In this document: positions 1 to 63,911 of the stretch, in pieces | Layout: the number at the start of each line of letters is the position of its first letter | Numbering within the stretch: position 1 is the stretch's first letter | Assembly: GCA_018064645.1 (NCBI GenBank) | Contig: JAGHUT010000008.1 | Coordinates: 1 to 63,911 of the forward strand | Length of the DNA stretch: 63,911 bases | Direction of reading: 5' to 3' | DNA from: Candidatus Crickella merdequi | Lineage (GTDB): Bacteria > Bacillota > Clostridia > Peptostreptococcales > Anaerovoracaceae | Notes under the pieces: generated by a model | Told to the model about the DNA's origin: nothing | What the model saw: only the letters and a program-made list of their open reading frames with translations | Databases searched by the model: none | Made by a program: the position numbers and the translations under genes

Positions 1-450
1 TGCACCCGTCTTTTCGATTACTTCCGCTTCAGTCTGGAAATACAGCTCACATACGGAGTACATGTCACCGTCAAAATATCTGTCTGCAGCATCCTGGAGT
101 ATCTCCGCCTTGTAGTCTACAGAGAAGAACTCATCACCACACCAGATATAGTGAGTAGATCCTATTGCATAATCGTAGTCTTCAATGCCATAAGTAGCGC
201 ACTGATCCTGCTCGATCCCGAGGAGAATTTCGATCTGATCAGCATATTTTTCTTTTAACTCATTAATCTGTCTGATATATTCTGCTGTTGCCTCTTCTGT
301 CATACAGAAATCAAGGTCGAAGGCAGTATAACTGTGGCCTGAAAAACCAATGATTTTGAGACCTTTAGCAATGGCAGCTTGAACCATCTCCTCTGCAGTA
401 TTATTTCCATCACAAAGATTAGTATGTGTATGCTTGTCTACAAGAACCAT
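1..450 (-). CDS. hisK: Histidinol-phosphatase, PHP family (partial, 3' end outside window)
   Basis: This would remove phosphate from L-histidinol phosphate, the step before HisD. The visible 150 codons begin with a PHP metal motif (H-T-H at residues 7-9, then a D/G-rich turn) and contain a further motif, GFSGHS, near residue 35. The frame stays open to base 1, so the C-terminal part lies outside the window. The ATG at 450 overlaps the hisI stop by one base (TAATG), which suggests translational coupling. HisB in this operon has only the dehydratase domain, so a separate phosphatase is needed; the position as last visible gene of the his operon fits HisK (HisJ-type). Other PHP phosphoesterases cannot be fully excluded. 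Confidence 0.85.
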   Translation of the reverse strand, partial: MVLVDKHTHTNLCDGNNTAEEMVQAAIAKGLKIIGFSGHSYTAFDLDFCMTEEATAEYIRQINELKEKYADQIEILLGIEQDQCATYGIEDYDYAIGSTHYIWCGDEFFSVDYKAEILQDAADRYFDGDMYSVCELYFQTEAEVIEKTGA

Positions 451-791
451 TACGCCTCCTTATCCTCGCGCTGCCACAGCAGATTCTCGAAACACGAATC
501 ATTACCGAGGTGGCATGCCGGACCATCTTTTTCCACAACTACAACGAGAGCATCCTTGTCGCAGTCTGCTGTAATTGAAAGGATGTGCTGATAGTTGCCG
601 CTTGTCTCCCCCTTGAGCCAGAGCTCCTGTCTTGAACGGCTCCAGAAGCAGGTAAGTCCCCTCTCCATAGAAATCTTAAGACTCTCCTCATTCATATATG
701 CCAGAGTAAGAACCTTCTTTGTAACTGAATCCACAACAATTGCAGGGATAAGCCCCTTCTCATCGAACTTCAATTCATTAATACTGATCAC
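450..791 (-). CDS. hisI: Phosphoribosyl-AMP cyclohydrolase
   Basis: It opens the adenine ring of phosphoribosyl-AMP, the third step of histidine synthesis. The 113-aa protein has the family core W-x-K-G-E-T-S-G at residues 58-65, the aspartate-rich metal site D76-C77-D78 and the zinc cysteines C77, C93 and C100. It contains only the cyclohydrolase domain. The HisE phosphoribosyl-ATP pyrophosphohydrolase domain often fused here is absent, and no hisE is found elsewhere in the window. It lies 11 bases after hisF and overlaps the PHP phosphatase start by one base. Confidence 0.95.
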   Translation of the reverse strand: MISINELKFDEKGLIPAIVVDSVTKKVLTLAYMNEESLKISMERGLTCFWSRSRQELWLKGETSGNYQHILSITADCDKDALVVVVEKDGPACHLGNDSCFENLLWQREDKEA

Positions 792-802
792 TTTATTCGC
801 CT

Positions 803-1561
803 CTACAGTCTGGCAGTAATACCGTTGGCTGCCATCGCTTCCTTAAGTTCTTTAATCTCAACTTCACCGAAATGGAATACTGATGCAGCAAGTCCCGCAT
901 CAATATCTGGAATCTCTTTAAAGAGAGTGATGAAATCCTCAATGCTTCCTGCACCGCCTGATGCGATTACAGGAACATTAACAGCTTCGCATACAGCCTT
1001 GAGCATCTCAAGGTCGAATCCGTTCTTAACTCCATCTGTGTCAATTGAGTTGACAACAACCTCGCCTGCGCCAAGATCTACACACTTCTTGATCCATGAG
1101 ATAGCTTCCATGCCAGTGTCTTCTCTTCCGCCTTTAGCGAAAACATGGAACTCTCCATCAACCCTCTTAATATCAGCTGATATAACTACACACTGGTCAC
1201 CATAGAGCTGTGAAGCCTCTCTGATGAGTTCAGGATTTCTGATTGCACCTGAGTTAACGCTGACTTTGTCAGCACCGCACTTGAGAACTCTATCAAAGTC
1301 CTCGATTGTGCTGATTCCGCCTCCTACAGTCAGAGGGATAAAAACATTTCTCGCTGTTTCTGTAAGTATCTCTGTAAAAAGCTTGCGTCCGTCGGAGGAT
1401 GCCGTAATATCGTAGAATACCAGCTCATCGGCACCGCAGCTGCTGTAATACTCAGCAAGCGCCACTGGTGAGTTAACATCTCCGAGATTCTCGAAGTTGA
1501 CTCCCTTAACTACTCTGCCATCCTTTACATCGAGACATGGAATGATACGCTTTGTAATCAT
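803..1561 (-). CDS. hisF: Imidazole glycerol phosphate synthase, cyclase subunit
   Basis: With HisH it forms IGP synthase, which uses ammonia from glutamine to make imidazole glycerol phosphate and AICAR. The 252-aa TIM barrel has the two catalytic aspartates, D11 (in CLDVKDG) and D130 (in ISADIK), and the phosphate-binding glycine motifs VGGGI near residue 80 and ASGGAG near 200. Length is normal for the family. It lies 14 bases after hisA in the his operon. Confidence 0.97.
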   Translation of the reverse strand: MITKRIIPCLDVKDGRVVKGVNFENLGDVNSPVALAEYYSSCGADELVFYDITASSDGRKLFTEILTETARNVFIPLTVGGGISTIEDFDRVLKCGADKVSVNSGAIRNPELIREASQLYGDQCVVISADIKRVDGEFHVFAKGGREDTGMEAISWIKKCVDLGAGEVVVNSIDTDGVKNGFDLEMLKAVCEAVNVPVIASGGAGSIEDFITLFKEIPDIDAGLAASVFHFGEVEIKELKEAMAANGITARL

Positions 1562-1575
1562 TATCTATAACCTTT

Positions 1576-2292
1576 CTATTTCTCACCGATTGCAACTGCC
1601 TCTTCGAGATCAATCGCCCCAGTGTAATACGCTTTGCCAATAATTGCTCCGTAGAGATTCATATCTGCAAGAGCCTGAACATCATCTATAGTTGATACTC
1701 CACCGGACGCAACAATGTCTATGTCGAACTTCTCAGATAGTTCCTTGTACAGTTCTCTGTTTGTTCCACGCATTGCTCCATCTCTTGAGATATCTGTGCA
1801 TATGATGGTCTTAACGCCAATACTCTGCATTTTGCTGCAGAAGTCCATAGCATCAAGTTCAGACTTCTCAGTCCAGCCCTTTATGGCAACCTTGCCATCC
1901 TTAATATCAACGCCTATGGCAACCTTCTCACCATATTTATCTACGGCAGCCTTAGTGAACTCCGCATCCTTTACTGCAGCTGTTCCGAGAATAACTCTGT
2001 CAATGCCTGCTTCCATATATCTGTCGATAACATCCATTGAACGAATGCCTCCGCCGATTTCACAGAAACACTTGCCTTCAGCTTTAATCTTGCACACTGT
2101 CTCAAAGTTAGGTGTAGCACCGTTTTTTGCGCCTTCAAGGTCTACTATGTGAATGTGTGATGCGCCCTTTGCTACGAAATCGCTGGCGATTTCCCAGGGT
2201 CTCTCACTGTATACTGTCATCTGGGCATAGTCTCCCTTGAAGAGTCTAACAGCTTTGCCTTCATATAAATCAATTGCAGGGAAAAGCAGCAT
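1576..2292 (-). CDS. hisA: ProFAR isomerase (HisA)
   Basis: This converts ProFAR to PRFAR by an Amadori rearrangement. The 238-aa (beta-alpha)8 barrel carries the catalytic aspartates D8 (PAIDLYEG) and D129 (GVDIKDG) and the phosphate motifs GGGIR near residue 80 and ASGGVS near 195. It is paralogous to HisF next door, as usual. Its start is only two bases after the hisH stop, in the packed operon. Confidence 0.96.
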   Translation of the reverse strand: MLLFPAIDLYEGKAVRLFKGDYAQMTVYSERPWEIASDFVAKGASHIHIVDLEGAKNGATPNFETVCKIKAEGKCFCEIGGGIRSMDVIDRYMEAGIDRVILGTAAVKDAEFTKAAVDKYGEKVAIGVDIKDGKVAIKGWTEKSELDAMDFCSKMQSIGVKTIICTDISRDGAMRGTNRELYKELSEKFDIDIVASGGVSTIDDVQALADMNLYGAIIGKAYYTGAIDLEEAVAIGEK

Positions 2293-2294
2293 GC

Positions 2295-2909
2295 CTACAC
2301 CTCCAGCTCACAGAATGCTCTGAGAATAGCAAGACCAGTCTCACCACTCTTCTCAGGGTGGAACTGTGTGCCGTATACGTTGCCATCGTTAACCATAGCT
2401 GTAATATCAGCACCGTACTCAGTTGTCGCTGCAATAGCATAATCGCAGTCAGTTGCGTAATATGAGTGAACGAAGTATACGCAGTCTCCCTCTTTGATGT
2501 ACTTCTGAAGAGGGCACTCCTTCTTGAACTCCAGTGCATTCCATCCAATCTGAGGAAGCTTTAGTTCAGCAGGAATCACATCTGCCATTGACACGACTTT
2601 GCCCTTGATGAGGCCAAGTCCATCAAATTCGCCGTACTCATAGCCTTTCTCAAAAAGAAGCTGCATTCCAAGGCAGATTCCAAGAACAGGCTTGCCTTTT
2701 GCAGCCTCATTCTTTACAATCTCTCCCATTCCTGTTGACTTCAGCTTCTCTGAAGCATCTCCGTATGCTCCAACGCCAGGAAGGATAATCCTGTCGGCAG
2801 CCTCAATCTCCGCCTTGTCGGAAGTTACCACTGCATCGAATCCGATTTTTGCAAGAGAACACTGAAGCGAGAAAAGATTACCTACGCCATAATCAATAAT
2901 AGCAATCAT
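2295..2909 (-). CDS. hisH: Imidazole glycerol phosphate synthase, glutaminase subunit
   Basis: This is the class I glutamine amidotransferase partner of HisF. The 204-aa protein has the nucleophile elbow GICLGMQ with C79 and the His184/Glu186 pair in the FHPEKSG motif near the C-terminus. Its ATG at 2909 overlaps the hisB stop by one base, so the two are probably translationally coupled. Confidence 0.97.
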   Translation of the reverse strand: MIAIIDYGVGNLFSLQCSLAKIGFDAVVTSDKAEIEAADRIILPGVGAYGDASEKLKSTGMGEIVKNEAAKGKPVLGICLGMQLLFEKGYEYGEFDGLGLIKGKVVSMADVIPAELKLPQIGWNALEFKKECPLQKYIKEGDCVYFVHSYYATDCDYAIAATTEYGADITAMVNDGNVYGTQFHPEKSGETGLAILRAFCELEV

Positions 2910-3496
2910 TAAAGAACTCCCTTCGTTGACGGAATCTCATCTGCATAAGCCGCCTCAATTACAACTGCCTCCTTGATCGCTCTTGCAACGCACTTGAAGC
3001 AGCCTTCAATAATGTGATGTGAATTTGTGCCGGCAAGCTGAACGATATGGAGATTGCACGCACATTTTCTAACGAAACCAAGCCAGAATTCCTCAACAAG
3101 CTCAGTATCAAAAGTTCCTACCTTCTGTGTTGGAATATCAAGCTGGTATCCGAGGTAGTCTCTGCCTGAAAGGTCTACCGCACTTGTAATAAGAGCTTCA
3201 TCCATAGGCAGTGTAAAGTGACCATATCTTACGATACCCTTCTTATCACCGAGCGCCTCTGTGAAAGCCTCTCCAAGAGCAATTCCGATATCCTCAGTTG
3301 TGTGGTGGTCGTCAACATAAGTATCACCAACGCACTTAACAACAAGGTCGAATCTGCCGTGCTTCGCAAACAATGTCAGCATGTGATCGAGGAATCCAAC
3401 GCCTGTATCGATCTGGCTCTTTCCTGTTCCATCAATGTTCAGAGCAAGCTGAATATCTGTTTCTTTTGTTTTTCTTACTATCTGTGCTGTTCTCAT
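2909..3496 (-). CDS. hisB: Imidazoleglycerol-phosphate dehydratase
   Basis: This dehydrates imidazole glycerol phosphate to imidazole acetol phosphate. The 195-aa monofunctional enzyme shows the two manganese-binding repeats: HHTTEDIG at residues 64-71 and SHHIIEG at 159-165. There is no fused phosphatase domain; the PHP protein at the left edge covers that role. It lies 10 bases after hisC. Confidence 0.97.
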   Translation of the reverse strand: MRTAQIVRKTKETDIQLALNIDGTGKSQIDTGVGFLDHMLTLFAKHGRFDLVVKCVGDTYVDDHHTTEDIGIALGEAFTEALGDKKGIVRYGHFTLPMDEALITSAVDLSGRDYLGYQLDIPTQKVGTFDTELVEEFWLGFVRKCACNLHIVQLAGTNSHHIIEGCFKCVARAIKEAVVIEAAYADEIPSTKGVL

Positions 3497-3506
3497 ATCT
3501 CTTCTC

Positions 3507-4565
3507 CTATCTACCCAGAAGCTCTGCTACCGCATCAATCAATGCCTGCATCTGCTCCTTTGTTCCAATTGTGATTCTGTTATATTCATCAAGAGCAGGC
3601 TTTGAAAAATGTCTTATAAGTATGCCTTTCTTCTTAAGCTCTGCCTGAAGCTTTGCACCGCTGTACTCAGGGTGTTTAACAAAGATGAAGTTAGCCTTTG
3701 AATCAGTCATCTCGAAGCCCAGCTTCCTGAGTTCCTCCATTGCGAAGGCTCTGCTCTCGATGATCGACTGGCAGTTGGCCTTTGTATACTCCTCATCCTT
3801 GAGACAACCGAGGCCTGCAGCCATAGACATGCGGTTTACATTATAAGGATTTGTTGAATACTTGATTGTATTCATATCCTGAATAAGCTCCTTCTTTGCA
3901 ATTCCGAAGCCGAGTCTTGCGCCTGCAAGAGATCTTGACTTGGAGAAAGTCTGAGTAACGACCAGGTTGTCATATTCTTTTACAAGAGGAACGCTGCTTT
4001 CTGTACCGAAGTCAACGTACGCCTCATCGATTACTACGATATTGTCAGGGTTATTCTCTACGATTGCTCTAACCTCCGCCGGTGTGAGAGCAATTCCTGT
4101 TGGTGCGTTAGGATTAGCGATAAAAACAGTTCCTCCCGCGTTGAAATAATCCTCGATGTTGATTGTAAAATCCTCTCTCAGAGGAATCTCTTTATATGGC
4201 ACGTGATTAAGCTCTGCGAACACAGGATAGAATCCGTAGGTTGTCTCCGGAAAAATCGCCGGTGTATCATCGTCGCAGAATGCCATGAATGCGAAGTTGA
4301 GGATTTCGTCTGAACCGTTGGTGAAGAGAACCTCATCCTTCTCTACACCGAATACCTCACAGAACTCTTTAACAAGATCTGTGCAGTCTGGGTCTGAATA
4401 GAGCTGAAGCTTCTTCGCCTCCTCAAGAGCTGCCGCAATAGCTTTTTCTGATGGAGGGAATGGTGACTCATTGGTATTCAGTTTGATGTACTTCATATCC
4501 TTTGGCTGTTCACCTGGTGTATAAGGTACAAGATTGCTGTACTTACTGCTGAAGAATCTGCTCAT
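3507..4565 (-). CDS. hisC: Histidinol-phosphate aminotransferase
   Basis: This PLP enzyme transaminates imidazole acetol phosphate with glutamate. The 352-aa fold-type I protein has the NTNESPFPPS substrate motif near residue 30, the NPNAPTG PLP pocket near 151, DEAYVDF near 180 and the Schiff-base lysine K209 in TFSKSRSLAGARLG. The ATG overlaps the last base of the full-length hisD stop (TAATG), as expected for coupled genes. That overlap also supports the longer hisD frame ending at 4565. Confidence 0.95.
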   Translation of the reverse strand: MSRFFSSKYSNLVPYTPGEQPKDMKYIKLNTNESPFPPSEKAIAAALEEAKKLQLYSDPDCTDLVKEFCEVFGVEKDEVLFTNGSDEILNFAFMAFCDDDTPAIFPETTYGFYPVFAELNHVPYKEIPLREDFTINIEDYFNAGGTVFIANPNAPTGIALTPAEVRAIVENNPDNIVVIDEAYVDFGTESSVPLVKEYDNLVVTQTFSKSRSLAGARLGFGIAKKELIQDMNTIKYSTNPYNVNRMSMAAGLGCLKDEEYTKANCQSIIESRAFAMEELRKLGFEMTDSKANFIFVKHPEYSGAKLQAELKKKGILIRHFSKPALDEYNRITIGTKEQMQALIDAVAELLGR

Positions 4566-5842
4566 TACTCTTCCTCCATTCTGATAACGGCGCTCTTTGC
4601 ATGTGCTGTGAGGCCTTCCTGCTTTGCGAAGTATGCGATATCATCTGCCACCTCCGCAAGCGCTTCCTTAGTATAATATGTGAACTGTGTCTTCTTTACG
4701 AAATCATCTACAGAGAGAGGATTTGAGAACTTAGCCGTTCCACTTGTAGGAAGTGTATTGTTAGGTCCTGCAAAATAATCACCAAGAGCTTCCGGGCAAT
4801 TGCGACCCCTGAAGATTGATCCTGCATGTGTTATCTGATCAAGTTAATCAAATGGATTATCTACACACAGTTCAAGATGCTCCGGTGCAATCTCGTTTGA
4901 AATCTCAATTACTGCAGAGAGATCATCAGCAACAATAATCTTGCCGTTATTATCGATTGATGTTCTTGCTATCTCCTCTCTTTCAAGAAGCGGCAGCTGT
5001 CTCTCAAGCTCAGCCTGAACACCAAGAGCAAGCTGCATTGAATCAGTTACAAGAACTGCACTTGCCATCTTGTCATGCTCAGCCTGCGAAAGCATATCTG
5101 CGGCTACATATTTAGGATTAGAATTGCCATCAGCTACTACGAGAATCTCACTTGGACCTGCAATCATATCAATTGAAACCTGGCCGAAGACCTGCTTCTT
5201 TGCCTCGGCTACAAAAGCGTTGCCAGGACCAACAATCTTATCAACCTTAGGAACCGTCTCTGTTCCATAGGCAAGAGCTGCGATAGCCTGTGCTCCACCT
5301 GTCTTGAAGATTCTATCTACACCTGCGATTGAAGCAGCCGCGAGGATAACCGGGTTGATTTTGCCATCCTTACCCGGAGGTGTTACAATTACAACCTCCT
5401 GGCAGCCTGCTATAACTGCAGGAATTGAATCCATGAGAACAGTCGAAGGGTACGCAGCCGTACCACCTGGTACATAGAGACCTGCTCTGTCTACAGGGGT
5501 AACCTTCTGTCCAAGTACAACGCCGTTCTCCTTCTCAATTCTGAAACCTGTTCTAACCTGCTTCTCGTGGAATGCTCTGATGTTAGCAGCAGCCTTCCTT
5601 AGAATCTCAATGAACTTTGGCTCTACTGCGGCAACAGCCTCGTCGATTTCTTCCTGTGTAACCTGAAGCTCATCTATTACTGCTCCATCGAATTTCTCTG
5701 CGTATTTCTTAAGAGCCTCGTCTCCATTGGCTCTTACATCTGCAATAATATCGGTTACGATTGCCTCAACATTGACAGTCTGCTCTGCTCTTGCAAAAAT
5801 CTCACTGTTAGGCACTTCACCGTATTTCATAATCTTTATCAT
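4565..5842 (-). pseudogene. hisD: Histidinol dehydrogenase, interrupted by an in-frame TAA
   Basis: HisD oxidises histidinol to histidine in two NAD-dependent steps. The frame spans 425 codons (normal length), but codon 333 is TAA (4844-4846) between NPFD and LDQITHAG, where relatives usually have leucine, so a TTA-to-TAA change fits. The first 332 residues keep Q253, H256, E321 and H322 (E. coli Q259, H262, E326, H327). D355 and H414, which would complete the zinc site, lie beyond the stop. The position equivalent to E. coli H367 reads Asn (GPNNTLPT). No convincing restart site is seen downstream. It starts four bases after hisZG. The change could be a real nonsense mutation or a sequence error. 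Confidence 0.9.
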
Positions 5843-5846
5843 ATCT

Positions 5847-7487
5847 CTACTCCCCTTTAATCTGCTTGTTCATCTCCACGAGCAGCTTCTCGATGCTCTC
5901 GTTCTTGAACTTAAAGCTTGATTTGTTAGCAATCAGTCTTGCACTGATTGGGAAAATCTCTCTTTTTACCTCGAGATTATTCTCTCTTAGTGTAGTTCCT
6001 GTCTCAACTATATCTACAATAACATCTGAAAGACCAAGGATCGGTGCGATTTCAATGGATCCGTTCAGGTGAATTATATCTATGTCACGACCTCTTGATG
6101 TGTAATATTCACGAGCTGTTCTTACGAACTTTGTAGCAACTCTCAGCGTTCTGTCAGGATTATCCTCATAATCCTTAGGACCTGCAACTGCCATTCTGCA
6201 TTTACCTACATTCATATCGAGGAGTTCGTAAATGTCAGGCTCGTATTCAAGAAGAATATCTTTACCTGCAACACCGATATCTGCTGCACCCCTCTCAACA
6301 TAAATTGCAACATCTGAAGGCTTAACCCAGAAATATCTTACACCAGCTTCTTCATTCTCAAAGATAAGCTTCCTGTTGTCTTCTTTAATTGATGGGCACT
6401 CGAAGCCTGCCTTCTCGAACATTGCATATACCTTCTCACCAAGTCTGCCCTTAGGAAGAGCAACATTGAGCATCTTTCTCTCAGAATCTCTGTCCGCGAT
6501 AAGTTCTGCGTATTCAAGACTGTCAAGCATATCCTTATCATCAACACGGTCAAGCATATCCATATTGATAGCAAAACCTATGCCCTTAGCTTTGCGCTTC
6601 ATTTTGCTCATAAGCCTGTCATAGGAACCACCAGAAAGAACACTGCCTGGAATGCCCTCAACAAAGCCCTTGAATACAATGCCGTTATAGTAGTTCATAT
6701 CATTTACTACAGAGAAATCAACAAGGATATTTGCTTTAATCTCTTCATCAAGGCTTTCGATAAATGCCTCGAAGGTCTCTGCCTCTTCATATACTCCGCA
6801 TTCTCCAGCAAGCTTCTTAAGCTCAGGCATAATCTCGTCGGCAGGACCATACAGTCCTATGAGTCTAAGAAGAGGATATACCATTTCAAAGTCAATATCA
6901 TTCCTCTTGCAGAGAGCCTTGATGCCGTGAATGTTCTTCTCTGAAACACACTTAAGAATCCGTTCCTGAAGTGAGGTTGACTCTGTCACATTGTTTAAAA
7001 CTGCAGCCAGAATATCAAGATCTGATACATCAACAACGCATCTTCTGTCACAAATCATGAGACTCTTTACTGCCAGAGTAAGAATCTCTGCGACATCCTC
7101 TGTCTCAACATCTCCGATGCACTCGACTCCAACCTGCATAATCTCGTTGAAGGAGTCACTGCCCTTTGCAACTCTGTAAACATTCTCATTATAATACAGC
7201 TTCTGAACGGAGCTCTCAGCATAGTCCTCTCCGCCCTTCATGCTGTTGGTGTTGTTCTTGATGATGGAAAGTGTTACATCCGGCTTAAGAGCCATCAGCT
7301 TTCCGTTTGTATCTGTAAAAGTAAGTACCTTATCCGAAACCAGGAAGTCTCTGTTCTTGCCATAGAAATCGTACTCCTCGAATTTGCTCATCTTATATGG
7401 AACGTAGCCCTGTGCTGCATACAGAAGTCTAAGCTCGTAAATTCTTTTCTCTGTGCTGTCTAATACTTCACTGTATCTGAAATTCAT
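5847..7487 (-). CDS. hisZG: HisZ-HisG fusion: ATP phosphoribosyltransferase regulatory plus catalytic chain
   Basis: This is the first enzyme of histidine synthesis, joining ATP and PRPP. Residues 1 to about 325 resemble HisZ, the catalytically inactive class II HisRS-like regulatory chain (ALKPDVT near 66, GGSYDRL near 286, GIGFAI near 302). Residues about 339-546 are a short-form HisG (NVALPKGRLG at 341-350, DIGVAGKD near 400, VDIVETGTTLRENNL near 490). Short HisG normally needs separate HisZ; here one 546-aa chain carries both. An AGAGAAAG stretch sits just before Met339, so internal initiation of free HisG is possible but spacing is tight. First gene of the operon; AAGGGAG Shine-Dalgarno before the ATG. 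Confidence 0.93.
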   Translation of the reverse strand: MNFRYSEVLDSTEKRIYELRLLYAAQGYVPYKMSKFEEYDFYGKNRDFLVSDKVLTFTDTNGKLMALKPDVTLSIIKNNTNSMKGGEDYAESSVQKLYYNENVYRVAKGSDSFNEIMQVGVECIGDVETEDVAEILTLAVKSLMICDRRCVVDVSDLDILAAVLNNVTESTSLQERILKCVSEKNIHGIKALCKRNDIDFEMVYPLLRLIGLYGPADEIMPELKKLAGECGVYEEAETFEAFIESLDEEIKANILVDFSVVNDMNYYNGIVFKGFVEGIPGSVLSGGSYDRLMSKMKRKAKGIGFAINMDMLDRVDDKDMLDSLEYAELIADRDSERKMLNVALPKGRLGEKVYAMFEKAGFECPSIKEDNRKLIFENEEAGVRYFWVKPSDVAIYVERGAADIGVAGKDILLEYEPDIYELLDMNVGKCRMAVAGPKDYEDNPDRTLRVATKFVRTAREYYTSRGRDIDIIHLNGSIEIAPILGLSDVIVDIVETGTTLRENNLEVKREIFPISARLIANKSSFKFKNESIEKLLVEMNKQIKGE

Positions 7488-7542
7488 TATATTCTCCCTT
7501 TAAATCAAAACAAAAAATACGCGCCCTTCACGGCACTTCATT

Positions 7543-7571
7543 ACTTTATCACTTTAGCGCGCTAAAGTCAA
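7543..7571 (-). promoter_or_regulatory. his operon promoter with palindromic operator
   Basis: Read on the minus strand, TTGACT (7566-7571) and TAAAGT (7543-7548) are separated by 17 bases. The perfect 18-bp palindrome ACTTTAGCGCGCTAAAGT (7551-7568) overlaps the -35 and fills most of the spacer, an ideal place for a repressor. Histidine operons of Firmicutes are often controlled by a TrpR-family HisR (YerC) or by a T-box. I see no T-box. The regulator identity is an inference; no such gene is in the window. Confidence 0.75.
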
Positions 7572-7646
7572 TGATCTTTTGCTTAATTTTCGTGGTTTTA
7601 TTACAAAAATAACTGATTAATTATACACGGAAATTGTGAGAAAATC

Positions 7647-7684
7647 AAAAGCGGGCTGCCATATAATACGCAACCCGCCTTTTA
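7647..7684 (-). terminator. Intrinsic terminator after the lipoprotein gene
   Basis: Two arms, GCGGGCTG (7651-7658) and CAACCCGC (7671-7678), form a stem with one G-U pair. T-runs lie on both sides, so it may act in both directions. On the minus strand it closes the gene ending at 7699. Confidence 0.8.
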
Positions 7685-7698
7685 ACTTTTTCGCTGAT

Positions 7699-8295
7699 TT
7701 ATTCTGCCATCATGTTGTATGGATGGAAGCTAACCATGTATCCAGCAGCCTCCTTTGTGAACGGCTTGAATTTGCCTTCAACGATGCCCTTTCCCTTGAG
7801 CTGAACAAACTCATATCCGATGGCCTTGTCATCCTCATTTGTATATACAACAAGTGCATATCCTGAGAACTCCTCGCCGTTGCCGCCACCGATTCTGTAG
7901 GAAACAACGCCTTTATCATCTATATCGCCATCGATAGTGAGATTGTCGTAGAATGACTTTGCTTCATCTGAAATCTCGAAAGTCTCTACTGAGCTGTCCA
8001 TCGAGTCATATGCCATATCAAAGTCAATTACGTCGTATACAGTATCTCCTGCATAGAAATATGGGATCTCAATAACCTCACTTCCAATAACTTCGTTATC
8101 AGCATTATAGAAATTGATAGTAACCTTTGCAGCCAGATCCTCATCTCCTTTGTTATCAATCTTAGCAAGCATTGCTACAGGATCACCCTTAACATTCTCC
8201 ATGCTCACTTCGATTGATGACTTTTCACATGACGAAAAAGCAAACATAAGTACGGTACACATCAAAACCGTTAAAATCAATGTAAATTTCTTCAT
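7699..8295 (-). CDS. Putative lipoprotein, FxLYD-like
   Basis: The 198-aa protein starts with a lipoprotein signal: basic KK, a hydrophobic stretch and a lipobox ending FSSC at Cys23. The mature part is acidic and beta-rich, with a first half (residues about 28-110) resembling the FxLYD/DUF3426-type immunoglobulin-like fold (NKGDEDLAAKVTINFYN). It would sit on the outer face of the membrane. It is the last gene before a terminator, downstream of three single-span membrane proteins and a gene remnant. Function unknown; the domain assignment is tentative. Confidence 0.7.
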   Translation of the reverse strand: MKKFTLILTVLMCTVLMFAFSSCEKSSIEVSMENVKGDPVAMLAKIDNKGDEDLAAKVTINFYNADNEVIGSEVIEIPYFYAGDTVYDVIDFDMAYDSMDSSVETFEISDEAKSFYDNLTIDGDIDDKGVVSYRIGGGNGEEFSGYALVVYTNEDDKAIGYEFVQLKGKGIVEGKFKPFTKEAAGYMVSFHPYNMMAE

Positions 8296-8318
8296 TATAC
8301 CCCCCTTATCACTAAAGA

Positions 8319-8528
8319 TTATCTCTCGATTGCCTTGAATGCAGCAGCCTGCTCAGGATCAAATACATATGGGCATGTAAGCATATCGAGCTCATGAGCT
8401 TTTCTGATCATCTCAACCTCAAGGCCATAACCCATTCCTGCTCCTACTCCTACGAGGATCTTTCCCTCTGCTCTCTGTGCTCTGTAGTTAGCAAGATTCT
8501 CTGCTCTTGTAAGTGTATTCTTTGTGAA
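8319..8528 (-). pseudogene. Remnant of a TIM-barrel 'PEP hydrolase' family gene
   Basis: A 69-codon open stretch without a usable start codon reads like two joined pieces of the PEP-hydrolase/TIM-barrel signal transduction family (PF09370). The first 30 codons match its N-terminus (TRAENLANYRAQRAEGKI then GVGAGMG). The rest matches a mid-protein segment (YGLEVEMIRKAHELDMLTCP then YVFDPEQAAA). The intervening half of the barrel and the whole C-terminus are missing, as if deleted between two glycine-rich stretches. It lies between two intact genes. Recognition is from memory of the family. Confidence 0.65.
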
Positions 8529-8540
8529 TAATAATAAATA

Positions 8541-8978
8541 TTATTCTCCTATAATCATTCTGTCAATTTCTTTTGCTTTGAACTGCATATCTCCCATCTT
8601 CTTATAGGCTTCATTCATTCTTACCTTACTTGAGGCAGCCTTCGCAGATTCTCCCGCTTCTATACTCATTCTGTAATCTAATTCAGCCTGCAGATAATCT
8701 ACTACTGCATAAGGCTGAATGAAGTCAGAATCAGTAGTCTCATCAACGCCATTTGCTCTGTTCTCATGCACCATTGATATTGCAGATTCATAATTCCCGC
8801 TGTTAATAGTTCTTAACAACTCCTCTGCATCAGCGAGATATGGATCGTGACTCTGCATAACGGCATGTATGAATACGCATATAAGAATCACAAGAATCAG
8901 AGAAAGCACAGTAGTCACAAAACCGAACAGTCTCTCTTCACCGGATTTCTTTTTACTATTTCTGATTCTTTTTCTCAT
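8541..8978 (-). CDS. Small single-pass membrane protein, unknown function
   Basis: The protein is 145 aa from the ATG at 8978, chosen because GGAGGA lies five bases before it; a longer frame from 8999 has no such site. It has a basic N-terminus (RKRIRNSKKKSGEE), one transmembrane helix at about residues 18-40, and an outward acidic helical domain of about 100 residues. It overlaps the upstream zinc-ribbon gene by 23 bases, so the two are probably coupled. The architecture resembles the two upstream proteins minus the zinc ribbon. No family recognised. Confidence 0.75.
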   Translation of the reverse strand: MRKRIRNSKKKSGEERLFGFVTTVLSLILVILICVFIHAVMQSHDPYLADAEELLRTINSGNYESAISMVHENRANGVDETTDSDFIQPYAVVDYLQAELDYRMSIEAGESAKAASSKVRMNEAYKKMGDMQFKAKEIDRMIIGE

Positions 8979-9714
8979 AGCTGTCCTCCAGTAAAACATT
9001 AATTCTGGCTTCTGTCATAGTTGGTAGTGCGTCTGCCTCTTCTGCACTAATACCGAATACAACTCTCATAAGGAGTTTTGCCTGCTCAACAGTTGCATCC
9101 ATGAACTCCTTCTTGCCGTTTGAGAATTCTCTATCCTTATCAAACTGCTGCCTCTCGCAGTCCTCAAACATGCTGCTCAGTTCTTCAGCAATATTCTCGA
9201 TAATCTCCTCTTCTGTTGAATAGCTGTAGTCCTGATATTTAATCTCCATCAGTTCCACTGTGTATTCATACATTCTTCTATAATCTGAAGCTGTGGTGAA
9301 CACTTTATAGTAATCATCAAAGCTGCTGTTCCATACAATCCTTGTCTCTTGCATATAATATGCAAGGCCCAGGATATCCTCATCTGCCATAAGCTGCTCA
9401 ACAACGGCCATATACTTATCCTTGTTGTCAGCTATAGCCTTGTCCTCTCTCCAGTAATTAATATCATCTGCCTTGAATACGAGAAGACCCATTATGCATA
9501 CAAGAGCTGCAAGAACGGCAATTACTGTAATTCTGCCTGCCCTTCTGCTCTTTCCCTGCGTTTCTTTAATTACTTCTTCTTTTGTCTCAATATAATCGCT
9601 GGTGAACTGTTCCATCTCGCGCTGGTGCTGAACTGCAAAAGGATTCGGTTCACCACAGAAGGAACAGAACTTGTCTTCAATATTAAGGTTTGATCCACAA
9701 TGTTGACATTTCAT
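8956..9714 (-). CDS. Zinc-ribbon single-pass membrane protein
   Basis: The 252-aa protein opens with a four-cysteine zinc ribbon (CQHCG at residues 3-7, CSFCG at 17-21), then a charged linker, one transmembrane helix at about 60-80 and an outside helical domain of about 170 residues rich in Glu, Tyr and Asp. The ribbon would face the cytoplasm. Such proteins are common but mostly uncharacterised in Firmicutes. It lies 13 bases after its paralogue and overlaps the next gene. Function unknown. Confidence 0.75.
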   Translation of the reverse strand: MKCQHCGSNLNIEDKFCSFCGEPNPFAVQHQREMEQFTSDYIETKEEVIKETQGKSRRAGRITVIAVLAALVCIMGLLVFKADDINYWREDKAIADNKDKYMAVVEQLMADEDILGLAYYMQETRIVWNSSFDDYYKVFTTASDYRRMYEYTVELMEIKYQDYSYSTEEEIIENIAEELSSMFEDCERQQFDKDREFSNGKKEFMDATVEQAKLLMRVVFGISAEEADALPTMTEARINVLLEDSYEKKNQK

Positions 9715-9727
9715 ACTTTAATTCCAC

Positions 9728-10513
9728 CTACTTGTAATTCTTGTAATACTTATCTGCGATCTTTGATGCCTCATCCCAGTCTACATAACCATCCTTGTAA
9801 GCAGCCGGTCTGGCAGATTCAATTATTCTATCTGTAAGGCCCAGCCTCATATGCGCGATAGTTCTCACTTCTTCGGCTTTTTCATCGAGAATCTCCAGAT
9901 CTTTATCATACTTGATGTCTTCCGCATATTCTCTGTAACAGAAGTACAGAACATCATATGTGAGAAGTCTGCAGCCGCTCTTATCAAGCTTGCCCTTATC
10001 AAGTTCCTGAAGATATTCTTCTATGCTATTATACACTATAATAGCATCAGCGAAATTATAATGACTCCAGTTCCACACTTCATGGTCTGCTTCGGTAAAC
10101 TCCTCAAGAAGCGCTATCATATCATCAAATCGCTCTTCCTCATAGAGCTTATCAAGTTCAGGAAAATGCTCATTCTCCCAGGCAAGCTCTTTAGCATAAT
10201 CTTTGTTATCATGACCGCCATCGCTGTACAGGATTCTGTCAATAGCTACTCCTGCAGCAATAAAGACAACAGCGACTATCGCTATTGCTATAATTCTCTT
10301 TACTACACCTGTGGAAGTGTTCCTTATTTCGTCCTTGAAAGCACCTCCTGCCTCCGGTGCATCAACAAGCTCAACCAGCTTCTCTCTCGTCCCTTCAAGA
10401 TCATCGAAAAATTTATCTTCTGCGCCTTCATGATTGATATAGCCACAGAAAGGACATGCCGTCAGCGAAGCATCATATTCAGCACCACAGTTTGAACAAA
10501 TATTTTTTGCCAT
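9728..10513 (-). CDS. Zinc-ribbon single-pass membrane protein (paralogue)
   Basis: From the ATG at 10513 (GGAG five bases upstream; a GTG two codons earlier is possible) this encodes 261 aa. A zinc ribbon (CSNCG and CPFCG, residues about 6-24) is followed by an acidic linker, one transmembrane helix at about 73-93 and an outside helical domain with repeated LDKLYEEERFDDMIALLEE-like segments. It has the same plan as the next gene and heads the small leftward cluster. No enzyme motif is seen; function unknown. Confidence 0.75.
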   Translation of the reverse strand: MAKNICSNCGAEYDASLTACPFCGYINHEGAEDKFFDDLEGTREKLVELVDAPEAGGAFKDEIRNTSTGVVKRIIAIAIVAVVFIAAGVAIDRILYSDGGHDNKDYAKELAWENEHFPELDKLYEEERFDDMIALLEEFTEADHEVWNWSHYNFADAIIVYNSIEEYLQELDKGKLDKSGCRLLTYDVLYFCYREYAEDIKYDKDLEILDEKAEEVRTIAHMRLGLTDRIIESARPAAYKDGYVDWDEASKIADKYYKNYK

Positions 10514-10695
10514 ATACACTCCTTTTTGTGTAAAATTTGGTAAATTTTTATATATTTTATGAAAAAGTTTTGTTGACTTTTACGAAATGCAGTAGTAGTA
10601 TTGTGTCAAGAAAATAACAATCAATCTTACATCACATACATACTTCTTTCTTAAATAGCAATGAACTAAGATTTGCTTTTAGGTAACCTTATCAT

Positions 10696-10724
10696 AAAAA
10701 CCTCTCCATGGCGGAGAGGTTTTT
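10696..10724. terminator. Intrinsic terminator between convergent-capable units
   Basis: CCTCTCC and GGAGAGG (10701-10707 and 10713-10719) form a 7-bp stem flanked by A and T runs on both strands. It closes the gene ending at 10737 on the minus strand. The 180 bases between this site and 10513 are AT-rich and hold no gene. Confidence 0.85.
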
Positions 10725-10736
10725 ATGTTATCTAAA

Positions 10737-11843
10737 TTACTTAAGCCTAAATGTCATTCTTACAGGATTATGATCGGTCCAAAGGAATTCAGTATTGATA
10801 GTCTGCGCCTTAATTACCTCAATATTGTCAGATGCAATAAATCCATCAACTGTGACTACGAAAGACTCTCCCTTAACATATCCAGTATCACAGTCTCTGC
10901 AGCTTGGAACAGGATCGGCCGGATCATATGCTTTCACATTCCTGAATCCGTCAGGCAGATTCTCTTCCTTGAACGCTTTAGCCCAGCTTCTCTCACTGCT
11001 GTTATTAAATATATGAGTAGAATCCTCAAGCATATCCTTGTTGAAGTCTCCGACACATATTACATAGTTGCCCTTGGCATATTCCTCCTCAATCTGCTTA
11101 TACAACATTGCAAGCTGCTTGTCTGCAATTGTCGGGTCTGTTGTGTATGCTGAAAGGTGAAGATTGACAAGGACTAAATCTTTACCGTTATCTGTTTTAA
11201 ATCTTACAACGTCATAGCACCTGTCAAGGTCAATAAGCTTTGCGAAATCCGTCTGGATAGGCAGACTTCTTCTGATGCTTGACTGCATTTCGTACTTAGA
11301 CATTGTGAGAATACCTGATTTTGACGCGCCATGAGGCTTAATCAGCGGCCAGAACAAATATGGCGAATCGTAGTTCTGTGCGAAAGTATTAGAGTATTTT
11401 TCGAAAGACTCTGTAATAAGCGCACGCTCATCAACGTGATATGCCCTGGTTGAATCGAAGTCAACCTCCTGAATTGCAAAGAAGTCCGCATCCAGTTCAT
11501 GAAGCTCAGCTATAATCTTATCCATATTGTCATACACTGCTTCTTCTGAACGCGCTCTGGATTCCTTACCTCCATCCATAAAGAAGGAATAATCCTGAAC
11601 GTAAGCAGCGAAGCCGATATTCCATGCCTGAAGGCTGAGTTCAGTATCTGTTGCAACCTCTGAAATAACGTTATCCGGATTGTTTACCTTCAGTTCAATA
11701 TTGTCTTCAATTCTATGATAGGCAATAAATACATAAGCTACGTATGCGAGTACGACCACAAGAATCGCTGCGACTATCTTGAGAACAGCCTTAAGGAACT
11801 TATGCTTTGCAGGCTTTTCCCTCCTGCCTCTGTCTACTGACAT
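10737..11843 (-). CDS. Membrane-anchored endonuclease/exonuclease/phosphatase-fold protein
   Basis: The start at 11843 is chosen for the GGAG seven bases upstream, giving 368 aa. A basic N-terminus and one transmembrane helix (about residues 19-42) place the domain outside. The fold motifs are present: WNIGF near 73, AIQEVD near 126, VNLHLSAY near 230, VGDFN near 268 and the terminal TDHNPV. These provide the metal-binding and catalytic Asp/His residues of the DNase I-like family. Substrate could be a phosphodiester, phospholipid or nucleic acid. It follows the AAA ATPase by ten bases, so they are probably cotranscribed. Confidence 0.85.
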   Translation of the reverse strand: MSVDRGRREKPAKHKFLKAVLKIVAAILVVVLAYVAYVFIAYHRIEDNIELKVNNPDNVISEVATDTELSLQAWNIGFAAYVQDYSFFMDGGKESRARSEEAVYDNMDKIIAELHELDADFFAIQEVDFDSTRAYHVDERALITESFEKYSNTFAQNYDSPYLFWPLIKPHGASKSGILTMSKYEMQSSIRRSLPIQTDFAKLIDLDRCYDVVRFKTDNGKDLVLVNLHLSAYTTDPTIADKQLAMLYKQIEEEYAKGNYVICVGDFNKDMLEDSTHIFNNSSERSWAKAFKEENLPDGFRNVKAYDPADPVPSCRDCDTGYVKGESFVVTVDGFIASDNIEVIKAQTINTEFLWTDHNPVRMTFRLK

Positions 11844-11853
11844 AATATCTCTC

Positions 11854-13263
11854 CTATAGTTCAATTCCACTAAGGTCTGCAAGAATAAACTGTGCCAGAT
11901 CCTTATCTGAAGGCGACTCCATTGAAGCTAGTCTGTTAGCCTGCTCAACTACAGCCTTCTCAAAGAAATTACGCACATCTCTTGCATTAGCGTAATTGTC
12001 ATCTCTATTGTTATATCGCTCTTCGAAGAAACTCTTTACGTACTCAAGAGACTCGTCATCAGCCTCATAGCCATTCTTCTTACACTGCGATTTAAAGATT
12101 TCGTACAATTCCTCAGATTTATAATCATCAAAGAAAATGAACTTGTTGAACCTTGACCTGAGTCCAGGATTTGAAGAAAGGAAATCCTCCATCAGATCAG
12201 GATATCCTGCAACGATTACAGCCAGATCATCTCTGTTGTCCTCCATACCCTTAAGCAGAGTATCTACGGCTTCCATTCCGAAATCATTGCCATCCTTGTT
12301 CGCAGTCAGTGCATATGCCTCATCAATAAAGAGCACTCCTCCTATAGCCTTCTGAATAACCTCCTGCGTCTTAAGAGCTGTCTGTCCAACATATCCGCTT
12401 ACAAGACCTGAACGGTCAACTTCAACAAGGTGTCCTTTAGACAGAACTCCTATTCTGCAGTATAGTTTAGAAAGAAGTCTTGCAACTGTAGTCTTTCCTG
12501 TTCCCGGATTTCCCGAAAAAACAAGGTGCAGTGAAACGTCAACTTCCTTCATTCCACGCTCTTCTCTCATCTTCATAACCTTAACCAGGTTAACAAGTGA
12601 ATCAACATCCTTCTTAACCTTCTCAAGGCCTACAAGTGCGTGAAGCTCTTCCATCAGCTCTTCAAGAGTTCCGAAATCCTGTGGTGCCGCATCTCCAGCG
12701 CCCTTAACAGGCTCTGCCGCACCACCTGACGGGGCTCCAGCAGGCTGCACACTCTTCTTGTACTCCTCGTCCTTCTCCTCATAGTATGATTTCATACTGC
12801 TGAGAATCGCCGTAAGACTCTTGTCTTCTGCTTCGCTTACATAGTCGTCACAGTTAAGAAAGTCCCTGCCAATCATATCGAAAAAATTATACATCATCAC
12901 GCAGGTCGGCTCTCCGTGAGGAACGTTTCTCTTAAATCTGATGTTATCTGCGTTTACAACAACCTTCATAAAGATAGGAACATCACTTTCGATAGTCTTA
13001 ATTCCCGTATCGTTCTTAATCATGCGTTCAAAATCTCTTGCGCTGTAATCATAATTCAGATATTCATTAATGAACTGCAGCTCCTTATCTGTGCAGTTGC
13101 CATCAACTGTAGCAAGATAAGCGAGAAGTCTCATAGTCTCACTGCGAAAAATATCATAAGTTGTCTTTCTTGATGTTGGTACAAGAGCCTTTATGCCCAG
13201 CCCACTTGCATCCAGGCTGTCACAAAGCATCTTGATAGTAACGATCATACTCTTATCAATCAT
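11854..13263 (-). CDS. TerB-like domain plus CbbX/SpoVK-type AAA+ ATPase
   Basis: From the ATG at 13263 (AAAGGATG upstream) this is 469 aa. Residues about 10-165 form a helical TerB-like region (LAYLATVDGNCTDKELQFIN). A Gly/Ala/Pro linker follows at about 170-200, then an AAA+ module with Walker A GNPGTGKT at 251-258, Walker B LFIDEAYAL near 311 and an arginine-finger region GLRSRF near 365. CbbX-like AAA proteins remodel partners as hexameric rings. The next gene, a membrane EEP-fold protein, is cotranscribed. The client is unknown. Confidence 0.85.
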   Translation of the reverse strand: MIDKSMIVTIKMLCDSLDASGLGIKALVPTSRKTTYDIFRSETMRLLAYLATVDGNCTDKELQFINEYLNYDYSARDFERMIKNDTGIKTIESDVPIFMKVVVNADNIRFKRNVPHGEPTCVMMYNFFDMIGRDFLNCDDYVSEAEDKSLTAILSSMKSYYEEKDEEYKKSVQPAGAPSGGAAEPVKGAGDAAPQDFGTLEELMEELHALVGLEKVKKDVDSLVNLVKVMKMREERGMKEVDVSLHLVFSGNPGTGKTTVARLLSKLYCRIGVLSKGHLVEVDRSGLVSGYVGQTALKTQEVIQKAIGGVLFIDEAYALTANKDGNDFGMEAVDTLLKGMEDNRDDLAVIVAGYPDLMEDFLSSNPGLRSRFNKFIFFDDYKSEELYEIFKSQCKKNGYEADDESLEYVKSFFEERYNNRDDNYANARDVRNFFEKAVVEQANRLASMESPSDKDLAQFILADLSGIEL

Positions 13264-13353
13264 ATCTTCATCCTTTTGTCGAAGTATAGTTACTAGAATT
13301 ATACACTTTTGTGGCATAAAGAGCATTAGAATTAACAAAGTATTTTGAGTAAA

Positions 13354-13384
13354 AAAAGGCGTACATTCAGAATGTACGCCTTTA
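13354..13384 (-). terminator. Intrinsic terminator after butyrate kinase
   Basis: GGCGTACATT and AATGTACGCC (13358-13367, 13371-13380) form a 10-bp stem with a three-base loop. The minus strand reads into a T-run, so it ends the gene stopping at 13407. The A-run on the other side may let it act both ways. Confidence 0.88.
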
Positions 13385-13406
13385 TTCTTGTGAAGAATTA
13401 TTTATC

Positions 13407-14471
13407 TTACTTATACTCTTCCCAGTGTCCTGTCTTAAGAGCTCTAAGTGCTCCAAGTGCAAGAGCATCCATCTCTGCCTCGCCAGGGAATCTGTAGATA
13501 GGAGCAATCTTCTCAACGTAGCTTGCGATCTCTGCGCAGAACTTCTCGCTGTATGCCATTCCGCCAGTGAATGCGATACCATCTACATCATACTTAAGAA
13601 CAGCAGCCATAGCTCCGATGTCCTTAGCCAGCTGATAAGCGATTGCCTTGAATGCGCCCATCATCTTCTCATCGCCTGCAAATGCCTCGTTCTCAACAGT
13701 TCTGAAGTCCTTTGTTCCTGTGTATGAGTATACACCAGCCTCCTGACCGATGATTCTCTTAACATCCTTCTTAGTCATGCCCTCCTGGAAGCAAAGGTTA
13801 ACAAGTGCATTAGCAGGAAGTGAACCACCACGGTCCATTCCCATTGCGCCCTCATCCTTAACGTTATTTACGTCAACAGTTCTGCCCTTCTTGTGAGCTG
13901 CTACTGATACTCCTCCACCAAGGTGAACAACAATAAGGTTAAGCTCCTCATATGGCTTGCCGATAGCATCAGCAGCCTTACGAGCTACAGCCTTCTGGTT
14001 GAGCGCATGGAAGAAGCTCTGTCTCTCAAAGCCAGGAAGATTGAGACCTGAATATCTTGCGATATCCTCAAACTCGTCTACACATACAGGGTCTACGAAG
14101 AATGCTGGGATGCCTACTGTATCAGCAAGCTCCTTTGAGATGTAAGCACCAAGGTTAGCTGCATGCTCACCATAAGGTGGGTGCTTGATGTCCTCGATAA
14201 CAGCATCATTTACCTTATATGTACCTGATGCGATGTGCTTGAAGAGTCCACCTCTTCCTACGATTGCATCGAAATCAGCAATCTTGTAGCCGTTCTCCTC
14301 AACTACTGCGAGGATAGCCTCCTTACGGAAGTCGAGCTGAGCAACAACGTTCTCATACTTTGCAATCTCAGCAGCATCGTGGTCGATACCAACCTTGATA
14401 AGCTCCTTCTCGTCCTCGTAAACAGCAATCTTTGTTGAAGTTGCGCCTGGGTTGATTACAAGAATTTTCAT
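13407..14471 (-). CDS. buk: Butyrate kinase
   Basis: It interconverts butyryl phosphate and butyrate with ADP/ATP, a late step of butyrate fermentation. From the ATG at 14471 (AAAGGAG upstream) it is 354 aa, normal for the family. ASKHA-fold motifs are visible: LVINPGATSTKIAV at the N-terminus, GRGGL near 73, VVHLGGGVSVAAH near 200 and FTGGMAYS near 310. Phosphotransbutyrylase is not in the window; a CoA-transferase at 37.3-38.6 kb offers another butyrate route. Branched-chain fatty acid kinases are close relatives. Confidence 0.92.
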   Translation of the reverse strand: MKILVINPGATSTKIAVYEDEKELIKVGIDHDAAEIAKYENVVAQLDFRKEAILAVVEENGYKIADFDAIVGRGGLFKHIASGTYKVNDAVIEDIKHPPYGEHAANLGAYISKELADTVGIPAFFVDPVCVDEFEDIARYSGLNLPGFERQSFFHALNQKAVARKAADAIGKPYEELNLIVVHLGGGVSVAAHKKGRTVDVNNVKDEGAMGMDRGGSLPANALVNLCFQEGMTKKDVKRIIGQEAGVYSYTGTKDFRTVENEAFAGDEKMMGAFKAIAYQLAKDIGAMAAVLKYDVDGIAFTGGMAYSEKFCAEIASYVEKIAPIYRFPGEAEMDALALGALRALKTGHWEEYK

Positions 14472-14592
14472 TATGTAGTCTCCTTTCAACATTTCATCTT
14501 ATTTCTTGTAGTCGCCGTATTATTACCCCCTCATTTCGTCTAAAAGATAATCTCGGCATATATAGGTAAAGAGTATTTATATGGGGATTTGT

Positions 14593-17500
14593 TTACTCTT
14601 CATCCTCAAGTCTTGCAACGAGCTGACCAGACTTAACGCTATCGCCTTCCTTAACGTAAACCTTTTCAACTACGCCGTCTCTTGTTGAGATAACATTTGT
14701 CTCCATCTTCATAGCCTCGATAATAGCTACAGGCTGACCCTGCTTAACTGCATCGCCCTTGCCTACGAGAACCTTGATGATAGTACCAGGAATGTTAGCT
14801 CCGATTTCTGATGTGTCCTCAGTGTTAGCATACTGGATTTCTGAAGCACCTACTGATCTTGTAAGAGCCTGCTTGTCCTTGATGCTTACAACTCTTCTGT
14901 TTCCATCTACTGTGAAAGTAAGGTCTCTGTTTCCAGCCTCATCAGCCTCGCTGATGCTCTCAAGAGTAATAACCATTGTCTTACCTTCCTTAAGAGTAAT
15001 CTCAGCAGTCTGACCAACAGCAATTCCGTGGAAGAATACATCTGATCCCATATTACGGAAGTCGCCCTGCTCCTTTACCTTCTTGATATAATCATCGAAT
15101 ACTTTTCCGTACATAGCATATGAGCTCTGCTCCTGCTCTGTTCCTTCAAGCTCGAGATCCTCTACGATATGTCTCTTGAACTCCTCATAATCATCTGGTG
15201 GGAGAAGCTCTCCAGGTCTGCAGGTAATAGGTGTCTTGCCCTTCAGCACAACCTTCTGAAGATCCTCTGGGAATCCACCCTCAGGCTGTCCCATCATACC
15301 CTCGAAGTATGTAACTGCTGAATCCGGGAAGTCGAAGTTAGCACCTTTCTCTACAATGTTCTCTGGTGTAAGTTCGTTCTGAACCATGAAGATTGCCAGG
15401 TCTCCAACAACCTTTGATGATGGAGTTACCTTGATGATGTCGCCGAGCATCTTGTTAACCTCAACATACATATCCTTAACAGCATCGAACTTGTGACCCA
15501 TACCGAAGCTCTCTACCTGTGGCTTCAGGTTGGAGTACTGTCCACCAGGAATCTCAAGTCTGTAAATCTCTGCAGTTGTTGACTTAAGGTCAGACTCGAA
15601 TCCGCTGTAGATTGGTCTTACATCTACCCAGTAATCTGATACCTTCTGAAGACCTCTTGCATCAAGGCCTGTATCTCTGTCACTGTTCTCAAGAGCAGCA
15701 ACAACAGAGTTAAGAGCAGGCTGTGATGTGAGTCCTGCCATACTGTTCAGAGCAGCATCTGCGATATCGAGACCTGCTGAAGCAGCCATCAGAATTGTTG
15801 CAACACCGTTACCTGAGATGTATCGTGTGTGTGCAGGTGGATAGGAATTGAAATCTCATCCTTAAGAGCCTTGATAAGCTTAGCAGCTGCCATTGGCTTA
15901 AGAAGTCCTGTCATATCCTTGATACCGAGGATATGTGAACCCATCTTCTCTATCTCCTTAGCGAGATTTACATAGTACTTAAGGTTGTACTTCTCTCTTC
16001 CTTCATCGAGGATATCTCCTGTGTAGCACATTGCAACCTCTGCAATCTTGCCCTGGTTTAGAACCTCATCAAGGGAAACCTCTACACCCTTCATCCAGTT
16101 AAGTGAATCGAAAATTCTGAATACATCGATTCCAGCCTCTGCTGAGTCCTTAACGAACTTTCTGATTGTGTTATCCGGATAGTTCTTATAACCTACAGCA
16201 TTAGCTCCTCTGATGAGCATCTGCATGAGAACATTAGGAATCTCTGAGCGGAGTGTCTCCAGTCTCTCCCATGGATCCTCATTAAGGAATCTCATTGCTA
16301 CATCGAATGTTGCTCCACCCCACATCTCGTATGAGAACATGTCCTTGCCGTATACAGACATTGCAGGTGCGATGAGCTCCATGTCCTTAGTTCTTACTCT
16401 TGTAGCGATAAGTGACTGCTGAGCATCTCTGAGAGATGTATCAGTGATGAGAAGTTTTTTCTGTTCGAGAGCCCAGTCAGCAAGGCCCTTAGCGCCTCTC
16501 TCCTCGAAAATCTGCTTTGTTCCTTTAAGTCCAGGAATTACGCTCTTATCTACTTCAGGAACAACAGGAATGTTGAAGCTTGGAACGTTACCCTTTGTCT
16601 CGTTAACAACCTTGTTGCCAAGGAACTCGAGAACCTGCTGCTCTCTGTTAGTTACCTGTCTGATGTTCAGGAGCTCAGGATTGTCTGAAATGAATCCTGT
16701 GTTGCACTGACCACTTACGAAAGTCTGGTGATTGAGCACGTTGAGGAGGAATCCGATGTTAGTCTTAACGCCGGAAATCTTCATCTCCTTAAGAGCTCTT
16801 GATGCCTTGTGAACTGTCTCCGGGAAAGTTCTTCCGTGAGCACAGATTTTAACAAGAAGGCTGTCATAGTAAGGTGAAATAACTGATCCTGTGAATCCGT
16901 TACCACCATCAAGTCTGATTCCGAAACCTGCAGCACTTCTGTACTCTGTGATTGTACCTGTGTCAGGAGCGAAGTTGTTAGCTGGGTCCTCTGTAGTTAC
17001 ACGGCACTGAATAGCATAACCGTTAAGCTTGATATCATCCTGGCTCTTGATGCTGATCTCATCTGAGTCAAGTGCATATCCCTCTGCAACGAGGATCATA
17101 GCCTGAACAAGGTCAACGCCTGTAACAAGCTCTGTAACAGTGTGCTCTACCTGAATTCTTGTGTTCATCTCGATGAAGTAGTGGTTGCCGTCCTTATCCA
17201 GCAGGAACTCAGCTGTACCAGCACTTCTATAGTCTACTGCCTTTGCAATCTTGATTGCATCGTTGCAGATAGCCTGTCTCTGCTCGTCATTGATGCAGAG
17301 TGAAGGTGTGAACTCGATTACCTTCTGGTGTCTTCTCTGAACAGAGCAGTCTCTGTCGAAAAGGTGTACTACGTTGCCGTAAGAATCTCCAAGGAGCTGA
17401 ACCTCAATGTGCTTTGGCTCCTCGATGTACTTCTCGATAAAGATGAGATCGCTTCCGAAAGCCTTCACAGACTCACTCTGTGCACTTCTGAACTGCGGGA

Positions 17501-18050
17501 GAAGATCCTCTTCAGTTCTTACGATTCTCATACCTCTTCCGCCGCCGCCGTTAGCAGCCTTGAGCATTACTGGATAACCTGTCTTGCTTGCGATCTCAAC
17601 TGCATCCTTCTCTGACTTGATTGCAGCATCAACGCCAGGGATTGTTGGAACACCTACGCTCTCAGCAACAAGTTTTGACTGAATCTTGTCACCCAGCTTA
17701 TCCATCATTACATGTGTAGGTCCAATGAAGGTAACGCCCTCTTCCTCACAAGCTTTTGCGAATAAGGAATTCTCGGCAAGGAATCCATAACCTGGGTGAA
17801 TCGCATCGCAGCCCTTGCTCTTGGCCAGTCTGATAATCTCATCAAATCCAAGGTATGCATCGATTGGGCTCTTTCCTATTCCAATCTCATATGCCTCATC
17901 GGCTTTTGTTCTGAAGAGTGAATTCTTATCCTCCTCTGAATATATTGCGACTGTTCTGATTCCAAGCTCCTTACAAGCTCTGATAATTCTGATAGCAATC
18001 TCGCCTCTGTTTGCTACAAGAACTTTTCTGAATTTCTTAATCTCTGCCAT
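14593..18050 (-). pseudogene. pyc: Pyruvate carboxylase, split by a 2-nt insertion
   Basis: It carboxylates pyruvate to oxaloacetate using ATP and biotin. The first part (18050-15789) holds the biotin carboxylase (NGGGGRGMRIV, EMNTRIQVEHTVTE) and the start of the carboxyltransferase barrel (LLITDTSLRDAQQS). It shifts frame after HTHDTS near 15814-15818. The second part, open to 14593, continues with GNGVATILMAASAGLD in another frame and ends in the biotinyl carrier domain (AIIEAMKMETNV). A duplicated TC within ACATCTCAGGT explains the shift. Together they cover about 1150 residues, the usual length. The second part could start at an internal ATG, but neither piece would be complete. Start chosen at 18050 for its GGAGGA. 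Confidence 0.9.
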
Positions 18051-18063
18051 TGTCGTCCTCCAA

Positions 18064-19941
18064 TTAATCTCTTCCAGCTCTTCTACGCTCAAGTTCGTGA
18101 AGAAGTTTTTTTCTAAGTCTGATATCCTCTGGTGTAACTTCTACAAGCTCATCATTGCTGATGAACTCGAGTGCTTCCTCGAGGGTAAAAGTTCTTGGCG
18201 GTGTCAGCTTGATGGTATCATCTGAACCTGCCGCTCTCATGTTGGTTGCACGCTTTGCCTTACATGGATTAACGACCATATCGTCGCTTCTCGCATTCAT
18301 TCCGACAATCATTCCCTCATATACATGGGTTCCTGGCTCAACGAACATCTGAACTCTTTCCTGTATGTTGAAAATTGCATATGGAGTACAGTTACCTTCC
18401 TCCTGTGCAATGGCAACTCCGTTGATTCTGTCTGGAATATCCCCCTTCCAAGGCTCAAAACCCTCGAATCTTCTTACCATGGTACCCTCACCGTGAGTAT
18501 CATTGATGAATTCTGTTCTGTAACCCATCAAACCTCTTGTTGGTGCAGTGTAAATGATTCTTGAATATCCGTTGCCTTCACTCATCATCTGCTTCATGAG
18601 TCCCTTACGAAGGTTTAGCTTGGAAATAACTGAACCTGTATACTCATCAGGAACGCTTATTACAACTTCCTCAACAGGCTCAAGCTTTGCGCCTGACTCA
18701 TCTCTTTTTACAACTACCTCAGGCTTTGATACTGCAAGCTCGTAGCCTTCTCTTCTCATGTTCTCTATGAGAATTGAAAGGTGAAGCTCTCCTCGTCCCG
18801 ATACTTTGTAAGCATCTGTTGAATCTGTAGGTTCAACGAGAAGTCCAACGTTAACCTCAAGTTCCTTCTCAAGCCTCTCCTTGATATGTCTTGTTGTTAC
18901 GTACTTGCCGACCTTACCTGCGAATGGTGATGAGTTAACCATAAAGTTCATTGACAATGTAGGCTCTTCAATCTTAATCATCTCCATAGCCTCAGGACAG
19001 TCAACTGCGCAGATAGTCTCTCCGATTGAGATATCAGGAATTCCTGATACTACTACGATATCTCCACACTCAGCTTCATCTACAGATACTCGGCTGAGTC
19101 CTTTATATACAAAAATCTGGTTAAGTTTATTCTTCGATACGCTTCCGTCAGCCTTGGTTACTGCAACCTGCTGAGCCGCCTTGATTACGCCTCTTGTTAC
19201 TCTTCCGATTCCAAGTCTTCCGATGTAGTCATCATATGCGAGTGATGAAACCTGAAGCTGAAGCGGTTCTTCATTCCTGTCAGGATATGGATCGCAGTGG
19301 TCTACGATTGTCTCAAGAAGCGGATCAATATTGAGTCCTCCTAAGCCCTTAGGACTTTTCTTCATCTTGGCAGCACCCTCTCCAATTACGATGTCCATAG
19401 CATCCTCAGGATTTCGTACTGCAATTCCCTGTCTTGCAATTCCGTAGAGAATAGGAAAATCAAGCTGCTCATCATTTGCCTCAAGGTCCATAAACAGCTC
19501 GTATACCTCATCTACGACCTCATCAATTCTGGCATCCTTCTTGTCAATCTTGTTGATAAAGAGGATTGGATTAATTCCCTGCTCAAGAGATTTGTTAAGA
19601 ACGAATCTCGTCTGAGGCATAGGACCCTCGCTTGAGTCAACAAGGAGAATTACTGTGTCTACAGTCTTCATGATTCTTTCTACTTCTGAACTGAAGTCTG
19701 CATGTCCAGGTGTATCTACAATGTTGATCTTGTAGTCCTTGTACATGATTGAGCAGTTCTTGGAATAAATTGTGATTCCTCTTTCTCGCTCTATAGCATC
19801 ACTGTCCATTACACAATCGACTACTTCCTCATTATCACGAAAAACATGTGACTGATTAAGGAGTGCATCTACCAGCGTGGACTTGCCGGCATCTACGTGG
19901 GCAATAACAGCGATATTGATGATTTTTTCTTTTTTACTCAT
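18064..19941 (-). CDS. typA: Translational GTPase TypA/BipA
   Basis: This ribosome-binding GTPase has roles in 50S assembly and stress adaptation. The 625-aa protein shows G1 AHVDAGKST near residue 14, the switch ERERGITI near 50, DTPGHADF near 76 and NKIDKKDAR near 130, followed by EF-G-like domains and the TypA-specific C-terminus. It lies 13 bases before pyc and 8 after the DUF2207 gene, so the three are probably cotranscribed. Confidence 0.95.
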   Translation of the reverse strand: MSKKEKIINIAVIAHVDAGKSTLVDALLNQSHVFRDNEEVVDCVMDSDAIERERGITIYSKNCSIMYKDYKINIVDTPGHADFSSEVERIMKTVDTVILLVDSSEGPMPQTRFVLNKSLEQGINPILFINKIDKKDARIDEVVDEVYELFMDLEANDEQLDFPILYGIARQGIAVRNPEDAMDIVIGEGAAKMKKSPKGLGGLNIDPLLETIVDHCDPYPDRNEEPLQLQVSSLAYDDYIGRLGIGRVTRGVIKAAQQVAVTKADGSVSKNKLNQIFVYKGLSRVSVDEAECGDIVVVSGIPDISIGETICAVDCPEAMEMIKIEEPTLSMNFMVNSSPFAGKVGKYVTTRHIKERLEKELEVNVGLLVEPTDSTDAYKVSGRGELHLSILIENMRREGYELAVSKPEVVVKRDESGAKLEPVEEVVISVPDEYTGSVISKLNLRKGLMKQMMSEGNGYSRIIYTAPTRGLMGYRTEFINDTHGEGTMVRRFEGFEPWKGDIPDRINGVAIAQEEGNCTPYAIFNIQERVQMFVEPGTHVYEGMIVGMNARSDDMVVNPCKAKRATNMRAAGSDDTIKLTPPRTFTLEEALEFISNDELVEVTPEDIRLRKKLLHELERRRAGRD

Positions 19942-19949
19942 TTCTACCT

Positions 19950-21800
19950 TTACTTTCTGCGATCACGACGATGATGACGAATCATCGCATTATATGAATC
20001 CTCCATTGTTCTTGCGAAGGATTTGATATCTTTAGCATAATCAATTGATGTCGGTCTGCTTCTTAGAGTACTCTCTGCATGGCCTTCTACATCATCAGAG
20101 AACCACTCCGGTGCATCAACATCAAGATATTTGAAGGTCTTGGCCCATGTCTCAAGGCCGGAGAAAATCAGTGCGTATGGGAACATATCGTAATAGTAGT
20201 CCGGATTCTCTCTGTATATATCTTCTACATCAGTCCATTTAGCACGATAAATGAACTTACGCAGCTGGTTGAGTCTCATTGCAAGTTCAGCATTACCCTT
20301 ACCTCTTGCAGTCATGATAATGCAGAAGAATACAGATCCCGCTGCGATTATTACTGCCGCAATTGCAGGCAGGTACATTCTGCTGTGAAAAATGAACTGG
20401 TAAAGAGGTGCACATACTGCTACAGCAAAGAGCAGCAGTGAAAGTGTCATTCCAACATGATAGTGAGTTGCATCAACATCATATTTACTGTCAGATCTTC
20501 TGCATATGCTTATAAGTGCAATTACAGAAAGAGTTCCGAACAGCAGAGACTTTGAATAGTCAATATCAACATAGTTATAAATGGCAGTAAACACAGGAAT
20601 CAGTGCTACAGCTGCAGAAATAAGAATTACGCATGCCACTCTGAAAACTCTTGAAAGTGTTGTCTTAGATGCCATTGACTTATCTGCATATCCTGCCTCA
20701 ACATCATAAACGAGCTGCTTGATAGCTCTTCTCAGTCTTGGGCCAAGCTCATCCATGTCGATTGATCTGTTGTCATACACTCCTTCAAAAAGAGTATTGT
20801 ATGCCGATCTGATGAAACGCTCTTCACCCTTAGGCTCTGCGATTTTGACAAGACGATACTTCTTTGGTGCATACTCTGAAATCTTAAGGTATCCCTTTGT
20901 ACCCATATAGATAATCAGCGAAATAATATCTCTAACCTTGACCTTACCCTCATAGATATATGTTATATCTGATGGAGCAATGCCGTCGATTGGATACTTC
21001 TCCTTTGTCTTTGCAATCTTAGGGTCTCTTCCACCAATAAGCCAGAGAAGTGCACTCAGAAGAAGTGCTGCAAGAAGCGCACCTGGAATTGCATATCCGG
21101 CCCATGTGTGGTCAACAGGATCTCTCCAGTATCCGTCAGGAAGTTGAGCCTTAAGAGTTACAGAGAAATTCTCAGGAATCTTCTCTGCAGTAATGGTAAC
21201 TGTTCTCGAAGCCTCATCAGCCTTGTAGTTAAGCTTTGCTGTGTTCTTGGCCATTCCGAACTGTCCAGCATAATACTGAATATCATCCCATGGGAAGTCT
21301 CTAGGGAATTTGACACTGATTGCGATCTCGCCTATAGGAACTCTCCATTCAGGAAGGAGTGCGTCGTAATAGAAAATATCATTCTCTTCAGTTCTCTCTG
21401 CAAATTCCTTGATTGTGTATGTGATTACAAAAGTGTGCTTGCCATGCTTCAGCTTATCAGGATCGTTGATAGTAAGAACTCTTCCTCTGTTACTTTTGGT
21501 AACAAGATAAGAAACACCCTTAACATTAACATCTGTAACCTGATAGTTGCCTGATGGAAGCGATACATCAAGAGTCTTTGCATCCTCTGGCATTCTTACT
21601 GTAATCTTCTCCTCAACACTGTATGAGTGATCATCGAAAACAGTTGTGTTAACCTCGTACCTGACCATCTCGTATGCGAGAGTGTCCGCACTGACATTTG
21701 CTGTGCAGGAGGCAATCAGCCCAATACAAACCATAACAGTCAACGCCAGAGAAATAACTTTCTGTATAAATAAATTGTCTTTTAAGTTCAATGTATTCAT
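19950..21800 (-). CDS. DUF2207-type membrane protein
   Basis: The 616-aa protein has an N-terminal signal/anchor (about residues 12-34), an outside beta-rich domain to about 225 (the DUF2207 ectodomain), a transmembrane helix near 234-255 and a cytoplasmic region (about 260-390). Three or four further transmembrane helices lie at about 395-500, and the basic cytoplasmic tail ends HHRRDRRK. The LIYMGTKGYLKI segment near 300 is typical of the family. Function unknown. It is first in the unit with typA and pyc. Confidence 0.8.
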   Translation of the reverse strand: MNTLNLKDNLFIQKVISLALTVMVCIGLIASCTANVSADTLAYEMVRYEVNTTVFDDHSYSVEEKITVRMPEDAKTLDVSLPSGNYQVTDVNVKGVSYLVTKSNRGRVLTINDPDKLKHGKHTFVITYTIKEFAERTEENDIFYYDALLPEWRVPIGEIAISVKFPRDFPWDDIQYYAGQFGMAKNTAKLNYKADEASRTVTITAEKIPENFSVTLKAQLPDGYWRDPVDHTWAGYAIPGALLAALLLSALLWLIGGRDPKIAKTKEKYPIDGIAPSDITYIYEGKVKVRDIISLIIYMGTKGYLKISEYAPKKYRLVKIAEPKGEERFIRSAYNTLFEGVYDNRSIDMDELGPRLRRAIKQLVYDVEAGYADKSMASKTTLSRVFRVACVILISAAVALIPVFTAIYNYVDIDYSKSLLFGTLSVIALISICRRSDSKYDVDATHYHVGMTLSLLLFAVAVCAPLYQFIFHSRMYLPAIAAVIIAAGSVFFCIIMTARGKGNAELAMRLNQLRKFIYRAKWTDVEDIYRENPDYYYDMFPYALIFSGLETWAKTFKYLDVDAPEWFSDDVEGHAESTLRSRPTSIDYAKDIKSFARTMEDSYNAMIRHHRRDRRK

Positions 21801-21865
21801 CTACTATCTCTTTTCATATAATCTGACCTTAGGCAACAGTACCCCATTAACCCATAATCTATTGT

Positions 21866-21895
21866 ATTATACTACAGAACACCCTTGTTTTTCAA
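21866..21895 (-). promoter_or_regulatory. Promoter of the DUF2207-typA-pyc unit
   Basis: On the minus strand TTGAAA (21890-21895) and TATAAT (21866-21871) are 18 bases apart, about 65 bases before the DUF2207 start. Confidence 0.65.
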
Positions 21896-21919
21896 TGGAA
21901 TGAGGATGTGGATTTTGTG

Positions 21920-21948
21920 TTGAAAGCCTTAATAAGTCGGTGTAAAAT
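21920..21948 (+). promoter_or_regulatory. Promoter of the dCMP deaminase-dapB unit
   Basis: TTGAAA (21920-21925) and TAAAAT (21943-21948) with a 17-base spacer stand about 50 bases before the ATG at 22000. This and the leftward promoter make the gap divergent. Confidence 0.65.
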
Positions 21949-21999
21949 CGTTATTAGAGGCGCACAGAAAGGCGCTATTTCAAAGTACAGGAGACAGGT

Positions 22000-22485
22000 A
22001 TGAAGAGACAGGAGTATATTAGCTGGGATGAATATTTCATGGGAGTATCGGTCCTCGCAGGAAAGAGAAGCAAGGATCCAAATACTCAGGTAGGTGCATG
22101 CATCGTAGACGAGAATAATGTCATCCTTTCAACTGGTTATAATGGTTTTCCTAAAGGCTGCTCTGATGATGTTTTTCCATGGGACAGAGAAGCTGAGAAG
22201 GCAGAGGATACTAAATATCCTTATGTAGTTCATGCTGAACTTAATGCAATTCTTAACGCAGGCGGCAAGTCGCTTAGAGGCGCAAGAATCTATGTTGCCC
22301 TCTTCCCTTGCAACGAATGTGCCAAGGCGATTATTCAGTCAGGAATCAGGGAAGTCGTTTATCTATCAGACAAGTATGACGGCACTCCAATGAATATTGC
22401 ATCAAAGACTATGCTTAGAGCTGCAGGCGTATCTCTTACAAGATTTGAACCTGTAGCTGATTCTATTACTCTTGATTTCAAATAA
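22000..22485 (+). CDS. dCMP/cytidine deaminase-family protein
   Basis: It probably deaminates dCMP to dUMP for dTTP synthesis (ComEB-type). The 161-aa protein has the zinc/catalytic set H78-A-E80 and P103-C104-N-E-C107, and SKDPNTQVGACI near residue 25 typical of dCMP deaminases. An AGGAGAC Shine-Dalgarno precedes the ATG. dapB follows after 15 bases and is probably cotranscribed. Confidence 0.9.
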   Translation: MKRQEYISWDEYFMGVSVLAGKRSKDPNTQVGACIVDENNVILSTGYNGFPKGCSDDVFPWDREAEKAEDTKYPYVVHAELNAILNAGGKSLRGARIYVALFPCNECAKAIIQSGIREVVYLSDKYDGTPMNIASKTMLRAAGVSLTRFEPVADSITLDFK

Positions 22486-22500
22486 TATCGAGGAGGAACT

Positions 22501-23295
22501 ATGAGACTCGTAATTACTGCCCCAAGAGGCAAAATGGGTAACCTTATCACACTCATCGCTGCAGAGCGTGAAGGCATTGAAATTGTCGGAGGACTTGGAC
22601 CAAAAGGAAGAGACTATATCGGTAAGGACATCGGTGAAGTTGCAGGAATCGGCAAGAAGGTCGGAGCTCCTGTTTATGATTCCATTGAGGATATCATCGA
22701 TGAATGTGACTGTGTAATCGACTTCTCAACAGTTGAAGAGGCAATGCACATTCTTGATGTATGTAAGGCGAAAGGCAAGGCTCTTGTTTGCGGAAGTACA
22801 GGCTTCAGTGCAGAGCAGAAGCAGGCTTTCGTAGATGCCGGAGCAGATATCCCTGTTATGCTGGCTGCAAATACTTCAAGAATGGTTAATGTAATGAGTA
22901 AGCTCCTTGCTATGGCAGCAAAGGCTCTCGGCGAGACATGTGATATTGAGATCGTTGATATGCATGACGCAAAGAAGCTTGATTCACCAAGCGGTACAGC
23001 CGGCGAGATGAGAGAGACAATCATCAATGCTATTGGAGAAGAGCGTGAGGCTAAGTACGGCAGAGGTCCTGGAAGAGATCCTCGTGAGGAGATTGAGATC
23101 GGCCACCACTCACTCAGAGGCGGCGACACACCTTCAAGCCACATAGTATACTTCATGGGTAACGGCGAGCGTCTTGAGATTGCTCATCACTCAATCAACT
23201 GGAAGTGCTTCGCAAGCGGAGCTGTAGATGCAGGTCAGTGGATTGTTAATCAGCCTAAGGGCAGCTATGTAATCAGCGACTGCATAGAGCTGTAA
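22501..23295 (+). CDS. dapB: 4-hydroxy-tetrahydrodipicolinate reductase
   Basis: It reduces HTPA with NAD(P)H in the lysine/diaminopimelate pathway. The 264-aa protein shows a modified N-terminal Rossmann motif (APRGKMG), VCGSTGFS near residue 98 and the substrate/catalytic stretch DMHDAKKLDSPSGTA near 158-172. The C-terminal half has GHHSLRGGD and EIAHHSINW. A GAGGAGG Shine-Dalgarno precedes the ATG. A strong terminator follows. Confidence 0.95.
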   Translation: MRLVITAPRGKMGNLITLIAAEREGIEIVGGLGPKGRDYIGKDIGEVAGIGKKVGAPVYDSIEDIIDECDCVIDFSTVEEAMHILDVCKAKGKALVCGSTGFSAEQKQAFVDAGADIPVMLAANTSRMVNVMSKLLAMAAKALGETCDIEIVDMHDAKKLDSPSGTAGEMRETIINAIGEEREAKYGRGPGRDPREEIEIGHHSLRGGDTPSSHIVYFMGNGERLEIAHHSINWKCFASGAVDAGQWIVNQPKGSYVISDCIEL

Positions 23296-23310
23296 CAGCA
23301 AGCATATAAG

Positions 23311-23345
23311 CAAACAGACTGTCACAATGACAGTCTGTTTTTTAA
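23311..23345 (+). terminator. Intrinsic terminator after dapB
   Basis: AAACAGACTGTC and GACAGTCTGTTT pair around a short loop, followed by T residues. The downstream arm also contains the ATGACA that could serve as the -35 of the RNA at 23363. Confidence 0.9.
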
Positions 23346-23362
23346 AGGCATAATATATTGAT

Positions 23363-23546
23363 CGATATGTTTAATTTCTGATGTCTACTATGAAGTGGGA
23401 GAATGGGTCGAGCCTGCCAATGGTTTCTGCGAAGACAGGTGGAGAGACTCCTCCGAGGGAATACACTTTTTCATGGAGCGACAGCAGTGTGTCGACTATC
23501 AGACTAAATAACGACAGCAAAAAACCGCCGGCGATCCGGCGGTTTT
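23363..23546 (+). ncRNA. Candidate orphan structured RNA, unassigned class
   Basis: This gap between convergent genes holds a possible promoter (ATGACA at 23327-23332, TAATAT at 23351-23356, 18-base spacer), a compactly foldable stretch and a GC-rich terminator. Pairings seen by eye: TCTGAT (23377-23382) with ATCAGA (23498-23503), TTTA (23370-23373) with TAAA (23505-23508), ATGAA/GTG (23390-23397) with CAC/TTCAT (23464-23474), hairpin CGACA/TGTCG (23479-23494) and local hairpins CCTG/CAGG and GGAG/CTCC inside. No coding frame is convincing. No gene lies downstream on this strand, so a cis-acting riboswitch is unlikely. I could not match it to 6S, tmRNA, SRP, RNase P or a known riboswitch. Confidence 0.45.
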
Positions 23547-23548
23547 AT
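23517..23548. terminator. Strong intrinsic terminator, probably bidirectional
   Basis: CCGCCGG and CCGGCGG around CGAT form a very stable stem flanked by A and T runs. It serves the candidate RNA on the plus strand and the flavoprotein gene ending at 23555 on the minus strand. Confidence 0.9.
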
Positions 23549-23554
23549 CGTATC

Positions 23555-25117
23555 CTATTCAGCAGCAAAGCGACTGATAATGCTCTGCGCCGCTTTAATT
23601 CCGTCACATGCGGCAGAAGTTATTCCTCCCGCATATCCGGCACCCTCTCCCGCAGGATAGATGCCCTTTATGTTGCTCTCACAGTCTCCATTTCGGAGAA
23701 TGCGAATCGGAGATGAACTTCTTGTCTCAACAGCGGTTATCACTGCCTCTGGCATGTCGTATCCCTTAATCTTCTTCGCGAAGAATGGTACAGCCTCGCG
23801 AATCGCCTCAGATGCGAACTCCGGCATAGATGCAATTACTGCCTCAGCCTTAGACCCCTCTGCAGCCAGAAAATCCCCCATAGAGCACGACGGTGCCTTG
23901 TAGTTCCTACCACCGTTCTCAAAGGCAAGTCTCTCATACTTTTCCTGGAAGCGAACGCCAGCAAGTGGATCCTCTCCATCAAAATCCGAGGTTCTTACAT
24001 CGCAGAGAATTCCGCTGTTCGCGGTTCCACTGTCACGCTTTCTATTGCTCATGCCGTTAACAGAAATCTCGCCCTCGCTGTTGGAACAGACAACAACCTC
24101 GCCACCTGGGCACATACAGAATGAGTATACGCCCCTTCCGTTGGCCGCGTGATATGCCAGCTTATAATCTGCAGGAGGAAGCCTGTCCTCTGAGCCATAT
24201 TGAGCTCTGTCAATAATCACCTGAGGATGTTCCATACGAACTCCGATAGAGAAAGGTTTCTGCTGAATATCCATACCAAGCTCGTTGATGTGCTTGAAAG
24301 TATCCCTCGCACTGTGACCAACGGCAAGAATCATGGCATTTGTCTCGACGGTCTCACGTCCTGTGGCACTTACAATCTCAGCTCCGCAGAGCTCCCCATC
24401 TTTGAGAAGAATTCTGTCAAGTCTTGTTCCGAATCTCACCTGTCCACCGAGAGAAATAATCTCCTTACGAAGGTTCACGATAACCTCCCTAAGCACATCT
24501 GTTCCGATATGCGGTCTGTGAAGGTACATGATATCTTCTCCGGCACCAGCCCTGCAGAAATCTGCAAGGACCTGTCTGATGTGACCGTTTCTGATTCCGC
24601 TTGTAAGTTTCCCGTCAGAGAAGGTTCCGGCACCGCCCTCACCAAAGAGCATATTAGATTCAAGCTTAAGCTCTCCACCAGCTCTAAAAGCCTCTACATC
24701 TTCAACTCTCTCTTCCATGGCCGCACCTCTCTCGATAACAAGAGGTCTGTAACCACGACGAGCAAGCTCAAGCGCAGCAAAAATTCCGCACGGACCAAAT
24801 CCCACGATAAGAGGTCTTCCACTTAATCTTTCGCTGCCTGCCACTGGCTCAACAGGATTCTCCCTGGAATCATCAACAAGCATCAGCTGATTAGCCTTGA
24901 GGCCCTTCATCTTAGGATCAATTCTTCTGTCACACCAGAAATCCACAGTGTACACAAGACGTATGTCCTGCTTGTTTCTCGCATCGATGGATTCGCGTCT
25001 TAGCTCCCAATCAATTATCATGCCCGGCTTGAGTCTGAGCTTCTTCTCTATCATGCCGGGCAATCTGTCCTTCGATTCGCCTATATTTAACTTAATTTCG
25101 TTAATTCTGTAGTGCAT
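23555..25117 (-). CDS. FAD-dependent dehydrogenase, COG2509 family
   Basis: The start at 25117 gives 520 aa beginning MHYRINEIKLNIGE. An N-terminal helper domain (about 1-95) is followed by a GxGxxG-type FAD motif VGFGPCGIFAALELARRG near residue 105, LFGEGGAGTFSDGKL near 165, a second nucleotide stretch ILAVGHSARD and the terminal GEGAGYAGGITSAA motif. These proteins are conserved flavoproteins of unknown substrate. It lies ten bases after the HI0933-like flavoprotein gene in a unit with metK. Confidence 0.85.
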   Translation of the reverse strand: MHYRINEIKLNIGESKDRLPGMIEKKLRLKPGMIIDWELRRESIDARNKQDIRLVYTVDFWCDRRIDPKMKGLKANQLMLVDDSRENPVEPVAGSERLSGRPLIVGFGPCGIFAALELARRGYRPLVIERGAAMEERVEDVEAFRAGGELKLESNMLFGEGGAGTFSDGKLTSGIRNGHIRQVLADFCRAGAGEDIMYLHRPHIGTDVLREVIVNLRKEIISLGGQVRFGTRLDRILLKDGELCGAEIVSATGRETVETNAMILAVGHSARDTFKHINELGMDIQQKPFSIGVRMEHPQVIIDRAQYGSEDRLPPADYKLAYHAANGRGVYSFCMCPGGEVVVCSNSEGEISVNGMSNRKRDSGTANSGILCDVRTSDFDGEDPLAGVRFQEKYERLAFENGGRNYKAPSCSMGDFLAAEGSKAEAVIASMPEFASEAIREAVPFFAKKIKGYDMPEAVITAVETRSSSPIRILRNGDCESNIKGIYPAGEGAGYAGGITSAACDGIKAAQSIISRFAAE

Positions 25118-25127
25118 TTTGTTCTTT

Positions 25128-26336
25128 CTATTCTGCAATTGCTCTTCCAGCCTTCATTCCGCTGATCCATGCATAAGTCAGATTATATCCGCCACAAGGA
25201 CCATCATAATCTGCAAGCTCACCCACGACGTACATTCCAGGAACAAGCTTAGACTCACAAGTTGCCTCATCAAACTCTTCAAGAGCAACACCGCCGGAAG
25301 TGCACTGAGCATCCTTCCAGCCTTTAACTGCTGAAGGTCTGAAACTTGGTCCATGGACGCATGCAGCAACTCTGTCGAGCTCCTCATCTGACAGCTCTGC
25401 TATCAGCAGTTCCCTGTCAACATCTGCCCTTTCGAGTACATACCTGGCAATCGCTTCTTTAAGGACACTGCGAAGAAGGCTTTCTGCTGTCTCGCCCTGC
25501 TTATAAGTCGCAACTCTCTTCTGTTCCTCTTCACGTCTTAGTCCCAGGAATGCTCTTATATATCCCTCATACAGGTCAAGTTTGATTTCGAACATGCTGA
25601 GGTCGCGGCTTCCGCTTCTCATGAAGCGAGTCATATTGAATACACAGATTCCGCTGAGGCCGTAACGTGTAAACTGTATCTCCCCAGCCTCTGCAAAGAT
25701 CTTCTCTCCGTCCTTCCAGAGAGACACTTCTCCTCGCGCTCTGTTACCGCCCAGGTTCTCACAGCCCTGTTTTTCACATTCAACAGAAGTGAGTACCGGA
25801 ATTGGGCTTATTACCTTGTGACCAAGTTCTCTCGCCCATCGGTATCCGTCTCCAGTAGTACCGAAGCCGGGACCTGACTTGCCGCCACAGGCAAGAACGA
25901 GCCTGCCTGCTTCTACGATGAAGGTGGAAGTGATTCCATCGACTTTTGTCTCATAGCTGATTGCGAAGCCTGAAGCATTGCGCTCAACTTTGTTAACGCA
26001 GGCATTATAAAGCAGCTCGACACCGCACTCCTCCATTCTGTCAGCGAATAGTTCTGCGACATCGGCTGCTGATTCTGAATAAGGATAAACGAGACCGTTA
26101 TCATAGATGCGCAGTGCAATTCCGAGTCTTTCGAGGAAGACTCTGGCCTCGTCATATCCTTCTGCTCCTGTGTTAGTGATATTGCATCTTCCGCTTCCTG
26201 TTGCACGAAGTTTCTTGCCCGCTTCAGCGTTCTTCTCGATTACGAGTACGTTAAGTTCAGGCGCAAGCCTAAGTGCTTCAAGCGCCGCTGTCATTCCTGC
26301 AGGACCTGCTCCAATTACTGCAATATCATATCTCAT
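25128..26336 (-). CDS. HI0933/YhiN-family FAD-binding oxidoreductase
   Basis: The 402-aa flavoprotein begins with an FAD-binding Rossmann motif (VIGAGPAGMTAALEA). It has the family signature RATGSGRCNITNTGA near residue 45, LACGGKSGPGFGTTGDG near 180, and a C-terminal CTSGGVALEE plus GPCGGYNLTYAW motif. The HI0933-like family is commonly annotated 'aminoacetone oxidase family', but the substrate is not established. It lies two bases after metK and is probably under the same riboswitch-controlled transcript. Confidence 0.88.
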   Translation of the reverse strand: MRYDIAVIGAGPAGMTAALEALRLAPELNVLVIEKNAEAGKKLRATGSGRCNITNTGAEGYDEARVFLERLGIALRIYDNGLVYPYSESAADVAELFADRMEECGVELLYNACVNKVERNASGFAISYETKVDGITSTFIVEAGRLVLACGGKSGPGFGTTGDGYRWARELGHKVISPIPVLTSVECEKQGCENLGGNRARGEVSLWKDGEKIFAEAGEIQFTRYGLSGICVFNMTRFMRSGSRDLSMFEIKLDLYEGYIRAFLGLRREEEQKRVATYKQGETAESLLRSVLKEAIARYVLERADVDRELLIAELSDEELDRVAACVHGPSFRPSAVKGWKDAQCTSGGVALEEFDEATCESKLVPGMYVVGELADYDGPCGGYNLTYAWISGMKAGRAIAE

Positions 26337-26338
26337 TA

Positions 26339-27523
26339 TTAGAGTCCTGCTGCCTCTCTAAGCTCAGCTGCTCTGTCTGTCTGCTCCCACTTCATGTCAG
26401 CAGCATTGCTTCCAAAGTGACCGTATGCAGCAAGCTTTCTGTAAATTGGCTTTCTGAGATCAAGAGTCTTGATGATAGCAGCCGGTCTCATATCGAAGTG
26501 AGACTTGATAAGCTCTACGATTGCCTCGTCATCAATCTTGCCGGTGCCGAAAGTATCGCAATATACTGATACAGGATGTGCAACACCGATAGCGTAAGCA
26601 AGCTCAACCTCGCATCTGTCTGCAATTCCTGCAGCTACAATGTTCTTAGCGATATATCTTGCCATGTATGCAGCACTTCTGTCTACCTTCGTTGGATCCT
26701 TTCCTGAGAAAGCTCCGCCGCCGTGGCTTGATCTTCCACCGTATGTATCTACGATAATCTTACGTCCTGTTAGGCCGGAATCTCCCATAGGTCCTCCGAT
26801 TACAAATCTGCCTGTTGGGTTAACGAAGAATCTTGTCTTCTCGTCGATAAGCTCAGCAGGTACGATTGGCTTGATTACATGCTCCATAAGGTCAGCTCTG
26901 ATCTGCTCAAGTGTAGCTGATGCCTTGTGCTGTGTTGAGATGAGGATAGTATCGATTCTCTTAATCTCTCCATCCTCAATGTCAACTGTAACCTGAGTCT
27001 TTCCATCCGGCTCAAGGTAATCAACGATTCCGTCTTTTCTTACTGCTGTAAGCTGCTTTGCGAGCTTGTGTGAAAGTTCCAGTGACAGCGGCATAAGCTC
27101 CTCTGTCTCTGTGCATGCGTATCCGAACATCATACCCTGGTCTCCGGCACCGATGAGTTCAAGTTCATCTCTCTCTGCACCTTCCTTAACCTCAAGTGAT
27201 TCGTCAACACCCATGGCGATGTCAGGTGACTGCTCTTCAAGCTTAACAATTACCTGGCATGTGTTACCATCGAAGCAAGCCTCCTCGCAGTCATAGCCGA
27301 TGTTCTTCACAACTTCTCTTACTACAGCCTCGTAATCAACATCGGCAGTTGTTGTAACCTCTCCGAAAATCATTACAAAGCCTGTCTTTGTGCATGTCTC
27401 ACAAGCAACGTGAGCATCTGGATCCTGTGCAATAATTGCATCAAGGATTGCATCTGACACCTGATCACACACTTTATCAGGATGTCCTTCAGTTACTGAT
27501 TCTGATGTAAAAAGTTTTCTCAT
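26339..27523 (-). CDS. metK: S-adenosylmethionine synthetase
   Basis: It makes SAM from methionine and ATP. The 394-aa protein shows [14 protein letters not shown] near the N-terminus, [10 protein letters not shown] near 128, [18 protein letters not shown] near 240 and [16 protein letters not shown] near 265, with normal length. It is controlled by an S-box riboswitch directly upstream, and an AAAGGACC Shine-Dalgarno precedes the ATG. Two flavoprotein genes follow. Confidence 0.98.
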
Positions 27524-27551
27524 TTATCTGGTCCTTTCGGTTGTATTACGC

Positions 27552-27706
27552 CATAAAAAAAGCCCCTTGCCACGCGCAAGGAGACCTTAGCTTCTCCTCA
27601 TCTGTCGGGACATGGCGATTCCCGTGGGATTTGGCACCTTCACCCCCAGGTGAGGTTGCCGCGAGATCTAAGGGCCCATTCCCTCCCTCGCTCTTAATAA
27701 GGTTAG
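27552..27706 (-). promoter_or_regulatory. SAM-I (S-box) riboswitch of metK
   Basis: Read on the minus strand, the leader has the S-box core: CTTATTAAGAGCGAGGGAGG, GGCAACC, GGTGCCAAATCC and a closing GATGAGG. The expression platform follows: an antiterminator pairing (GGAGA with TCTCC) and a terminator stem (CTCCTTGC with GCAAGGGG) followed by seven T. SAM should favour the terminator and lower metK expression. Confidence 0.95.
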
Positions 27707-27713
27707 CAAAAAT

Positions 27714-27798
27714 ATTATATATTTTTTTCCACAGGTGTCAAGATGTGTTAAAGAGTTCACACGCCCATTTGATAAGGTTCTTGATTCTTTGGTATAAT
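27714..27798. promoter_or_regulatory. Divergent promoters: metK and the 427-aa protein
   Basis: Leftward: TTGACA (27736-27741) and TATAAT (27714-27719) with a 16-base spacer, starting transcription just before the SAM riboswitch. Rightward: TTGATA (27769-27774) and TATAAT (27793-27798) with an 18-base spacer, ahead of the ATG at 27827. Confidence 0.75.
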
Positions 27799-27826
27799 TG
27801 GCTTTAACCACAAAGGAGGACTGTAT

Positions 27827-29110
27827 ATGTTCACAGTTATTGAAGGAAGACAATCTGCAGATTTCAACCACTTCGAATACTATGACCTGGAGAGTATAAA
27901 CGCCACCGAAACAAGACTCATGGGTGTTGTTGCTATGAAGATATGCTGGAAGTCAAAGACCAGCAGCAAGGCTTTTTTCTACCAGGTACTCCATCTCGAT
28001 TATTCTGAGTTCGGAGTTGATGACTATTTTGAATACGAATGCCTTCCTGATTCAGATGATTATGCAGACTGCATATGTGAAGCCGAGCTTAAGTGGTCCT
28101 CTTTCGTTGCATGTATGGGCGGCAGAATTGTTGAGCTTACACCTGCCGTTGCCGTAAGACTCATTGACGATGCAATAGATGTATGGCTTAAGAGCGAGAT
28201 GCTTGAACGAGGCGACGAGAACGAGGAGTTCAGACACGGTGCGCTGAAGAGAATCTCCATGATGAAGAAGTCTCTCATAGATAGAGGTGCCATGGCCGAA
28301 GGAGAATCAGAGGCTCTGGACGAGCTTCAATGTATTGAAGCAGTTGCTCCAAAGAAGCTGGCGACATACGAGACCATCAACTACTTCATAATGAGAATGG
28401 TGGACAGAGATATAAATGCAGCTGCTTTTCTCTCAGTAATAAGCAAAGAAGATCTGGCAGCATCTCCTCTTATTAATTCTGACCTTCAGTCTCTTACAAG
28501 GAATTCCATAACATCAGCAAGAGGCGGTGAGGTAAGTGCAGCCTCAATGTACTTCTGCAAATTCATTTCCATGGGATACGATGCATACTACTACGGTTCA
28601 TTAAGCATCACGCTGACTGGTACCAACCTGCAGAAGAATCGAAAGGTCAGTGCAGTGGATATCGGCTTCCATAAGAAGCTTTCAACATATGAGTCTGCAA
28701 TGCTTGTAAAGAGATCTGAATACATTACAGTTTATGATTTCGACCAGGAGCTTCCTGACAGATTCAGAATCAATCGAATAACAATGATGGAGGGTGCAAC
28801 AACCACAGCGGTGGGTAACGGTATTCTTTATATGCAGTACAATGCAGATAATGCTCATGTTAACAAAGCGGAGTATTATCTTAACGGAGATGTGAAGTGC
28901 GCAGCACTTATGACTCTTGCAGGAGAGCTGATCGTCATGAGTTATCAGATCATGAACATCTCCATGCTTGAAGCTAGCATTGCCGGTTCAATCTACGCAC
29001 AGGAGCTTCAGCTCAAGGGCAGGTACGAAGTTCCTAATATGGTCTTCCAGACAATGTGCGAAACACCGGGGCTGAAGTTTGAGCAGGTCATTATCAGTGA
29101 TGATGAATAA
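27827..29110 (+). CDS. Unrecognised 427-aa protein
   Basis: I do not recognise this family. The protein is acidic, with no signal peptide or clear transmembrane segment, so it is probably cytoplasmic. The first half is mixed alpha/beta (YQVLHLDYSEFGVDDYFEYE near residue 52; a helical stretch rich in Met, Glu and Lys at about 105-165). A helical segment follows (about 180-235), and the C-terminal part looks beta-rich. No catalytic motif is evident. A good AAAGGAGGA Shine-Dalgarno and a nearby promoter support translation, and base composition matches its neighbours. It is monocistronic. Confidence 0.8.
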   Translation: MFTVIEGRQSADFNHFEYYDLESINATETRLMGVVAMKICWKSKTSSKAFFYQVLHLDYSEFGVDDYFEYECLPDSDDYADCICEAELKWSSFVACMGGRIVELTPAVAVRLIDDAIDVWLKSEMLERGDENEEFRHGALKRISMMKKSLIDRGAMAEGESEALDELQCIEAVAPKKLATYETINYFIMRMVDRDINAAAFLSVISKEDLAASPLINSDLQSLTRNSITSARGGEVSAASMYFCKFISMGYDAYYYGSLSITLTGTNLQKNRKVSAVDIGFHKKLSTYESAMLVKRSEYITVYDFDQELPDRFRINRITMMEGATTTAVGNGILYMQYNADNAHVNKAEYYLNGDVKCAALMTLAGELIVMSYQIMNISMLEASIAGSIYAQELQLKGRYEVPNMVFQTMCETPGLKFEQVIISDDE

Positions 29111-29445
29111 TGTGACTAAAATAAAAACATAATTATTATTCTGTTTCGATTTTGTTCGATTTTTTGCCGAGATTTTTCAACACGGCTCAAAGCCCCTTTT
29201 TATAAGGGATTTAACTATTATCCACATGATTTTTGACTTTTGTATACTTTTTTATCAACATGTGCATGTGGAAAAGTTTAAAACTACAACCCCAGTAACT
29301 TCAACGCGTTTAACCACTTTTTTGACTTGTCAAGAGAAGTTTTCCACAGATTTTTGACCAAAAAGTCACACTTTTTTGTTCGATTTTATGGGAAACCCGT
29401 GAAACGCCTATAATTTCAACATTTAACAAAGATCAAGGAGATTAT
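29111..29445. other. AT-rich intergenic region with DnaA-box-like sites
   Basis: No gene or clear terminator is seen in these 335 bases. It contains a perfect TTATCCACA (29218-29226), TGTGGAAAA (29267-29275, inverted TTTTCCACA), TTTTCCACA (29340-29348) and a weaker TTATCAACA (29252-29260). T-rich repeats include TTTTGTTCGATTTT at about 29150 and 29374 and several TTTTTGAC copies. It may be a DnaA-binding cluster or a regulatory region for the AlaX gene. There is no dnaA/dnaN nearby, so I do not call it the replication origin. Confidence 0.5.
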
Positions 29446-30681
29446 ATGAGTTCTGTTCGAATTTATCAGACCAATCCGTACTGCAAAGACACTGTCTGTG
29501 AGGTCATAAATGTAATACAAAAAAACAACAAAGATGTAGTAGTTACTGACAAATCCGTATTCTTTCCAGAGGGTGGCGGACAGCCTTCAGACACTGGAAC
29601 GATTACCTTAAATGGAATTGTATATGAGGTAACCTACGCATATGACAATAGTCTCGAAGACGATGTTTATCATGAGACTTCTGCGCCGGCAGGCACTTTT
29701 AAAGCTGGAGACAAGGTGGAGCTTGCCATTAACTGGGATAGTCGCTATGTAAATATGCAGAGACACTGCGGAGAGCATATGCTTTCAGGAGCATTTTATA
29801 ATCTCTATGGAGGCGTAAACAAAGGCTTCCACATGGGTGCTGACTATATTGCAATTGACATAGATTTAAACGGAAGAATTCTTACTTCTGAGGAAATATC
29901 CTCTGCAGAGGACAGCGTCAATGAAGCTATAAGGAACAATCTTCCTGTAGAAGTAAGATTCTTTGATTCATATGAAGCATCGAAAATCATGCCGGTTCGC
30001 AAGGATGTTCCTCATGATGGCAAGGTATCGGTTGTAACAATCGGGGACACAGCTGCGCCTTACGACTGCATCGCCTGCTGCGGCACTCATCCTTCAACTA
30101 CTGCTGAGGTAGGTCTTGTTGCAGTTTACAAATCAGAACCTAACAAAGGAATGACAAGAATATATTTCGATTGCGGAAGACTTGCCATAGAGAAGCTTAA
30201 GCACGACTATGCTACCCTTACTTCAATAGCAAACAGCCTTTCAACTTCAAACGACGGAGTTCCTCATAAGCTGGAAATTCAGGCACAGAGAGAAGCTGAT
30301 TTCAAAGGAAGACTGGCGTTACTGTCAACGTATTACAAAGATAAAGAACAGGCTTCAATGACAGCCGCAATCAAGGAGAAAAGGAGCAACGGAAGCAGAG
30401 TCCATTCTTTTGACAATGACATCCTTGATGTTAATGATCTTCTGAAGCTTGGTTTTGCTATGTGCGACAGTCTCGAAGATGTTGAACTTCTCACCCTCAG
30501 AGACATTCCTTCTCACACGGTACTTCTTTTATCAAAGGGAAAAGATATCAAATGTGGGGATATTGCAAAAAATATTGCTCCCCAGTTTGACGGCAGAGGC
30601 GGCGGCAGACCGGACAATGCCAGAGTTGCCTTCAAATCAGCTGAGGACGCTAAGGCTTTTATTGAACATCTGTCAAAATAA
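29446..30681 (+). CDS. AlaX-type alanyl-tRNA editing protein
   Basis: This would hydrolyse mischarged Ser- or Gly-tRNA(Ala) in trans. The 411-aa protein carries an AlaRS-like editing core: FFPEGGGQPSDTG near residue 40, the zinc motif H107-x3-H111 (RHCGEHM) and C211-x3-H215 (CCGTH). The C-terminal DHHA1-like domain ends with GRGGGRPDNARV. The length fits the long AlaX form. The start ATG has AAGGAGA upstream. It is followed 80 bases later by the kinase-like gene. Confidence 0.88.
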   Translation: MSSVRIYQTNPYCKDTVCEVINVIQKNNKDVVVTDKSVFFPEGGGQPSDTGTITLNGIVYEVTYAYDNSLEDDVYHETSAPAGTFKAGDKVELAINWDSRYVNMQRHCGEHMLSGAFYNLYGGVNKGFHMGADYIAIDIDLNGRILTSEEISSAEDSVNEAIRNNLPVEVRFFDSYEASKIMPVRKDVPHDGKVSVVTIGDTAAPYDCIACCGTHPSTTAEVGLVAVYKSEPNKGMTRIYFDCGRLAIEKLKHDYATLTSIANSLSTSNDGVPHKLEIQAQREADFKGRLALLSTYYKDKEQASMTAAIKEKRSNGSRVHSFDNDILDVNDLLKLGFAMCDSLEDVELLTLRDIPSHTVLLLSKGKDIKCGDIAKNIAPQFDGRGGGRPDNARVAFKSAEDAKAFIEHLSK

Positions 30682-30760
30682 TACTGCCCTCAGCTGTCCT
30701 AAATGGTATAATTAACATATACAACTCAGGTTGTATCTTTAAGATAAGGAGATTTTGCAA

Positions 30761-31402
30761 ATGGATAAGAAGAAGACAATCGTAACAATTGCCAGAGAGT
30801 TCGGAAGTGGCGGCCACGAGATCGGCCAGAAGCTTGCAATGGATCTTGGACTTAAGTTCTATGATAATGAGCTCATCTGCAAGGCAGCTGAGAAGACCGG
30901 CTACCACGAAGACTATATTAGAGATAACGAGGAGAAGGCTCCAAGCTACACAATCAGCTCTGTTTTCTCTGCAGTAGATGTGTTCCAGTCATCACCATTT
31001 GACAAGATTCAGATTGAGGAGCACAGACTCATTGAGGAACTGGGCGAAGAAGGAGACTGTGTAATAGTTGGAAGAGGTGCTGACTATATTCTTCAGGACA
31101 CACAGCATGTAAGCATCTTCATATTTGCTCCGATTGAGGACAGACTTGAGAGAATCAAGATGAATCAGGAGAAATACCACGTAGAACAGGCACTTCCAAG
31201 TGATGCTGTTCTCCTGAAGCAGATCAAACAGGTTGACAAGCAGCGTCGTCGTTACTACGAGTTCTATACTGATAACAAGTGGGGCGCAAGAGATGTATAT
31301 GACCTTCTCATTAACACAAGCAAGACAGGAATCGATGGAGCTGTAAAGATTATCGAGACTTATATTAAAGAGTCGAGAGACAAGAATCTGCTGTCGGATT
31401 AA
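30761..31402 (+). CDS. Cytidylate kinase-like family protein
   Basis: The ATG at 30761 is preferred over a TTG two codons earlier because AAGGAG then has normal spacing; this gives 213 aa. The P-loop-like REFGSGGHEIGQKLA near residue 13 and IVGRGADYIL near 103 mark the cytidylate kinase-like family (AAK6/Cytidylate_kin2). The central region contains Arg-rich RRRYYEFYTDNKWG, likely a phosphate-binding lid. Family members are widespread in gut Firmicutes and their substrate is not proven. A strong terminator follows. Confidence 0.82.
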   Translation: MDKKKTIVTIAREFGSGGHEIGQKLAMDLGLKFYDNELICKAAEKTGYHEDYIRDNEEKAPSYTISSVFSAVDVFQSSPFDKIQIEEHRLIEELGEEGDCVIVGRGADYILQDTQHVSIFIFAPIEDRLERIKMNQEKYHVEQALPSDAVLLKQIKQVDKQRRRYYEFYTDNKWGARDVYDLLINTSKTGIDGAVKIIETYIKESRDKNLLSD

Positions 31403-31406
31403 GGCC

Positions 31407-31435
31407 AGAACCCGCCAGAAACGGCGGGTTTTTTA
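31407..31435 (+). terminator. Intrinsic terminator after the kinase-like gene
   Basis: CCCGCC (31411-31416) and GGCGGG (31423-31428) with loop AGAAAC, followed by six T. Confidence 0.9.
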
Positions 31436-31446
31436 GTGTCGAAAAT

Positions 31447-31512
31447 GCACGACAAATCACGATTTGTCTCGAGATTTAACGGGATTTTTCCGTAGAAATC
31501 GTGACGCCCGTT
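31447..31512 (+). promoter_or_regulatory. Inverted repeats upstream of the DUF5688-like gene
   Basis: GACAAATC and GATTTGTC (31451-31458, 31461-31468) form one inverted repeat. TCACGATTT (about 31457-31465) can instead pair with AAATCGTGA (about 31497-31505) around a smaller ACGG/CCGT hairpin. The two folds are mutually exclusive, which could be regulatory or just operator sites. No known riboswitch is recognised. Confidence 0.35.
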
Positions 31513-31567
31513 AGTGTAACTTTTATGTACGACTTAAGCATATCAGCACTACACAAGGGGGTTATAT

Positions 31568-32503
31568 ATGAATGATATGACACAACAGGAGAAGTTCGAT
31601 TTAATTGTCAACGAAGTTAACAGTCTTATTCCCGAGGAGGCTAAGGATGAATGTGAGGTAATAGTCAATGAGGTTGTCAAGGATAACGATACCAGGCTTC
31701 ACGGAATAATGATCAAGTACCCTGGAAGGAATGTATTTCCTACGCTGTACCTTGAGGACCTGGCTGAAGACCTCGATAACGGGGTATCCGTTACAGACAT
31801 TGGCTACAATGTTCTGGCAATGTCTCTAATGCGGGCTCCCGAGCCTTGCATGATTGATGATTTTTCATATGATGGCATCAAGCAGAATCTCAGGATTTTT
31901 GTGGTAGAAGAGAAGAGGAACAAAGATCGCCTGTCCAATACAGTCCATAAGAGTATAGACTGCGGTTTCGCACTTATGGCATGCATCGTTGTCGAGGATG
32001 GTGAAGGTGGAGTTCTCAGACTGCCCGTCACAAAGGATATGGCATATGCGAACGCCTATGACATTGAAGAGCTTCTGGCAAGAGCCATGTCTAATACTAT
32101 GATGGAATTCGAGCCCAGACTGTCAGGTCTTCTCGACCTTTCTACTTCCAGGGATGAGCCGACTTATTCTTTCCGCAACAAGAATCCTATGGAGGAGGAA
32201 TTCGAATTCGACGACAGCGATATCATGTATGTTCTGAGTAATCAGCACTATTTCCACGGAGCTACTGTACTGTTCTATCCGGATGTCAAGCCTAGAATTG
32301 CAGAGTTGATTGGTGAGAATTTTTACATTCTGCCCAGCAGTGTTCATGAGATAATACTGGTCCCTGAGAGCAGAAGTCCTAAGCTCAACGAATTGCGCAG
32401 AATGGTTCTCAGTGCTAACAGAGATGTCGTTGATCCAAGAGATGTTCTCAGTGATAAGGTCTTCCTGTACGAGAAGTGTTCAGGAATGATGATGGCTGTG
32501 TAA
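31568..32503 (+). CDS. DUF5688-like protein
   Basis: The 311-aa cytoplasmic, acidic protein resembles DUF5688 proteins of Lachnospiraceae and relatives: an N-terminal HGIMIKYPGRNVFPTLYLED segment near residue 48, a central ICxxF-like FVVEEKRNKDRLSNT region, and a C-terminal YVLSNQHYFHGATVLFYPD segment followed by SSVHEIILVPES. Some relatives occur near toxin-antitoxin or gene-transfer loci, but no activity is established. An AAGGGGG Shine-Dalgarno precedes the ATG. It appears monocistronic. Confidence 0.65.
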   Translation: MNDMTQQEKFDLIVNEVNSLIPEEAKDECEVIVNEVVKDNDTRLHGIMIKYPGRNVFPTLYLEDLAEDLDNGVSVTDIGYNVLAMSLMRAPEPCMIDDFSYDGIKQNLRIFVVEEKRNKDRLSNTVHKSIDCGFALMACIVVEDGEGGVLRLPVTKDMAYANAYDIEELLARAMSNTMMEFEPRLSGLLDLSTSRDEPTYSFRNKNPMEEEFEFDDSDIMYVLSNQHYFHGATVLFYPDVKPRIAELIGENFYILPSSVHEIILVPESRSPKLNELRRMVLSANRDVVDPRDVLSDKVFLYEKCSGMMMAV

Positions 32504-32521
32504 TATTTCTTAACAAATCAA

Positions 32522-32571
32522 AGAGCAGGCGCTTCACATTCTGATACAAATCCTTCTTCTGCGTCTGCTCT
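32522..32571. terminator. Convergent terminator-like stem
   Basis: AGAGCAGGCGC (from about 32522) pairs with GCGTCTGCTCT (to about 32571) with one G-U pair and a loop of about 28 bases. It lies between the convergent genes ending at 32503 and 32584. The large loop and weak T-run make it a moderate candidate. Confidence 0.5.
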
Positions 32572-32583
32572 GATATTTATTAT

Positions 32584-33285
32584 TTATACTCTCTTGAGAT
32601 ATTCAATCTCGGCAGGTCCGAGTTTCCTGAACTGGCCTACTGCAAGCTTGCCTATCTTGAGATTACCAAGGCCTACTCTCTCAAGTTCAACGACCTCGTG
32701 ACCAATAGCATCGAACATTCTTCTGACCTGACGGTTCTTGCCCTCATGTATTGTGATCTCCACGATTGAAGAGTTCTTGTCATGTCTGAGAACATTTACC
32801 TCTGCCGGAGAAGTCTTGAAACCGCCTATGTCTACACCCTTGGCAAGCCATGAAGCCTTTGCTCTGGTAACGATGCCCTTAACCCTTGCAACGTAAGTCT
32901 TATTGAACTCGTGCTTAGGGTGCATCAGCTTATTGGAAAGTTCTCCATCGTTAGTAAGAATGAGAAGGCCTGATGTATTGTAATCGAGTCTTCCTACAGG
33001 GAATACTCTAACGTCATCTGGAACCAGCTCAGTTACTACAGGTCTGCCTTCCTTGTCGTATGTAGATGTTACATATCCAATGGGCTTGTTCAGAAGATAA
33101 TATACCATCTTTGTCGCCGGTTTGATTACACTGCCTGCAACCTCAACTATGTCTCCATCCTGAACATGATAACCAAGGCTGTCCATAACCTGGCCGTTCA
33201 CCTTGACTTTGCCAGCTTCGATGAGTTCATCGGCTTTTCTTCTGCTTGTAACACCTGATGCTGCAATGTATTTGTTAATTCTCAT
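32584..33285 (-). CDS. rluB: rRNA pseudouridine synthase RluB-type
   Basis: It probably makes a pseudouridine in 23S rRNA helix 89. The start at 33285 is set by GGAGG upstream and gives 233 aa beginning with an S4 domain (MRINKYIAASGVTSRRKADE). The catalytic motif GRLDYNTSGLLILTNDG lies near residue 100 and KTYVARVKG near 130. It overlaps scpB by 11 bases, a common Firmicutes order (scpA-scpB-rluB). Confidence 0.93.
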   Translation of the reverse strand: MRINKYIAASGVTSRRKADELIEAGKVKVNGQVMDSLGYHVQDGDIVEVAGSVIKPATKMVYYLLNKPIGYVTSTYDKEGRPVVTELVPDDVRVFPVGRLDYNTSGLLILTNDGELSNKLMHPKHEFNKTYVARVKGIVTRAKASWLAKGVDIGGFKTSPAEVNVLRHDKNSSIVEITIHEGKNRQVRRMFDAIGHEVVELERVGLGNLKIGKLAVGQFRKLGPAEIEYLKRV

Positions 33286-33886
33286 CAGCTTCCTCCTCAC
33301 TGTCATCAGTGTCGAAGTTGATTGCAATCTGCTCATGCATCTCTACTTCATCGCCAGTTCTTCTGATATCTTCAAATTCAGATACTTCTGGAAGATCCTT
33401 AAGCGAACTGAAGCCGAATTTCTTAAGGAACTCCTTTGTTGTTCCATATACGAGAGGTCTTCCAACGCCCTCTGAACGACCCATAACCTCAACCAGATCC
33501 TTCTCAACGAGACCATCAATAACGCGTTCGCTCTTGATTCCTCTGATTGAGTCGATTTCACCTCTTGTTACAGGCTGACGATATGCAATAATTGCAAGAA
33601 CCTCAAGAGCAGCCTGAGAGAGTCTTTTTACTCTAACAGGAGTGCAGAGCTTCTTAATAAAAATCTCGTTCTCAATATGTGTTACGAATCCGAATGAATC
33701 CTCAATCTGTCTGATTCTGATACCTCTTCCCTCCTGCTCATATTCGGCCTGAAGCTCGAGGAACAGTTCTCTGATCTCATTCTTTTCAGCCTCGAGAACC
33801 TGTGCAGCGTCTTTAACCTCGAGAGGCTCACCCCACATGAACATCATGGATTCGAGAGCTGATTTCATAGTTTTATTGCTGTACAT
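33275..33886 (-). CDS. scpB: Segregation and condensation protein B
   Basis: ScpB is the winged-helix subunit of the SMC-ScpA-ScpB condensin. The ATG at 33886 has GGAGG upstream, giving 203 aa. The family motif ALEVLAIIAYRQPVTRGEI near residue 93 and RGIKSERVIDGLVEKDLV are present, and the C-terminus is acidic. It overlaps scpA by 14 bases and rluB by 11, indicating coupled translation. Confidence 0.95.
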   Translation of the reverse strand: MYSNKTMKSALESMMFMWGEPLEVKDAAQVLEAEKNEIRELFLELQAEYEQEGRGIRIRQIEDSFGFVTHIENEIFIKKLCTPVRVKRLSQAALEVLAIIAYRQPVTRGEIDSIRGIKSERVIDGLVEKDLVEVMGRSEGVGRPLVYGTTKEFLKKFGFSSLKDLPEVSEFEDIRRTGDEVEMHEQIAINFDTDDSEEEADEN

Positions 33887-34622
33887 TGTTCTTCCTCCTG
33901 ACAATTATTTCGCCGTAAACCTCATCTTGTTCAGCGTCAATATTCTGCTCTTTAATCATTGAAAGAAGTGACATGAATGAAAGCGTCACATCAAATCTGT
34001 CCGCATCATCAGGAAGAAGCTCGTTGAAGCTTACAACATCCTTTTCTGCAAACTTTTTCTCAAGAGTCTCTGTCATGGTTCTGATACGAACCTCGATGGA
34101 CTCTTTTTCTTTACGAACGCGCTGGTATCTCTTTGTTACCTCTGCCACCTTCTGCTTCTTCTGAAGGAAAAGCAGGAACGCCTTGACCATCTGCTCTTCA
34201 GTCGCCATGAGAATCTCATCCGGCGCATCGATATATGCAGACATATCCTCTGCAGGCTTTTCATGTACAGCGAGGTAATATTCCTCTCTCTCCTTAAGCA
34301 TCTCTGCAATATGCTTAGTTCTGATGTACTCAGCAAGCTTGCTGGCAAGGTCTGTTCTTGGGTCCTCCTCAAAGACCAGCTCACCCTCATCATTGATTCT
34401 TGGAAGAAGCATATGAGATTTGAGTCTGATAAGAACGGCAGCAAGAACAATGAACTCACTTGCAATCTCGACATCAAGTTCGTCCATCTCCCTGAGATAT
34501 GCCAGATACTGTTCTGTAATCTCTGAGACCTTAATATCATAAATATCCATCTTCGCATTCTCAATGAGATATACGAGAAGATCAAAAGGTCCCTCGAATC
34601 GGTCTATCCTAACTTTATACAA
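33873..34622 (-). CDS. scpA: Segregation and condensation protein A
   Basis: ScpA is the kleisin subunit bridging SMC heads. The 249-aa protein opens with the conserved RIDRFEGPFDLLVYLIENAK motif, has a middle helical region (ASEFIVLAAVLIRLKS near 55) and a C-terminal winged-helix part. The start codon is TTG at 34620-34622, directly after the mtnA stop, with GGAG six bases upstream. It is followed by scpB and rluB. Confidence 0.93.
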   Translation of the reverse strand: MYKVRIDRFEGPFDLLVYLIENAKMDIYDIKVSEITEQYLAYLREMDELDVEIASEFIVLAAVLIRLKSHMLLPRINDEGELVFEEDPRTDLASKLAEYIRTKHIAEMLKEREEYYLAVHEKPAEDMSAYIDAPDEILMATEEQMVKAFLLFLQKKQKVAEVTKRYQRVRKEKESIEVRIRTMTETLEKKFAEKDVVSFNELLPDDADRFDVTLSFMSLLSMIKEQNIDAEQDEVYGEIIVRRKNNVQQ

Positions 34623-35741
34623 TTATTTCTCCTCCATAATCTTTGGAAGGTTCTCATCGAAAGGTGGATATACAATACCCTTCTCTGTGATTACCGCTGT
34701 AATGTATTTATGGTCTGTTACATCAAAAGCAGGGTTGAATGTCTTGATTCCTTCCGGAGCCATTCTTTCCGCATACCACTTCTCCGTGATTTCATCGCCG
34801 TCTCTCTCCTCGATAACGATGTCATCTCCAGTTGCTGTAGTCATATCAATTGTTGATGTTGGAAGGGAGAAATAGAAAGGAATACCATACTCCTTAGCCA
34901 GAATAGCAACGCCTTATGTGCCAATCTTGTTAGCAGCATCTCCGTTAGCAGCCATTCTGTCGCATCCAACCATAACAGCATCGATTTTGCCCTGTTTCAT
35001 TACTGTAGCAGCCATGTTATCGCAGATGAGAGTGACATCAACACCCATCTTGTGAAGCTCCCATGAAGAGAGTCTTGCTCCCTGAAGCAGCGGTCTTGTC
35101 TCATCAGCGTACACCTTGATGTCATAACCCTGCTCGTTTGCCATGTAGATAGGAGCAAAAATTCCACCACATCCAACACTGGCCAGTCCACCTGCATTGC
35201 AGTGTGTGAGAATAGTCATTCCAGGCTTCATAAGCTCCATTCCGAACTCACCCTTTGCCTTGCTGCTGAACTCGTCTTCATCTCTGATTGCAGTTGCCTC
35301 CTTGAACATCTCATCGAGAAGTTCGCCCGGAAGAATGTACTGAAGAGCAATCGCAGGGTCAGTAGTAACCAGTCTATCGCAGATTGAGTCGAACTTAGCC
35401 AGCATTCTCTTAACAGCATAAGAAAGGTTAACAGCTGTAGGTCTTGAGGAATTAATGTACTCTGCCTTCTCTCTATAAGCGATTCCGATAACCTCAAGTT
35501 CCTCAGCAGTCAGCTCCTGATTCTCCTGAACACCAGTAAGCACCTCTCTCATGGCAAGCCACATTCCGTAGCCGGCAGTTACTCCGATAAGAGTCGCACC
35601 TCTGACAACAAGTCTCTTGATATAATCGTAAATATCCTCAGTTGTGTCAGCTGTCAGATACACCTCCTCAAGAGGAAGTCTTGTCTGATCAAGGACTGTG
35701 ATAACGCCATCAGTTACATCGATTGTTTTGAACATATTCAT
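34623..35741 (-). pseudogene. mtnA: S-methyl-5-thioribose-1-phosphate isomerase, interrupted by TAA
   Basis: MtnA isomerises methylthioribose-1-phosphate in methionine salvage. The frame covers 372 sense or stop codons, but codon 276 is TAA (34914-34916) inside NKIGT-stop-GVAI, where relatives usually have tyrosine (TAT or TAC). The part before the stop includes the RGATLIGVTAGYGM motif, HCNAGGLAS with the catalytic cysteine and GCDRMAANGD with the catalytic aspartate. About 96 residues are lost, including the end of the barrel ([14 protein letters not shown]). The rest stays open in frame to 34623. No other methionine-salvage gene is in the window. It sits between truA and scpA. Confidence 0.9.
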
Positions 35742-35753
35742 ATCCGATACCTC

Positions 35754-36518
35754 CTATTCGAAGTAGATTTCTTTAAGATACAGACCCTGCGGCGGAGCTG
35801 TGAATCCAGCCCTGCAGCGGTCCAGACTTTCTATAATTGATGGAATCTCATCGGCCGACTTCTTGCCAAGTCCAACCTCTACGAGGGTTCCAATTATTAT
35901 CCTTACCATGTTGTACAGGAATCCATCGCCTGTGATTTCGAAGATTATTCTGTCTCCGCACTCCTCCATCACCAGCGATGAAACTGTCCTCACCGTTGTC
36001 TCTCTCGGTGTTCCTCCTGCAGACTCAAAACACTTGAAATCGTGAGTTCCAACAATGTGCTTTGCCGCTTCTCTCATCGCTTCAATGTCGAGGGGTTCTG
36101 CAAAAAGAAAAGCGTGGTTTCTGTTGAAAACGTTCCCGCTCCTGTCGAGAATGTATCGGTAAGTCTTGCCTTTGCAGGAATATCTGGCGTGGAAATCATC
36201 CGGAACCACCTTAACATCAACAATCTTGATATCGCCAGGTGCACCGTTTCGTCCCTCACCTCCAGCTCCAAATCGCCTGTTCATGACCATCTGGAGTTTC
36301 TCTACAGGCATAGGACTCGGCCACTGGAAGCTGGCACACTGTCCAAGGGCGTGAACCCCTGCATCAGTTCTGCTGGTGCCGTGAATATGAATATCCTCTC
36401 CAGCGATATACTTGAGCACATACTCAACCTCACCCTGTACAGTTCTCACCTCCGGCTGAATCTGCCAACCCTTGAAGTTAGTTCCATCATATTCAATTGT
36501 GATTAGAACATTACTCAT
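35754..36518 (-). CDS. truA: tRNA pseudouridine synthase A
   Basis: It modifies U38-40 in tRNA anticodon stems. The 254-aa protein shows YDGTNFKGWQIQ near residue 10, the catalytic D52 in GTSRTDAGVHA, and the RY motif YRYILDR near 122. The C-terminal GDGFLYNMVRIIIGTL is characteristic. It lies 12 bases before mtnA and 8 bases after the prepilin peptidase gene. Confidence 0.96.
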   Translation of the reverse strand: MSNVLITIEYDGTNFKGWQIQPEVRTVQGEVEYVLKYIAGEDIHIHGTSRTDAGVHALGQCASFQWPSPMPVEKLQMVMNRRFGAGGEGRNGAPGDIKIVDVKVVPDDFHARYSCKGKTYRYILDRSGNVFNRNHAFLFAEPLDIEAMREAAKHIVGTHDFKCFESAGGTPRETTVRTVSSLVMEECGDRIIFEITGDGFLYNMVRIIIGTLVEVGLGKKSADEIPSIIESLDRCRAGFTAPPQGLYLKEIYFE

Positions 36519-36526
36519 AATTATCC

Positions 36527-37276
36527 TTACATTATCAGAAGTTCAAGGGTCTCCCACATGAACAGTAAATATATAGAAGTAGCTGCAAATGCCCCAGGAA
36601 GCATCGCCACGGCATTTGCCTCACCAGCAGTACCGACGAGACCTCTTTTTCTGAAGGATGCTACAGCAGCAAGAACAAGGGAAATCATCGAAGTCATCAC
36701 AAAAATTACAACCACTCCTGCTACCCCTGTAACCAGTCCAATGGCAATGTAGAACTTGATGTCCGCACCGCCAATGGCATCCTTGTGAAAAAGCAGTCTT
36801 CCCGTGCCAAACACCGCAAAGGAAAGCGCAAGGCCGACTCCAGCACCTGCAAGAGGCTCCCACCATACGTTGTGAAGCCCGATGAATCCAACAGCAGATG
36901 CACAGAGCAGAATCATGAACTGATCCGGCACAACCATGTAAAGAGCATCTGAAACAGCCATTTCAAGAACAACCGCCATGACAATCATTGCGCCGATGAG
37001 ATACTGTAGCGGCTCCTTGGTCGCAAGGTATATTCCCGCAAATACAAAGAATGCTGTGAATCCCATCTTCCATGGAGTGCTGGGAAGTCTCTGCCTTCCA
37101 TTCTCCATCGTTTCAAGAAGTCTGTCAGGAAGCCTTCGCTTATCGCCTTCACCTGTCCAGTCCTCAAACCATCTCGCAGGAACTCTGTTGAATACCACAA
37201 CACAGCCGTTACCGAAGATAACAGCCAGTGCCAGGGCAATACCAATTTTTATTACAAAAATAACATTATATGTCAT
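36527..37276 (-). CDS. A24-family prepilin peptidase
   Basis: The 249-aa polytopic membrane protein belongs to the type IV prepilin/preflagellin peptidase fold. The two catalytic aspartates are in SDALYMVVPD (near residue 110) and GGADIK (near 171). There are about six transmembrane helices and an inserted charged loop at about 38-65. The cytoplasmic CxxC zinc motifs of TadA/GspO are absent, as in short FlaK/TadV-type enzymes. No pilin genes are nearby, so its substrates are unknown. Confidence 0.85.
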   Translation of the reverse strand: MTYNVIFVIKIGIALALAVIFGNGCVVVFNRVPARWFEDWTGEGDKRRLPDRLLETMENGRQRLPSTPWKMGFTAFFVFAGIYLATKEPLQYLIGAMIVMAVVLEMAVSDALYMVVPDQFMILLCASAVGFIGLHNVWWEPLAGAGVGLALSFAVFGTGRLLFHKDAIGGADIKFYIAIGLVTGVAGVVVIFVMTSMISLVLAAVASFRKRGLVGTAGEANAVAMLPGAFAATSIYLLFMWETLELLIM

Positions 37277-37279
37277 CAG

Positions 37280-38617
37280 CTATCTCTTATTCGACCTTCT
37301 CCAGATTCCGTACTCCTCTGCTGACTTGATGAGGTCGTCTCTGAAATCAGGATGGGCAATGCTGATGATTTTCTCTGCTCTCTCCCATGTAGCGTTTCCG
37401 GCAAGGCATACTGTTCCGTACTCTGTTACCAGGTGATGAGTCTGGCTTCTTGGAACTGTTACAATATCTCCGTTGAAGCCTGGAGTGATTCTTGAATGAA
37501 CCTGTCCCTTCTTGTCGGTAAATGTTGACGAGAAGCAAACGAAACTTGTTCCGTTTGGACAGTCATATGCGCCTGTTACGAAGTCAAGCTGACCGCCTGT
37601 TCCACTGATATGTCTGTGGCCTGCTGACTCTGAGCTGATCTCACCGTAAATATTAACGCCGATGCAGTTGTTGATTGAAACGAAGTTGTCAATCTCTGCA
37701 ATTACACGCGGATTGTTAACGTAATCCATTGGAGTGTTGATACATGTTGGGTTGTCCTCAATCCAGTGATACATATCCCAGTTACCATATCCAACACCAT
37801 ATACAGACTTGCCCTTGAACTCGCCTGACTTGTTCAGGTTAGTCAGCTTGCCTGCCTTGTACATCTTGTAGTGTGAGTTAACCATGAGCTCTGAGTGAAC
37901 ACCCAGGTTCTTAAGATCTGACTCTTCAGCGATCATAGTTCCGATTACATCAGGCATCGCTCCGACACCCAGTTGAACACATGCACCGTCTGACATTCTC
38001 TCGATTACCTGCTTTGCAATTGCAAGGTCAACATCTGATGCAGGAAAATCAGGAACACCTGCAAATGGTGTATGTGGTCCCTCTACGATTGCATTAACCT
38101 CTGAGATATGAACCTTGTTCTCAATTCCGAAAGTTCTTGGAAGTGTCTCGTTAACCTCGAGAATAATGTAATCCGCTACATCGAGAACTGCTCTTCCGTG
38201 CGAACCGTAGCATGAGAACGAGAAATAACCATCCTTGTCCATAGGTGTAACACCGCAGATAGCAACGTTGACCTCAAGGTTCTTTCTGTAGTAGACAGGG
38301 AGATTCCTGTAGAGCATAGGGATAAAATAGCAAAGTCCCTTGTCGCAGTATTTTCTCTCTGAACCGATCATGTGGAATGAGTTGTAAGTGAAGTGCTCAC
38401 CCTCAGGATCCGCTTCAAGAATCTGGATTGGGTCCCAGATGATAATACCTCTAACCTTAACATCCTCAAGTTCGTCTTTTCTCTTGGCAAGAGCTGCATC
38501 ACAAAGAGATGGGAAAAGTCCTGCAGTTGCATAATCAACCCAGTCTCCACTTTTAATTACCTTAACAGCCTCATCAGCACTTACCAGCTTCTGCTTATAT
38601 TCCAGTTCGTAGCCCAT
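37280..38617 (-). CDS. Butyryl-CoA:acetate-type CoA-transferase
   Basis: A 445-aa member of the acetyl-CoA hydrolase/transferase family, close in length and motifs to butyryl-CoA:acetate CoA-transferase (But). The ISGTGGQLDFVTGAYD motif near residue 345 and VHSELMVN near 244 are typical. It would exchange CoA between butyryl-CoA and acetate at the end of butyrate fermentation. In the segment that carries the catalytic glutamate in related transferases, this protein reads CIGVNIYGE. The mapping of that residue should be checked against a structure. Its ATG overlaps the stop of the hydrolase gene by one base. Confidence 0.75.
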   Translation of the reverse strand: MGYELEYKQKLVSADEAVKVIKSGDWVDYATAGLFPSLCDAALAKRKDELEDVKVRGIIIWDPIQILEADPEGEHFTYNSFHMIGSERKYCDKGLCYFIPMLYRNLPVYYRKNLEVNVAICGVTPMDKDGYFSFSCYGSHGRAVLDVADYIILEVNETLPRTFGIENKVHISEVNAIVEGPHTPFAGVPDFPASDVDLAIAKQVIERMSDGACVQLGVGAMPDVIGTMIAEESDLKNLGVHSELMVNSHYKMYKAGKLTNLNKSGEFKGKSVYGVGYGNWDMYHWIEDNPTCINTPMDYVNNPRVIAEIDNFVSINNCIGVNIYGEISSESAGHRHISGTGGQLDFVTGAYDCPNGTSFVCFSSTFTDKKGQVHSRITPGFNGDIVTVPRSQTHHLVTEYGTVCLAGNATWERAEKIISIAHPDFRDDLIKSAEEYGIWRRSNKR

Positions 38618-39564
38618 TATTTTCTATCCTCCACGCAGCAATCAAGCCACTCAAGCACATCTCTATATACAACATCTCTGTCTGTCTCGTTCAGCACCTC
38701 GTGCCTGTCATCATCGTAAAGCTTGATATCAATCTGGCACTTAGTATTCTCCTGATACGCGACAAAAGCCTTGCGAACTCCTTCGCCCCAGCCTCCAACT
38801 GGATCCTCTGCTCCTGAAATGAAGAGCACAGGCATTCCCTCTGGAAGAGTCTGCATTCTCTTCTTATCGTGAGCAAGCTGCATTCCCTCGAACATGTTAT
38901 AAAAAGCATTTAGTGTGAAGTGGAATGTGCACCATGGGTCCTTGCGGTACGCTTTAACTATATCTACATCCTTTGAAAGCCAGTCGCTGACTGAGTTAGG
39001 ATTCTCGATTCTCTTGAGATATGTGCCGAAAGCCATGCCCTCGATAAGCTTCGAGTAGCTTCTGCTTCCCTTAGTCTTGCAGAGAAGTCCTGCGAGCGCT
39101 TTACCGCTGTTGATCACAGCCATTGGCTGCCAGCCTGTTCCCATGATTACAACTCCGGCAAGTCCATTTGCGTATTCACCGTTATCCCATGTGATGTACT
39201 CTCTTGTCAGGAATGAACCCCAGCTGTGTCCCATAAGGATGTACGGAATATCAGGATACTCCGCCTTGAGCATCTGCCTCAGCTGATGAAGGTCAGCAAT
39301 AATATTGCTGTTACCATTCTTGCCAAGATATCCGTGATATGAGTCATTAATAACAGATCTTCCGTGGCCAAGATGGTCATCACCTGCAACTACATATCCC
39401 TGCTCTGTCAGGAATTTTGCGAAATCATCGTATCTGTCAATATACTCAACCATTCCGTGTACAATCTGAAGGACCGCCTTTGGCTCGCCCTCAGGCTTCC
39501 AGACTGTTCCGTAGATTTCAGTCATGCCATCACTTGATGGGAAATGTATAGTCTCTTTAATCAT
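38617..39564 (-). CDS. Alpha/beta hydrolase, monoacylglycerol lipase-like
   Basis: The 315-aa serine hydrolase has QIVHGMVEY near residue 34 (oxyanion region), DHLGHGRS near 63 and the nucleophile elbow GHSWGS near 112. The acid is probably in SGAEDPVGG and the catalytic histidine in DDRHEVLNE near the C-terminus. It has no signal peptide, so it probably acts on lipids or esters in the cell. It is translationally coupled with the CoA-transferase (one-base overlap). Confidence 0.88.
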   Translation of the reverse strand: MIKETIHFPSSDGMTEIYGTVWKPEGEPKAVLQIVHGMVEYIDRYDDFAKFLTEQGYVVAGDDHLGHGRSVINDSYHGYLGKNGNSNIIADLHQLRQMLKAEYPDIPYILMGHSWGSFLTREYITWDNGEYANGLAGVVIMGTGWQPMAVINSGKALAGLLCKTKGSRSYSKLIEGMAFGTYLKRIENPNSVSDWLSKDVDIVKAYRKDPWCTFHFTLNAFYNMFEGMQLAHDKKRMQTLPEGMPVLFISGAEDPVGGWGEGVRKAFVAYQENTKCQIDIKLYDDDRHEVLNETDRDVVYRDVLEWLDCCVEDRK

Positions 39565-39573
39565 ATCTTCCTC

Positions 39574-40719
39574 CTATTCGCGCACTTCCTTCTTCGGAGG
39601 TCTTGCTCCGGGGAACTGATAGAACTGTGTTTCAATGTTACCGTTATATAGTTTGCGTCTTCTGTCGGCCTTTCGGTCCAGTTCTTTCTCAATATTCTTG
39701 TCAGATGTTATCAGGAAAAAAGACCAGGTTGGATGATTCTCCATCAGCTCTCGAAACTTCTTGTATATCTCGAGAATGCTCTCATCCGTACCGACTCTCT
39801 TACCATATGGAAGGTTGGAAATTACTACTCCGTATTCTGTTCCAGGCTCGAACTTCTGCATATCCATTCTGAGAAGTTCCATATCTTCAAGAACACCTGC
39901 CTCATCAGCATTAGCCTTCGCAGCGTCGAGAGCCTTACGGTCGATGTCAAAACCTTTTATCGACAGCTCCTTGTCGTAATCTGCCGCCTCATAAGCAAGC
40001 TTGCGCTCTTCCTTCCACATATCAGAAGGAATCATATCCCACTCCTCAGCAGCGAACCTGCGACCCAGTCCTGGTGCAATGTTTCTCTCAATAAGAGCCG
40101 CCTCGATTGGAATAGTTCCAGAACCGCAGCAAGTATCGACAAGTTCTCTTCCCTCTCTCCAGAAAGAAAGCTGAACAAGGGCTGCAGCCAGGGTTTCTTT
40201 CATCGGAGCAGCCACATCCTTAACTCTGTAGCCTCTCTTGTGAAGACCGATTCCTGAAGTATCGATCATCATTATAAAACTGTTCTTAAGTGCCGCGAAC
40301 CTTATCCTGTACTCGCAGCCTGTCTCTGGAAGAGTCTGTATCTGGTAAAACTCCTGAAGTCTCGTAACGATGGCCTTCTTGATTATCTTCTGGCAGGCCG
40401 GCACGCTGTGAAGCTCTGACTTTACGCTCGTTCCTACAACAGGAAATTTGCCGTCGATAGGAATGTACTCCTCCCAGGCTATACCCTTAGTCTGCTGGAA
40501 AAGCTCCTCGAATGTCTTAGCGTTGAACTCTCCAAGTTTAACATACACTCTGTCGGCAGTTCTGAGCCACAGGTTGGAACGTACGATTGCACGCTCATCT
40601 CCAAGATATGTAATTCTTCCATCTTCAGTCTTGAGTACTTTGTATCCGAGAGCTTCAATCTCTCTTCTTACTACCGCCTCAAGTCCAAAGGTTGCTGTTG
40701 CAATTAATTCTATTCTCAT
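39574..40719 (-). CDS. THUMP-domain class I RNA methyltransferase (YpsC/RlmL-N type)
   Basis: The 381-aa protein has an N-terminal ferredoxin-like/THUMP region (about 1-155) and a Rossmann methyltransferase. Motif I LVDTCCGSGTIPIEAAL is near residue 192 and the adenine or guanine N-methylation motif NLPY near 303. B. subtilis YpsC and E. coli RlmL are the closest known types, methylating 23S rRNA guanine. It lies eight bases after nrdG. Confidence 0.88.
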   Translation of the reverse strand: MRIELIATATFGLEAVVRREIEALGYKVLKTEDGRITYLGDERAIVRSNLWLRTADRVYVKLGEFNAKTFEELFQQTKGIAWEEYIPIDGKFPVVGTSVKSELHSVPACQKIIKKAIVTRLQEFYQIQTLPETGCEYRIRFAALKNSFIMMIDTSGIGLHKRGYRVKDVAAPMKETLAAALVQLSFWREGRELVDTCCGSGTIPIEAALIERNIAPGLGRRFAAEEWDMIPSDMWKEERKLAYEAADYDKELSIKGFDIDRKALDAAKANADEAGVLEDMELLRMDMQKFEPGTEYGVVISNLPYGKRVGTDESILEIYKKFRELMENHPTWSFFLITSDKNIEKELDRKADRRRKLYNGNIETQFYQFPGARPPKKEVRE

Positions 40720-40727
40720 ATTATTCC

Positions 40728-41258
40728 TTAGAAATCTATTTCGAACTCAGACTTCCATAGCACAACTTCTCCCTGTGCTCTTGTCTTGTTCATGTCAATA
40801 ACGCGCTGGTTCTCTGACCCCCTGTATAGAAGTGTAAGATTCCTCTCTTCTTCGATAAATCTGCCGTCCACCAGGATATCAAGGAGTCCAAGAAGCTCAT
40901 CAGTATCCGCATCACCTCTCGCCTGCAGTTCCTCAAGGGTGTAACCTGAATAGCTCATCAGGCTGAGTCCATCAGACTTGAGCATCTTAGCAAGTGCAAG
41001 CAGTGGCTTGACTTGTGTAAAAGGCTCGCCCCCCGAGAAAGTCACTCCAGCCAGATACGGATTGCTTCTTATTTCGTCATACAGTTTCTGCACGCCCAGG
41101 TCATATCCATCTTCATAACTATGTGACTGAGGATTGTGGCAACCCGGGCACTTGTGCGGGCAACCCTGCACGAAGACCACGTATCTGAATCCCGGTCCAT
41201 CGACAATGGATTCAGGCTCAATACCACACATTCTCAGAATCATGTCTTTGTCACTCAT
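40728..41258 (-). CDS. nrdG: Anaerobic ribonucleotide reductase activating protein
   Basis: This radical SAM enzyme generates the glycyl radical on NrdD. The 176-aa protein carries the cluster motif C33-x3-C37-x2-C40 (CPHKCPGCHNP) and the SAM motif FSGGEPF near residue 93. It is small, as usual for NrdG. It lies about 720 bases from nrdD, with a nitroreductase and a terminator in between, so it is not in the NrdR-controlled transcript. Confidence 0.93.
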   Translation of the reverse strand: MSDKDMILRMCGIEPESIVDGPGFRYVVFVQGCPHKCPGCHNPQSHSYEDGYDLGVQKLYDEIRSNPYLAGVTFSGGEPFTQVKPLLALAKMLKSDGLSLMSYSGYTLEELQARGDADTDELLGLLDILVDGRFIEEERNLTLLYRGSENQRVIDMNKTRAQGEVVLWKSEFEIDF

Positions 41259-41271
41259 CTGCTATCTCCAG

Positions 41272-41844
41272 TTATCTGTCCCACTTCTCGAACATTACGA
41301 TTTCCTCAAGATCTCTTCGAGGTCTCGCATCTGGTGTCTCATCACCATATCCGAGTGTGATAATTGCTACTACATATTTATCATCAGGTATTCCGAGAAT
41401 CGGCTTCACATCTGCCTGATGATACCAGCCTGTCCAGCAGGTGCTGAGACCTACTGACTCTGCTGCAAGAAGAATATTCTCAACAGATGCAGCTGTATCT
41501 CTGATGGCCCTCTTAAGCGCCATTGTCGGATTTTTCTCATCGCAGACAAGCTCATCTCCTTCAAAAATCTCACCATATGTCTGTGCCTTCTGGTCTGCCA
41601 CACAAATGATAAATACCGGTGCTGCGCACATCCATTCCTGTCCGTGGTCGGCCTCTGCGATTGCCCTCTTAGTTGCCTCGTCTCTGACAATGATATACCA
41701 CCATGGCTGTCTGTTATGGCCGCTTGGGGCCTGTCTTCCTGCCTCGAGGATTGTCATCAGCTTGTCATCCTCAACTGGCATGTCCTTATATCTGCGAACA
41801 CTTCTTCTATCTGCTATGTTCTTAAGTATTTCGTTATTAATCAT
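41272..41844 (-). CDS. Nitroreductase-family flavoprotein
   Basis: The start at 41844 (AAGAAGGG upstream) gives 190 aa. The FMN-binding pattern RRSVRRYKDMPV near residue 13, APSGHNRQPWWYI near 40 and the C-terminal PRRDLEEIV fit the NfsA/FRP-type nitroreductase fold. The substrate (nitro compound, quinone or other) is unknown. nrdG follows after 13 bases. Confidence 0.88.
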   Translation of the reverse strand: MINNEILKNIADRRSVRRYKDMPVEDDKLMTILEAGRQAPSGHNRQPWWYIIVRDEATKRAIAEADHGQEWMCAAPVFIICVADQKAQTYGEIFEGDELVCDEKNPTMALKRAIRDTAASVENILLAAESVGLSTCWTGWYHQADVKPILGIPDDKYVVAIITLGYGDETPDARPRRDLEEIVMFEKWDR

Positions 41845-41926
41845 TTGTTTCGTACCCTTCTTTAGCGCGTACTTTCGCATTCTCATACATAGTTATTATA
41901 CCATAAGTCGAAGGTCAACACTCTAC

Positions 41927-41955
41927 AAAAAAATCGCCCTCTTTCGAGGGCGACC
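41927..41955 (-). terminator. Intrinsic terminator after the nrdD unit
   Basis: CGCCCTC and GAGGGCG (41935-41952) form the stem, and the minus strand continues into seven T. It ends the nrdD plus small glycyl-domain transcript. Confidence 0.9.
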
Positions 41956-41977
41956 GTTTTATTTCGTAAGATTCCGA

Positions 41978-42142
41978 CTACCTTGTGAGGCTGTGCTTTA
42001 CTCTATCCTCTACCTCAGCTCTCTTACCATTATTGAATCTATCAAGTGTTCCTACGAGATATCCTGTAATTCTTCTGATTCTCTCGAAATCAACACCTTC
42101 TCCAACCTGTCCGTTTACGTTCTTAACTGTTCCGTTGTTCAT
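41978..42142 (-). CDS. 54-aa glycyl-radical domain of NrdD, separate frame
   Basis: This short protein aligns with the extreme C-terminus of class III ribonucleotide reductases: residues 21-37 read RIRRITGYLVGTLDRFN, then GKRAEVEDRVKH. In one-piece NrdD the matching segment (R-x-C/T-G-Y-L ... RVKH) holds the radical glycine; here that is Gly27. The upstream NrdD stops before this segment. The start ATG at 42142 has a strong GGAGG seven bases upstream, and only 21 bases separate it from the nrdD stop. It is in the same frame as nrdD (7 codons plus stop apart). It probably docks on NrdD to carry the radical, as YfiD can for pyruvate formate-lyase. Confidence 0.85.
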   Translation of the reverse strand: MNNGTVKNVNGQVGEGVDFERIRRITGYLVGTLDRFNNGKRAEVEDRVKHSLTR

Positions 42143-42163
42143 GGTAGTACCTCCTTCATTGAA

Positions 42164-44440
42164 TTAGTGAGTGCAGTCGCAAGGAACTGGTACGCTTGGA
42201 TACTTCATTCTAAGCTCGTTGAGTCTCTCTACAGAAACTGCCTCTCCAGCTCTTCTTCCGCAACGTGGACATACATCATCGATAACGCCTGTGTAACCGC
42301 AAACAGGATCTCTGTCTACAGGGTGGTTAACTGAACCGTAACCGATTCCGCATTCCTTCATATATCTGATAACAGACTCGAAAGCCTGTGGATTCTTGCT
42401 TGTATCTCCGTCAAGCTCTACGTAACTGATATGTCCTGCATTAGTCAGCTCATGATATGGAGCCTCGATTGCAATCTTCTCAAATGCGCTGATTGGATAG
42501 TATACAGGTACGTGGAATGAGTTAGTATAGTAAGCTCTCTCTGTTACTCCATCAATCTTACCATATTTTGCTCTATCAATCTTGACAAATCTTCCAGAAA
42601 GACCTTCTGCCGGTGTAGCAAGAAGTGTGAAGTTAAGTCCTGTCTCCTCTGACTTCTTGTCGCAGAAATCTCTCATGTGCTTGATAATCTCGTAAGCAAG
42701 CTTTCTTGACTCTTCGCTCTCTCCGTGGTGCTTGCCTGTAAGAGCCTTCATTGTCTCAGCAAGACCGATGAATCCGATTGAAAGAGTTCCATGCTTGATG
42801 ATCTCACCAACGCTATCGTCTGGACCAAGCTCATCTGAGTCAATCCAGATTCCCTGACCCATAAGGAATGGATAATTTCTTCCTCTCTTTGTGCTCTGAA
42901 TCTTGAATCTGTGAAGCAGCTGTCTTGATACAAGCTCCATCATGTTATCAAGCTTCTTATAGAAAACATCAAAGTCTCTGTTAGCTTCGATTCCAATTCT
43001 TGGAAGGTTGATTGAAGTGAATGAGAGGTTACCTCTTCCGCATGTCTGCGCCTTGCTTGGGTCATAGTGGTTAGCCATTACTCTTGTACGGCATCCCATG
43101 TATGCAACCTCTGTATTATAATCGCCTTCCTTATAGAACTTCAGATTGAATGGTGCATCGATGAAGCTGAAGTTAGGGAAGAGTCTCTTAGCACTGCTTC
43201 TGATTGCAAGCTTGAAAAGATCATAGTTTGGCTCTCCCTCGTTGAAGTTGATGCCTTCCTTAACCTTAAAAATCTGTACAGGGAATATTGGTGTCTCTCC
43301 GTTGCCAAGACCTGCCTCTGTAGCAAGAAGCATGTTCTTGATTACCATTCTTCCTTCTGGAGTTGTATCAGTTCCGTAGTTAACTGAACTGAATGGAACC
43401 TGAGCACCAGCTCTTGAATTCATTGTGTTCAGGTTATGAATGAGAGCCTCCATAGCCTGATAAGTCAGCTTATCTGTGTTAGCGTAAGCCGCCTCCTGTG
43501 CCTGTCTATTGCATGAAACGAGCAGTTCTCTTGTCATTCCGAAAGTCTCATCGGCCTGGTCATACCACTTGCCAAGTTCCTCTCCGAAAGTAAGTGCTGT
43601 TGAGATTGTAGGCTTTGTTGCCTCCTTCTTAATCTTGTCAGCAATTGTCTTAGCCTCTGCATATGATGTATCAAGCTTAACTGCGAGAATCTCGCAGAGA
43701 GCTGAGTAGTACTCCTTGATGTATGTTCTTGCTACACCAGGAGCCATTGAATAATCGAAGTTAGGAACCGACTGACCGCCGTGCATCTCGTTCTGGTTAG
43801 CCTGAATAGCAATACATGCAAGTGAAGCATAGCTCATGATTGACTGTGGCTCTCTCAGGTAACCGTGACCTGTGCAGAATCCATCCTTGAAGAGCTTGAT
43901 GAGATCAATCTGGCAGCATGTCTTAGTGAGCATGTAGAAATCCTTATCGTGGATATGAATATCACCATTAATATGAGCCTTAGCGATATCCTTAGGAAGT
44001 ACGTAATTGTCTACATAGTATTTAGCTCCCTCAGAACCATACTTGAGCATTGTTCCCATTGATGTGTCACCATCAATATTGGCATTCTCTCTCTTGATAT
44101 CTGCATCCTTTGAATATGAATATGTCAGCTCATTGTAGATGTTCATGAGATCTGACTCAGCCTCTCTGATCTTAGCGTGCTCAGCACGATAAAGGATGTA
44201 CGCCTTAGCAGTCTTCTCATAGTCATATCTGATGAGGATAGCCTCAACAAGGTCCTGTACCTGCTCAACTGTGCATGTCTCTCCATCAAGGAGTGAAACA
44301 ACCTTCTTTGTCAGATACTCGAAGTCAAAGCTCTCCATCTTCTCGCCATCAACAGCTGCATTTGCAGCAAAAATGGCATTAAAAATCTTGGATTCATCAA
44401 ATGCTACTTCGTTTCCGTCTCTCTTAATAATGGTCTTCAT
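42164..44440 (-). CDS. nrdD: Anaerobic ribonucleoside-triphosphate reductase, large part
   Basis: It reduces NTPs to dNTPs without oxygen. The 758-aa chain starts with an ATP-cone (IKRDGNEVAFDESKI), followed by the reductase core (HINGDIHIHDKDFY near 175, TCGRGNLSFTSINLPR near 465). A C-terminal zinc-ribbon-like region has C714, C724 and C727 (CGYTGV, CPRCGRR) with more cysteines at 754 and 756. The chain ends there, without the glycyl-radical R-x-TGYL segment, which is on the next gene. The transcript is under two NrdR boxes and a strong promoter. Confidence 0.95.
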   Translation of the reverse strand: MKTIIKRDGNEVAFDESKIFNAIFAANAAVDGEKMESFDFEYLTKKVVSLLDGETCTVEQVQDLVEAILIRYDYEKTAKAYILYRAEHAKIREAESDLMNIYNELTYSYSKDADIKRENANIDGDTSMGTMLKYGSEGAKYYVDNYVLPKDIAKAHINGDIHIHDKDFYMLTKTCCQIDLIKLFKDGFCTGHGYLREPQSIMSYASLACIAIQANQNEMHGGQSVPNFDYSMAPGVARTYIKEYYSALCEILAVKLDTSYAEAKTIADKIKKEATKPTISTALTFGEELGKWYDQADETFGMTRELLVSCNRQAQEAAYANTDKLTYQAMEALIHNLNTMNSRAGAQVPFSSVNYGTDTTPEGRMVIKNMLLATEAGLGNGETPIFPVQIFKVKEGINFNEGEPNYDLFKLAIRSSAKRLFPNFSFIDAPFNLKFYKEGDYNTEVAYMGCRTRVMANHYDPSKAQTCGRGNLSFTSINLPRIGIEANRDFDVFYKKLDNMMELVSRQLLHRFKIQSTKRGRNYPFLMGQGIWIDSDELGPDDSVGEIIKHGTLSIGFIGLAETMKALTGKHHGESEESRKLAYEIIKHMRDFCDKKSEETGLNFTLLATPAEGLSGRFVKIDRAKYGKIDGVTERAYYTNSFHVPVYYPISAFEKIAIEAPYHELTNAGHISYVELDGDTSKNPQAFESVIRYMKECGIGYGSVNHPVDRDPVCGYTGVIDDVCPRCGRRAGEAVSVERLNELRMKYPSVPVPCDCTH

Positions 44441-44532
44441 AGGTTCCCTCTTCCGAATTACATGTTATATCTTATAAATTACTTACTATATATGGTCATC
44501 ATATGTGTTATTGCGGTCTCTCGACCCCATAT

Positions 44533-44639
44533 ATTGTATATGAGAGGGATATAGGTGTCAATAAAAAAAGGTCGTTTTTCTCAAGAAAAACACTATATGT
44601 AGTTGTTGCTTAACACCCCTCTAACACTACATATAGTGG
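44533..44639 (-). promoter_or_regulatory. nrdD promoter with two NrdR boxes
   Basis: On the minus strand TTGACA (44556-44561) and TACAAT (44533-44538) have a 17-base spacer. Upstream are two NrdR-type boxes, 44590-44605 (ACACTATATGTAGTTG) and 44624-44639 (ACACTACATATAGTGG), 34 bases apart start to start, about three helical turns. NrdR should repress when dATP/ATP is high. The region from 44441 to 44532 is an AT-rich leader without another recognised site. Confidence 0.85.
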
Positions 44640-44667
44640 TGCATCAGCCGCAATTGTTACAAAAAAC

Positions 44668-44698
44668 GAAAAAGCACGACCAAAGTCGTGCTTTTTTA
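44668..44698 (-). terminator. Intrinsic terminator after malic enzyme
   Basis: AAGCACGAC and GTCGTGCTT (44672-44692) pair around CAAA, with T or A runs on both sides. It closes the leftward gene ending at 44715. Confidence 0.9.
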
Positions 44699-44714
44699 CA
44701 GTATGACTCAAATA

Positions 44715-45887
44715 TTAAATTCTAGCTACGCCTGACTGTCTTGCAGCCTCTGCTACAGCCTCTGCAATAGCATCCTTGAGGCGTGGGTCGAATGGCTTTG
44801 GCAGGATGTAATCTGCTGTAAGCTCCTCGTCGCTGATGAGACCGGCGATTGCGTAAGCAGCAGCGATTTTCATCTCATCATTAATGTCGCGCGCTCTTAC
44901 ATCGAGAGTTCCTCTGAAGATTCCAGGGAATGCGATTACGTTGTTAACCTGGTTAGGATAATCTGATCTTCCTGTTGAAACTACAGCAGCACCTGCAGCC
45001 TTTGCCTCATCTGGGAAAATCTCCGGTGTTGGATTAGCGCAAGCGAAGATGATTGGGTCCTTAGCCATTGACTTAACCATATCCTGTGTAACAAGTCCAG
45101 GAGCTGATACTCCGATGAATACGTCAGCGCCCTTGATTACATCCTCAAGTGTGCCTGCAACCTTGTCAGTGTTTGTAATCGCTGCAATCTCCTTCTTTGC
45201 ATCGTTGAGTCCTTCTCTACCCTCGTAGATAGCACCCTTACGGTCGCACATGATAACATTCTTAAGACCCATGCTGATGAGGAGTTTGATGATAGCAGTT
45301 CCCGCAGCTCCAGCACCAGAAGTAACAATCTTGATATCTTCAAGTTTCTTGCCTACCAGCTTAAGAGCATTAATAAGACCTGCCATTGTGATTACAGCTG
45401 TTCCATGCTGATCATCATGGAAAATCGGAATATCACACTTCTCCTTCAGCTTGTTCTCGATTTCGAAACATCTTGGTGCTGAGATATCCTCCAGGTTAAC
45501 TCCACCAAATGATCCCTGAATGAGTGCAATTGTGTTAACGATATCGTCAACGTCCTTGCTTGCAACACAGAGAGGGAATGCATCAACATCACCGAACTCC
45601 TTGAAAAGCACGCACTTTCCTTCCATTACCGGCATTCCTGCCTCTGGACCGATATCACCAAGACCAAGAACTGCTGTACCATCAGTTACTACTGCTACCA
45701 TGTTCCATCTTCTTGTGAGCTCATAACTCTTAGCCGGGTCCTTCTGAATCTCGAGACAAGGCTGTGCAACACCTGGTGTATAAGCCAGTGAAAGCGCAAC
45801 ATCATCCTTAACCGGTACTCTTGAAATTACTTCAAGCTTACCGTTGAGTTTCTCGTGCATTTTGAGTGATTCCTTAGCGTAATCCAT
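44715..45887 (-). CDS. NAD(P)-dependent malic enzyme
   Basis: It decarboxylates malate to pyruvate. The ATG at 45887 has AAGGAG upstream, giving 390 aa. Malic-enzyme motifs: LAYTPGVAQPCLEI near residue 32, VVTDGTAVLGLGDIGPEAGMPVMEGK split over 65-92, FHDDQHGTA near 138 and the NAD(P) fold TSGAGAAGTA near 170. It follows fumarase by 37 bases, and the two may link fumarate, malate and pyruvate. Confidence 0.93.
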   Translation of the reverse strand: MDYAKESLKMHEKLNGKLEVISRVPVKDDVALSLAYTPGVAQPCLEIQKDPAKSYELTRRWNMVAVVTDGTAVLGLGDIGPEAGMPVMEGKCVLFKEFGDVDAFPLCVASKDVDDIVNTIALIQGSFGGVNLEDISAPRCFEIENKLKEKCDIPIFHDDQHGTAVITMAGLINALKLVGKKLEDIKIVTSGAGAAGTAIIKLLISMGLKNVIMCDRKGAIYEGREGLNDAKKEIAAITNTDKVAGTLEDVIKGADVFIGVSAPGLVTQDMVKSMAKDPIIFACANPTPEIFPDEAKAAGAAVVSTGRSDYPNQVNNVIAFPGIFRGTLDVRARDINDEMKIAAAYAIAGLISDEELTADYILPKPFDPRLKDAIAEAVAEAARQSGVARI

Positions 45888-45924
45888 TATTGTTCTCCTT
45901 ATACATATAATCCCTTTATTTATC

Positions 45925-47289
45925 TTAAACCATCTTCGCAGGGTCAACTGCAAGATCGAATTCTTCCTCTGTCATAAGCTCAAGTTTGAGAACAGCTTCC
46001 TTAAGAAGGAGTCCTTCCTCATGAGCAAGTCTTGCAGCCCTGGCAGCATTCTCATAGCCGATTGATGGGCTGAGACATGTTACCAGCATCAGTGAACGAT
46101 CAAGAATGTCCTCCATTGCTGCTCTGTTAGCCTTGATGCCTGATACGCATCTTAAGTTGAATGATCTCAGTGAATCCGCAAGGAGTCTAACTGAGTGCAG
46201 ATAGTTTCTGATTATAACAGGCATGAATACGTTCAACTCAAAATTACCCTGTGATGCAGCAATTCCGATTGTTGCATCGTTACCCATTACCTGAACAGCA
46301 ACCATTGTCGCAGACTCGCACTGTGTAGGGTTAACCTTGCCAGGCATGATTGATGAGCCCGGCTCATTCTCAGGAATTGTGATCTCGCCGATTCCGCATC
46401 TTGGACCGCTTGCAAGCCATCTGATGTCGTTAGCCATCTTCATGTAGTCAGCAGCGAGAGCCTTGATTGCTCCGTGTGAGTAAACAAGTGCATCCTTTGA
46501 AGTAAGTGAATGGAACTTGTTAGGGTCGGTAACGAAAGGCTTGCCTGTAAGTTCTGCGATTACTGATGCTACCTTCTCATCAAAACCTTCAGGAGCGTTA
46601 AGTCCTGTACCAACAGCTGTTCCACCGAGAGCAAGCTCATAAAGTCCTGAAAGTGACTGCTTAATGAACTCAAGAGAATGCTCCATAGAGCTTCTCCATC
46701 CTGAAATCTCCTGTGAGAATCTAACTGGTGTAGCGTCCTGCAGGTGAGTTCTTCCAATCTTAATTATATCTTCATTCTCTGCCTCGAGCTTCTTTAATGT
46801 CTCAATCATCTCCTCGATTGCAGGAATCAGGTTGTCAGTAACTGCTGTAACAGCTGCGATGTGCATTGCTGTCGGGAATGTGTCGTTGGAACTCTGTGAC
46901 ATATTCACCTTGTCGTTAGGGTGAAGAAGTTCCTTCTTAGCCAGCGCATTGCCGATTCCGGAAACAACTTCGTTCATGTTCATGTTTGACTGTGTACCGC
47001 TTCCAGTCTGCCATACAGAAAGCGGGAACTCCTGATCAAACTTGCCCTCAAGGATTGCATCGCACACCAGTCCGATTACCTTGCAGCACTCATCATCAAG
47101 CTTTCCGAAGCTGTTATTGGTGATAGCAGCTGCTTTCTTCAGAACTGCAAAAGCTCTGATAATCTCCTTTGGCATCTTATCATCACCAATAGGGAAGTTC
47201 TCAAGACTTCTCTGTGTCTGCGCACCCCAGAATCTGTTAGCCGGTACGAGCATCTCTCCTAGTGAATCATGTTCCTTACGAAATTCCAT
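45925..47289 (-). CDS. fumC: Fumarate hydratase class II
   Basis: It interconverts fumarate and malate without an iron-sulfur cluster. The 454-aa protein has the superfamily signature GSSIMPGKVNPTQCE near residue 310 with the catalytic serine loop, TGSGTQSNMNMNEV near 95 and GRTHLQDATPV near 175. The order fumC-malic enzyme suggests the anaplerotic or malate branch. A good promoter is seen upstream. Confidence 0.96.
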   Translation of the reverse strand: MEFRKEHDSLGEMLVPANRFWGAQTQRSLENFPIGDDKMPKEIIRAFAVLKKAAAITNNSFGKLDDECCKVIGLVCDAILEGKFDQEFPLSVWQTGSGTQSNMNMNEVVSGIGNALAKKELLHPNDKVNMSQSSNDTFPTAMHIAAVTAVTDNLIPAIEEMIETLKKLEAENEDIIKIGRTHLQDATPVRFSQEISGWRSSMEHSLEFIKQSLSGLYELALGGTAVGTGLNAPEGFDEKVASVIAELTGKPFVTDPNKFHSLTSKDALVYSHGAIKALAADYMKMANDIRWLASGPRCGIGEITIPENEPGSSIMPGKVNPTQCESATMVAVQVMGNDATIGIAASQGNFELNVFMPVIIRNYLHSVRLLADSLRSFNLRCVSGIKANRAAMEDILDRSLMLVTCLSPSIGYENAARAARLAHEEGLLLKEAVLKLELMTEEEFDLAVDPAKMV

Positions 47290-47331
47290 TATCTAAACCT
47301 TCCTTTGTTAATCACAAAAATAGCCTTATAT

Positions 47332-47359
47332 ATTATATTACTAATTCTCCTAAAGTCAA
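47332..47359 (-). promoter_or_regulatory. Promoter of fumC-malic enzyme
   Basis: On the minus strand TTGACT (47354-47359) and TATAAT (47332-47337) with a 16-base spacer, about 40 bases before the fumC ATG. Confidence 0.7.
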
Positions 47360-47398
47360 AGGAATGAGCCCCTTTCGACACTGTTCAAATGAAAAAAC

Positions 47399-47420
47399 AA
47401 GCCCGTTCAGGGCTTTTTTC
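47399..47420. terminator. Terminator-like hairpin between rubrerythrin and fumC
   Basis: AAGCCC and GGGCTT around GTTCA, with A and T runs on both sides. It is a second barrier after the rubrerythrin terminator. Confidence 0.65.
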
Positions 47421-47469
47421 CGAACACCCCGCAGGCTTTGCCCCTATTCGTTCGGTTTTACTCTGCCGA

Positions 47470-47503
47470 GAAAAAAAGAGTCACCGCATCGGCGATGACT
47501 CCT
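47470..47503 (-). terminator. Intrinsic terminator after reverse rubrerythrin
   Basis: GAGTCA and TGACTC with an inner CGC/GCG pair form the stem; on the minus strand seven T follow. It closes the gene ending at 47531. Confidence 0.8.
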
Positions 47504-47530
47504 TATATTAATCATTATAGCAGGATAAGA

Positions 47531-48073
47531 TTAGCCGAAGTATCTTTTCAGGAGACCAGCAAAAGCCTTACCGTGTCTAGCCTCATCTCTTGCCATCTCG
47601 TGTACTGTATCGTGAATAGCATCAAGATTCTGCTGCTTTGCAAGTGTAGCAAGCTCTACCTTACCAGCTGTTGCGCCGTTCTCAGCGTCAACTCTGAGCT
47701 CGAGGTTCTTCTTTGTTGAGTCTGTTACTACCTCTCCGAGGAGCTCTGCAAACTTTGCTGCGTGCTCTGCCTCTTCCCAGGCTGCCTTCTCGTAGTACAT
47801 TCCAACTTCTGGGTATCCCTCTCTGTGAGCAACTCTTGCCATTGCAAGGTACATTCCTACCTCTGTGCACTCGCCCTCGAAGTTAGCTCTGAGCATCTCC
47901 ATGATCTGCTCGTCGCAGCCCTGAGCAACGCCAACAACATGCTCTGCTGCCCATGTCATCTCGCCCTCAACCTTATTGAACTTCTCTGCTGGAACCTTAC
48001 ATACAGGGCAAGCCTCTGGAGCTGTCTCTCCCTCATGAACATAACCGCATACGCTGCAAACCCACTTTGCCAT
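47531..48073 (-). CDS. Reverse rubrerythrin (NADH peroxidase-type)
   Basis: It reduces hydrogen peroxide (and O2 indirectly) in anaerobes. The 180-aa protein starts with a rubredoxin domain (C6, C9, C22, C25) and continues with a four-helix diiron domain carrying the Glu/His pattern [22 protein letters not shown] and [12 protein letters not shown]. The rubredoxin-first order is the reversed form found in clostridia. It follows the PerR-like gene by 50 bases, so both respond to the same promoter. Confidence 0.93.
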
Positions 48074-48123
48074 AATTTAGTCCTCCTTAAAAATATTAAT
48101 ACTTATATTTATTATCTTAATTA

Positions 48124-48513
48124 TTAAATTTCGTTACGAATGCTTTGACAGCAATCGGAACATACACCGTAGAAATTAGATGAGCAGCCTTCAACTCCGT
48201 GAATTCCGGCTCTTCTTCCTATCTCAAGAATGTCACTGTTGTCACAATCAAGATCTATAACACTTCCGCAGCTTCTGCAGAAGAAGTGTGAATGAGGATG
48301 AGTATTGGCATCATATCTTGTTGCACCATCTGTTGTTATGGCTACAACCTCTCCCCACTCCTCAAGCTGCTTGAGATTGCGATATACTGTAGCAATACTG
48401 AGATTAGGAATAGTCTCCTTCAACTCTGAGTACAATGTCTCAGCAGTTGGATGATCATATCTGCATGAAAGCTGATTCTTGATAGCTTCTCGCTGTCTGC
48501 TGAACTTTGTCAT
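48124..48513 (-). CDS. perR: Fur-family peroxide regulator (PerR-like)
   Basis: From the ATG at 48513 (GGAGGGGG upstream) it is 129 aa. An N-terminal winged helix (TVYRNLKQLEEWGEV) is followed by a metal domain with HPHSHFFC and two zinc CxxC pairs (CRSC, CSDC). Fur, Zur and PerR are hard to separate by sequence; the cotranscribed rubrerythrin makes PerR most likely. A palindromic Fur/PerR-type site overlaps the start of transcription, suggesting autoregulation. Confidence 0.85.
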   Translation of the reverse strand: MTKFSRQREAIKNQLSCRYDHPTAETLYSELKETIPNLSIATVYRNLKQLEEWGEVVAITTDGATRYDANTHPHSHFFCRSCGSVIDLDCDNSDILEIGRRAGIHGVEGCSSNFYGVCSDCCQSIRNEI

Positions 48514-48529
48514 TGCCCCCTCCTTGACC

Positions 48530-48586
48530 AATAATGATAATGATTATCGTTATTGATATAATAACGCATGTTATATTGATTGTCAA
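48530..48586 (-). promoter_or_regulatory. perR-rubrerythrin promoter and Fur/PerR operator
   Basis: On the minus strand TTGACA (48581-48586) and TATTAT (48558-48563) have a 17-base spacer. Immediately downstream, 48530-48554 is a near-perfect inverted repeat based on GATAATCATTATC, the Fur/PerR box pattern. Metal-bound repressor would block initiation of its own transcript. Confidence 0.8.
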
Positions 48587-48686
48587 CCATTTTTATGATA
48601 TTTTTTATTTGTAACGAAGACACCCCGTGCGTTCAATATGGTTCGCACTTCTATCAGATATTTTTACATATAATATGGAGGATATT

Positions 48687-48923
48687 ATGGCTAAGAGTAA
48701 AGGTACACCAAGCATTGGCAAGTCAATGACTCCAGGTCTTGGCGGAGCAGTTCTGAGAATGATCGCTATCGGTCTTACTGGTGGAATCGCACTTATCGCA
48801 GGTGCTAACAAGGCTGGCGAGAAGATTGAAGAGTATGAGACAAAGCACGCTGTCAGCGAAGCTGAAGCAATCAAGAACTTCGATATTCCACTTGAAGAGA
48901 TCGAACACTACGAAGATAAGTAG
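48687..48923 (+). CDS. Small protein with a hydrophobic segment
   Basis: The ATG at 48687 has GGAGG five bases upstream and gives 78 aa. The N-terminus is basic, residues about 19-40 are hydrophobic and Gly-rich (possible membrane helix), and the C-terminal half is acidic and helical. It is followed after 12 bases by the DUF5684-like membrane protein, so they are probably cotranscribed. No family recognised. Confidence 0.7.
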   Translation: MAKSKGTPSIGKSMTPGLGGAVLRMIAIGLTGGIALIAGANKAGEKIEEYETKHAVSEAEAIKNFDIPLEEIEHYEDK

Positions 48924-48935
48924 GAGGAATAAGTA

Positions 48936-49475
48936 ATGAGTTCTGTAATGAACTATGTAGGAAACTATTATAACGAAGCTATGCAGGCACAGGAGAACAG
49001 TCTGACAGTAATGCTGGAGTTTATCCTGTATATTCTTCTTATGATTGCCTGCTGGAAGATATTTACAAAAGCAGGAGAGCCAGGATGGACTGCACTTATT
49101 CCATTCTATAACCTCTATAAGCTTTTCAAGATTACGATGGGCAATGGATTCTTTGTAATTCTATGTTTTCTTCCATTTTTCAACTTTCTTGCACTTATTC
49201 TTCTGGGAATCAACACTGCAAGAGCATTTAACAGGCCACCGCTCTTCGCTCTCGGACTTATATTACTGCCGTCGGTTTTCCTGATCATTCTTGGATTCTC
49301 CAACGCCCAGTATGTCGGACCTGGTGGATTCGGTGATTACAGACCAGACGAAGATTACAGAGAGAATGCTGTCGATTTCAGGAAGTATATGGATCCTACC
49401 CCTAACAGCAACGATGTATGGGAAGATGCAACAGAAGTGCAGACAGTAGATTTCGAAGTAGAGGAAGATAACTAA
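48936..49475 (+). CDS. DUF5684-like membrane protein
   Basis: The 179-aa protein has a helix at about 24-43, then the family-like GEPGWTALIPFYNLYKLFKI stretch near 47, and two or three further transmembrane helices (about 70-115). The soluble acidic tail (120-179) is rich in Asp and Glu. Function unknown. It shares a transcript with the small upstream protein and ends at a strong terminator. Confidence 0.78.
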   Translation: MSSVMNYVGNYYNEAMQAQENSLTVMLEFILYILLMIACWKIFTKAGEPGWTALIPFYNLYKLFKITMGNGFFVILCFLPFFNFLALILLGINTARAFNRPPLFALGLILLPSVFLIILGFSNAQYVGPGGFGDYRPDEDYRENAVDFRKYMDPTPNSNDVWEDATEVQTVDFEVEEDN

Positions 49476-49485
49476 CGATTAATGA

Positions 49486-49517
49486 CAAAACCGCTTCCAG
49501 TGGAAGCGGTTTTTTTC
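49486..49517. terminator. Bidirectional terminator between convergent genes
   Basis: AAACCGCTTCC and GGAAGCGGTTT pair around a short loop, with T-runs on both strands. It serves the genes ending at 49475 and 49521. Confidence 0.9.
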
Positions 49518-49520
49518 TTG

Positions 49521-50819
49521 CTATATTACCAGAATATCGTCAAGGATTCTTTCAATGTCCTTGAACTTCTTTATCTTAGGATCTCTAATCAGGTCTCCCC
49601 TTACAATTACCATCTTAAGCTGACCAAGTGTGTTCATATTCTCAAGAGGATTATCATAGGTTACTATCATATCAGCGCACTTGCCTTCTTCAATGGAACC
49701 TGTTAGTTCATCGATATTAGCAATTCTTGCGTTGCCGAGTGTTGCGTGATAAAGTGCCTGCTTTGGTGTTACGCCAACGTATTTGACCATACATACAAGC
49801 TCTCTCCAGAAGCTGTACTGCGGCGAGAACGGACAACCGGCGTCTGTGCCAAGTCCTACAGGAATGCCTTCCTTGAGGCAGGTCTTTGCGCAGTTGATTA
49901 CTCCCTCCATAACGATATCGCCATTTGCAACATCCTTGTCAGAAGCCGCGGTGAACTCTCTGTCTACCTTTGAGAAATACTGTGTCGGCAGAATCGTCTG
50001 AATGTGTGAAGCACCATGAATCTTAAACAATTCAACAGCCTCTTCATCAAGGGTTGCTCCGTGCTCGATGGTATCAACTCCACCTCTAAGCGCAACCTTA
50101 ACGCCCTCAAGGCTCTCAACATGAGCTGCTACAGGAAGACCCAGCTTGTGAGCCTGGTCGCATGCAGCATTGACATACTCCTGAGGCATCTTTACAATGC
50201 CAGGACTTCCTATCTCCTCTGCATCAAGAACTCCACCTGTAATCATCAGCTTAATAAGATCAGGACTATCCTTTGCAATGAGACGAACATATTCTGCAGC
50301 CTCATCAGGGCTTGTCGCCTCATAAGCAAGTGAACCTGCCATGTGTCCACCTGGAACCGATACTGCCATATTTGATGCAAGAATTCTTGGACCGAGAACT
50401 TTGCCTGCCTCAATTCTGCTTCTCAGAGCTGTATCGTAACTTCTTATGCCTCCAACTGAACGCTCAGTTGTAACTCCGCTAAGAAGGGCCTGAAGGGCAA
50501 ACTTGTTATACATCCTGTGTCCATATGCACGAGTAATCGGATTTGACATCATGAGCTTAACGACCTTCTTTGTGTCAGATGTCTCTTTAGAAATCTTGCC
50601 GCTTCCCGGAATGTGAACATGCATGTTGATAAGGCCGGGCATAATATAGCCTCCGCCAAGATTAACAATCTCACAATCTCGAAGTTCATAGGCATCTATT
50701 TCGTCTTTAGGCGCGATGCGGACAATCCTGTCGCAGTCGGTAATAATTACCATTCCCGCCTTAGGTTCCATATTCTCTGTTCCATCGAGGATAATACCGT
50801 TTAAGTAAGCCTTTCTCAT
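49521..50819 (-). CDS. Amidohydrolase-family metal-dependent hydrolase
   Basis: The 432-aa protein has the amidohydrolase TIM barrel: N-terminal MPGLINMHVHIPG with the HxH pair near residue 67, metal ligand or lysine region LIKLMITGG near 188, AAHVES and EHGA near 228-250, and the Asp in GTDAGCPF near 328. The C-terminal GSIEEGKCADMIV motif is typical. The closest kinds are imidazolonepropionase-like or Xaa-Pro dipeptidase-like hydrolases; the substrate is unknown. It is followed upstream in the transcript by a nitrilase-family gene. Confidence 0.88.
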   Translation of the reverse strand: MRKAYLNGIILDGTENMEPKAGMVIITDCDRIVRIAPKDEIDAYELRDCEIVNLGGGYIMPGLINMHVHIPGSGKISKETSDTKKVVKLMMSNPITRAYGHRMYNKFALQALLSGVTTERSVGGIRSYDTALRSRIEAGKVLGPRILASNMAVSVPGGHMAGSLAYEATSPDEAAEYVRLIAKDSPDLIKLMITGGVLDAEEIGSPGIVKMPQEYVNAACDQAHKLGLPVAAHVESLEGVKVALRGGVDTIEHGATLDEEAVELFKIHGASHIQTILPTQYFSKVDREFTAASDKDVANGDIVMEGVINCAKTCLKEGIPVGLGTDAGCPFSPQYSFWRELVCMVKYVGVTPKQALYHATLGNARIANIDELTGSIEEGKCADMIVTYDNPLENMNTLGQLKMVIVRGDLIRDPKIKKFKDIERILDDILVI

Positions 50820-50838
50820 GGTTCACCTTCCTTGATTG

Positions 50839-51666
50839 TTACTTCATCTTTACATCGTAGATGTCTGTCCTTCTCGCAACAAGCAGTGGAAGCTTGCCTC
50901 TGATCTTATCTACATAGTCAAGATTAAGTGTTGCAACTGCAATGCCTTCTTTTTCATCCATCTGAGTAACTATATCTCCCCATGGGTCAACGATGATTGA
51001 ATGTCCCCATGAAGTGTATCCAGCCTCAGGATCTCTTGCTGGTGCTGTTCCTATCATATATACCTGATTCTCGATAGCTCTCTGTCTGAAACCCAGTTCC
51101 CAGTGTGAAGGACCTGTTGTCATATTGAATGCACCAGGGTTAAGAATCACTTTAGCTCCATTGAGCGAAAGCATTCTTGAGCTCTCAGGGAACCTGATAT
51201 CGAAGCAGATATTTGTTCCTATCTGGCAGAACTCTGTATCAAATACCTGGAAAGTGTCTCCTGCAGTCAGTGTATCTGATTCCTTGAAAACAACCTGTCC
51301 ATGTGCGTAAATATCGAAGAGATGCACTTTGCGGTGCTTGCCGATCATATTACCTTCTCTGTCGAAAGTATATGAGGTGTTATACACATGTCCCTCATCA
51401 TCAACCTCAGGTACAGAACCTGCGGAAAGATATATCTTATGCTTTGCAGCAAGCGCAGAAAGTGTCTGCCACAGTTCTCCACCTTCTTTCTCTGCATACT
51501 TTGGAAAAAGTTCTGTCTGATACGGACAGCTCCACATTTCCGGAAGTGTAACAAGATCCGCAGAGTTTACTTCCTCTCTGTCAAGAAGTGCTGCCAGCTG
51601 CTCAATATTCTTCTGAACATCATCGTAAACCTTAACCTGAAGCATAGCTACTTTTAATTCTTTCAT
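50839..51666 (-). CDS. Carbon-nitrogen hydrolase (nitrilase/omega-amidase-like)
   Basis: The 275-aa nitrilase-superfamily enzyme has the Glu-Lys-Cys triad E43 (LPEMW), K113 (HRKVHLFD) and C154 (NICFDIRFPE). The motif around K113 and C154 resembles omega-amidases (Nit2). It would hydrolyse small amides such as alpha-ketoglutaramate; this is an inference from motif similarity. It lies 19 bases before the amidohydrolase gene and 12 bases after the DMT transporter gene. Confidence 0.88.
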   Translation of the reverse strand: MKELKVAMLQVKVYDDVQKNIEQLAALLDREEVNSADLVTLPEMWSCPYQTELFPKYAEKEGGELWQTLSALAAKHKIYLSAGSVPEVDDEGHVYNTSYTFDREGNMIGKHRKVHLFDIYAHGQVVFKESDTLTAGDTFQVFDTEFCQIGTNICFDIRFPESSRMLSLNGAKVILNPGAFNMTTGPSHWELGFRQRAIENQVYMIGTAPARDPEAGYTSWGHSIIVDPWGDIVTQMDEKEGIAVATLNLDYVDKIRGKLPLLVARRTDIYDVKMK

Positions 51667-51678
51667 CTCTAACCCTCC

Positions 51679-52617
51679 TTACAGAAAAGTAACAAGAACA
51701 ATTCCGACAATCATAATGAGAACGCCCGCAACCTTCGCCATAGTAACAGGCTTTTTCTCAATACCAAGGAATCCTACTGCATCAATAACAATACCACCAA
51801 AGGTCTGACCTACTACATTAAGAATAACCGACAGACCCGTTCCAATAACTCTTGCAATAACAACATTGCCTCCGACAATCAGAAGGGAAAACAATCCTCC
51901 TGTAAACATCCACCATTTACCCTTGATGTCTGGGCCTTCAACAAAAACAGCACTTCTGCCCCCTTTAAAAATATAAAGAATGCAAATTACTACAACTACA
52001 CCCATGAATCCAAAGACCATTGATATGAGAGTAGCAGTAAAGCTGTCCCCTATAACATTACCGAGCGCCCCGTTAACTGCAATCTGCAGACCGCAGAAGA
52101 CTCCAGCGGCAAGAGCTGTAAATCTATAGAACCAGATTCCTCCGGTCTTCTTCTCAGTCCTCGCTTCGCCATTTCTGTTAGCTAGAGATACCATGACAGT
52201 TCCACCAAGAACAAGTGCAGAACCAAGGAATCTCCACAATGTCAGATGAATAACCTCCTGATAGAACCAGCCGAAATTATCAACCGCAAGGCCGATTATA
52301 ATCTGTCCCAGAACGAGCATTACCATTGTCTCAATGCTTCCAAGCTTAGGCAGACTTGTAATACTGAGAATTACAATGAAAGTTCCGCAAAGTCCACCTG
52401 TCCAGATCCATAACGGCTCTTTAATGAGAATATCAAAAGGTATGTGAATACCTCCCATAAAGAGCATCATGATTATCGAAGCACCGACTGCACCAACCAG
52501 AAAAGTAGTTGCCGATGAAAGATACGTAGATTTAAGGTTCTCTCCAAGCTTCGTATTAATGCTTGTCTGCATCGGCATTCCTACGCCGCAGATAAGTCCC
52601 AATATTATAGAAAACAC
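51679..52617 (-). CDS. DMT-superfamily transporter (YdcZ/DUF606-like)
   Basis: The 312-aa polytopic protein has about ten transmembrane helices in two homologous halves (residues 1-140 and 165-312), each with a G-x-Q-T/I-x-x-N-x-x-L-G-like segment. This is the DUF606/YdcZ pattern. The substrate is unknown. The start codon is GTG at 52615-52617, overlapping the CDF stop by one base (TAGTG), with GGAGG upstream. Confidence 0.85.
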   Translation of the reverse strand: MFSIILGLICGVGMPMQTSINTKLGENLKSTYLSSATTFLVGAVGASIIMMLFMGGIHIPFDILIKEPLWIWTGGLCGTFIVILSITSLPKLGSIETMVMLVLGQIIIGLAVDNFGWFYQEVIHLTLWRFLGSALVLGGTVMVSLANRNGEARTEKKTGGIWFYRFTALAAGVFCGLQIAVNGALGNVIGDSFTATLISMVFGFMGVVVVICILYIFKGGRSAVFVEGPDIKGKWWMFTGGLFSLLIVGGNVVIARVIGTGLSVILNVVGQTFGGIVIDAVGFLGIEKKPVTMAKVAGVLIMIVGIVLVTFL

Positions 52618-53546
52618 TATCTCTCCTCCTCCAATGGATTAACATGTACCATTATATGTTTAACTGATGCAAAATCACCCTCGATTGCATCGTGAACGCG
52701 TTCTGCTATTGCGTGCCCCTCCACAAGTGAAAGATTGCCATCAGCAGCAATATCTACATCTATATATATCTTATTACCGAAAACTCTTGTTCTAAGATGG
52801 TCTACGCCTTTTACTCCGTCCTGTTTCTCAATACATTCTTTGAGTTCCGCAAAAGTCTTCTCATCTACAGCTTTGTCAACCATTTGCTCAATAGCACCTT
52901 TAAAGATGCTGTAAGCCGCTCTGATAATGAACAAACAGATTACTACGCTGGCTATTGGGTCAAGAACAGGATAGCCAAGTCTGGCCCCTGCTATTCCAAT
53001 AAGAGCACCAATTGATGAAAGTGCATCACTTCTGTGATCCCATGCACTGGCACGTAGAGACTCTGATCTGATTCGTCTTGCGTAATGGACAGTATAGTGA
53101 TACATCGCTTCCTTTGTAACAATAGAAACTCCTGCGGCTATAAGGGCTATCCGACCAGGTACTCTTATTCCGCTGATGCTGCCACCGACTATTGTCCGGA
53201 TTGCTTCTATTCCAATCATAAGACCGGTGTATAGAAGAATGATTGCAAGAACGAGCGCTGCAACACATTCGTATCTTTCGTGACCGTAAGGATGATCCTC
53301 GTCAGCCTCCTTGCGAGATATCTTAACACCAGCAATTACAATTATGCTGGCGATTACATCGGATGCCGAATGAATAGCATCTGAAAGCATTGCACTGGAA
53401 TGTCCGATTATTCCGGCAACCGCCTTAAAAACAGTCAGCATAACATTGCCGACGATACCTACTATAGATACCATCGTCGCCACACGTTCAAATTCTCTGT
53501 CAATTTCAGACTGAGGCGATTCAAGATTCTTTGCTATGTTTACCAC
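52617..53546 (-). CDS. Cation diffusion facilitator transporter
   Basis: It exports divalent cations (zinc, iron, manganese) by proton exchange. A GTG at 53546 with AAAGGGG upstream is preferred, giving 309 aa. The metal sites are SDAIHSASD near residue 53 and DHRSDALSS near 170. Six transmembrane helices precede a cytoplasmic C-terminal domain (about 215-309). It is the first gene of the unit with the DMT transporter, nitrilase and amidohydrolase. Confidence 0.9.
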   Translation of the reverse strand: MVNIAKNLESPQSEIDREFERVATMVSIVGIVGNVMLTVFKAVAGIIGHSSAMLSDAIHSASDVIASIIVIAGVKISRKEADEDHPYGHERYECVAALVLAIILLYTGLMIGIEAIRTIVGGSISGIRVPGRIALIAAGVSIVTKEAMYHYTVHYARRIRSESLRASAWDHRSDALSSIGALIGIAGARLGYPVLDPIASVVICLFIIRAAYSIFKGAIEQMVDKAVDEKTFAELKECIEKQDGVKGVDHLRTRVFGNKIYIDVDIAADGNLSLVEGHAIAERVHDAIEGDFASVKHIMVHVNPLEEER

Positions 53547-53617
53547 TGTCTTCCCCTTTCGAATGATGTGCAATATCAAATAATTATATCACAACTATTG
53601 CATCAGCCTTCGCAAAA

Positions 53618-53650
53618 AAATAAAAGGAGCAGCTTTCGCTGCTCCTTTAT
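53618..53650 (-). terminator. Intrinsic terminator after tsf
   Basis: AAAGGAGCAGC and GCTGCTCCTTT (53623-53648) pair around TTTC. The minus strand reads into a T-rich stretch. Confidence 0.92.
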
Positions 53651-53686
53651 TCAGTAAGGTTTCGTTACAGTTATCTGTATCTCGGA

Positions 53687-54781
53687 CTACTTCTTGATCT
53701 GAGCAGCAACCTCAGCTGCGAAGTCTTCCTGCTTCTTCTCGATTCCCTCGCCTACTTCGAAGCGAACTACCTTTGTAAGCTTAAGATCCTTGCTTACTGA
53801 CTCGATGTACTTAGCAACAGTCTGCTTTCCATCCTCAGCTCTTACATAAACCTGATCCATCAGGCAGATGTCCTTAAGCTCCTTTGAGATTCTTCCCTCA
53901 ACAAGACCGTTGAAGATCTTGTTTGAAGTGATGTTCTCCTTGTCAGCAACTGCCAGTGCAGCAAGCTGAGCCTTACCCTCTTCACTAATGAAGTTAGGGA
54001 GATAGTTGAAGTTGAAGCCCTTGTCAGCTCTCTTCTCAGCGAGAACCTCAACTTCTGCCTCACCCCATACGCCATCTACAGCCTTGTCAAGAAGAGCGTT
54101 TAAGATTGGCTTAGGAAGTGTGAAAGGATCGTTAAGAGCGCTTCCGATTGTGTTAACCTTGATTGACTCCATCTCATCAGCTGAGATCTCATCTCTGCTT
54201 ACGAACTGTGGGTTCATAGCAGCTACCTGCATAGCAATATTTGTTAATGCAGTCTTTACCTCATCTGTAGCCTCACCAGCACCAACAACGATAGTACCGA
54301 TTCTTCCGCCACCGTGAATGTATGAAGCAACTACATCACCTGATGCCTTAGCAATTCTTCTTACTGACATGTTCTCACCGATCTTAGCGATCTTAGCAGT
54401 AAGTGCATCCTGAACTGTGCCCTCTCCAAGGCTCATAGCCTTGAATGCCTCGATATCATCGCTCTCAGCTGTAACAGCAAGCTCAGCGAGATCTGTAACA
54501 AATGTTACGAACTCATCGTTCTTTGATACGAAGTCTGTCTCTGAGTTAACCTCAACGATTGCAGCAGTCTTTCCATCCTCTGAGAAAGCAATCTTTACAA
54601 GACCCTCAGCGGCAATTCTGCCAGCCTTCTTAGCAGCCTTAGCGAGACCTTTTTCCTTAAGGTAGTCTACTGCAGCCTTAATGTCTCCATCAGTCTCAAC
54701 GAGGGCCTTCTTGCAATCCATCATTCCTGAACCTGTAAGCTCACGAAGCTCTTTAACAAGAGCAGCTGTAATATTTGCCAT
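53687..54781 (-). CDS. tsf: Elongation factor Ts (long form)
   Basis: EF-Ts exchanges GDP for GTP on EF-Tu. The 364-aa protein has the N-terminal UBA-like TGSGMMDCKKAL motif near residue 17 and VEVNSETDFVSKN near 76. It is about 60 residues longer than the common form; the extra segment lies at about 210-280, inside the C-terminal core. Its ATG overlaps the rpsB stop by one base. Confidence 0.95.
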   Translation of the reverse strand: MANITAALVKELRELTGSGMMDCKKALVETDGDIKAAVDYLKEKGLAKAAKKAGRIAAEGLVKIAFSEDGKTAAIVEVNSETDFVSKNDEFVTFVTDLAELAVTAESDDIEAFKAMSLGEGTVQDALTAKIAKIGENMSVRRIAKASGDVVASYIHGGGRIGTIVVGAGEATDEVKTALTNIAMQVAAMNPQFVSRDEISADEMESIKVNTIGSALNDPFTLPKPILNALLDKAVDGVWGEAEVEVLAEKRADKGFNFNYLPNFISEEGKAQLAALAVADKENITSNKIFNGLVEGRISKELKDICLMDQVYVRAEDGKQTVAKYIESVSKDLKLTKVVRFEVGEGIEKKQEDFAAEVAAQIKK

Positions 54782-55518
54782 TATTCTGCATCCTCCTCTG
54801 CTTCTACCTGAGCCTCAACAGCGTCCTGGAAGCTCTCACCCTGCTTAGCCTCGATGATAGCATCTGCCATGCAACCTGCGATCAGCTTTACGGCTCTGAT
54901 AGCATCGTCGTTAGCTGGGATTACATAGTCAACATCATCAGGATCACAGTTTGTATCAACAATACCAACGACAGGGATTCCGAGAATCTTTGCCTCCTTG
55001 ATAGCGATCTTCTCCTTCTTAGGGTCAACAACGAAGATTGCTCCAGGCATTCCCTTCATATCCTTGATTCCGCCAAGATACTTCTCAAGCTTCTCTGCCT
55101 CAGCAACGAGCTTAAGAGCTTCCTTCTTAGCATACTTATTGATAGTACCGTCTTCCTGCATTGCTCTGATCTCTGCAAGTCTAGCGATTCTCTTGCTGAT
55201 TGTCTTGTGGTTAGTAAGCATTCCACCGAGCCATCTCTCGTTTACGAAGTACATTCCGCAACGCTCTGCCTCATCCTTGATAGCATTCTGAGCCTGCTTC
55301 TTTGTTCCTACGAAAAGAACTGGAGCTCCGCTCTCACCAACCTGACGAATGAAGTTATATGCATCGTCGATCAGAGTGATTGTCTGCTGAAGGTCGATGA
55401 TATAAATTCCGTTTCTCTCTGTGAAGATGTATGGAGCCATCTTAGGGTTCCATCTTCTTGTCTGGTGTCCGAAATGAACACCTGCTTCGAGAAGCTGTTT
55501 CATTGATACTACTGACAT
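54781..55518 (-). CDS. rpsB: 30S ribosomal protein S2
   Basis: The 245-aa protein has the S2 motifs [19 protein letters not shown] near residue 9, IYIIDLQQT near 38, [12 protein letters not shown] near 90 and [12 protein letters not shown] near 150. It is followed by tsf, the standard bacterial order. The leader before it can form a long hairpin that may allow S2 autoregulation. Confidence 0.98.
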
Positions 55519-55540
55519 TTCTAATACCTCCGGTTAATTA

Positions 55541-55605
55541 CTTCCACCATGACTTATCGCCTTAAACCTCACATTGAAGGCACCGCGGCATATCATGGTG
55601 TGACA
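55541..55605 (-). promoter_or_regulatory. Candidate structured leader of rpsB
   Basis: On the minus strand CACCATGA (55593-55600) pairs with TCATGGTG (about 55545-55552). Inside, GCCTT and AAGGC form a second hairpin. It lies between promoter and Shine-Dalgarno (CCGGAGGTAT). S2 is known to autoregulate rpsB in several bacteria; whether this fold is that element is an inference. Confidence 0.45.
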
Positions 55606-55669
55606 AGTTATAAAATATTTCGGTCGCGAAAAAAGCGCACAAAAAATCCGTCTTTTTGCGACTTGAGTA

Positions 55670-55698
55670 ATTATATTGAAGAAACGTTGTAATTGCAA
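55670..55698 (-). promoter_or_regulatory. Promoter of rpsB-tsf
   Basis: On the minus strand TTGCAA (55693-55698) and TATAAT (55670-55675) are 17 bases apart. The rest of the 55519-55965 gap is AT-rich with the rpsB leader on one side and the permease leader on the other. Confidence 0.7.
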
Positions 55699-55871
55699 GG
55701 TTTTTTTGGCTTTTTTCCCTGCAAAAAGAAGTTTCCGAACGATGAAAACTCATTCCAGGTCAATCATTCGTTTTTCGAAAGAAAGTACGATGTTTTTACT
55801 CAAAATCTCAATTTTTTGCATCCATAAAATCTATTTTTCATTTGAATTGCTTATGCCTGAAAAATATAATT

Positions 55872-55931
55872 AACAGGTCAAAGGGATTTATCAGAGATTG
55901 AGGAACAGCATCTGCTGTTCTTGTTGACGTT
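55872..55931 (+). promoter_or_regulatory. Possible structured leader of the NCS2 permease
   Basis: AAC/GTCAA (55872-55881) can pair with TTGAC/GTT (55924-55931) around an inner hairpin GAACAGCA/TGCTGTTC (55903-55920). It lacks the conserved core of purine riboswitches (no TATA...ATGG signature), so a different class or no regulation is possible. Confidence 0.3.
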
Positions 55932-55965
55932 AATGGAAGAACTAAACGAAAAAGGAGTCTTACAA

Positions 55966-57312
55966 ATGGAAAAGTTCTTTAAGCTCAACGAGCTTGGCAC
56001 AGACGTAAGGACAGAAGTTATCGCCGGTGCCACAACATTCCTGTCAATGGTTTACATCCTGGCAGTTAACCCATCAATCCTTTCCGCATCAGGAATGGAT
56101 AGTGCTTCAATCTTCACAGCAACTGCTATCTCAGCTGGCTTCGCTACTCTGCTGATGGCATTCCTTGCTAACTACCCTGTTGCTCTCGCTTCAGGAATGG
56201 GACTGAACGCATACTTCGCATTCACAGTTTGCCCAATGGTTGGTACAGACCACCCATGGGAAGTTGCACTCGCAGCTATTCTCGTTGAAGGTATCATTTT
56301 TATCATCCTCTCATTCACTAACTTCAGAGAGGCTCTTGTAAATGATATTCCACAGAACCTTAAGTCCGCTATCTCAGTTGGTATCGGTCTCTTCATCGCA
56401 ATCATCGGACTGAAGAACTCAGGAGCTGTTCAGGTTTCAACAGAGAACGGAATTGCAATGGGCAACCTTGCAGATGCAGCTATCGCACTTTCTCTTATCG
56501 GAGTTCTCATTATTGCATTCATGCACGGCAAGGGAATGAAAGGCGCTATCTTCTATGGAATCCTCATCACATGGATTCTTGGAATGATTGCACAGGCTAT
56601 CGGCTGGTATCAGCCAAATCCAGAAGCTGGAGTATACAGCGTATATCCTACATTCGCAATGTCAGGAGTTAAGCTTGATTACTTCTTCTCATTTGATTTT
56701 GCTTGGATTGGCCAGCACATCTTTGAGTTCATAGTAATTGTATTCTCATTCTTATATGTAGATATTTTCGATACAGTAGGAACTCTCATCGGAGTTGCTG
56801 CAAAGGCTGACCTCCTCGACGAGGAAGGAAAGCTCCCAAGAGCTAAGCAGGCTCTCCTCTGCGATGCTATCGGTACATGCGCAGGTGCCTGCCTTGGTAC
56901 ATCAACAGTTACATCATACGTAGAGTCTTCAGCAGGAGCTGCTGCAGGCGGTAAGACAGGTCTCACATCAGTAACAACAGGAGTTCTCTTCCTTATCTCA
57001 CTGCTGTTCGCACCACTCTTCCTCTCAGTACCAAGCTTCGCTACAACACCAGCTCTCGTATTCGTAGGATACCTGATGATGACACAGATTAAGAACGTTA
57101 AGTTCGAAGATGCTCCAATGAGTGATATCGTTGCTGCATTCCTTGCTATCATCATGATGCCTTTCACATCATCAATCGCTAACGGAATCATGTTCGGTAT
57201 CGTATCATGGATCGTTCTCAGAGTATGTGAGGGTAAGGCTAAGGAAGTTAAGCCTGTAATGTGGATTTCCGGCGTGCTCTTTGCAATGTACATCGCGATT
57301 TCACTGCTGTAA
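55966..57312 (+). CDS. NCS2-family purine permease (AzgA/PbuG-like)
   Basis: The ATG at 55966 has GGAG eight bases upstream, giving 448 aa. AzgA-type motifs are visible: TEVIAGATTFLSMVYILAVN near residue 15, ASGMGLNAYFAF near 83, a long hydrophobic core of about twelve helices, and DTVGTLIGVAAKADLLDEEG near 272. Such carriers import hypoxanthine, guanine or adenine by proton symport. Substrate specificity is inferred only. A terminator follows. Confidence 0.9.
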   Translation: MEKFFKLNELGTDVRTEVIAGATTFLSMVYILAVNPSILSASGMDSASIFTATAISAGFATLLMAFLANYPVALASGMGLNAYFAFTVCPMVGTDHPWEVALAAILVEGIIFIILSFTNFREALVNDIPQNLKSAISVGIGLFIAIIGLKNSGAVQVSTENGIAMGNLADAAIALSLIGVLIIAFMHGKGMKGAIFYGILITWILGMIAQAIGWYQPNPEAGVYSVYPTFAMSGVKLDYFFSFDFAWIGQHIFEFIVIVFSFLYVDIFDTVGTLIGVAAKADLLDEEGKLPRAKQALLCDAIGTCAGACLGTSTVTSYVESSAGAAAGGKTGLTSVTTGVLFLISLLFAPLFLSVPSFATTPALVFVGYLMMTQIKNVKFEDAPMSDIVAAFLAIIMMPFTSSIANGIMFGIVSWIVLRVCEGKAKEVKPVMWISGVLFAMYIAISLL

Positions 57313-57332
57313 AACAGACACAAAAAATAATC

Positions 57333-57358
57333 GAGGTCGCCACACGGCGACCTCTTTT
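57333..57358 (+). terminator. Intrinsic terminator after the permease
   Basis: GAGGTCGCC and GGCGACCTC (57333-57354) pair around ACAC and run into TTTTCT. Confidence 0.88.
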
Positions 57359-57380
57359 CTTATGTCTTTATTCTTACCTG

Positions 57381-57926
57381 CTAAGCCAGAAACTTCTTTG
57401 CTTCTGCAACCAGCGCCCTGATGTTATCTCTCTCAACCATGTCACAGCCATTAGTGAGCCTCTCTTTCATAATGGCCGCCTCACTTGTTGCATCAGGTGT
57501 GCTTCCGGAGATGAGAACCTTCTTCATTACGCTCATAAGCATTCCGTCAAGACCTGTAATCTTTGCAGGATCGTATCTGCCCGAGAGTATATATAATGTA
57601 GGATTCTTGCCCTTGCGGCTGATTTTCTTGTAATTGATATCATATATCTGCTGGTAATTACCAACCGACTCTCTGGCAACACCAACGCCAAAGACAATCA
57701 TTTTATCAAGAAGCTCTCTGACAAGTCTCTTCTGGAAGTTATCGAAATCAACAATTCCACTTCCCCTGATCCAGCCACCATAGATAATCAGGTCATAATC
57801 ATAAAGGGTAATGTTCTTTGACTCTTCATATGTAACTGCTTCGCAGCTAAGTTCCTCTGCAATCCACTCTGCATACTGCTTTGTGCTGCCTCTCTTTGAA
57901 CTGTAAATTACTATTGCTTTCTTCAT
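57381..57926 (-). CDS. Flavodoxin-domain protein
   Basis: The 181-aa protein opens with an FMN-phosphate loop (YSSKRGSTKQYAE near residue 8) and a flavodoxin-like DYDLIIYGGWIRGSG near 43. Relatives are grouped as Flavodoxin_5/protoporphyrinogen oxidase-like. The C-terminal part is longer than in classical flavodoxins. It has a diverged paralogue at 62791-63378. It starts 12 bases after the dnaE stop. Function unknown. Confidence 0.82.
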   Translation of the reverse strand: MKKAIVIYSSKRGSTKQYAEWIAEELSCEAVTYEESKNITLYDYDLIIYGGWIRGSGIVDFDNFQKRLVRELLDKMIVFGVGVARESVGNYQQIYDINYKKISRKGKNPTLYILSGRYDPAKITGLDGMLMSVMKKVLISGSTPDATSEAAIMKERLTNGCDMVERDNIRALVAEAKKFLA

Positions 57927-57938
57927 ATCTTTTCCTAA

Positions 57939-60900
57939 TTATGCTTTGACATTCTCTCTTCCAAGCAGATTCTCAAGACGGCTTCTAAGCTCATCAGTCA
58001 TTTCAACTCGATGAGCTGAATCAACTCTAAGCATCTTGCCGCTAGGAAGATATACTAGAACTTCTCTCTGTCCAGGGTATAGCGAAAGTATATCTGTAAT
58101 GTGATAAAGCACTCCCCTGCCATCGCCGTGCTCTGACTCAACGGCAGGAGTAACTCTCAGCTTGACATAGTCCTGCTGTGATTCATTGCTCTGCTCTACT
58201 GCCTTCTGTTGCGGAATGGTCTGCTGTCTCTGGTATCGCTGTCTATCGCGAGAAGCAACAAGCTCAGCAATCTTCTCAACTTCAGTTACTGTTTCGATGA
58301 GAATCTCTGGTTCGCTTTCGTCTTTATTACTTACACGACCTCTAATGGCAACAATTGCATCGTTCTTAATGATATGGCGACTCTTTTCATAAGTCTTAGG
58401 AAAAGCAATTGCACTGATGATTCCGTCAAAATCTTCAATCTGGAGCCTTGCCATTTCCTGCGCCTTCTTTGTAATCATCGTCTTGACGCCTGTAATCATT
58501 CCAGCCATAAGAACAGAGTCTCCATCCCTGAACTTCTGGTTTGAAACATAGAACTTATCGGCATCATCATCAAGCTCGAACTCGCTGTCCGGCATAAGAT
58601 CATGTGTTGTCGCCGTTACATGCCTGCTGATAAGGTCTCTGTACTCATCCAGCGGATGGCCTGTCAGATACACACCAAGCATCTCCTTCTCAAGAGCCAG
58701 AAGCTGCTCGCTGCCGAAATTAGCGACTTTAGGAAGCTCCGGTGTAGCCTGAACCTCTGCAAGAGCCTCCTCCATATCGTCCATCTGGAAGAATGACAGC
58801 TGATTACTGCCGACCTTACGAGCCTGCTTCTGCGCATTCTGCACAGCTTCATCGCAGGCAGCAAGCTGAGCTGCTCTGTTAGGATTAAGATCATCAAAAG
58901 CGCCCGCCTTGATAAGTGACTCTATGGCTTTCCTGTTAAGCTCCTTCGGATTAATTGAATTGATAAGCTCAAACATGTCTCCAGGAATACCATTAGACTC
59001 TCTTGCTTCGATAATTGAATCTACTATTCCTGTGCCGACATTCTTAACGCAGAGTAGTCCGAATCTTATCTTTCCATCTTCTACGGTAAAATTCCTTCCG
59101 CTCTTAATTACTGATGGCGGAAGTGTCTCTATGCCCATTTCGCGGCAGTTGCGAACGTATTCTGCTGTGTGCTTTGCGTCGCCTGACATACTTGTCATAA
59201 GCGCAGCCATAAATTCAACAGGATAATATCTCTTGAGATATCCTGTCTCATAAGACACAACAGCATATGCCGCAGCATGGGATTTGTTGAATGCATACTG
59301 CGCGAAGCTTACCATATCTTCAAAAATAGCTTCTGCAGCCTCCTTCGGGATACCGTTTGCTACGCAGCCAGCAATCTCAACAGATCCATCGTCAGCCTTT
59401 TTTCCATTGATGAAGTATTCCTTCTCCTCAAGCATAACAGCCATCTTCTTCTTGGACATAGCACGACGAACCAGATCTGATCTACCGTAGGAATAACCGC
59501 CAAGATCTCTTACAATCTGCATAACCTGCTCCTGATATACAAGGCAGCCATAGGTTACACCCAGAATCGGTTCAAGATGCGGATCGATGTATTTAACATT
59601 ATCGGGATGCTTCTTGTTATCAATATATTTAGGAATAGAATCCATAGGACCTGGTCTGTAAAGTGAGATTCCCGCTACAACATCCTCAAAGCAGCTTGGC
59701 TTAAGCTCCTTCATGAATTGTGTCATTCCCACACTCTCAAGCTGGAATACACCCTGTGTATTACCCTCTGAAATCATCTGATATACACCCGGATCGTCAT
59801 ATCCCATCTCACTGAAGTTGATCTTCACGCCGTGGTTCTTCTCGATGAGTCTAAGCGCATCTCTGATAACTGTCAGGTTACGAAGGCCAAGGAAGTCCAT
59901 CTTAAGGAGTCCAAGCTCTTCGATTGTAGTCATGTTAAATTGAGTAGCCAGTCCCTTGTCCGATGAATATAAAGGTACATACTCATCGAGAGGCAGCTTG
60001 CTGATTACGACACCTGCCGCATGAGTTGAAGCATGTCTAGGCATACCCTCGACAGCCATAGACATGTCGAGAACGCTTTTGACAAGTGGTTCATTCTCGT
60101 AGCGTGACTTAAGCTCCGGATTAATCTCAAGAGCCTTGGCAATTGTAATTCCAAGTTCATTAGGAATAGCTTTGGCAATCTCATCGCCTTCTGCATATGT
60201 GGCGTTAAGAGCTCTGGCGACATCTCTGACGGCAGCTTTGGCTTTGAGTGTTCCAAAGGTAATAATCTGAGATACCTTGTCTTTGCCGTACTTCTTTACA
60301 ACGTAATCGATAACCTCCTGACGTCTCTCAATGCAGAAGTCAATATCGATATCAGGCATGCTGACTCTTTCTGGATTTAGAAACCTCTCAAAAATCAGAC
60401 TATATTTAATAGGATCGATTTCTGTTATATCTAAGCTGTACGCAACTATGCTTCCTGCCGCCGAGCCTCTTCCAGGGCCAACGGCTATGCCGTTGCTTTT
60501 TGCATAATGAATGAAATCCCACACGATAAGGAAGTACTCAACATAGCCCATTCCTTCGATTACGCCAAGCTCCATTTCAAGTCTCTTGCGATAGTCGTTA
60601 TCCTCATCAAGAGCCTCTTTGCCGTATCTCCTTGCGAGACCTTCATAGCAGAGCTGCCTTAGATACTCCTTGCAGGAAAGACCTTCAGGCGGAATGAACT
60701 CCGGCAGGTGATAATCACCGAAGGTAAATTCCACATTGCAGCGGTCAGCGATAACCTGAGTCATATCGCAAGCTTCAGGCATATCTGCAAAAAGCTCACG
60801 CATCTCCTCTTCACTCTTCAGATAGAACTCCTCATTCTCGAAACGCATTCTCTTCTCGTCATCTACATTTGTTGCAGTCTGAATGCAGAGGAGAATATCA

Positions 60901-61550
60901 TGGGCCTTCGCGTCGCTTCTCTTTGTGTAGTGAGAATCGTTGGTTGCAACAAGAGGAATTCCCAGATCTGCAGAAAGCTTGCGCAAACCTTCTATTACAG
61001 GCTTGTCCTCCTGAAGGTGATGGTTCTGTATCTCGAGGAAGAAGTTATCTTCTCCAAAAGTATCTCTTAACTCTATCGCTTCTCTTCTGGCTGCATCGTA
61101 GTTTCCGTATATGAGCTCACGCTGGATATTACCGGCAAGACAACCGGAGAGACATATAAGTCCCTCGCTGTATTCTCTGAGAACGCTCTTATCAATTCTT
61201 GGTTTGAAGTAGAAGCCTTCCGTGAATCCCTTGGAAACGATCTTTGACAGATTCTTGTACCCTGTCTGATTCTCGGCCAGAAGGATAAGGTGCCCCATCC
61301 TTCTATCCTTGTCAGTCTCCTTGTCATGCATTGTTCTTGCAGCCGTATAAACCTCACAGCCGATGATAGGTTTAATTCCAGCTTTCTTGCAGGCCTTGTA
61401 GAAATCAACCACTCCAAACATGGCCCCGTGATCTGTAATTGCAAGGGACTCCATTCCAAGCTCCTTTGCATATTCAGGCAGCTTGGATATTCTCGACATT
61501 CCATCGAGAAGACTATATTCTGTATGTACGTGTAAATGTGTAAAACTCAT
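57939..61550 (-). CDS. dnaE: DNA polymerase III alpha subunit (DnaE)
   Basis: The 1203-aa replicative-type polymerase has an N-terminal PHP domain (HLHVHTEYSLLDG at residues 5-17), the catalytic aspartates in PDIDIDF near 400, the family motif GPGRGSAAGS near 360, a tandem HhH region near 850-890 (NPKELNRKAIESLIKAGAFD) and a C-terminal OB-fold (VLMAGMITGVKTMITKKAQ near 1030). PolC, the other Gram-positive polymerase, is not in the window. Confidence 0.97.
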   Translation of the reverse strand: MSFTHLHVHTEYSLLDGMSRISKLPEYAKELGMESLAITDHGAMFGVVDFYKACKKAGIKPIIGCEVYTAARTMHDKETDKDRRMGHLILLAENQTGYKNLSKIVSKGFTEGFYFKPRIDKSVLREYSEGLICLSGCLAGNIQRELIYGNYDAARREAIELRDTFGEDNFFLEIQNHHLQEDKPVIEGLRKLSADLGIPLVATNDSHYTKRSDAKAHDILLCIQTATNVDDEKRMRFENEEFYLKSEEEMRELFADMPEACDMTQVIADRCNVEFTFGDYHLPEFIPPEGLSCKEYLRQLCYEGLARRYGKEALDEDNDYRKRLEMELGVIEGMGYVEYFLIVWDFIHYAKSNGIAVGPGRGSAAGSIVAYSLDITEIDPIKYSLIFERFLNPERVSMPDIDIDFCIERRQEVIDYVVKKYGKDKVSQIITFGTLKAKAAVRDVARALNATYAEGDEIAKAIPNELGITIAKALEINPELKSRYENEPLVKSVLDMSMAVEGMPRHASTHAAGVVISKLPLDEYVPLYSSDKGLATQFNMTTIEELGLLKMDFLGLRNLTVIRDALRLIEKNHGVKINFSEMGYDDPGVYQMISEGNTQGVFQLESVGMTQFMKELKPSCFEDVVAGISLYRPGPMDSIPKYIDNKKHPDNVKYIDPHLEPILGVTYGCLVYQEQVMQIVRDLGGYSYGRSDLVRRAMSKKKMAVMLEEKEYFINGKKADDGSVEIAGCVANGIPKEAAEAIFEDMVSFAQYAFNKSHAAAYAVVSYETGYLKRYYPVEFMAALMTSMSGDAKHTAEYVRNCREMGIETLPPSVIKSGRNFTVEDGKIRFGLLCVKNVGTGIVDSIIEARESNGIPGDMFELINSINPKELNRKAIESLIKAGAFDDLNPNRAAQLAACDEAVQNAQKQARKVGSNQLSFFQMDDMEEALAEVQATPELPKVANFGSEQLLALEKEMLGVYLTGHPLDEYRDLISRHVTATTHDLMPDSEFELDDDADKFYVSNQKFRDGDSVLMAGMITGVKTMITKKAQEMARLQIEDFDGIISAIAFPKTYEKSRHIIKNDAIVAIRGRVSNKDESEPEILIETVTEVEKIAELVASRDRQRYQRQQTIPQQKAVEQSNESQQDYVKLRVTPAVESEHGDGRGVLYHITDILSLYPGQREVLVYLPSGKMLRVDSAHRVEMTDELRSRLENLLGRENVKA

Positions 61551-61651
61551 GGGTCGATTATATCATATTACGCCACAACGAACTGTACATTATTCAGTAA
61601 AATAAGATATCATTGTGTTGACAAATTCTTCACAAAAAAAACATATTTCAC

Positions 61652-61680
61652 TTGACTACGCCCCCTTGTTTGAATAAAAT
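61652..61680 (+). promoter_or_regulatory. Promoter of the TauE/SafE-like permease
   Basis: TTGACT (61652-61657) and TAAAAT (61675-61680) have a 17-base spacer. Initiation would be near 61687, at the beginning of the structured leader. Confidence 0.65.
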
Positions 61681-61685
61681 TATTT

Positions 61686-61735
61686 TGTCTTAATGCGGAA
61701 CTTCGTATCGGGGATGAAGTTTCGAAACACGGACA
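61686..61735 (+). promoter_or_regulatory. Candidate structured leader of the permease gene
   Basis: GGAACTTC (61697-61704) pairs with GAAGTTTC (61716-61723) with one G-U pair around an 11-base loop containing CGGGG. An outer TGTC (61686-61689) can pair with GACA (61732-61735). No known riboswitch core is recognised. Confidence 0.35.
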
Positions 61736-61776
61736 ATTTGTAAACATCTTTTAATAGTTTTTATGGAGGTTATTTT

Positions 61777-62679
61777 ATGGCAATGTACGTTTTAAAGGGC
61801 CTTTGCGTTGTAGGTCTTATTCTTAACGTTGTACTTGTAGTTTCACAGTGCAAGAAGAACCTGCAGACAGAGGAAGGTCAGGCAGCTTGGGCATTCGGAA
61901 AGAAGCACGTTGTTTACAACACAATCGTTGGAATTCTTGCTAACTTCTTCGATACACTCGGTATCGGTTCATACGCGCCTACATCAGCAGCTTTCAAGTT
62001 TGGTAAGTCTGTTGAAGATATCAACATCCCTGGTACACTGAATGTTGGAGATACATTCCCTGTACTTATGGAGGCATTCCTCTTCTTCGGATTCGTTGAT
62101 ATCGACATCGTTACACTCGCACTCATGCTCATCGCAGCTGTAGCTGGAGCTTTCCTTGGTGCTGGATTCGTAACAAAGCTCGACGTTCAGGGAGTTAGAC
62201 TTGCAATGTTCATCGGACTTGCTCTTCTCGGTATCATTATGCTTTGCAGACAGCTTGGTGTTGGTCCTTTCGGAATCACAGGAGAGGCTCTCAAGCTCAC
62301 AGGCGTTAAGCTCATCATCGGAGTAGTTATGAACTTCATCCTTGGTGCTCTCATGTGCATCGGTGTTGGACTCTACGCTCCATGTATCGCTCTCGTATCA
62401 GTACTCGGAATGAACGTTGGTGCTGCATTCCCTATCATGATGGGTTCATGCGCATTCCTCATGGCATTCGGTAATGGTCCTAAGTTCGTTAAGGAGAACA
62501 GATTCGACATGGTTGCTTCACTCACACAGATGTTTGGTGGAGCTATTGGAGTACTTATCGCTTACTACCTCGTTAAGTCACTTCCACTCACAACACTTCT
62601 CTACATCGTAATCCGCGTAGTAGAGATCACAGCTATCATGTTCCTTATGGATTACCTCAAGGGCAAGAAGGCTGCATAG
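61777..62679 (+). CDS. TauE/SafE-like membrane permease
   Basis: The 300-aa protein has about eight transmembrane helices arranged in two similar halves, each with a Gly-rich re-entrant-like segment (ILANFFDTLGIGSYAP near residue 48 and ILGALMCIGVGLYAP near 188). This fits the TSUP/TauE-SafE family that exports sulfite or other organic anions. Substrate unknown. A GGAGG Shine-Dalgarno precedes the ATG, and codon use looks typical of well expressed genes. Confidence 0.75.
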   Translation: MAMYVLKGLCVVGLILNVVLVVSQCKKNLQTEEGQAAWAFGKKHVVYNTIVGILANFFDTLGIGSYAPTSAAFKFGKSVEDINIPGTLNVGDTFPVLMEAFLFFGFVDIDIVTLALMLIAAVAGAFLGAGFVTKLDVQGVRLAMFIGLALLGIIMLCRQLGVGPFGITGEALKLTGVKLIIGVVMNFILGALMCIGVGLYAPCIALVSVLGMNVGAAFPIMMGSCAFLMAFGNGPKFVKENRFDMVASLTQMFGGAIGVLIAYYLVKSLPLTTLLYIVIRVVEITAIMFLMDYLKGKKAA

Positions 62680-62717
62680 TCAGTTCAACTGAAAGAGACA
62701 TATTACAAATAAATCTG

Positions 62718-62746
62718 GCGGAGGCTTATGCCTCCGCTTTGTTTTT
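62718..62746 (+). terminator. Intrinsic terminator after the permease
   Basis: GCGGAGGC (62718-62725) and GCCTCCGC (62730-62737) form an 8-bp stem, followed by TTTGTTTTT. Confidence 0.9.
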
Positions 62747-62757
62747 CCCATAACAAA

Positions 62758-62777
62758 AGAACCTCTTGCGAGGTTCT
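62758..62777 (-). terminator. Hairpin terminator after the flavodoxin-like gene
   Basis: AGAACCTC and GAGGTTCT around TTGC; the minus strand reads into TTTTGTTA. It closes the gene ending at 62791. Confidence 0.75.
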
Positions 62778-62790
62778 ATAAATATATTTC

Positions 62791-63378
62791 TTATTCATTA
62801 GCTGTTGATATTACATCTTCAAGAATCGGTATAATCGCATCTTTGCTTATACCATCATAGCCATTCTTGAATCGTTCTCTCATCACATTCTCGACAGTAT
62901 CTGAGTACTGACTGTACATGGTCTCCTGCATAGCGCCAAGGGAAGCCTTAGCCGTCTTTGATACCTTCTTTGGATCAAATTTACCAGGAAGGAAATACAT
63001 ATCTGACACGCTGTTTCTATCCTTAACAAATGTTTGATAGGAAGGGTCATCAACTGGCGCAATTCCAGTTCCATATATAATAAGGTTCTTACTACCAAGA
63101 TCGAAATTGCCGGAATTCTTCTTGAGAAGCTGCAGATTAACCAGTTCTCCTGCTCTGATCCATGTGCCAAATATTACATTCCTGTACAGTGATGCATATG
63201 CAATATACTTCCTTGAATATGGTACGATATCACAGTCCAGCGCCTCTGCTATCATCTTCGCATACTCCGTTGTAGAGCCGTTAGCGCTGTTGTAAATCAC
63301 AAGTGCATCGTACTTATTACTTGTGTCACCTTTCGCCTCTCTACGGCGCTTAGATGCAGTTCTATTAGGGTTCCTCAT
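62791..63378 (-). CDS. Flavodoxin-like protein (paralogue)
   Basis: The 195-aa protein has an N-terminal basic extension (about 1-20), then a flavodoxin core with YNSANGSTTEYAKMI near residue 29 and YRNVIFGTWIRAGE near 64. Its C-terminal half matches the protein at 57381 in pattern (FLPGKFDPKKVSKT against ILSGRYDPAKITG). A shorter start is possible after the basic extension. Function unknown. Confidence 0.78.
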   Translation of the reverse strand: MRNPNRTASKRRREAKGDTSNKYDALVIYNSANGSTTEYAKMIAEALDCDIVPYSRKYIAYASLYRNVIFGTWIRAGELVNLQLLKKNSGNFDLGSKNLIIYGTGIAPVDDPSYQTFVKDRNSVSDMYFLPGKFDPKKVSKTAKASLGAMQETMYSQYSDTVENVMRERFKNGYDGISKDAIIPILEDVISTANE

Positions 63379-63443
63379 TAGTATTACCTCTCTTGTATTT
63401 GTACCTTATTATAGCATATATAGGCAAACTCACACAATAAAAA

Positions 63444-63466
63444 GGCTCTGTCCAGGACAGAGCCAG
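63444..63466 (-). terminator. Intrinsic terminator after the PG-binding-like gene
   Basis: GGCTCTGTCC and GGACAGAGCC (63444-63464) pair tightly, with a T-rich tail on the minus strand. Confidence 0.88.
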
Positions 63467-63484
63467 GTTTATTAAATTGATAAA

Positions 63485-63904
63485 CTAGAGCTGTGCATTA
63501 CACCATGTCTGCCAAGCCTTAACAGTCTCAGGACCCTTGATTCCGTCAACAGTTACGCCAAGGAACTTCTGCATAGCCTTTGTTGTGTTAGGACCCCACT
63601 GTCCATCAGCCTCTGCTCCAACCTTCTTCTGGATTGCTGATACTGTTACAGGGCCAATAACGCCATCTTCCTTAACACCAAGAATGTGCTGTGTTGTAGT
63701 TGTTGTCTTTACTCCCCACTCACCATCAACAACGAGCTTGTATGGAGATGCTGCTGGAGCTACTGCTGCTTCTGGAACAGCCTCTGCAACGGCCTCTACA
63801 ACCTTCTCAGCTGCCTCATCCTTAACCTTAGCTGCCTCTGCTTCAGTCTTAGCTTCCTTAACAGTCTTCTTTAAACTCTTCTCTAAATCCTTAATGAATG
63901 CCAT
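63485..63904 (-). CDS. Protein with peptidoglycan-binding-type repeats, no signal peptide
   Basis: The 139-aa protein has a charged, Ala/Glu/Lys-rich helical N-terminus (1-50) and then about two and a half PG-binding-1-like repeats: VDGEWGVKTTTTTQ, EDGVIGPVTVSAIQK, ADGQWGPNTTKAMQK, VDGIKGPETVKAWQ. Such repeats usually sit next to lysozyme or amidase domains outside the cell. Here there is no signal peptide, membrane segment or catalytic domain. It may be exported in another way or bind something inside the cell. Confidence 0.8.
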   Translation of the reverse strand: MAFIKDLEKSLKKTVKEAKTEAEAAKVKDEAAEKVVEAVAEAVPEAAVAPAASPYKLVVDGEWGVKTTTTTQHILGVKEDGVIGPVTVSAIQKKVGAEADGQWGPNTTKAMQKFLGVTVDGIKGPETVKAWQTWCNAQL

Positions 63905-63911
63905 AGTACAC

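Follow-up and report, generated by a model that had tools for sequence, protein, structure and literature searches.

Class III ribonucleotide reductases (NrdD), as exemplified by the P. copri enzyme (8P23) and by 9D3X (probably the S. thermophilus enzyme of PMC12662201), combine an ATP-cone, a barrel and an MGC finger-loop cysteine with a partner, NrdG, and have their glycyl-radical segment placed C-terminally on one and the same chain. For 8P23, the accessible sections of PMC11226230 give Cys416 as the finger-loop cysteine and Gly711 as the radical site, with chain and paper numbering differing by 4. Separate glycyl-radical parts have been described for pyruvate formate-lyase (PFL), where YfiD/GrcA binds the cleaved enzyme, is activated there by PFL activase and restores turnover (PMC8683613 and PMC12338860, in their accessible text). 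A phage precedent comes from T4, which codes for Y06I (PMC8683613, accessible text); the T4 frame vs.6, presumably the same gene, has a Gly_radical match according to the available part of PMC1524935. As far as the open portion of Andorfer et al. 2021 (PMC8683613) goes, YfiD and Y06I, both serving PFL, are the only validated spare parts, and parts for other glycyl radical enzymes are considered possible. Reductases in two chains exist as the split class II enzyme NrdJa/NrdJb, which is a cobalamin enzyme, and phage nrdD genes in pieces have been described that mostly owe their splits to inserted introns, inteins and homing endonucleases (accessible parts of PMC3653736 and PMC2988022). The nearest hint to the arrangement reported here is found in a Jug-phage preprint, the available text of which gives an nrdD in four fragments and no sign that the piece of 230 residues is spliced to that of 91 (PMC12363816). 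In the partly accessible literature that we searched, mostly outside subscription journals, we recognised no description of a separate NrdD glycyl-radical protein, cellular or viral.

The window (the whole stretch of 63,911 nucleotides from Candidatus Crickella merdequi that was analysed) has the NrdD glycyl-radical segment in a gene of its own. The nrdD core (42164..44440, on the minus strand, as are the small gene, the two codons, the post-zinc tail, nrdG, the promoter-like site and the hairpin described below) codes for 758 aa with ATP-cone, class III barrel and zinc region; it ends in ...CPRCGRRAGEAVSVERLNELRMKYPSVPVPCDCTH and contains no RITGYL, which bears out the sequence-only reading of this DNA that the protein ends after its zinc region without a glycyl-radical segment. 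On the same strand, a small gene (41978..42142) codes for a 54-aa protein, MNNGTVKNVNGQVGEGVDFERIRRITGYLVGTLDRFNNGKRAEVEDRVKHSLTR, with the RITGYL also seen in the radical segment of 8P23 and with RVKH at residues 47-50. Its ATG lies 21 nt past the TAA stop of nrdD, both frames are in the same register, and a Shine-Dalgarno sequence read as AAGGAGGT (42149..42156) precedes it, the GGAGG of which ends 7 nt before the ATG; the earlier description of this frame holds in each of these details.

The Pfam NRDD profile (PF13597, 562 positions) is divided between the two proteins, with positions 1-531 on residues 118-731 of the core (behind an ATP-cone, PF03477, at residues 3-89) and positions 533-562 on the small protein (E 2e-8), so that the pairing is not a matter of chance. 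NCBIfam models divide in the same way, with TIGR02487 scoring 581 bits on the core at a cut-off of 326, and the PFL-type Gly_radical profile PF01228 does not match the small protein at E <= 1. Searched against the sequences of solved structures with both frames joined, the best relative is the P. copri NrdD 8P23, to which the core aligns as far as residue 704 and the small part at 707-738. The phmmer alignment places Gly27 of the small protein (codon at 42062..42064) on the TGY glycine of 8P23, its radical glycine, while the MGCRTRV motif of the core brings Cys450 (codon at 43091..43093), the predicted thiyl-radical cysteine, onto finger-loop Cys416; this cysteine is invariant in 23 aligned rows. 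The glycine is invariant in all 150 distinct small segments, partly by construction since the contig scan used RIRRITGYL and the script was anchored on the preceding residues, and a single segment, from the broken phage frame L359, was left unanchored in this count. The zinc region, in which we looked for a four-cysteine site, has three obvious cysteines (714, 724 and 727), the same three as the one-piece relatives in our alignment; the region that had been called cysteine-rich is thus present, its wealth in cysteines modest.

Beyond the small gene, at a distance of 0.7 kb, lies nrdG, the gene of the radical-SAM activase (40728..41258; TIGR02491 NrdG above cut-off), and the frame between them (41272-41886) is one that we take to be nitroreductase-like. 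A promoter-like TTGACA-17-TACAAT upstream of nrdD (44533..44561, 11 of 12 matches) and a terminator-like hairpin with T run directly 3' of the small gene (41932..41955) fit the expectation for a two-gene unit; promoter-like matches are not in excess in the region (4, shuffle mean 5.4), and terminator-like ones are not much above shuffles (3, mean 1.6). Further upstream of nrdD there are two near-palindromes about 33 nt apart, aacactatatgtagtt (44589-44604) and aacactacatatagtgg (around 44623-44639), which resemble paired NrdR boxes.

Where one-piece relatives have their glycyl-radical segment, the core bears another post-zinc tail (42167..42253), which aligns with GFERIRRITGYL of those relatives. 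The tail reads CGR...VGFERIRRITGYLVGT or similar in one-piece relatives and CGRREGEGVSVEKL or similar in split cores (CGRRAGEAVSVERLNELRMKYPSVP in the window), with a start of the EGE[GA]V type common among the latter, and from this alignment the split-core tail looks like a decayed copy of the radical segment that has lost its glycine loop. As the small proteins carry GEGV.FERIRRITGYL, tail and small protein may have originated from one duplicated domain. When the later part of the tail (as LRKKYP) is cast as a regular expression, it matches 36 of 67 distinct split cores versus none of 44 others, so that the general part of the tail is its first part. Split cores of the Butyricicoccus type (L298, L300, L310, L329, L331) end in a longer tail of another kind (as LGLYKxLNxxTLGYHGDPxEExDRxPNP), which may be a further decayed version of the radical domain.

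We consider it very likely that the NrdD of the window is an obligatorily two-component class III ribonucleotide reductase. This reading is based on genetic evidence, namely gene anatomy, conservation, phase-independence, selection and the fact that no other reductase was detected in most good genomes of the genus. The 758-aa core would supply ATP-cone, barrel, finger-loop Cys450 and zinc region, and the 54-aa protein would, by analogy, dock in the NrdD barrel at the ordinary site of the C-terminal domain. There, NrdG would set the radical in trans on Gly27 of the docked protein, which would hand it to Cys450 at each turnover. The arrangement probably originated when a free-standing radical protein was acquired, or the domain duplicated, and the domain of the core then decayed. 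GrcA/YfiD and Y06I are alike in that a small glycyl-radical protein is expected, again by analogy, to be activated on a core without usable glycine and to act together with it, but they are PFL-type, whereas the part in the window is NrdD-type (PF13597), has 54 aa and is devoid of an N-terminal half. Furthermore, GrcA backs up an enzyme with its own glycine loop, while cores of the window's genus have no such loop and their part looks obligatory. The comparison with GrcA/YfiD offered by the sequence-only reading is therefore kept for the mechanism, as an analogy, and given up for the spare role in this genus; spare-like forms occur among relatives, where longer free-standing NrdD-type proteins resemble the GrcA-like backup layout in their arrangement. 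The likeness to NrdJa/NrdJb ends with the division into two chains, and unlike the phage genes in pieces the locus in the window is broken between zinc region and radical loop and contains no insert.

The genus of the window is Mogibacterium-like, and genomes with a completeness of at least 90% and a contamination of at most 5% are called good here (the window genome is 92% complete). The small gene is present in 41 of 47 genus genomes, including all 18 good ones, and the six misses are 59-86% complete; in all 26 genus loci that we read with a core (one, L181, being cut), it is a separate gene. Across the 18 good genomes, the core match stops at profile position 531 (in G211 the core is in pieces), the segment forms its own match, and no NrdD with the segment inside the core match is listed. 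The barrel of class I/II reductases (PF02867) finds no match in 17 of these 18, the window genome included; G196 has one, as has, in partial form, G213 outside the 18 (7% contamination). The split NrdD is thus apparently the only reductase detected in most good genus genomes, such statements of absence being limited by the incompleteness of metagenome-assembled genomes (MAGs). Relatives with a one-piece NrdD, named beforehand as a finding that would speak against two components, were not seen among the 47 genus genomes, since all small-protein matches lie in frames of at most 107 aa, and the window genome shows no second NrdD match. With the synonymous sites of the 25 genus rows near saturation, dN/dS is around 0.06 for the small gene and around 0.05 for the core. 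Most genus loci read, with L185 as an exception, also have nrdG close to the pair. Several Mogibacterium sp. MAGs, chiefly from sheep and goat gut, are among the closest named contigs, and one locus (L178, G197:C11) has a small glycyl-radical gene on both sides of its split core (6001 and 8707 of the locus).

These genomes also bear on the strongest of the other readings, in which the small protein serves for repair and the core draws on another radical source during normal growth. A repair function would fit the coexistence of free-standing radical proteins with a full-profile NrdD, seen in 47 of the 57 family genomes with such proteins, but the split core itself lacks a glycyl-radical segment, its tail is devoid of a GYL loop, and 17 of the 18 good genus genomes have neither another NrdD nor a class I/II match. 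We hold this explanation to be improbable.

To see whether core and small protein are translated separately, we compared loci of the window's genus and family as well as loci on named genome contigs. They yield 81 distinct pairs of core and small frame, with identical pairs dropped, cores cut by a contig end uncounted, and L043 (an assembly-gap artefact), L249 and L277 (core about 2 kb off) and the phage locus L359 (small frame broken) included. The small frame is in phase 0, 1 or 2 relative to the core in 29, 29 and 23 pairs, respectively, at a gap of 1 to 2253 nt (median 64), and core stops are TAA in 41, TAG in 27 and TGA in 13. With the best-scoring start chosen, 79 of the 81 small genes start with ATG and 79 have a Shine-Dalgarno sequence with 5 or 6 of 6 matches; in a control that fixes a single ATG for each small gene and also covers the lone ones, at least 5 matches are found in 182 of 261 compared to 26% of shuffled upstreams. 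Readthrough of the nrdD TAA stop into a one-piece NrdD, raised as an alternative by the sequence-only reading, has in its favour that the frames of the window share one register and are separated by a single stop, and that its geometry is possible in 15 of the 81 pairs (the window and the artefactual L043 among them). Yet phase or extra stops forbid it in the other 66, and the strong Shine-Dalgarno sequence together with the ATG start in 79 pairs also speaks against it, which makes this explanation highly improbable. That a one-piece gene on its way to a pseudogene was broken by a nonsense mutation, or was misassembled, is conceivable for a single MAG contig but can practically be dismissed given the same layout in the 26 genus loci that hold a core, a core match ending at 531 in all 18 good genus genomes, dN/dS of about 0.05-0.06 and 17 of these 18 genomes without class I/II match. 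The separately translated glycyl-radical subunit favoured by the sequence-only reading is accordingly supported by genus-conserved pairs, variable phases and gaps, Shine-Dalgarno sequences, purifying selection and the 17 of 18 genomes without class I/II match. The loci of one family genome, G118 (L043, L126, L393), were rejected as split since runs of N at the break mark an assembly artefact; they were kept in the 81 pairs and the first tree, and L126 was left out of the second tree.

Split pairs are not confined to the window's genus. In a second genus of the same family that also has the pair, PF02867 is partially matched in 3 of 4 genomes, and the two matches that were looked at are class II by Pfam. 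The family sample (179 of 197 genomes with NRDD match) contains nine genomes with the adjacent split pair and six with a truncated core, and other NrdD types in this family (L104, L111, L114, L116, L117, L119, L121) have long C-terminal extensions that are thioredoxin- or glutaredoxin-like by eye. Across a sample of the class (89 genomes, 82 with NRDD match, G254 showing a weak partial match only), no split form was seen besides the window, and a few cores were in pieces. G257 of this sample was discarded as a split candidate, its segment following in the same frame after an insertion of around 100 residues between zinc region and radical segment (L390, G257:C144). Scanning genome contigs with an alignment of the small protein gave at least 595 stretches, and the best 80 comprise 53 split pairs, 20 lone small frames (L281 counted among them, its core being cut by the contig end) and 7 one-piece NrdD, counts biased towards split forms by the small-protein query. 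The expectation that such small genes would be found beside nrdD in other anaerobic Firmicutes was right, and they also occur in MAG records named Anaerobiospirillum, Desulfovibrio and Fibrobacter and in viral contigs.

Among 12 genomes reached via named loci (completeness not given), 11 have a split NrdD. Six of these, namely the cultured Massiliimalia timonensis (one NrdD, split, and no PF02867 match), Acutalibacter, Bacilli, Anaerobiospirillum, Fibrobacter and a Mogibacterium MAG (seemingly G169 again), show neither another NrdD nor a PF02867 match; the remaining five comprise three with a second NrdD and two with a class I/II match. A tree calculated from 110 distinct cores, segment columns excluded, requires 5 changes of the split label, of which starred branches force at least 4, and 4 changes of the truncated label; the search was quick, several branches are long, and a change may stand for a gain or a loss. 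The first tree places the window in a group of 39 split rows including near-copies (support 99), which takes in a Desulfovibrio MAG record, and an Anaerobiospirillum record joins this group at support 83. With no case besides the window in the class sample, nine genomes in the family and 5 changes on the tree, split NrdD is, as judged from these sequences, rare but recurrent and has arisen or been lost several times.

The family also has free-standing radical proteins. By hand count of frames under 200 aa, a small frame of its own is present in the 57 family genomes mentioned above, a number that excludes split pairs, G118, and also G100 and G137 with cores running off the contig. In 47 of them a further NRDD match extends to the profile end, meaning that an ordinary segment is present too; in five (G017, G041, G053, G145, G191; 73-92% complete) the lone part is the only NRDD match, perhaps due to genome incompleteness, or else because the part has no core there. 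No core was found near the lone part in the 24 family loci fetched. The lone parts in these loci are mostly 91-102 aa long (75 in L042, interrupted in L102), with about 50 residues (as KITGNA..EAQAYVDYLEKKYNRKLESLDI..DGDYADLNYKF) ahead of an NrdD-type segment. A similar free-standing family exists in Ruminococcus-type genomes, and the model of one member suggests, with moderate confidence, a beta-alpha-beta-beta N-terminal domain (pLDDT 64-81 per block over residues 1-60), with an unreliable radical domain (pLDDT under 50). In G318, a complete NrdD is followed after 41 nt by a free-standing radical protein with its own Shine-Dalgarno sequence.

The six truncated cores of the family (three genomes of g83 and one each of g6, g78 and g69) end in ERIPRL, ERIPRL, QRLDIR, MIPGEAANAN, RILP or ITGYPVGGMESLQ; such truncated cores stop a few residues before the glycine, near the expected product of oxygen cleavage. 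A lone part is found elsewhere in all six genomes, and it is likely that the truncated cores depend on this unlinked part. They are not sole enzymes, since four of these genomes have a class I/II match and two a complete second NrdD. Strong constraint in one pair of truncated cores (G083/G170; pN 0.029, pS 0.716) argues against pseudogenes.

Small frames of this kind are abundant in viral DNA as well. An IMG/VR scan with the small protein of the window gave 291 related stretches, the best 80 of which comprise 75 lone small frames (74 plus L211), 3 pairs of core and small frame and 2 one-piece genes, and no core lies beside the 75 lone frames in DNA of up to 6 kb on each side; prophage or host DNA may be among these contigs. 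Two to five small copies occur in several genomes of the window's genus. The extra copies have neighbours in common on the same strand, the most frequent one being present in 13 of 19 loci, and one copy, in L169, has a terminase large subunit in its neighbourhood, which makes it probable that they are prophages. In Eggerthella phage EL753P1 (L359, 2610-6158), where the annotation reads hypothetical, the nrdD frame ends without radical segment, and a small NrdD-type frame around 0.4-0.5 kb downstream is interrupted inside the motif with its halves in different frames; this break may be a sequencing error, a mutation or recoding.

We see about an even chance that the cellular proteins (mostly 91-102 aa with their added beta-alpha-beta-beta domain) and the viral ones (around 44-150 residues) are exchangeable radical cartridges for NrdD that repair the oxygen-cleaved enzyme or supply infected cells, in the manner of YfiD and T4 Y06I for PFL; the enzyme of the window would then be the end point, its cartridge turned into an obligatory subunit. 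Natural NrdD cores without radical loop, some of them with a cognate part, make intermolecular glycyl-to-thiyl radical transfer in a reductase directly testable with natural proteins, and radical parts for NrdD would explain many tiny frames in gut viral contigs.
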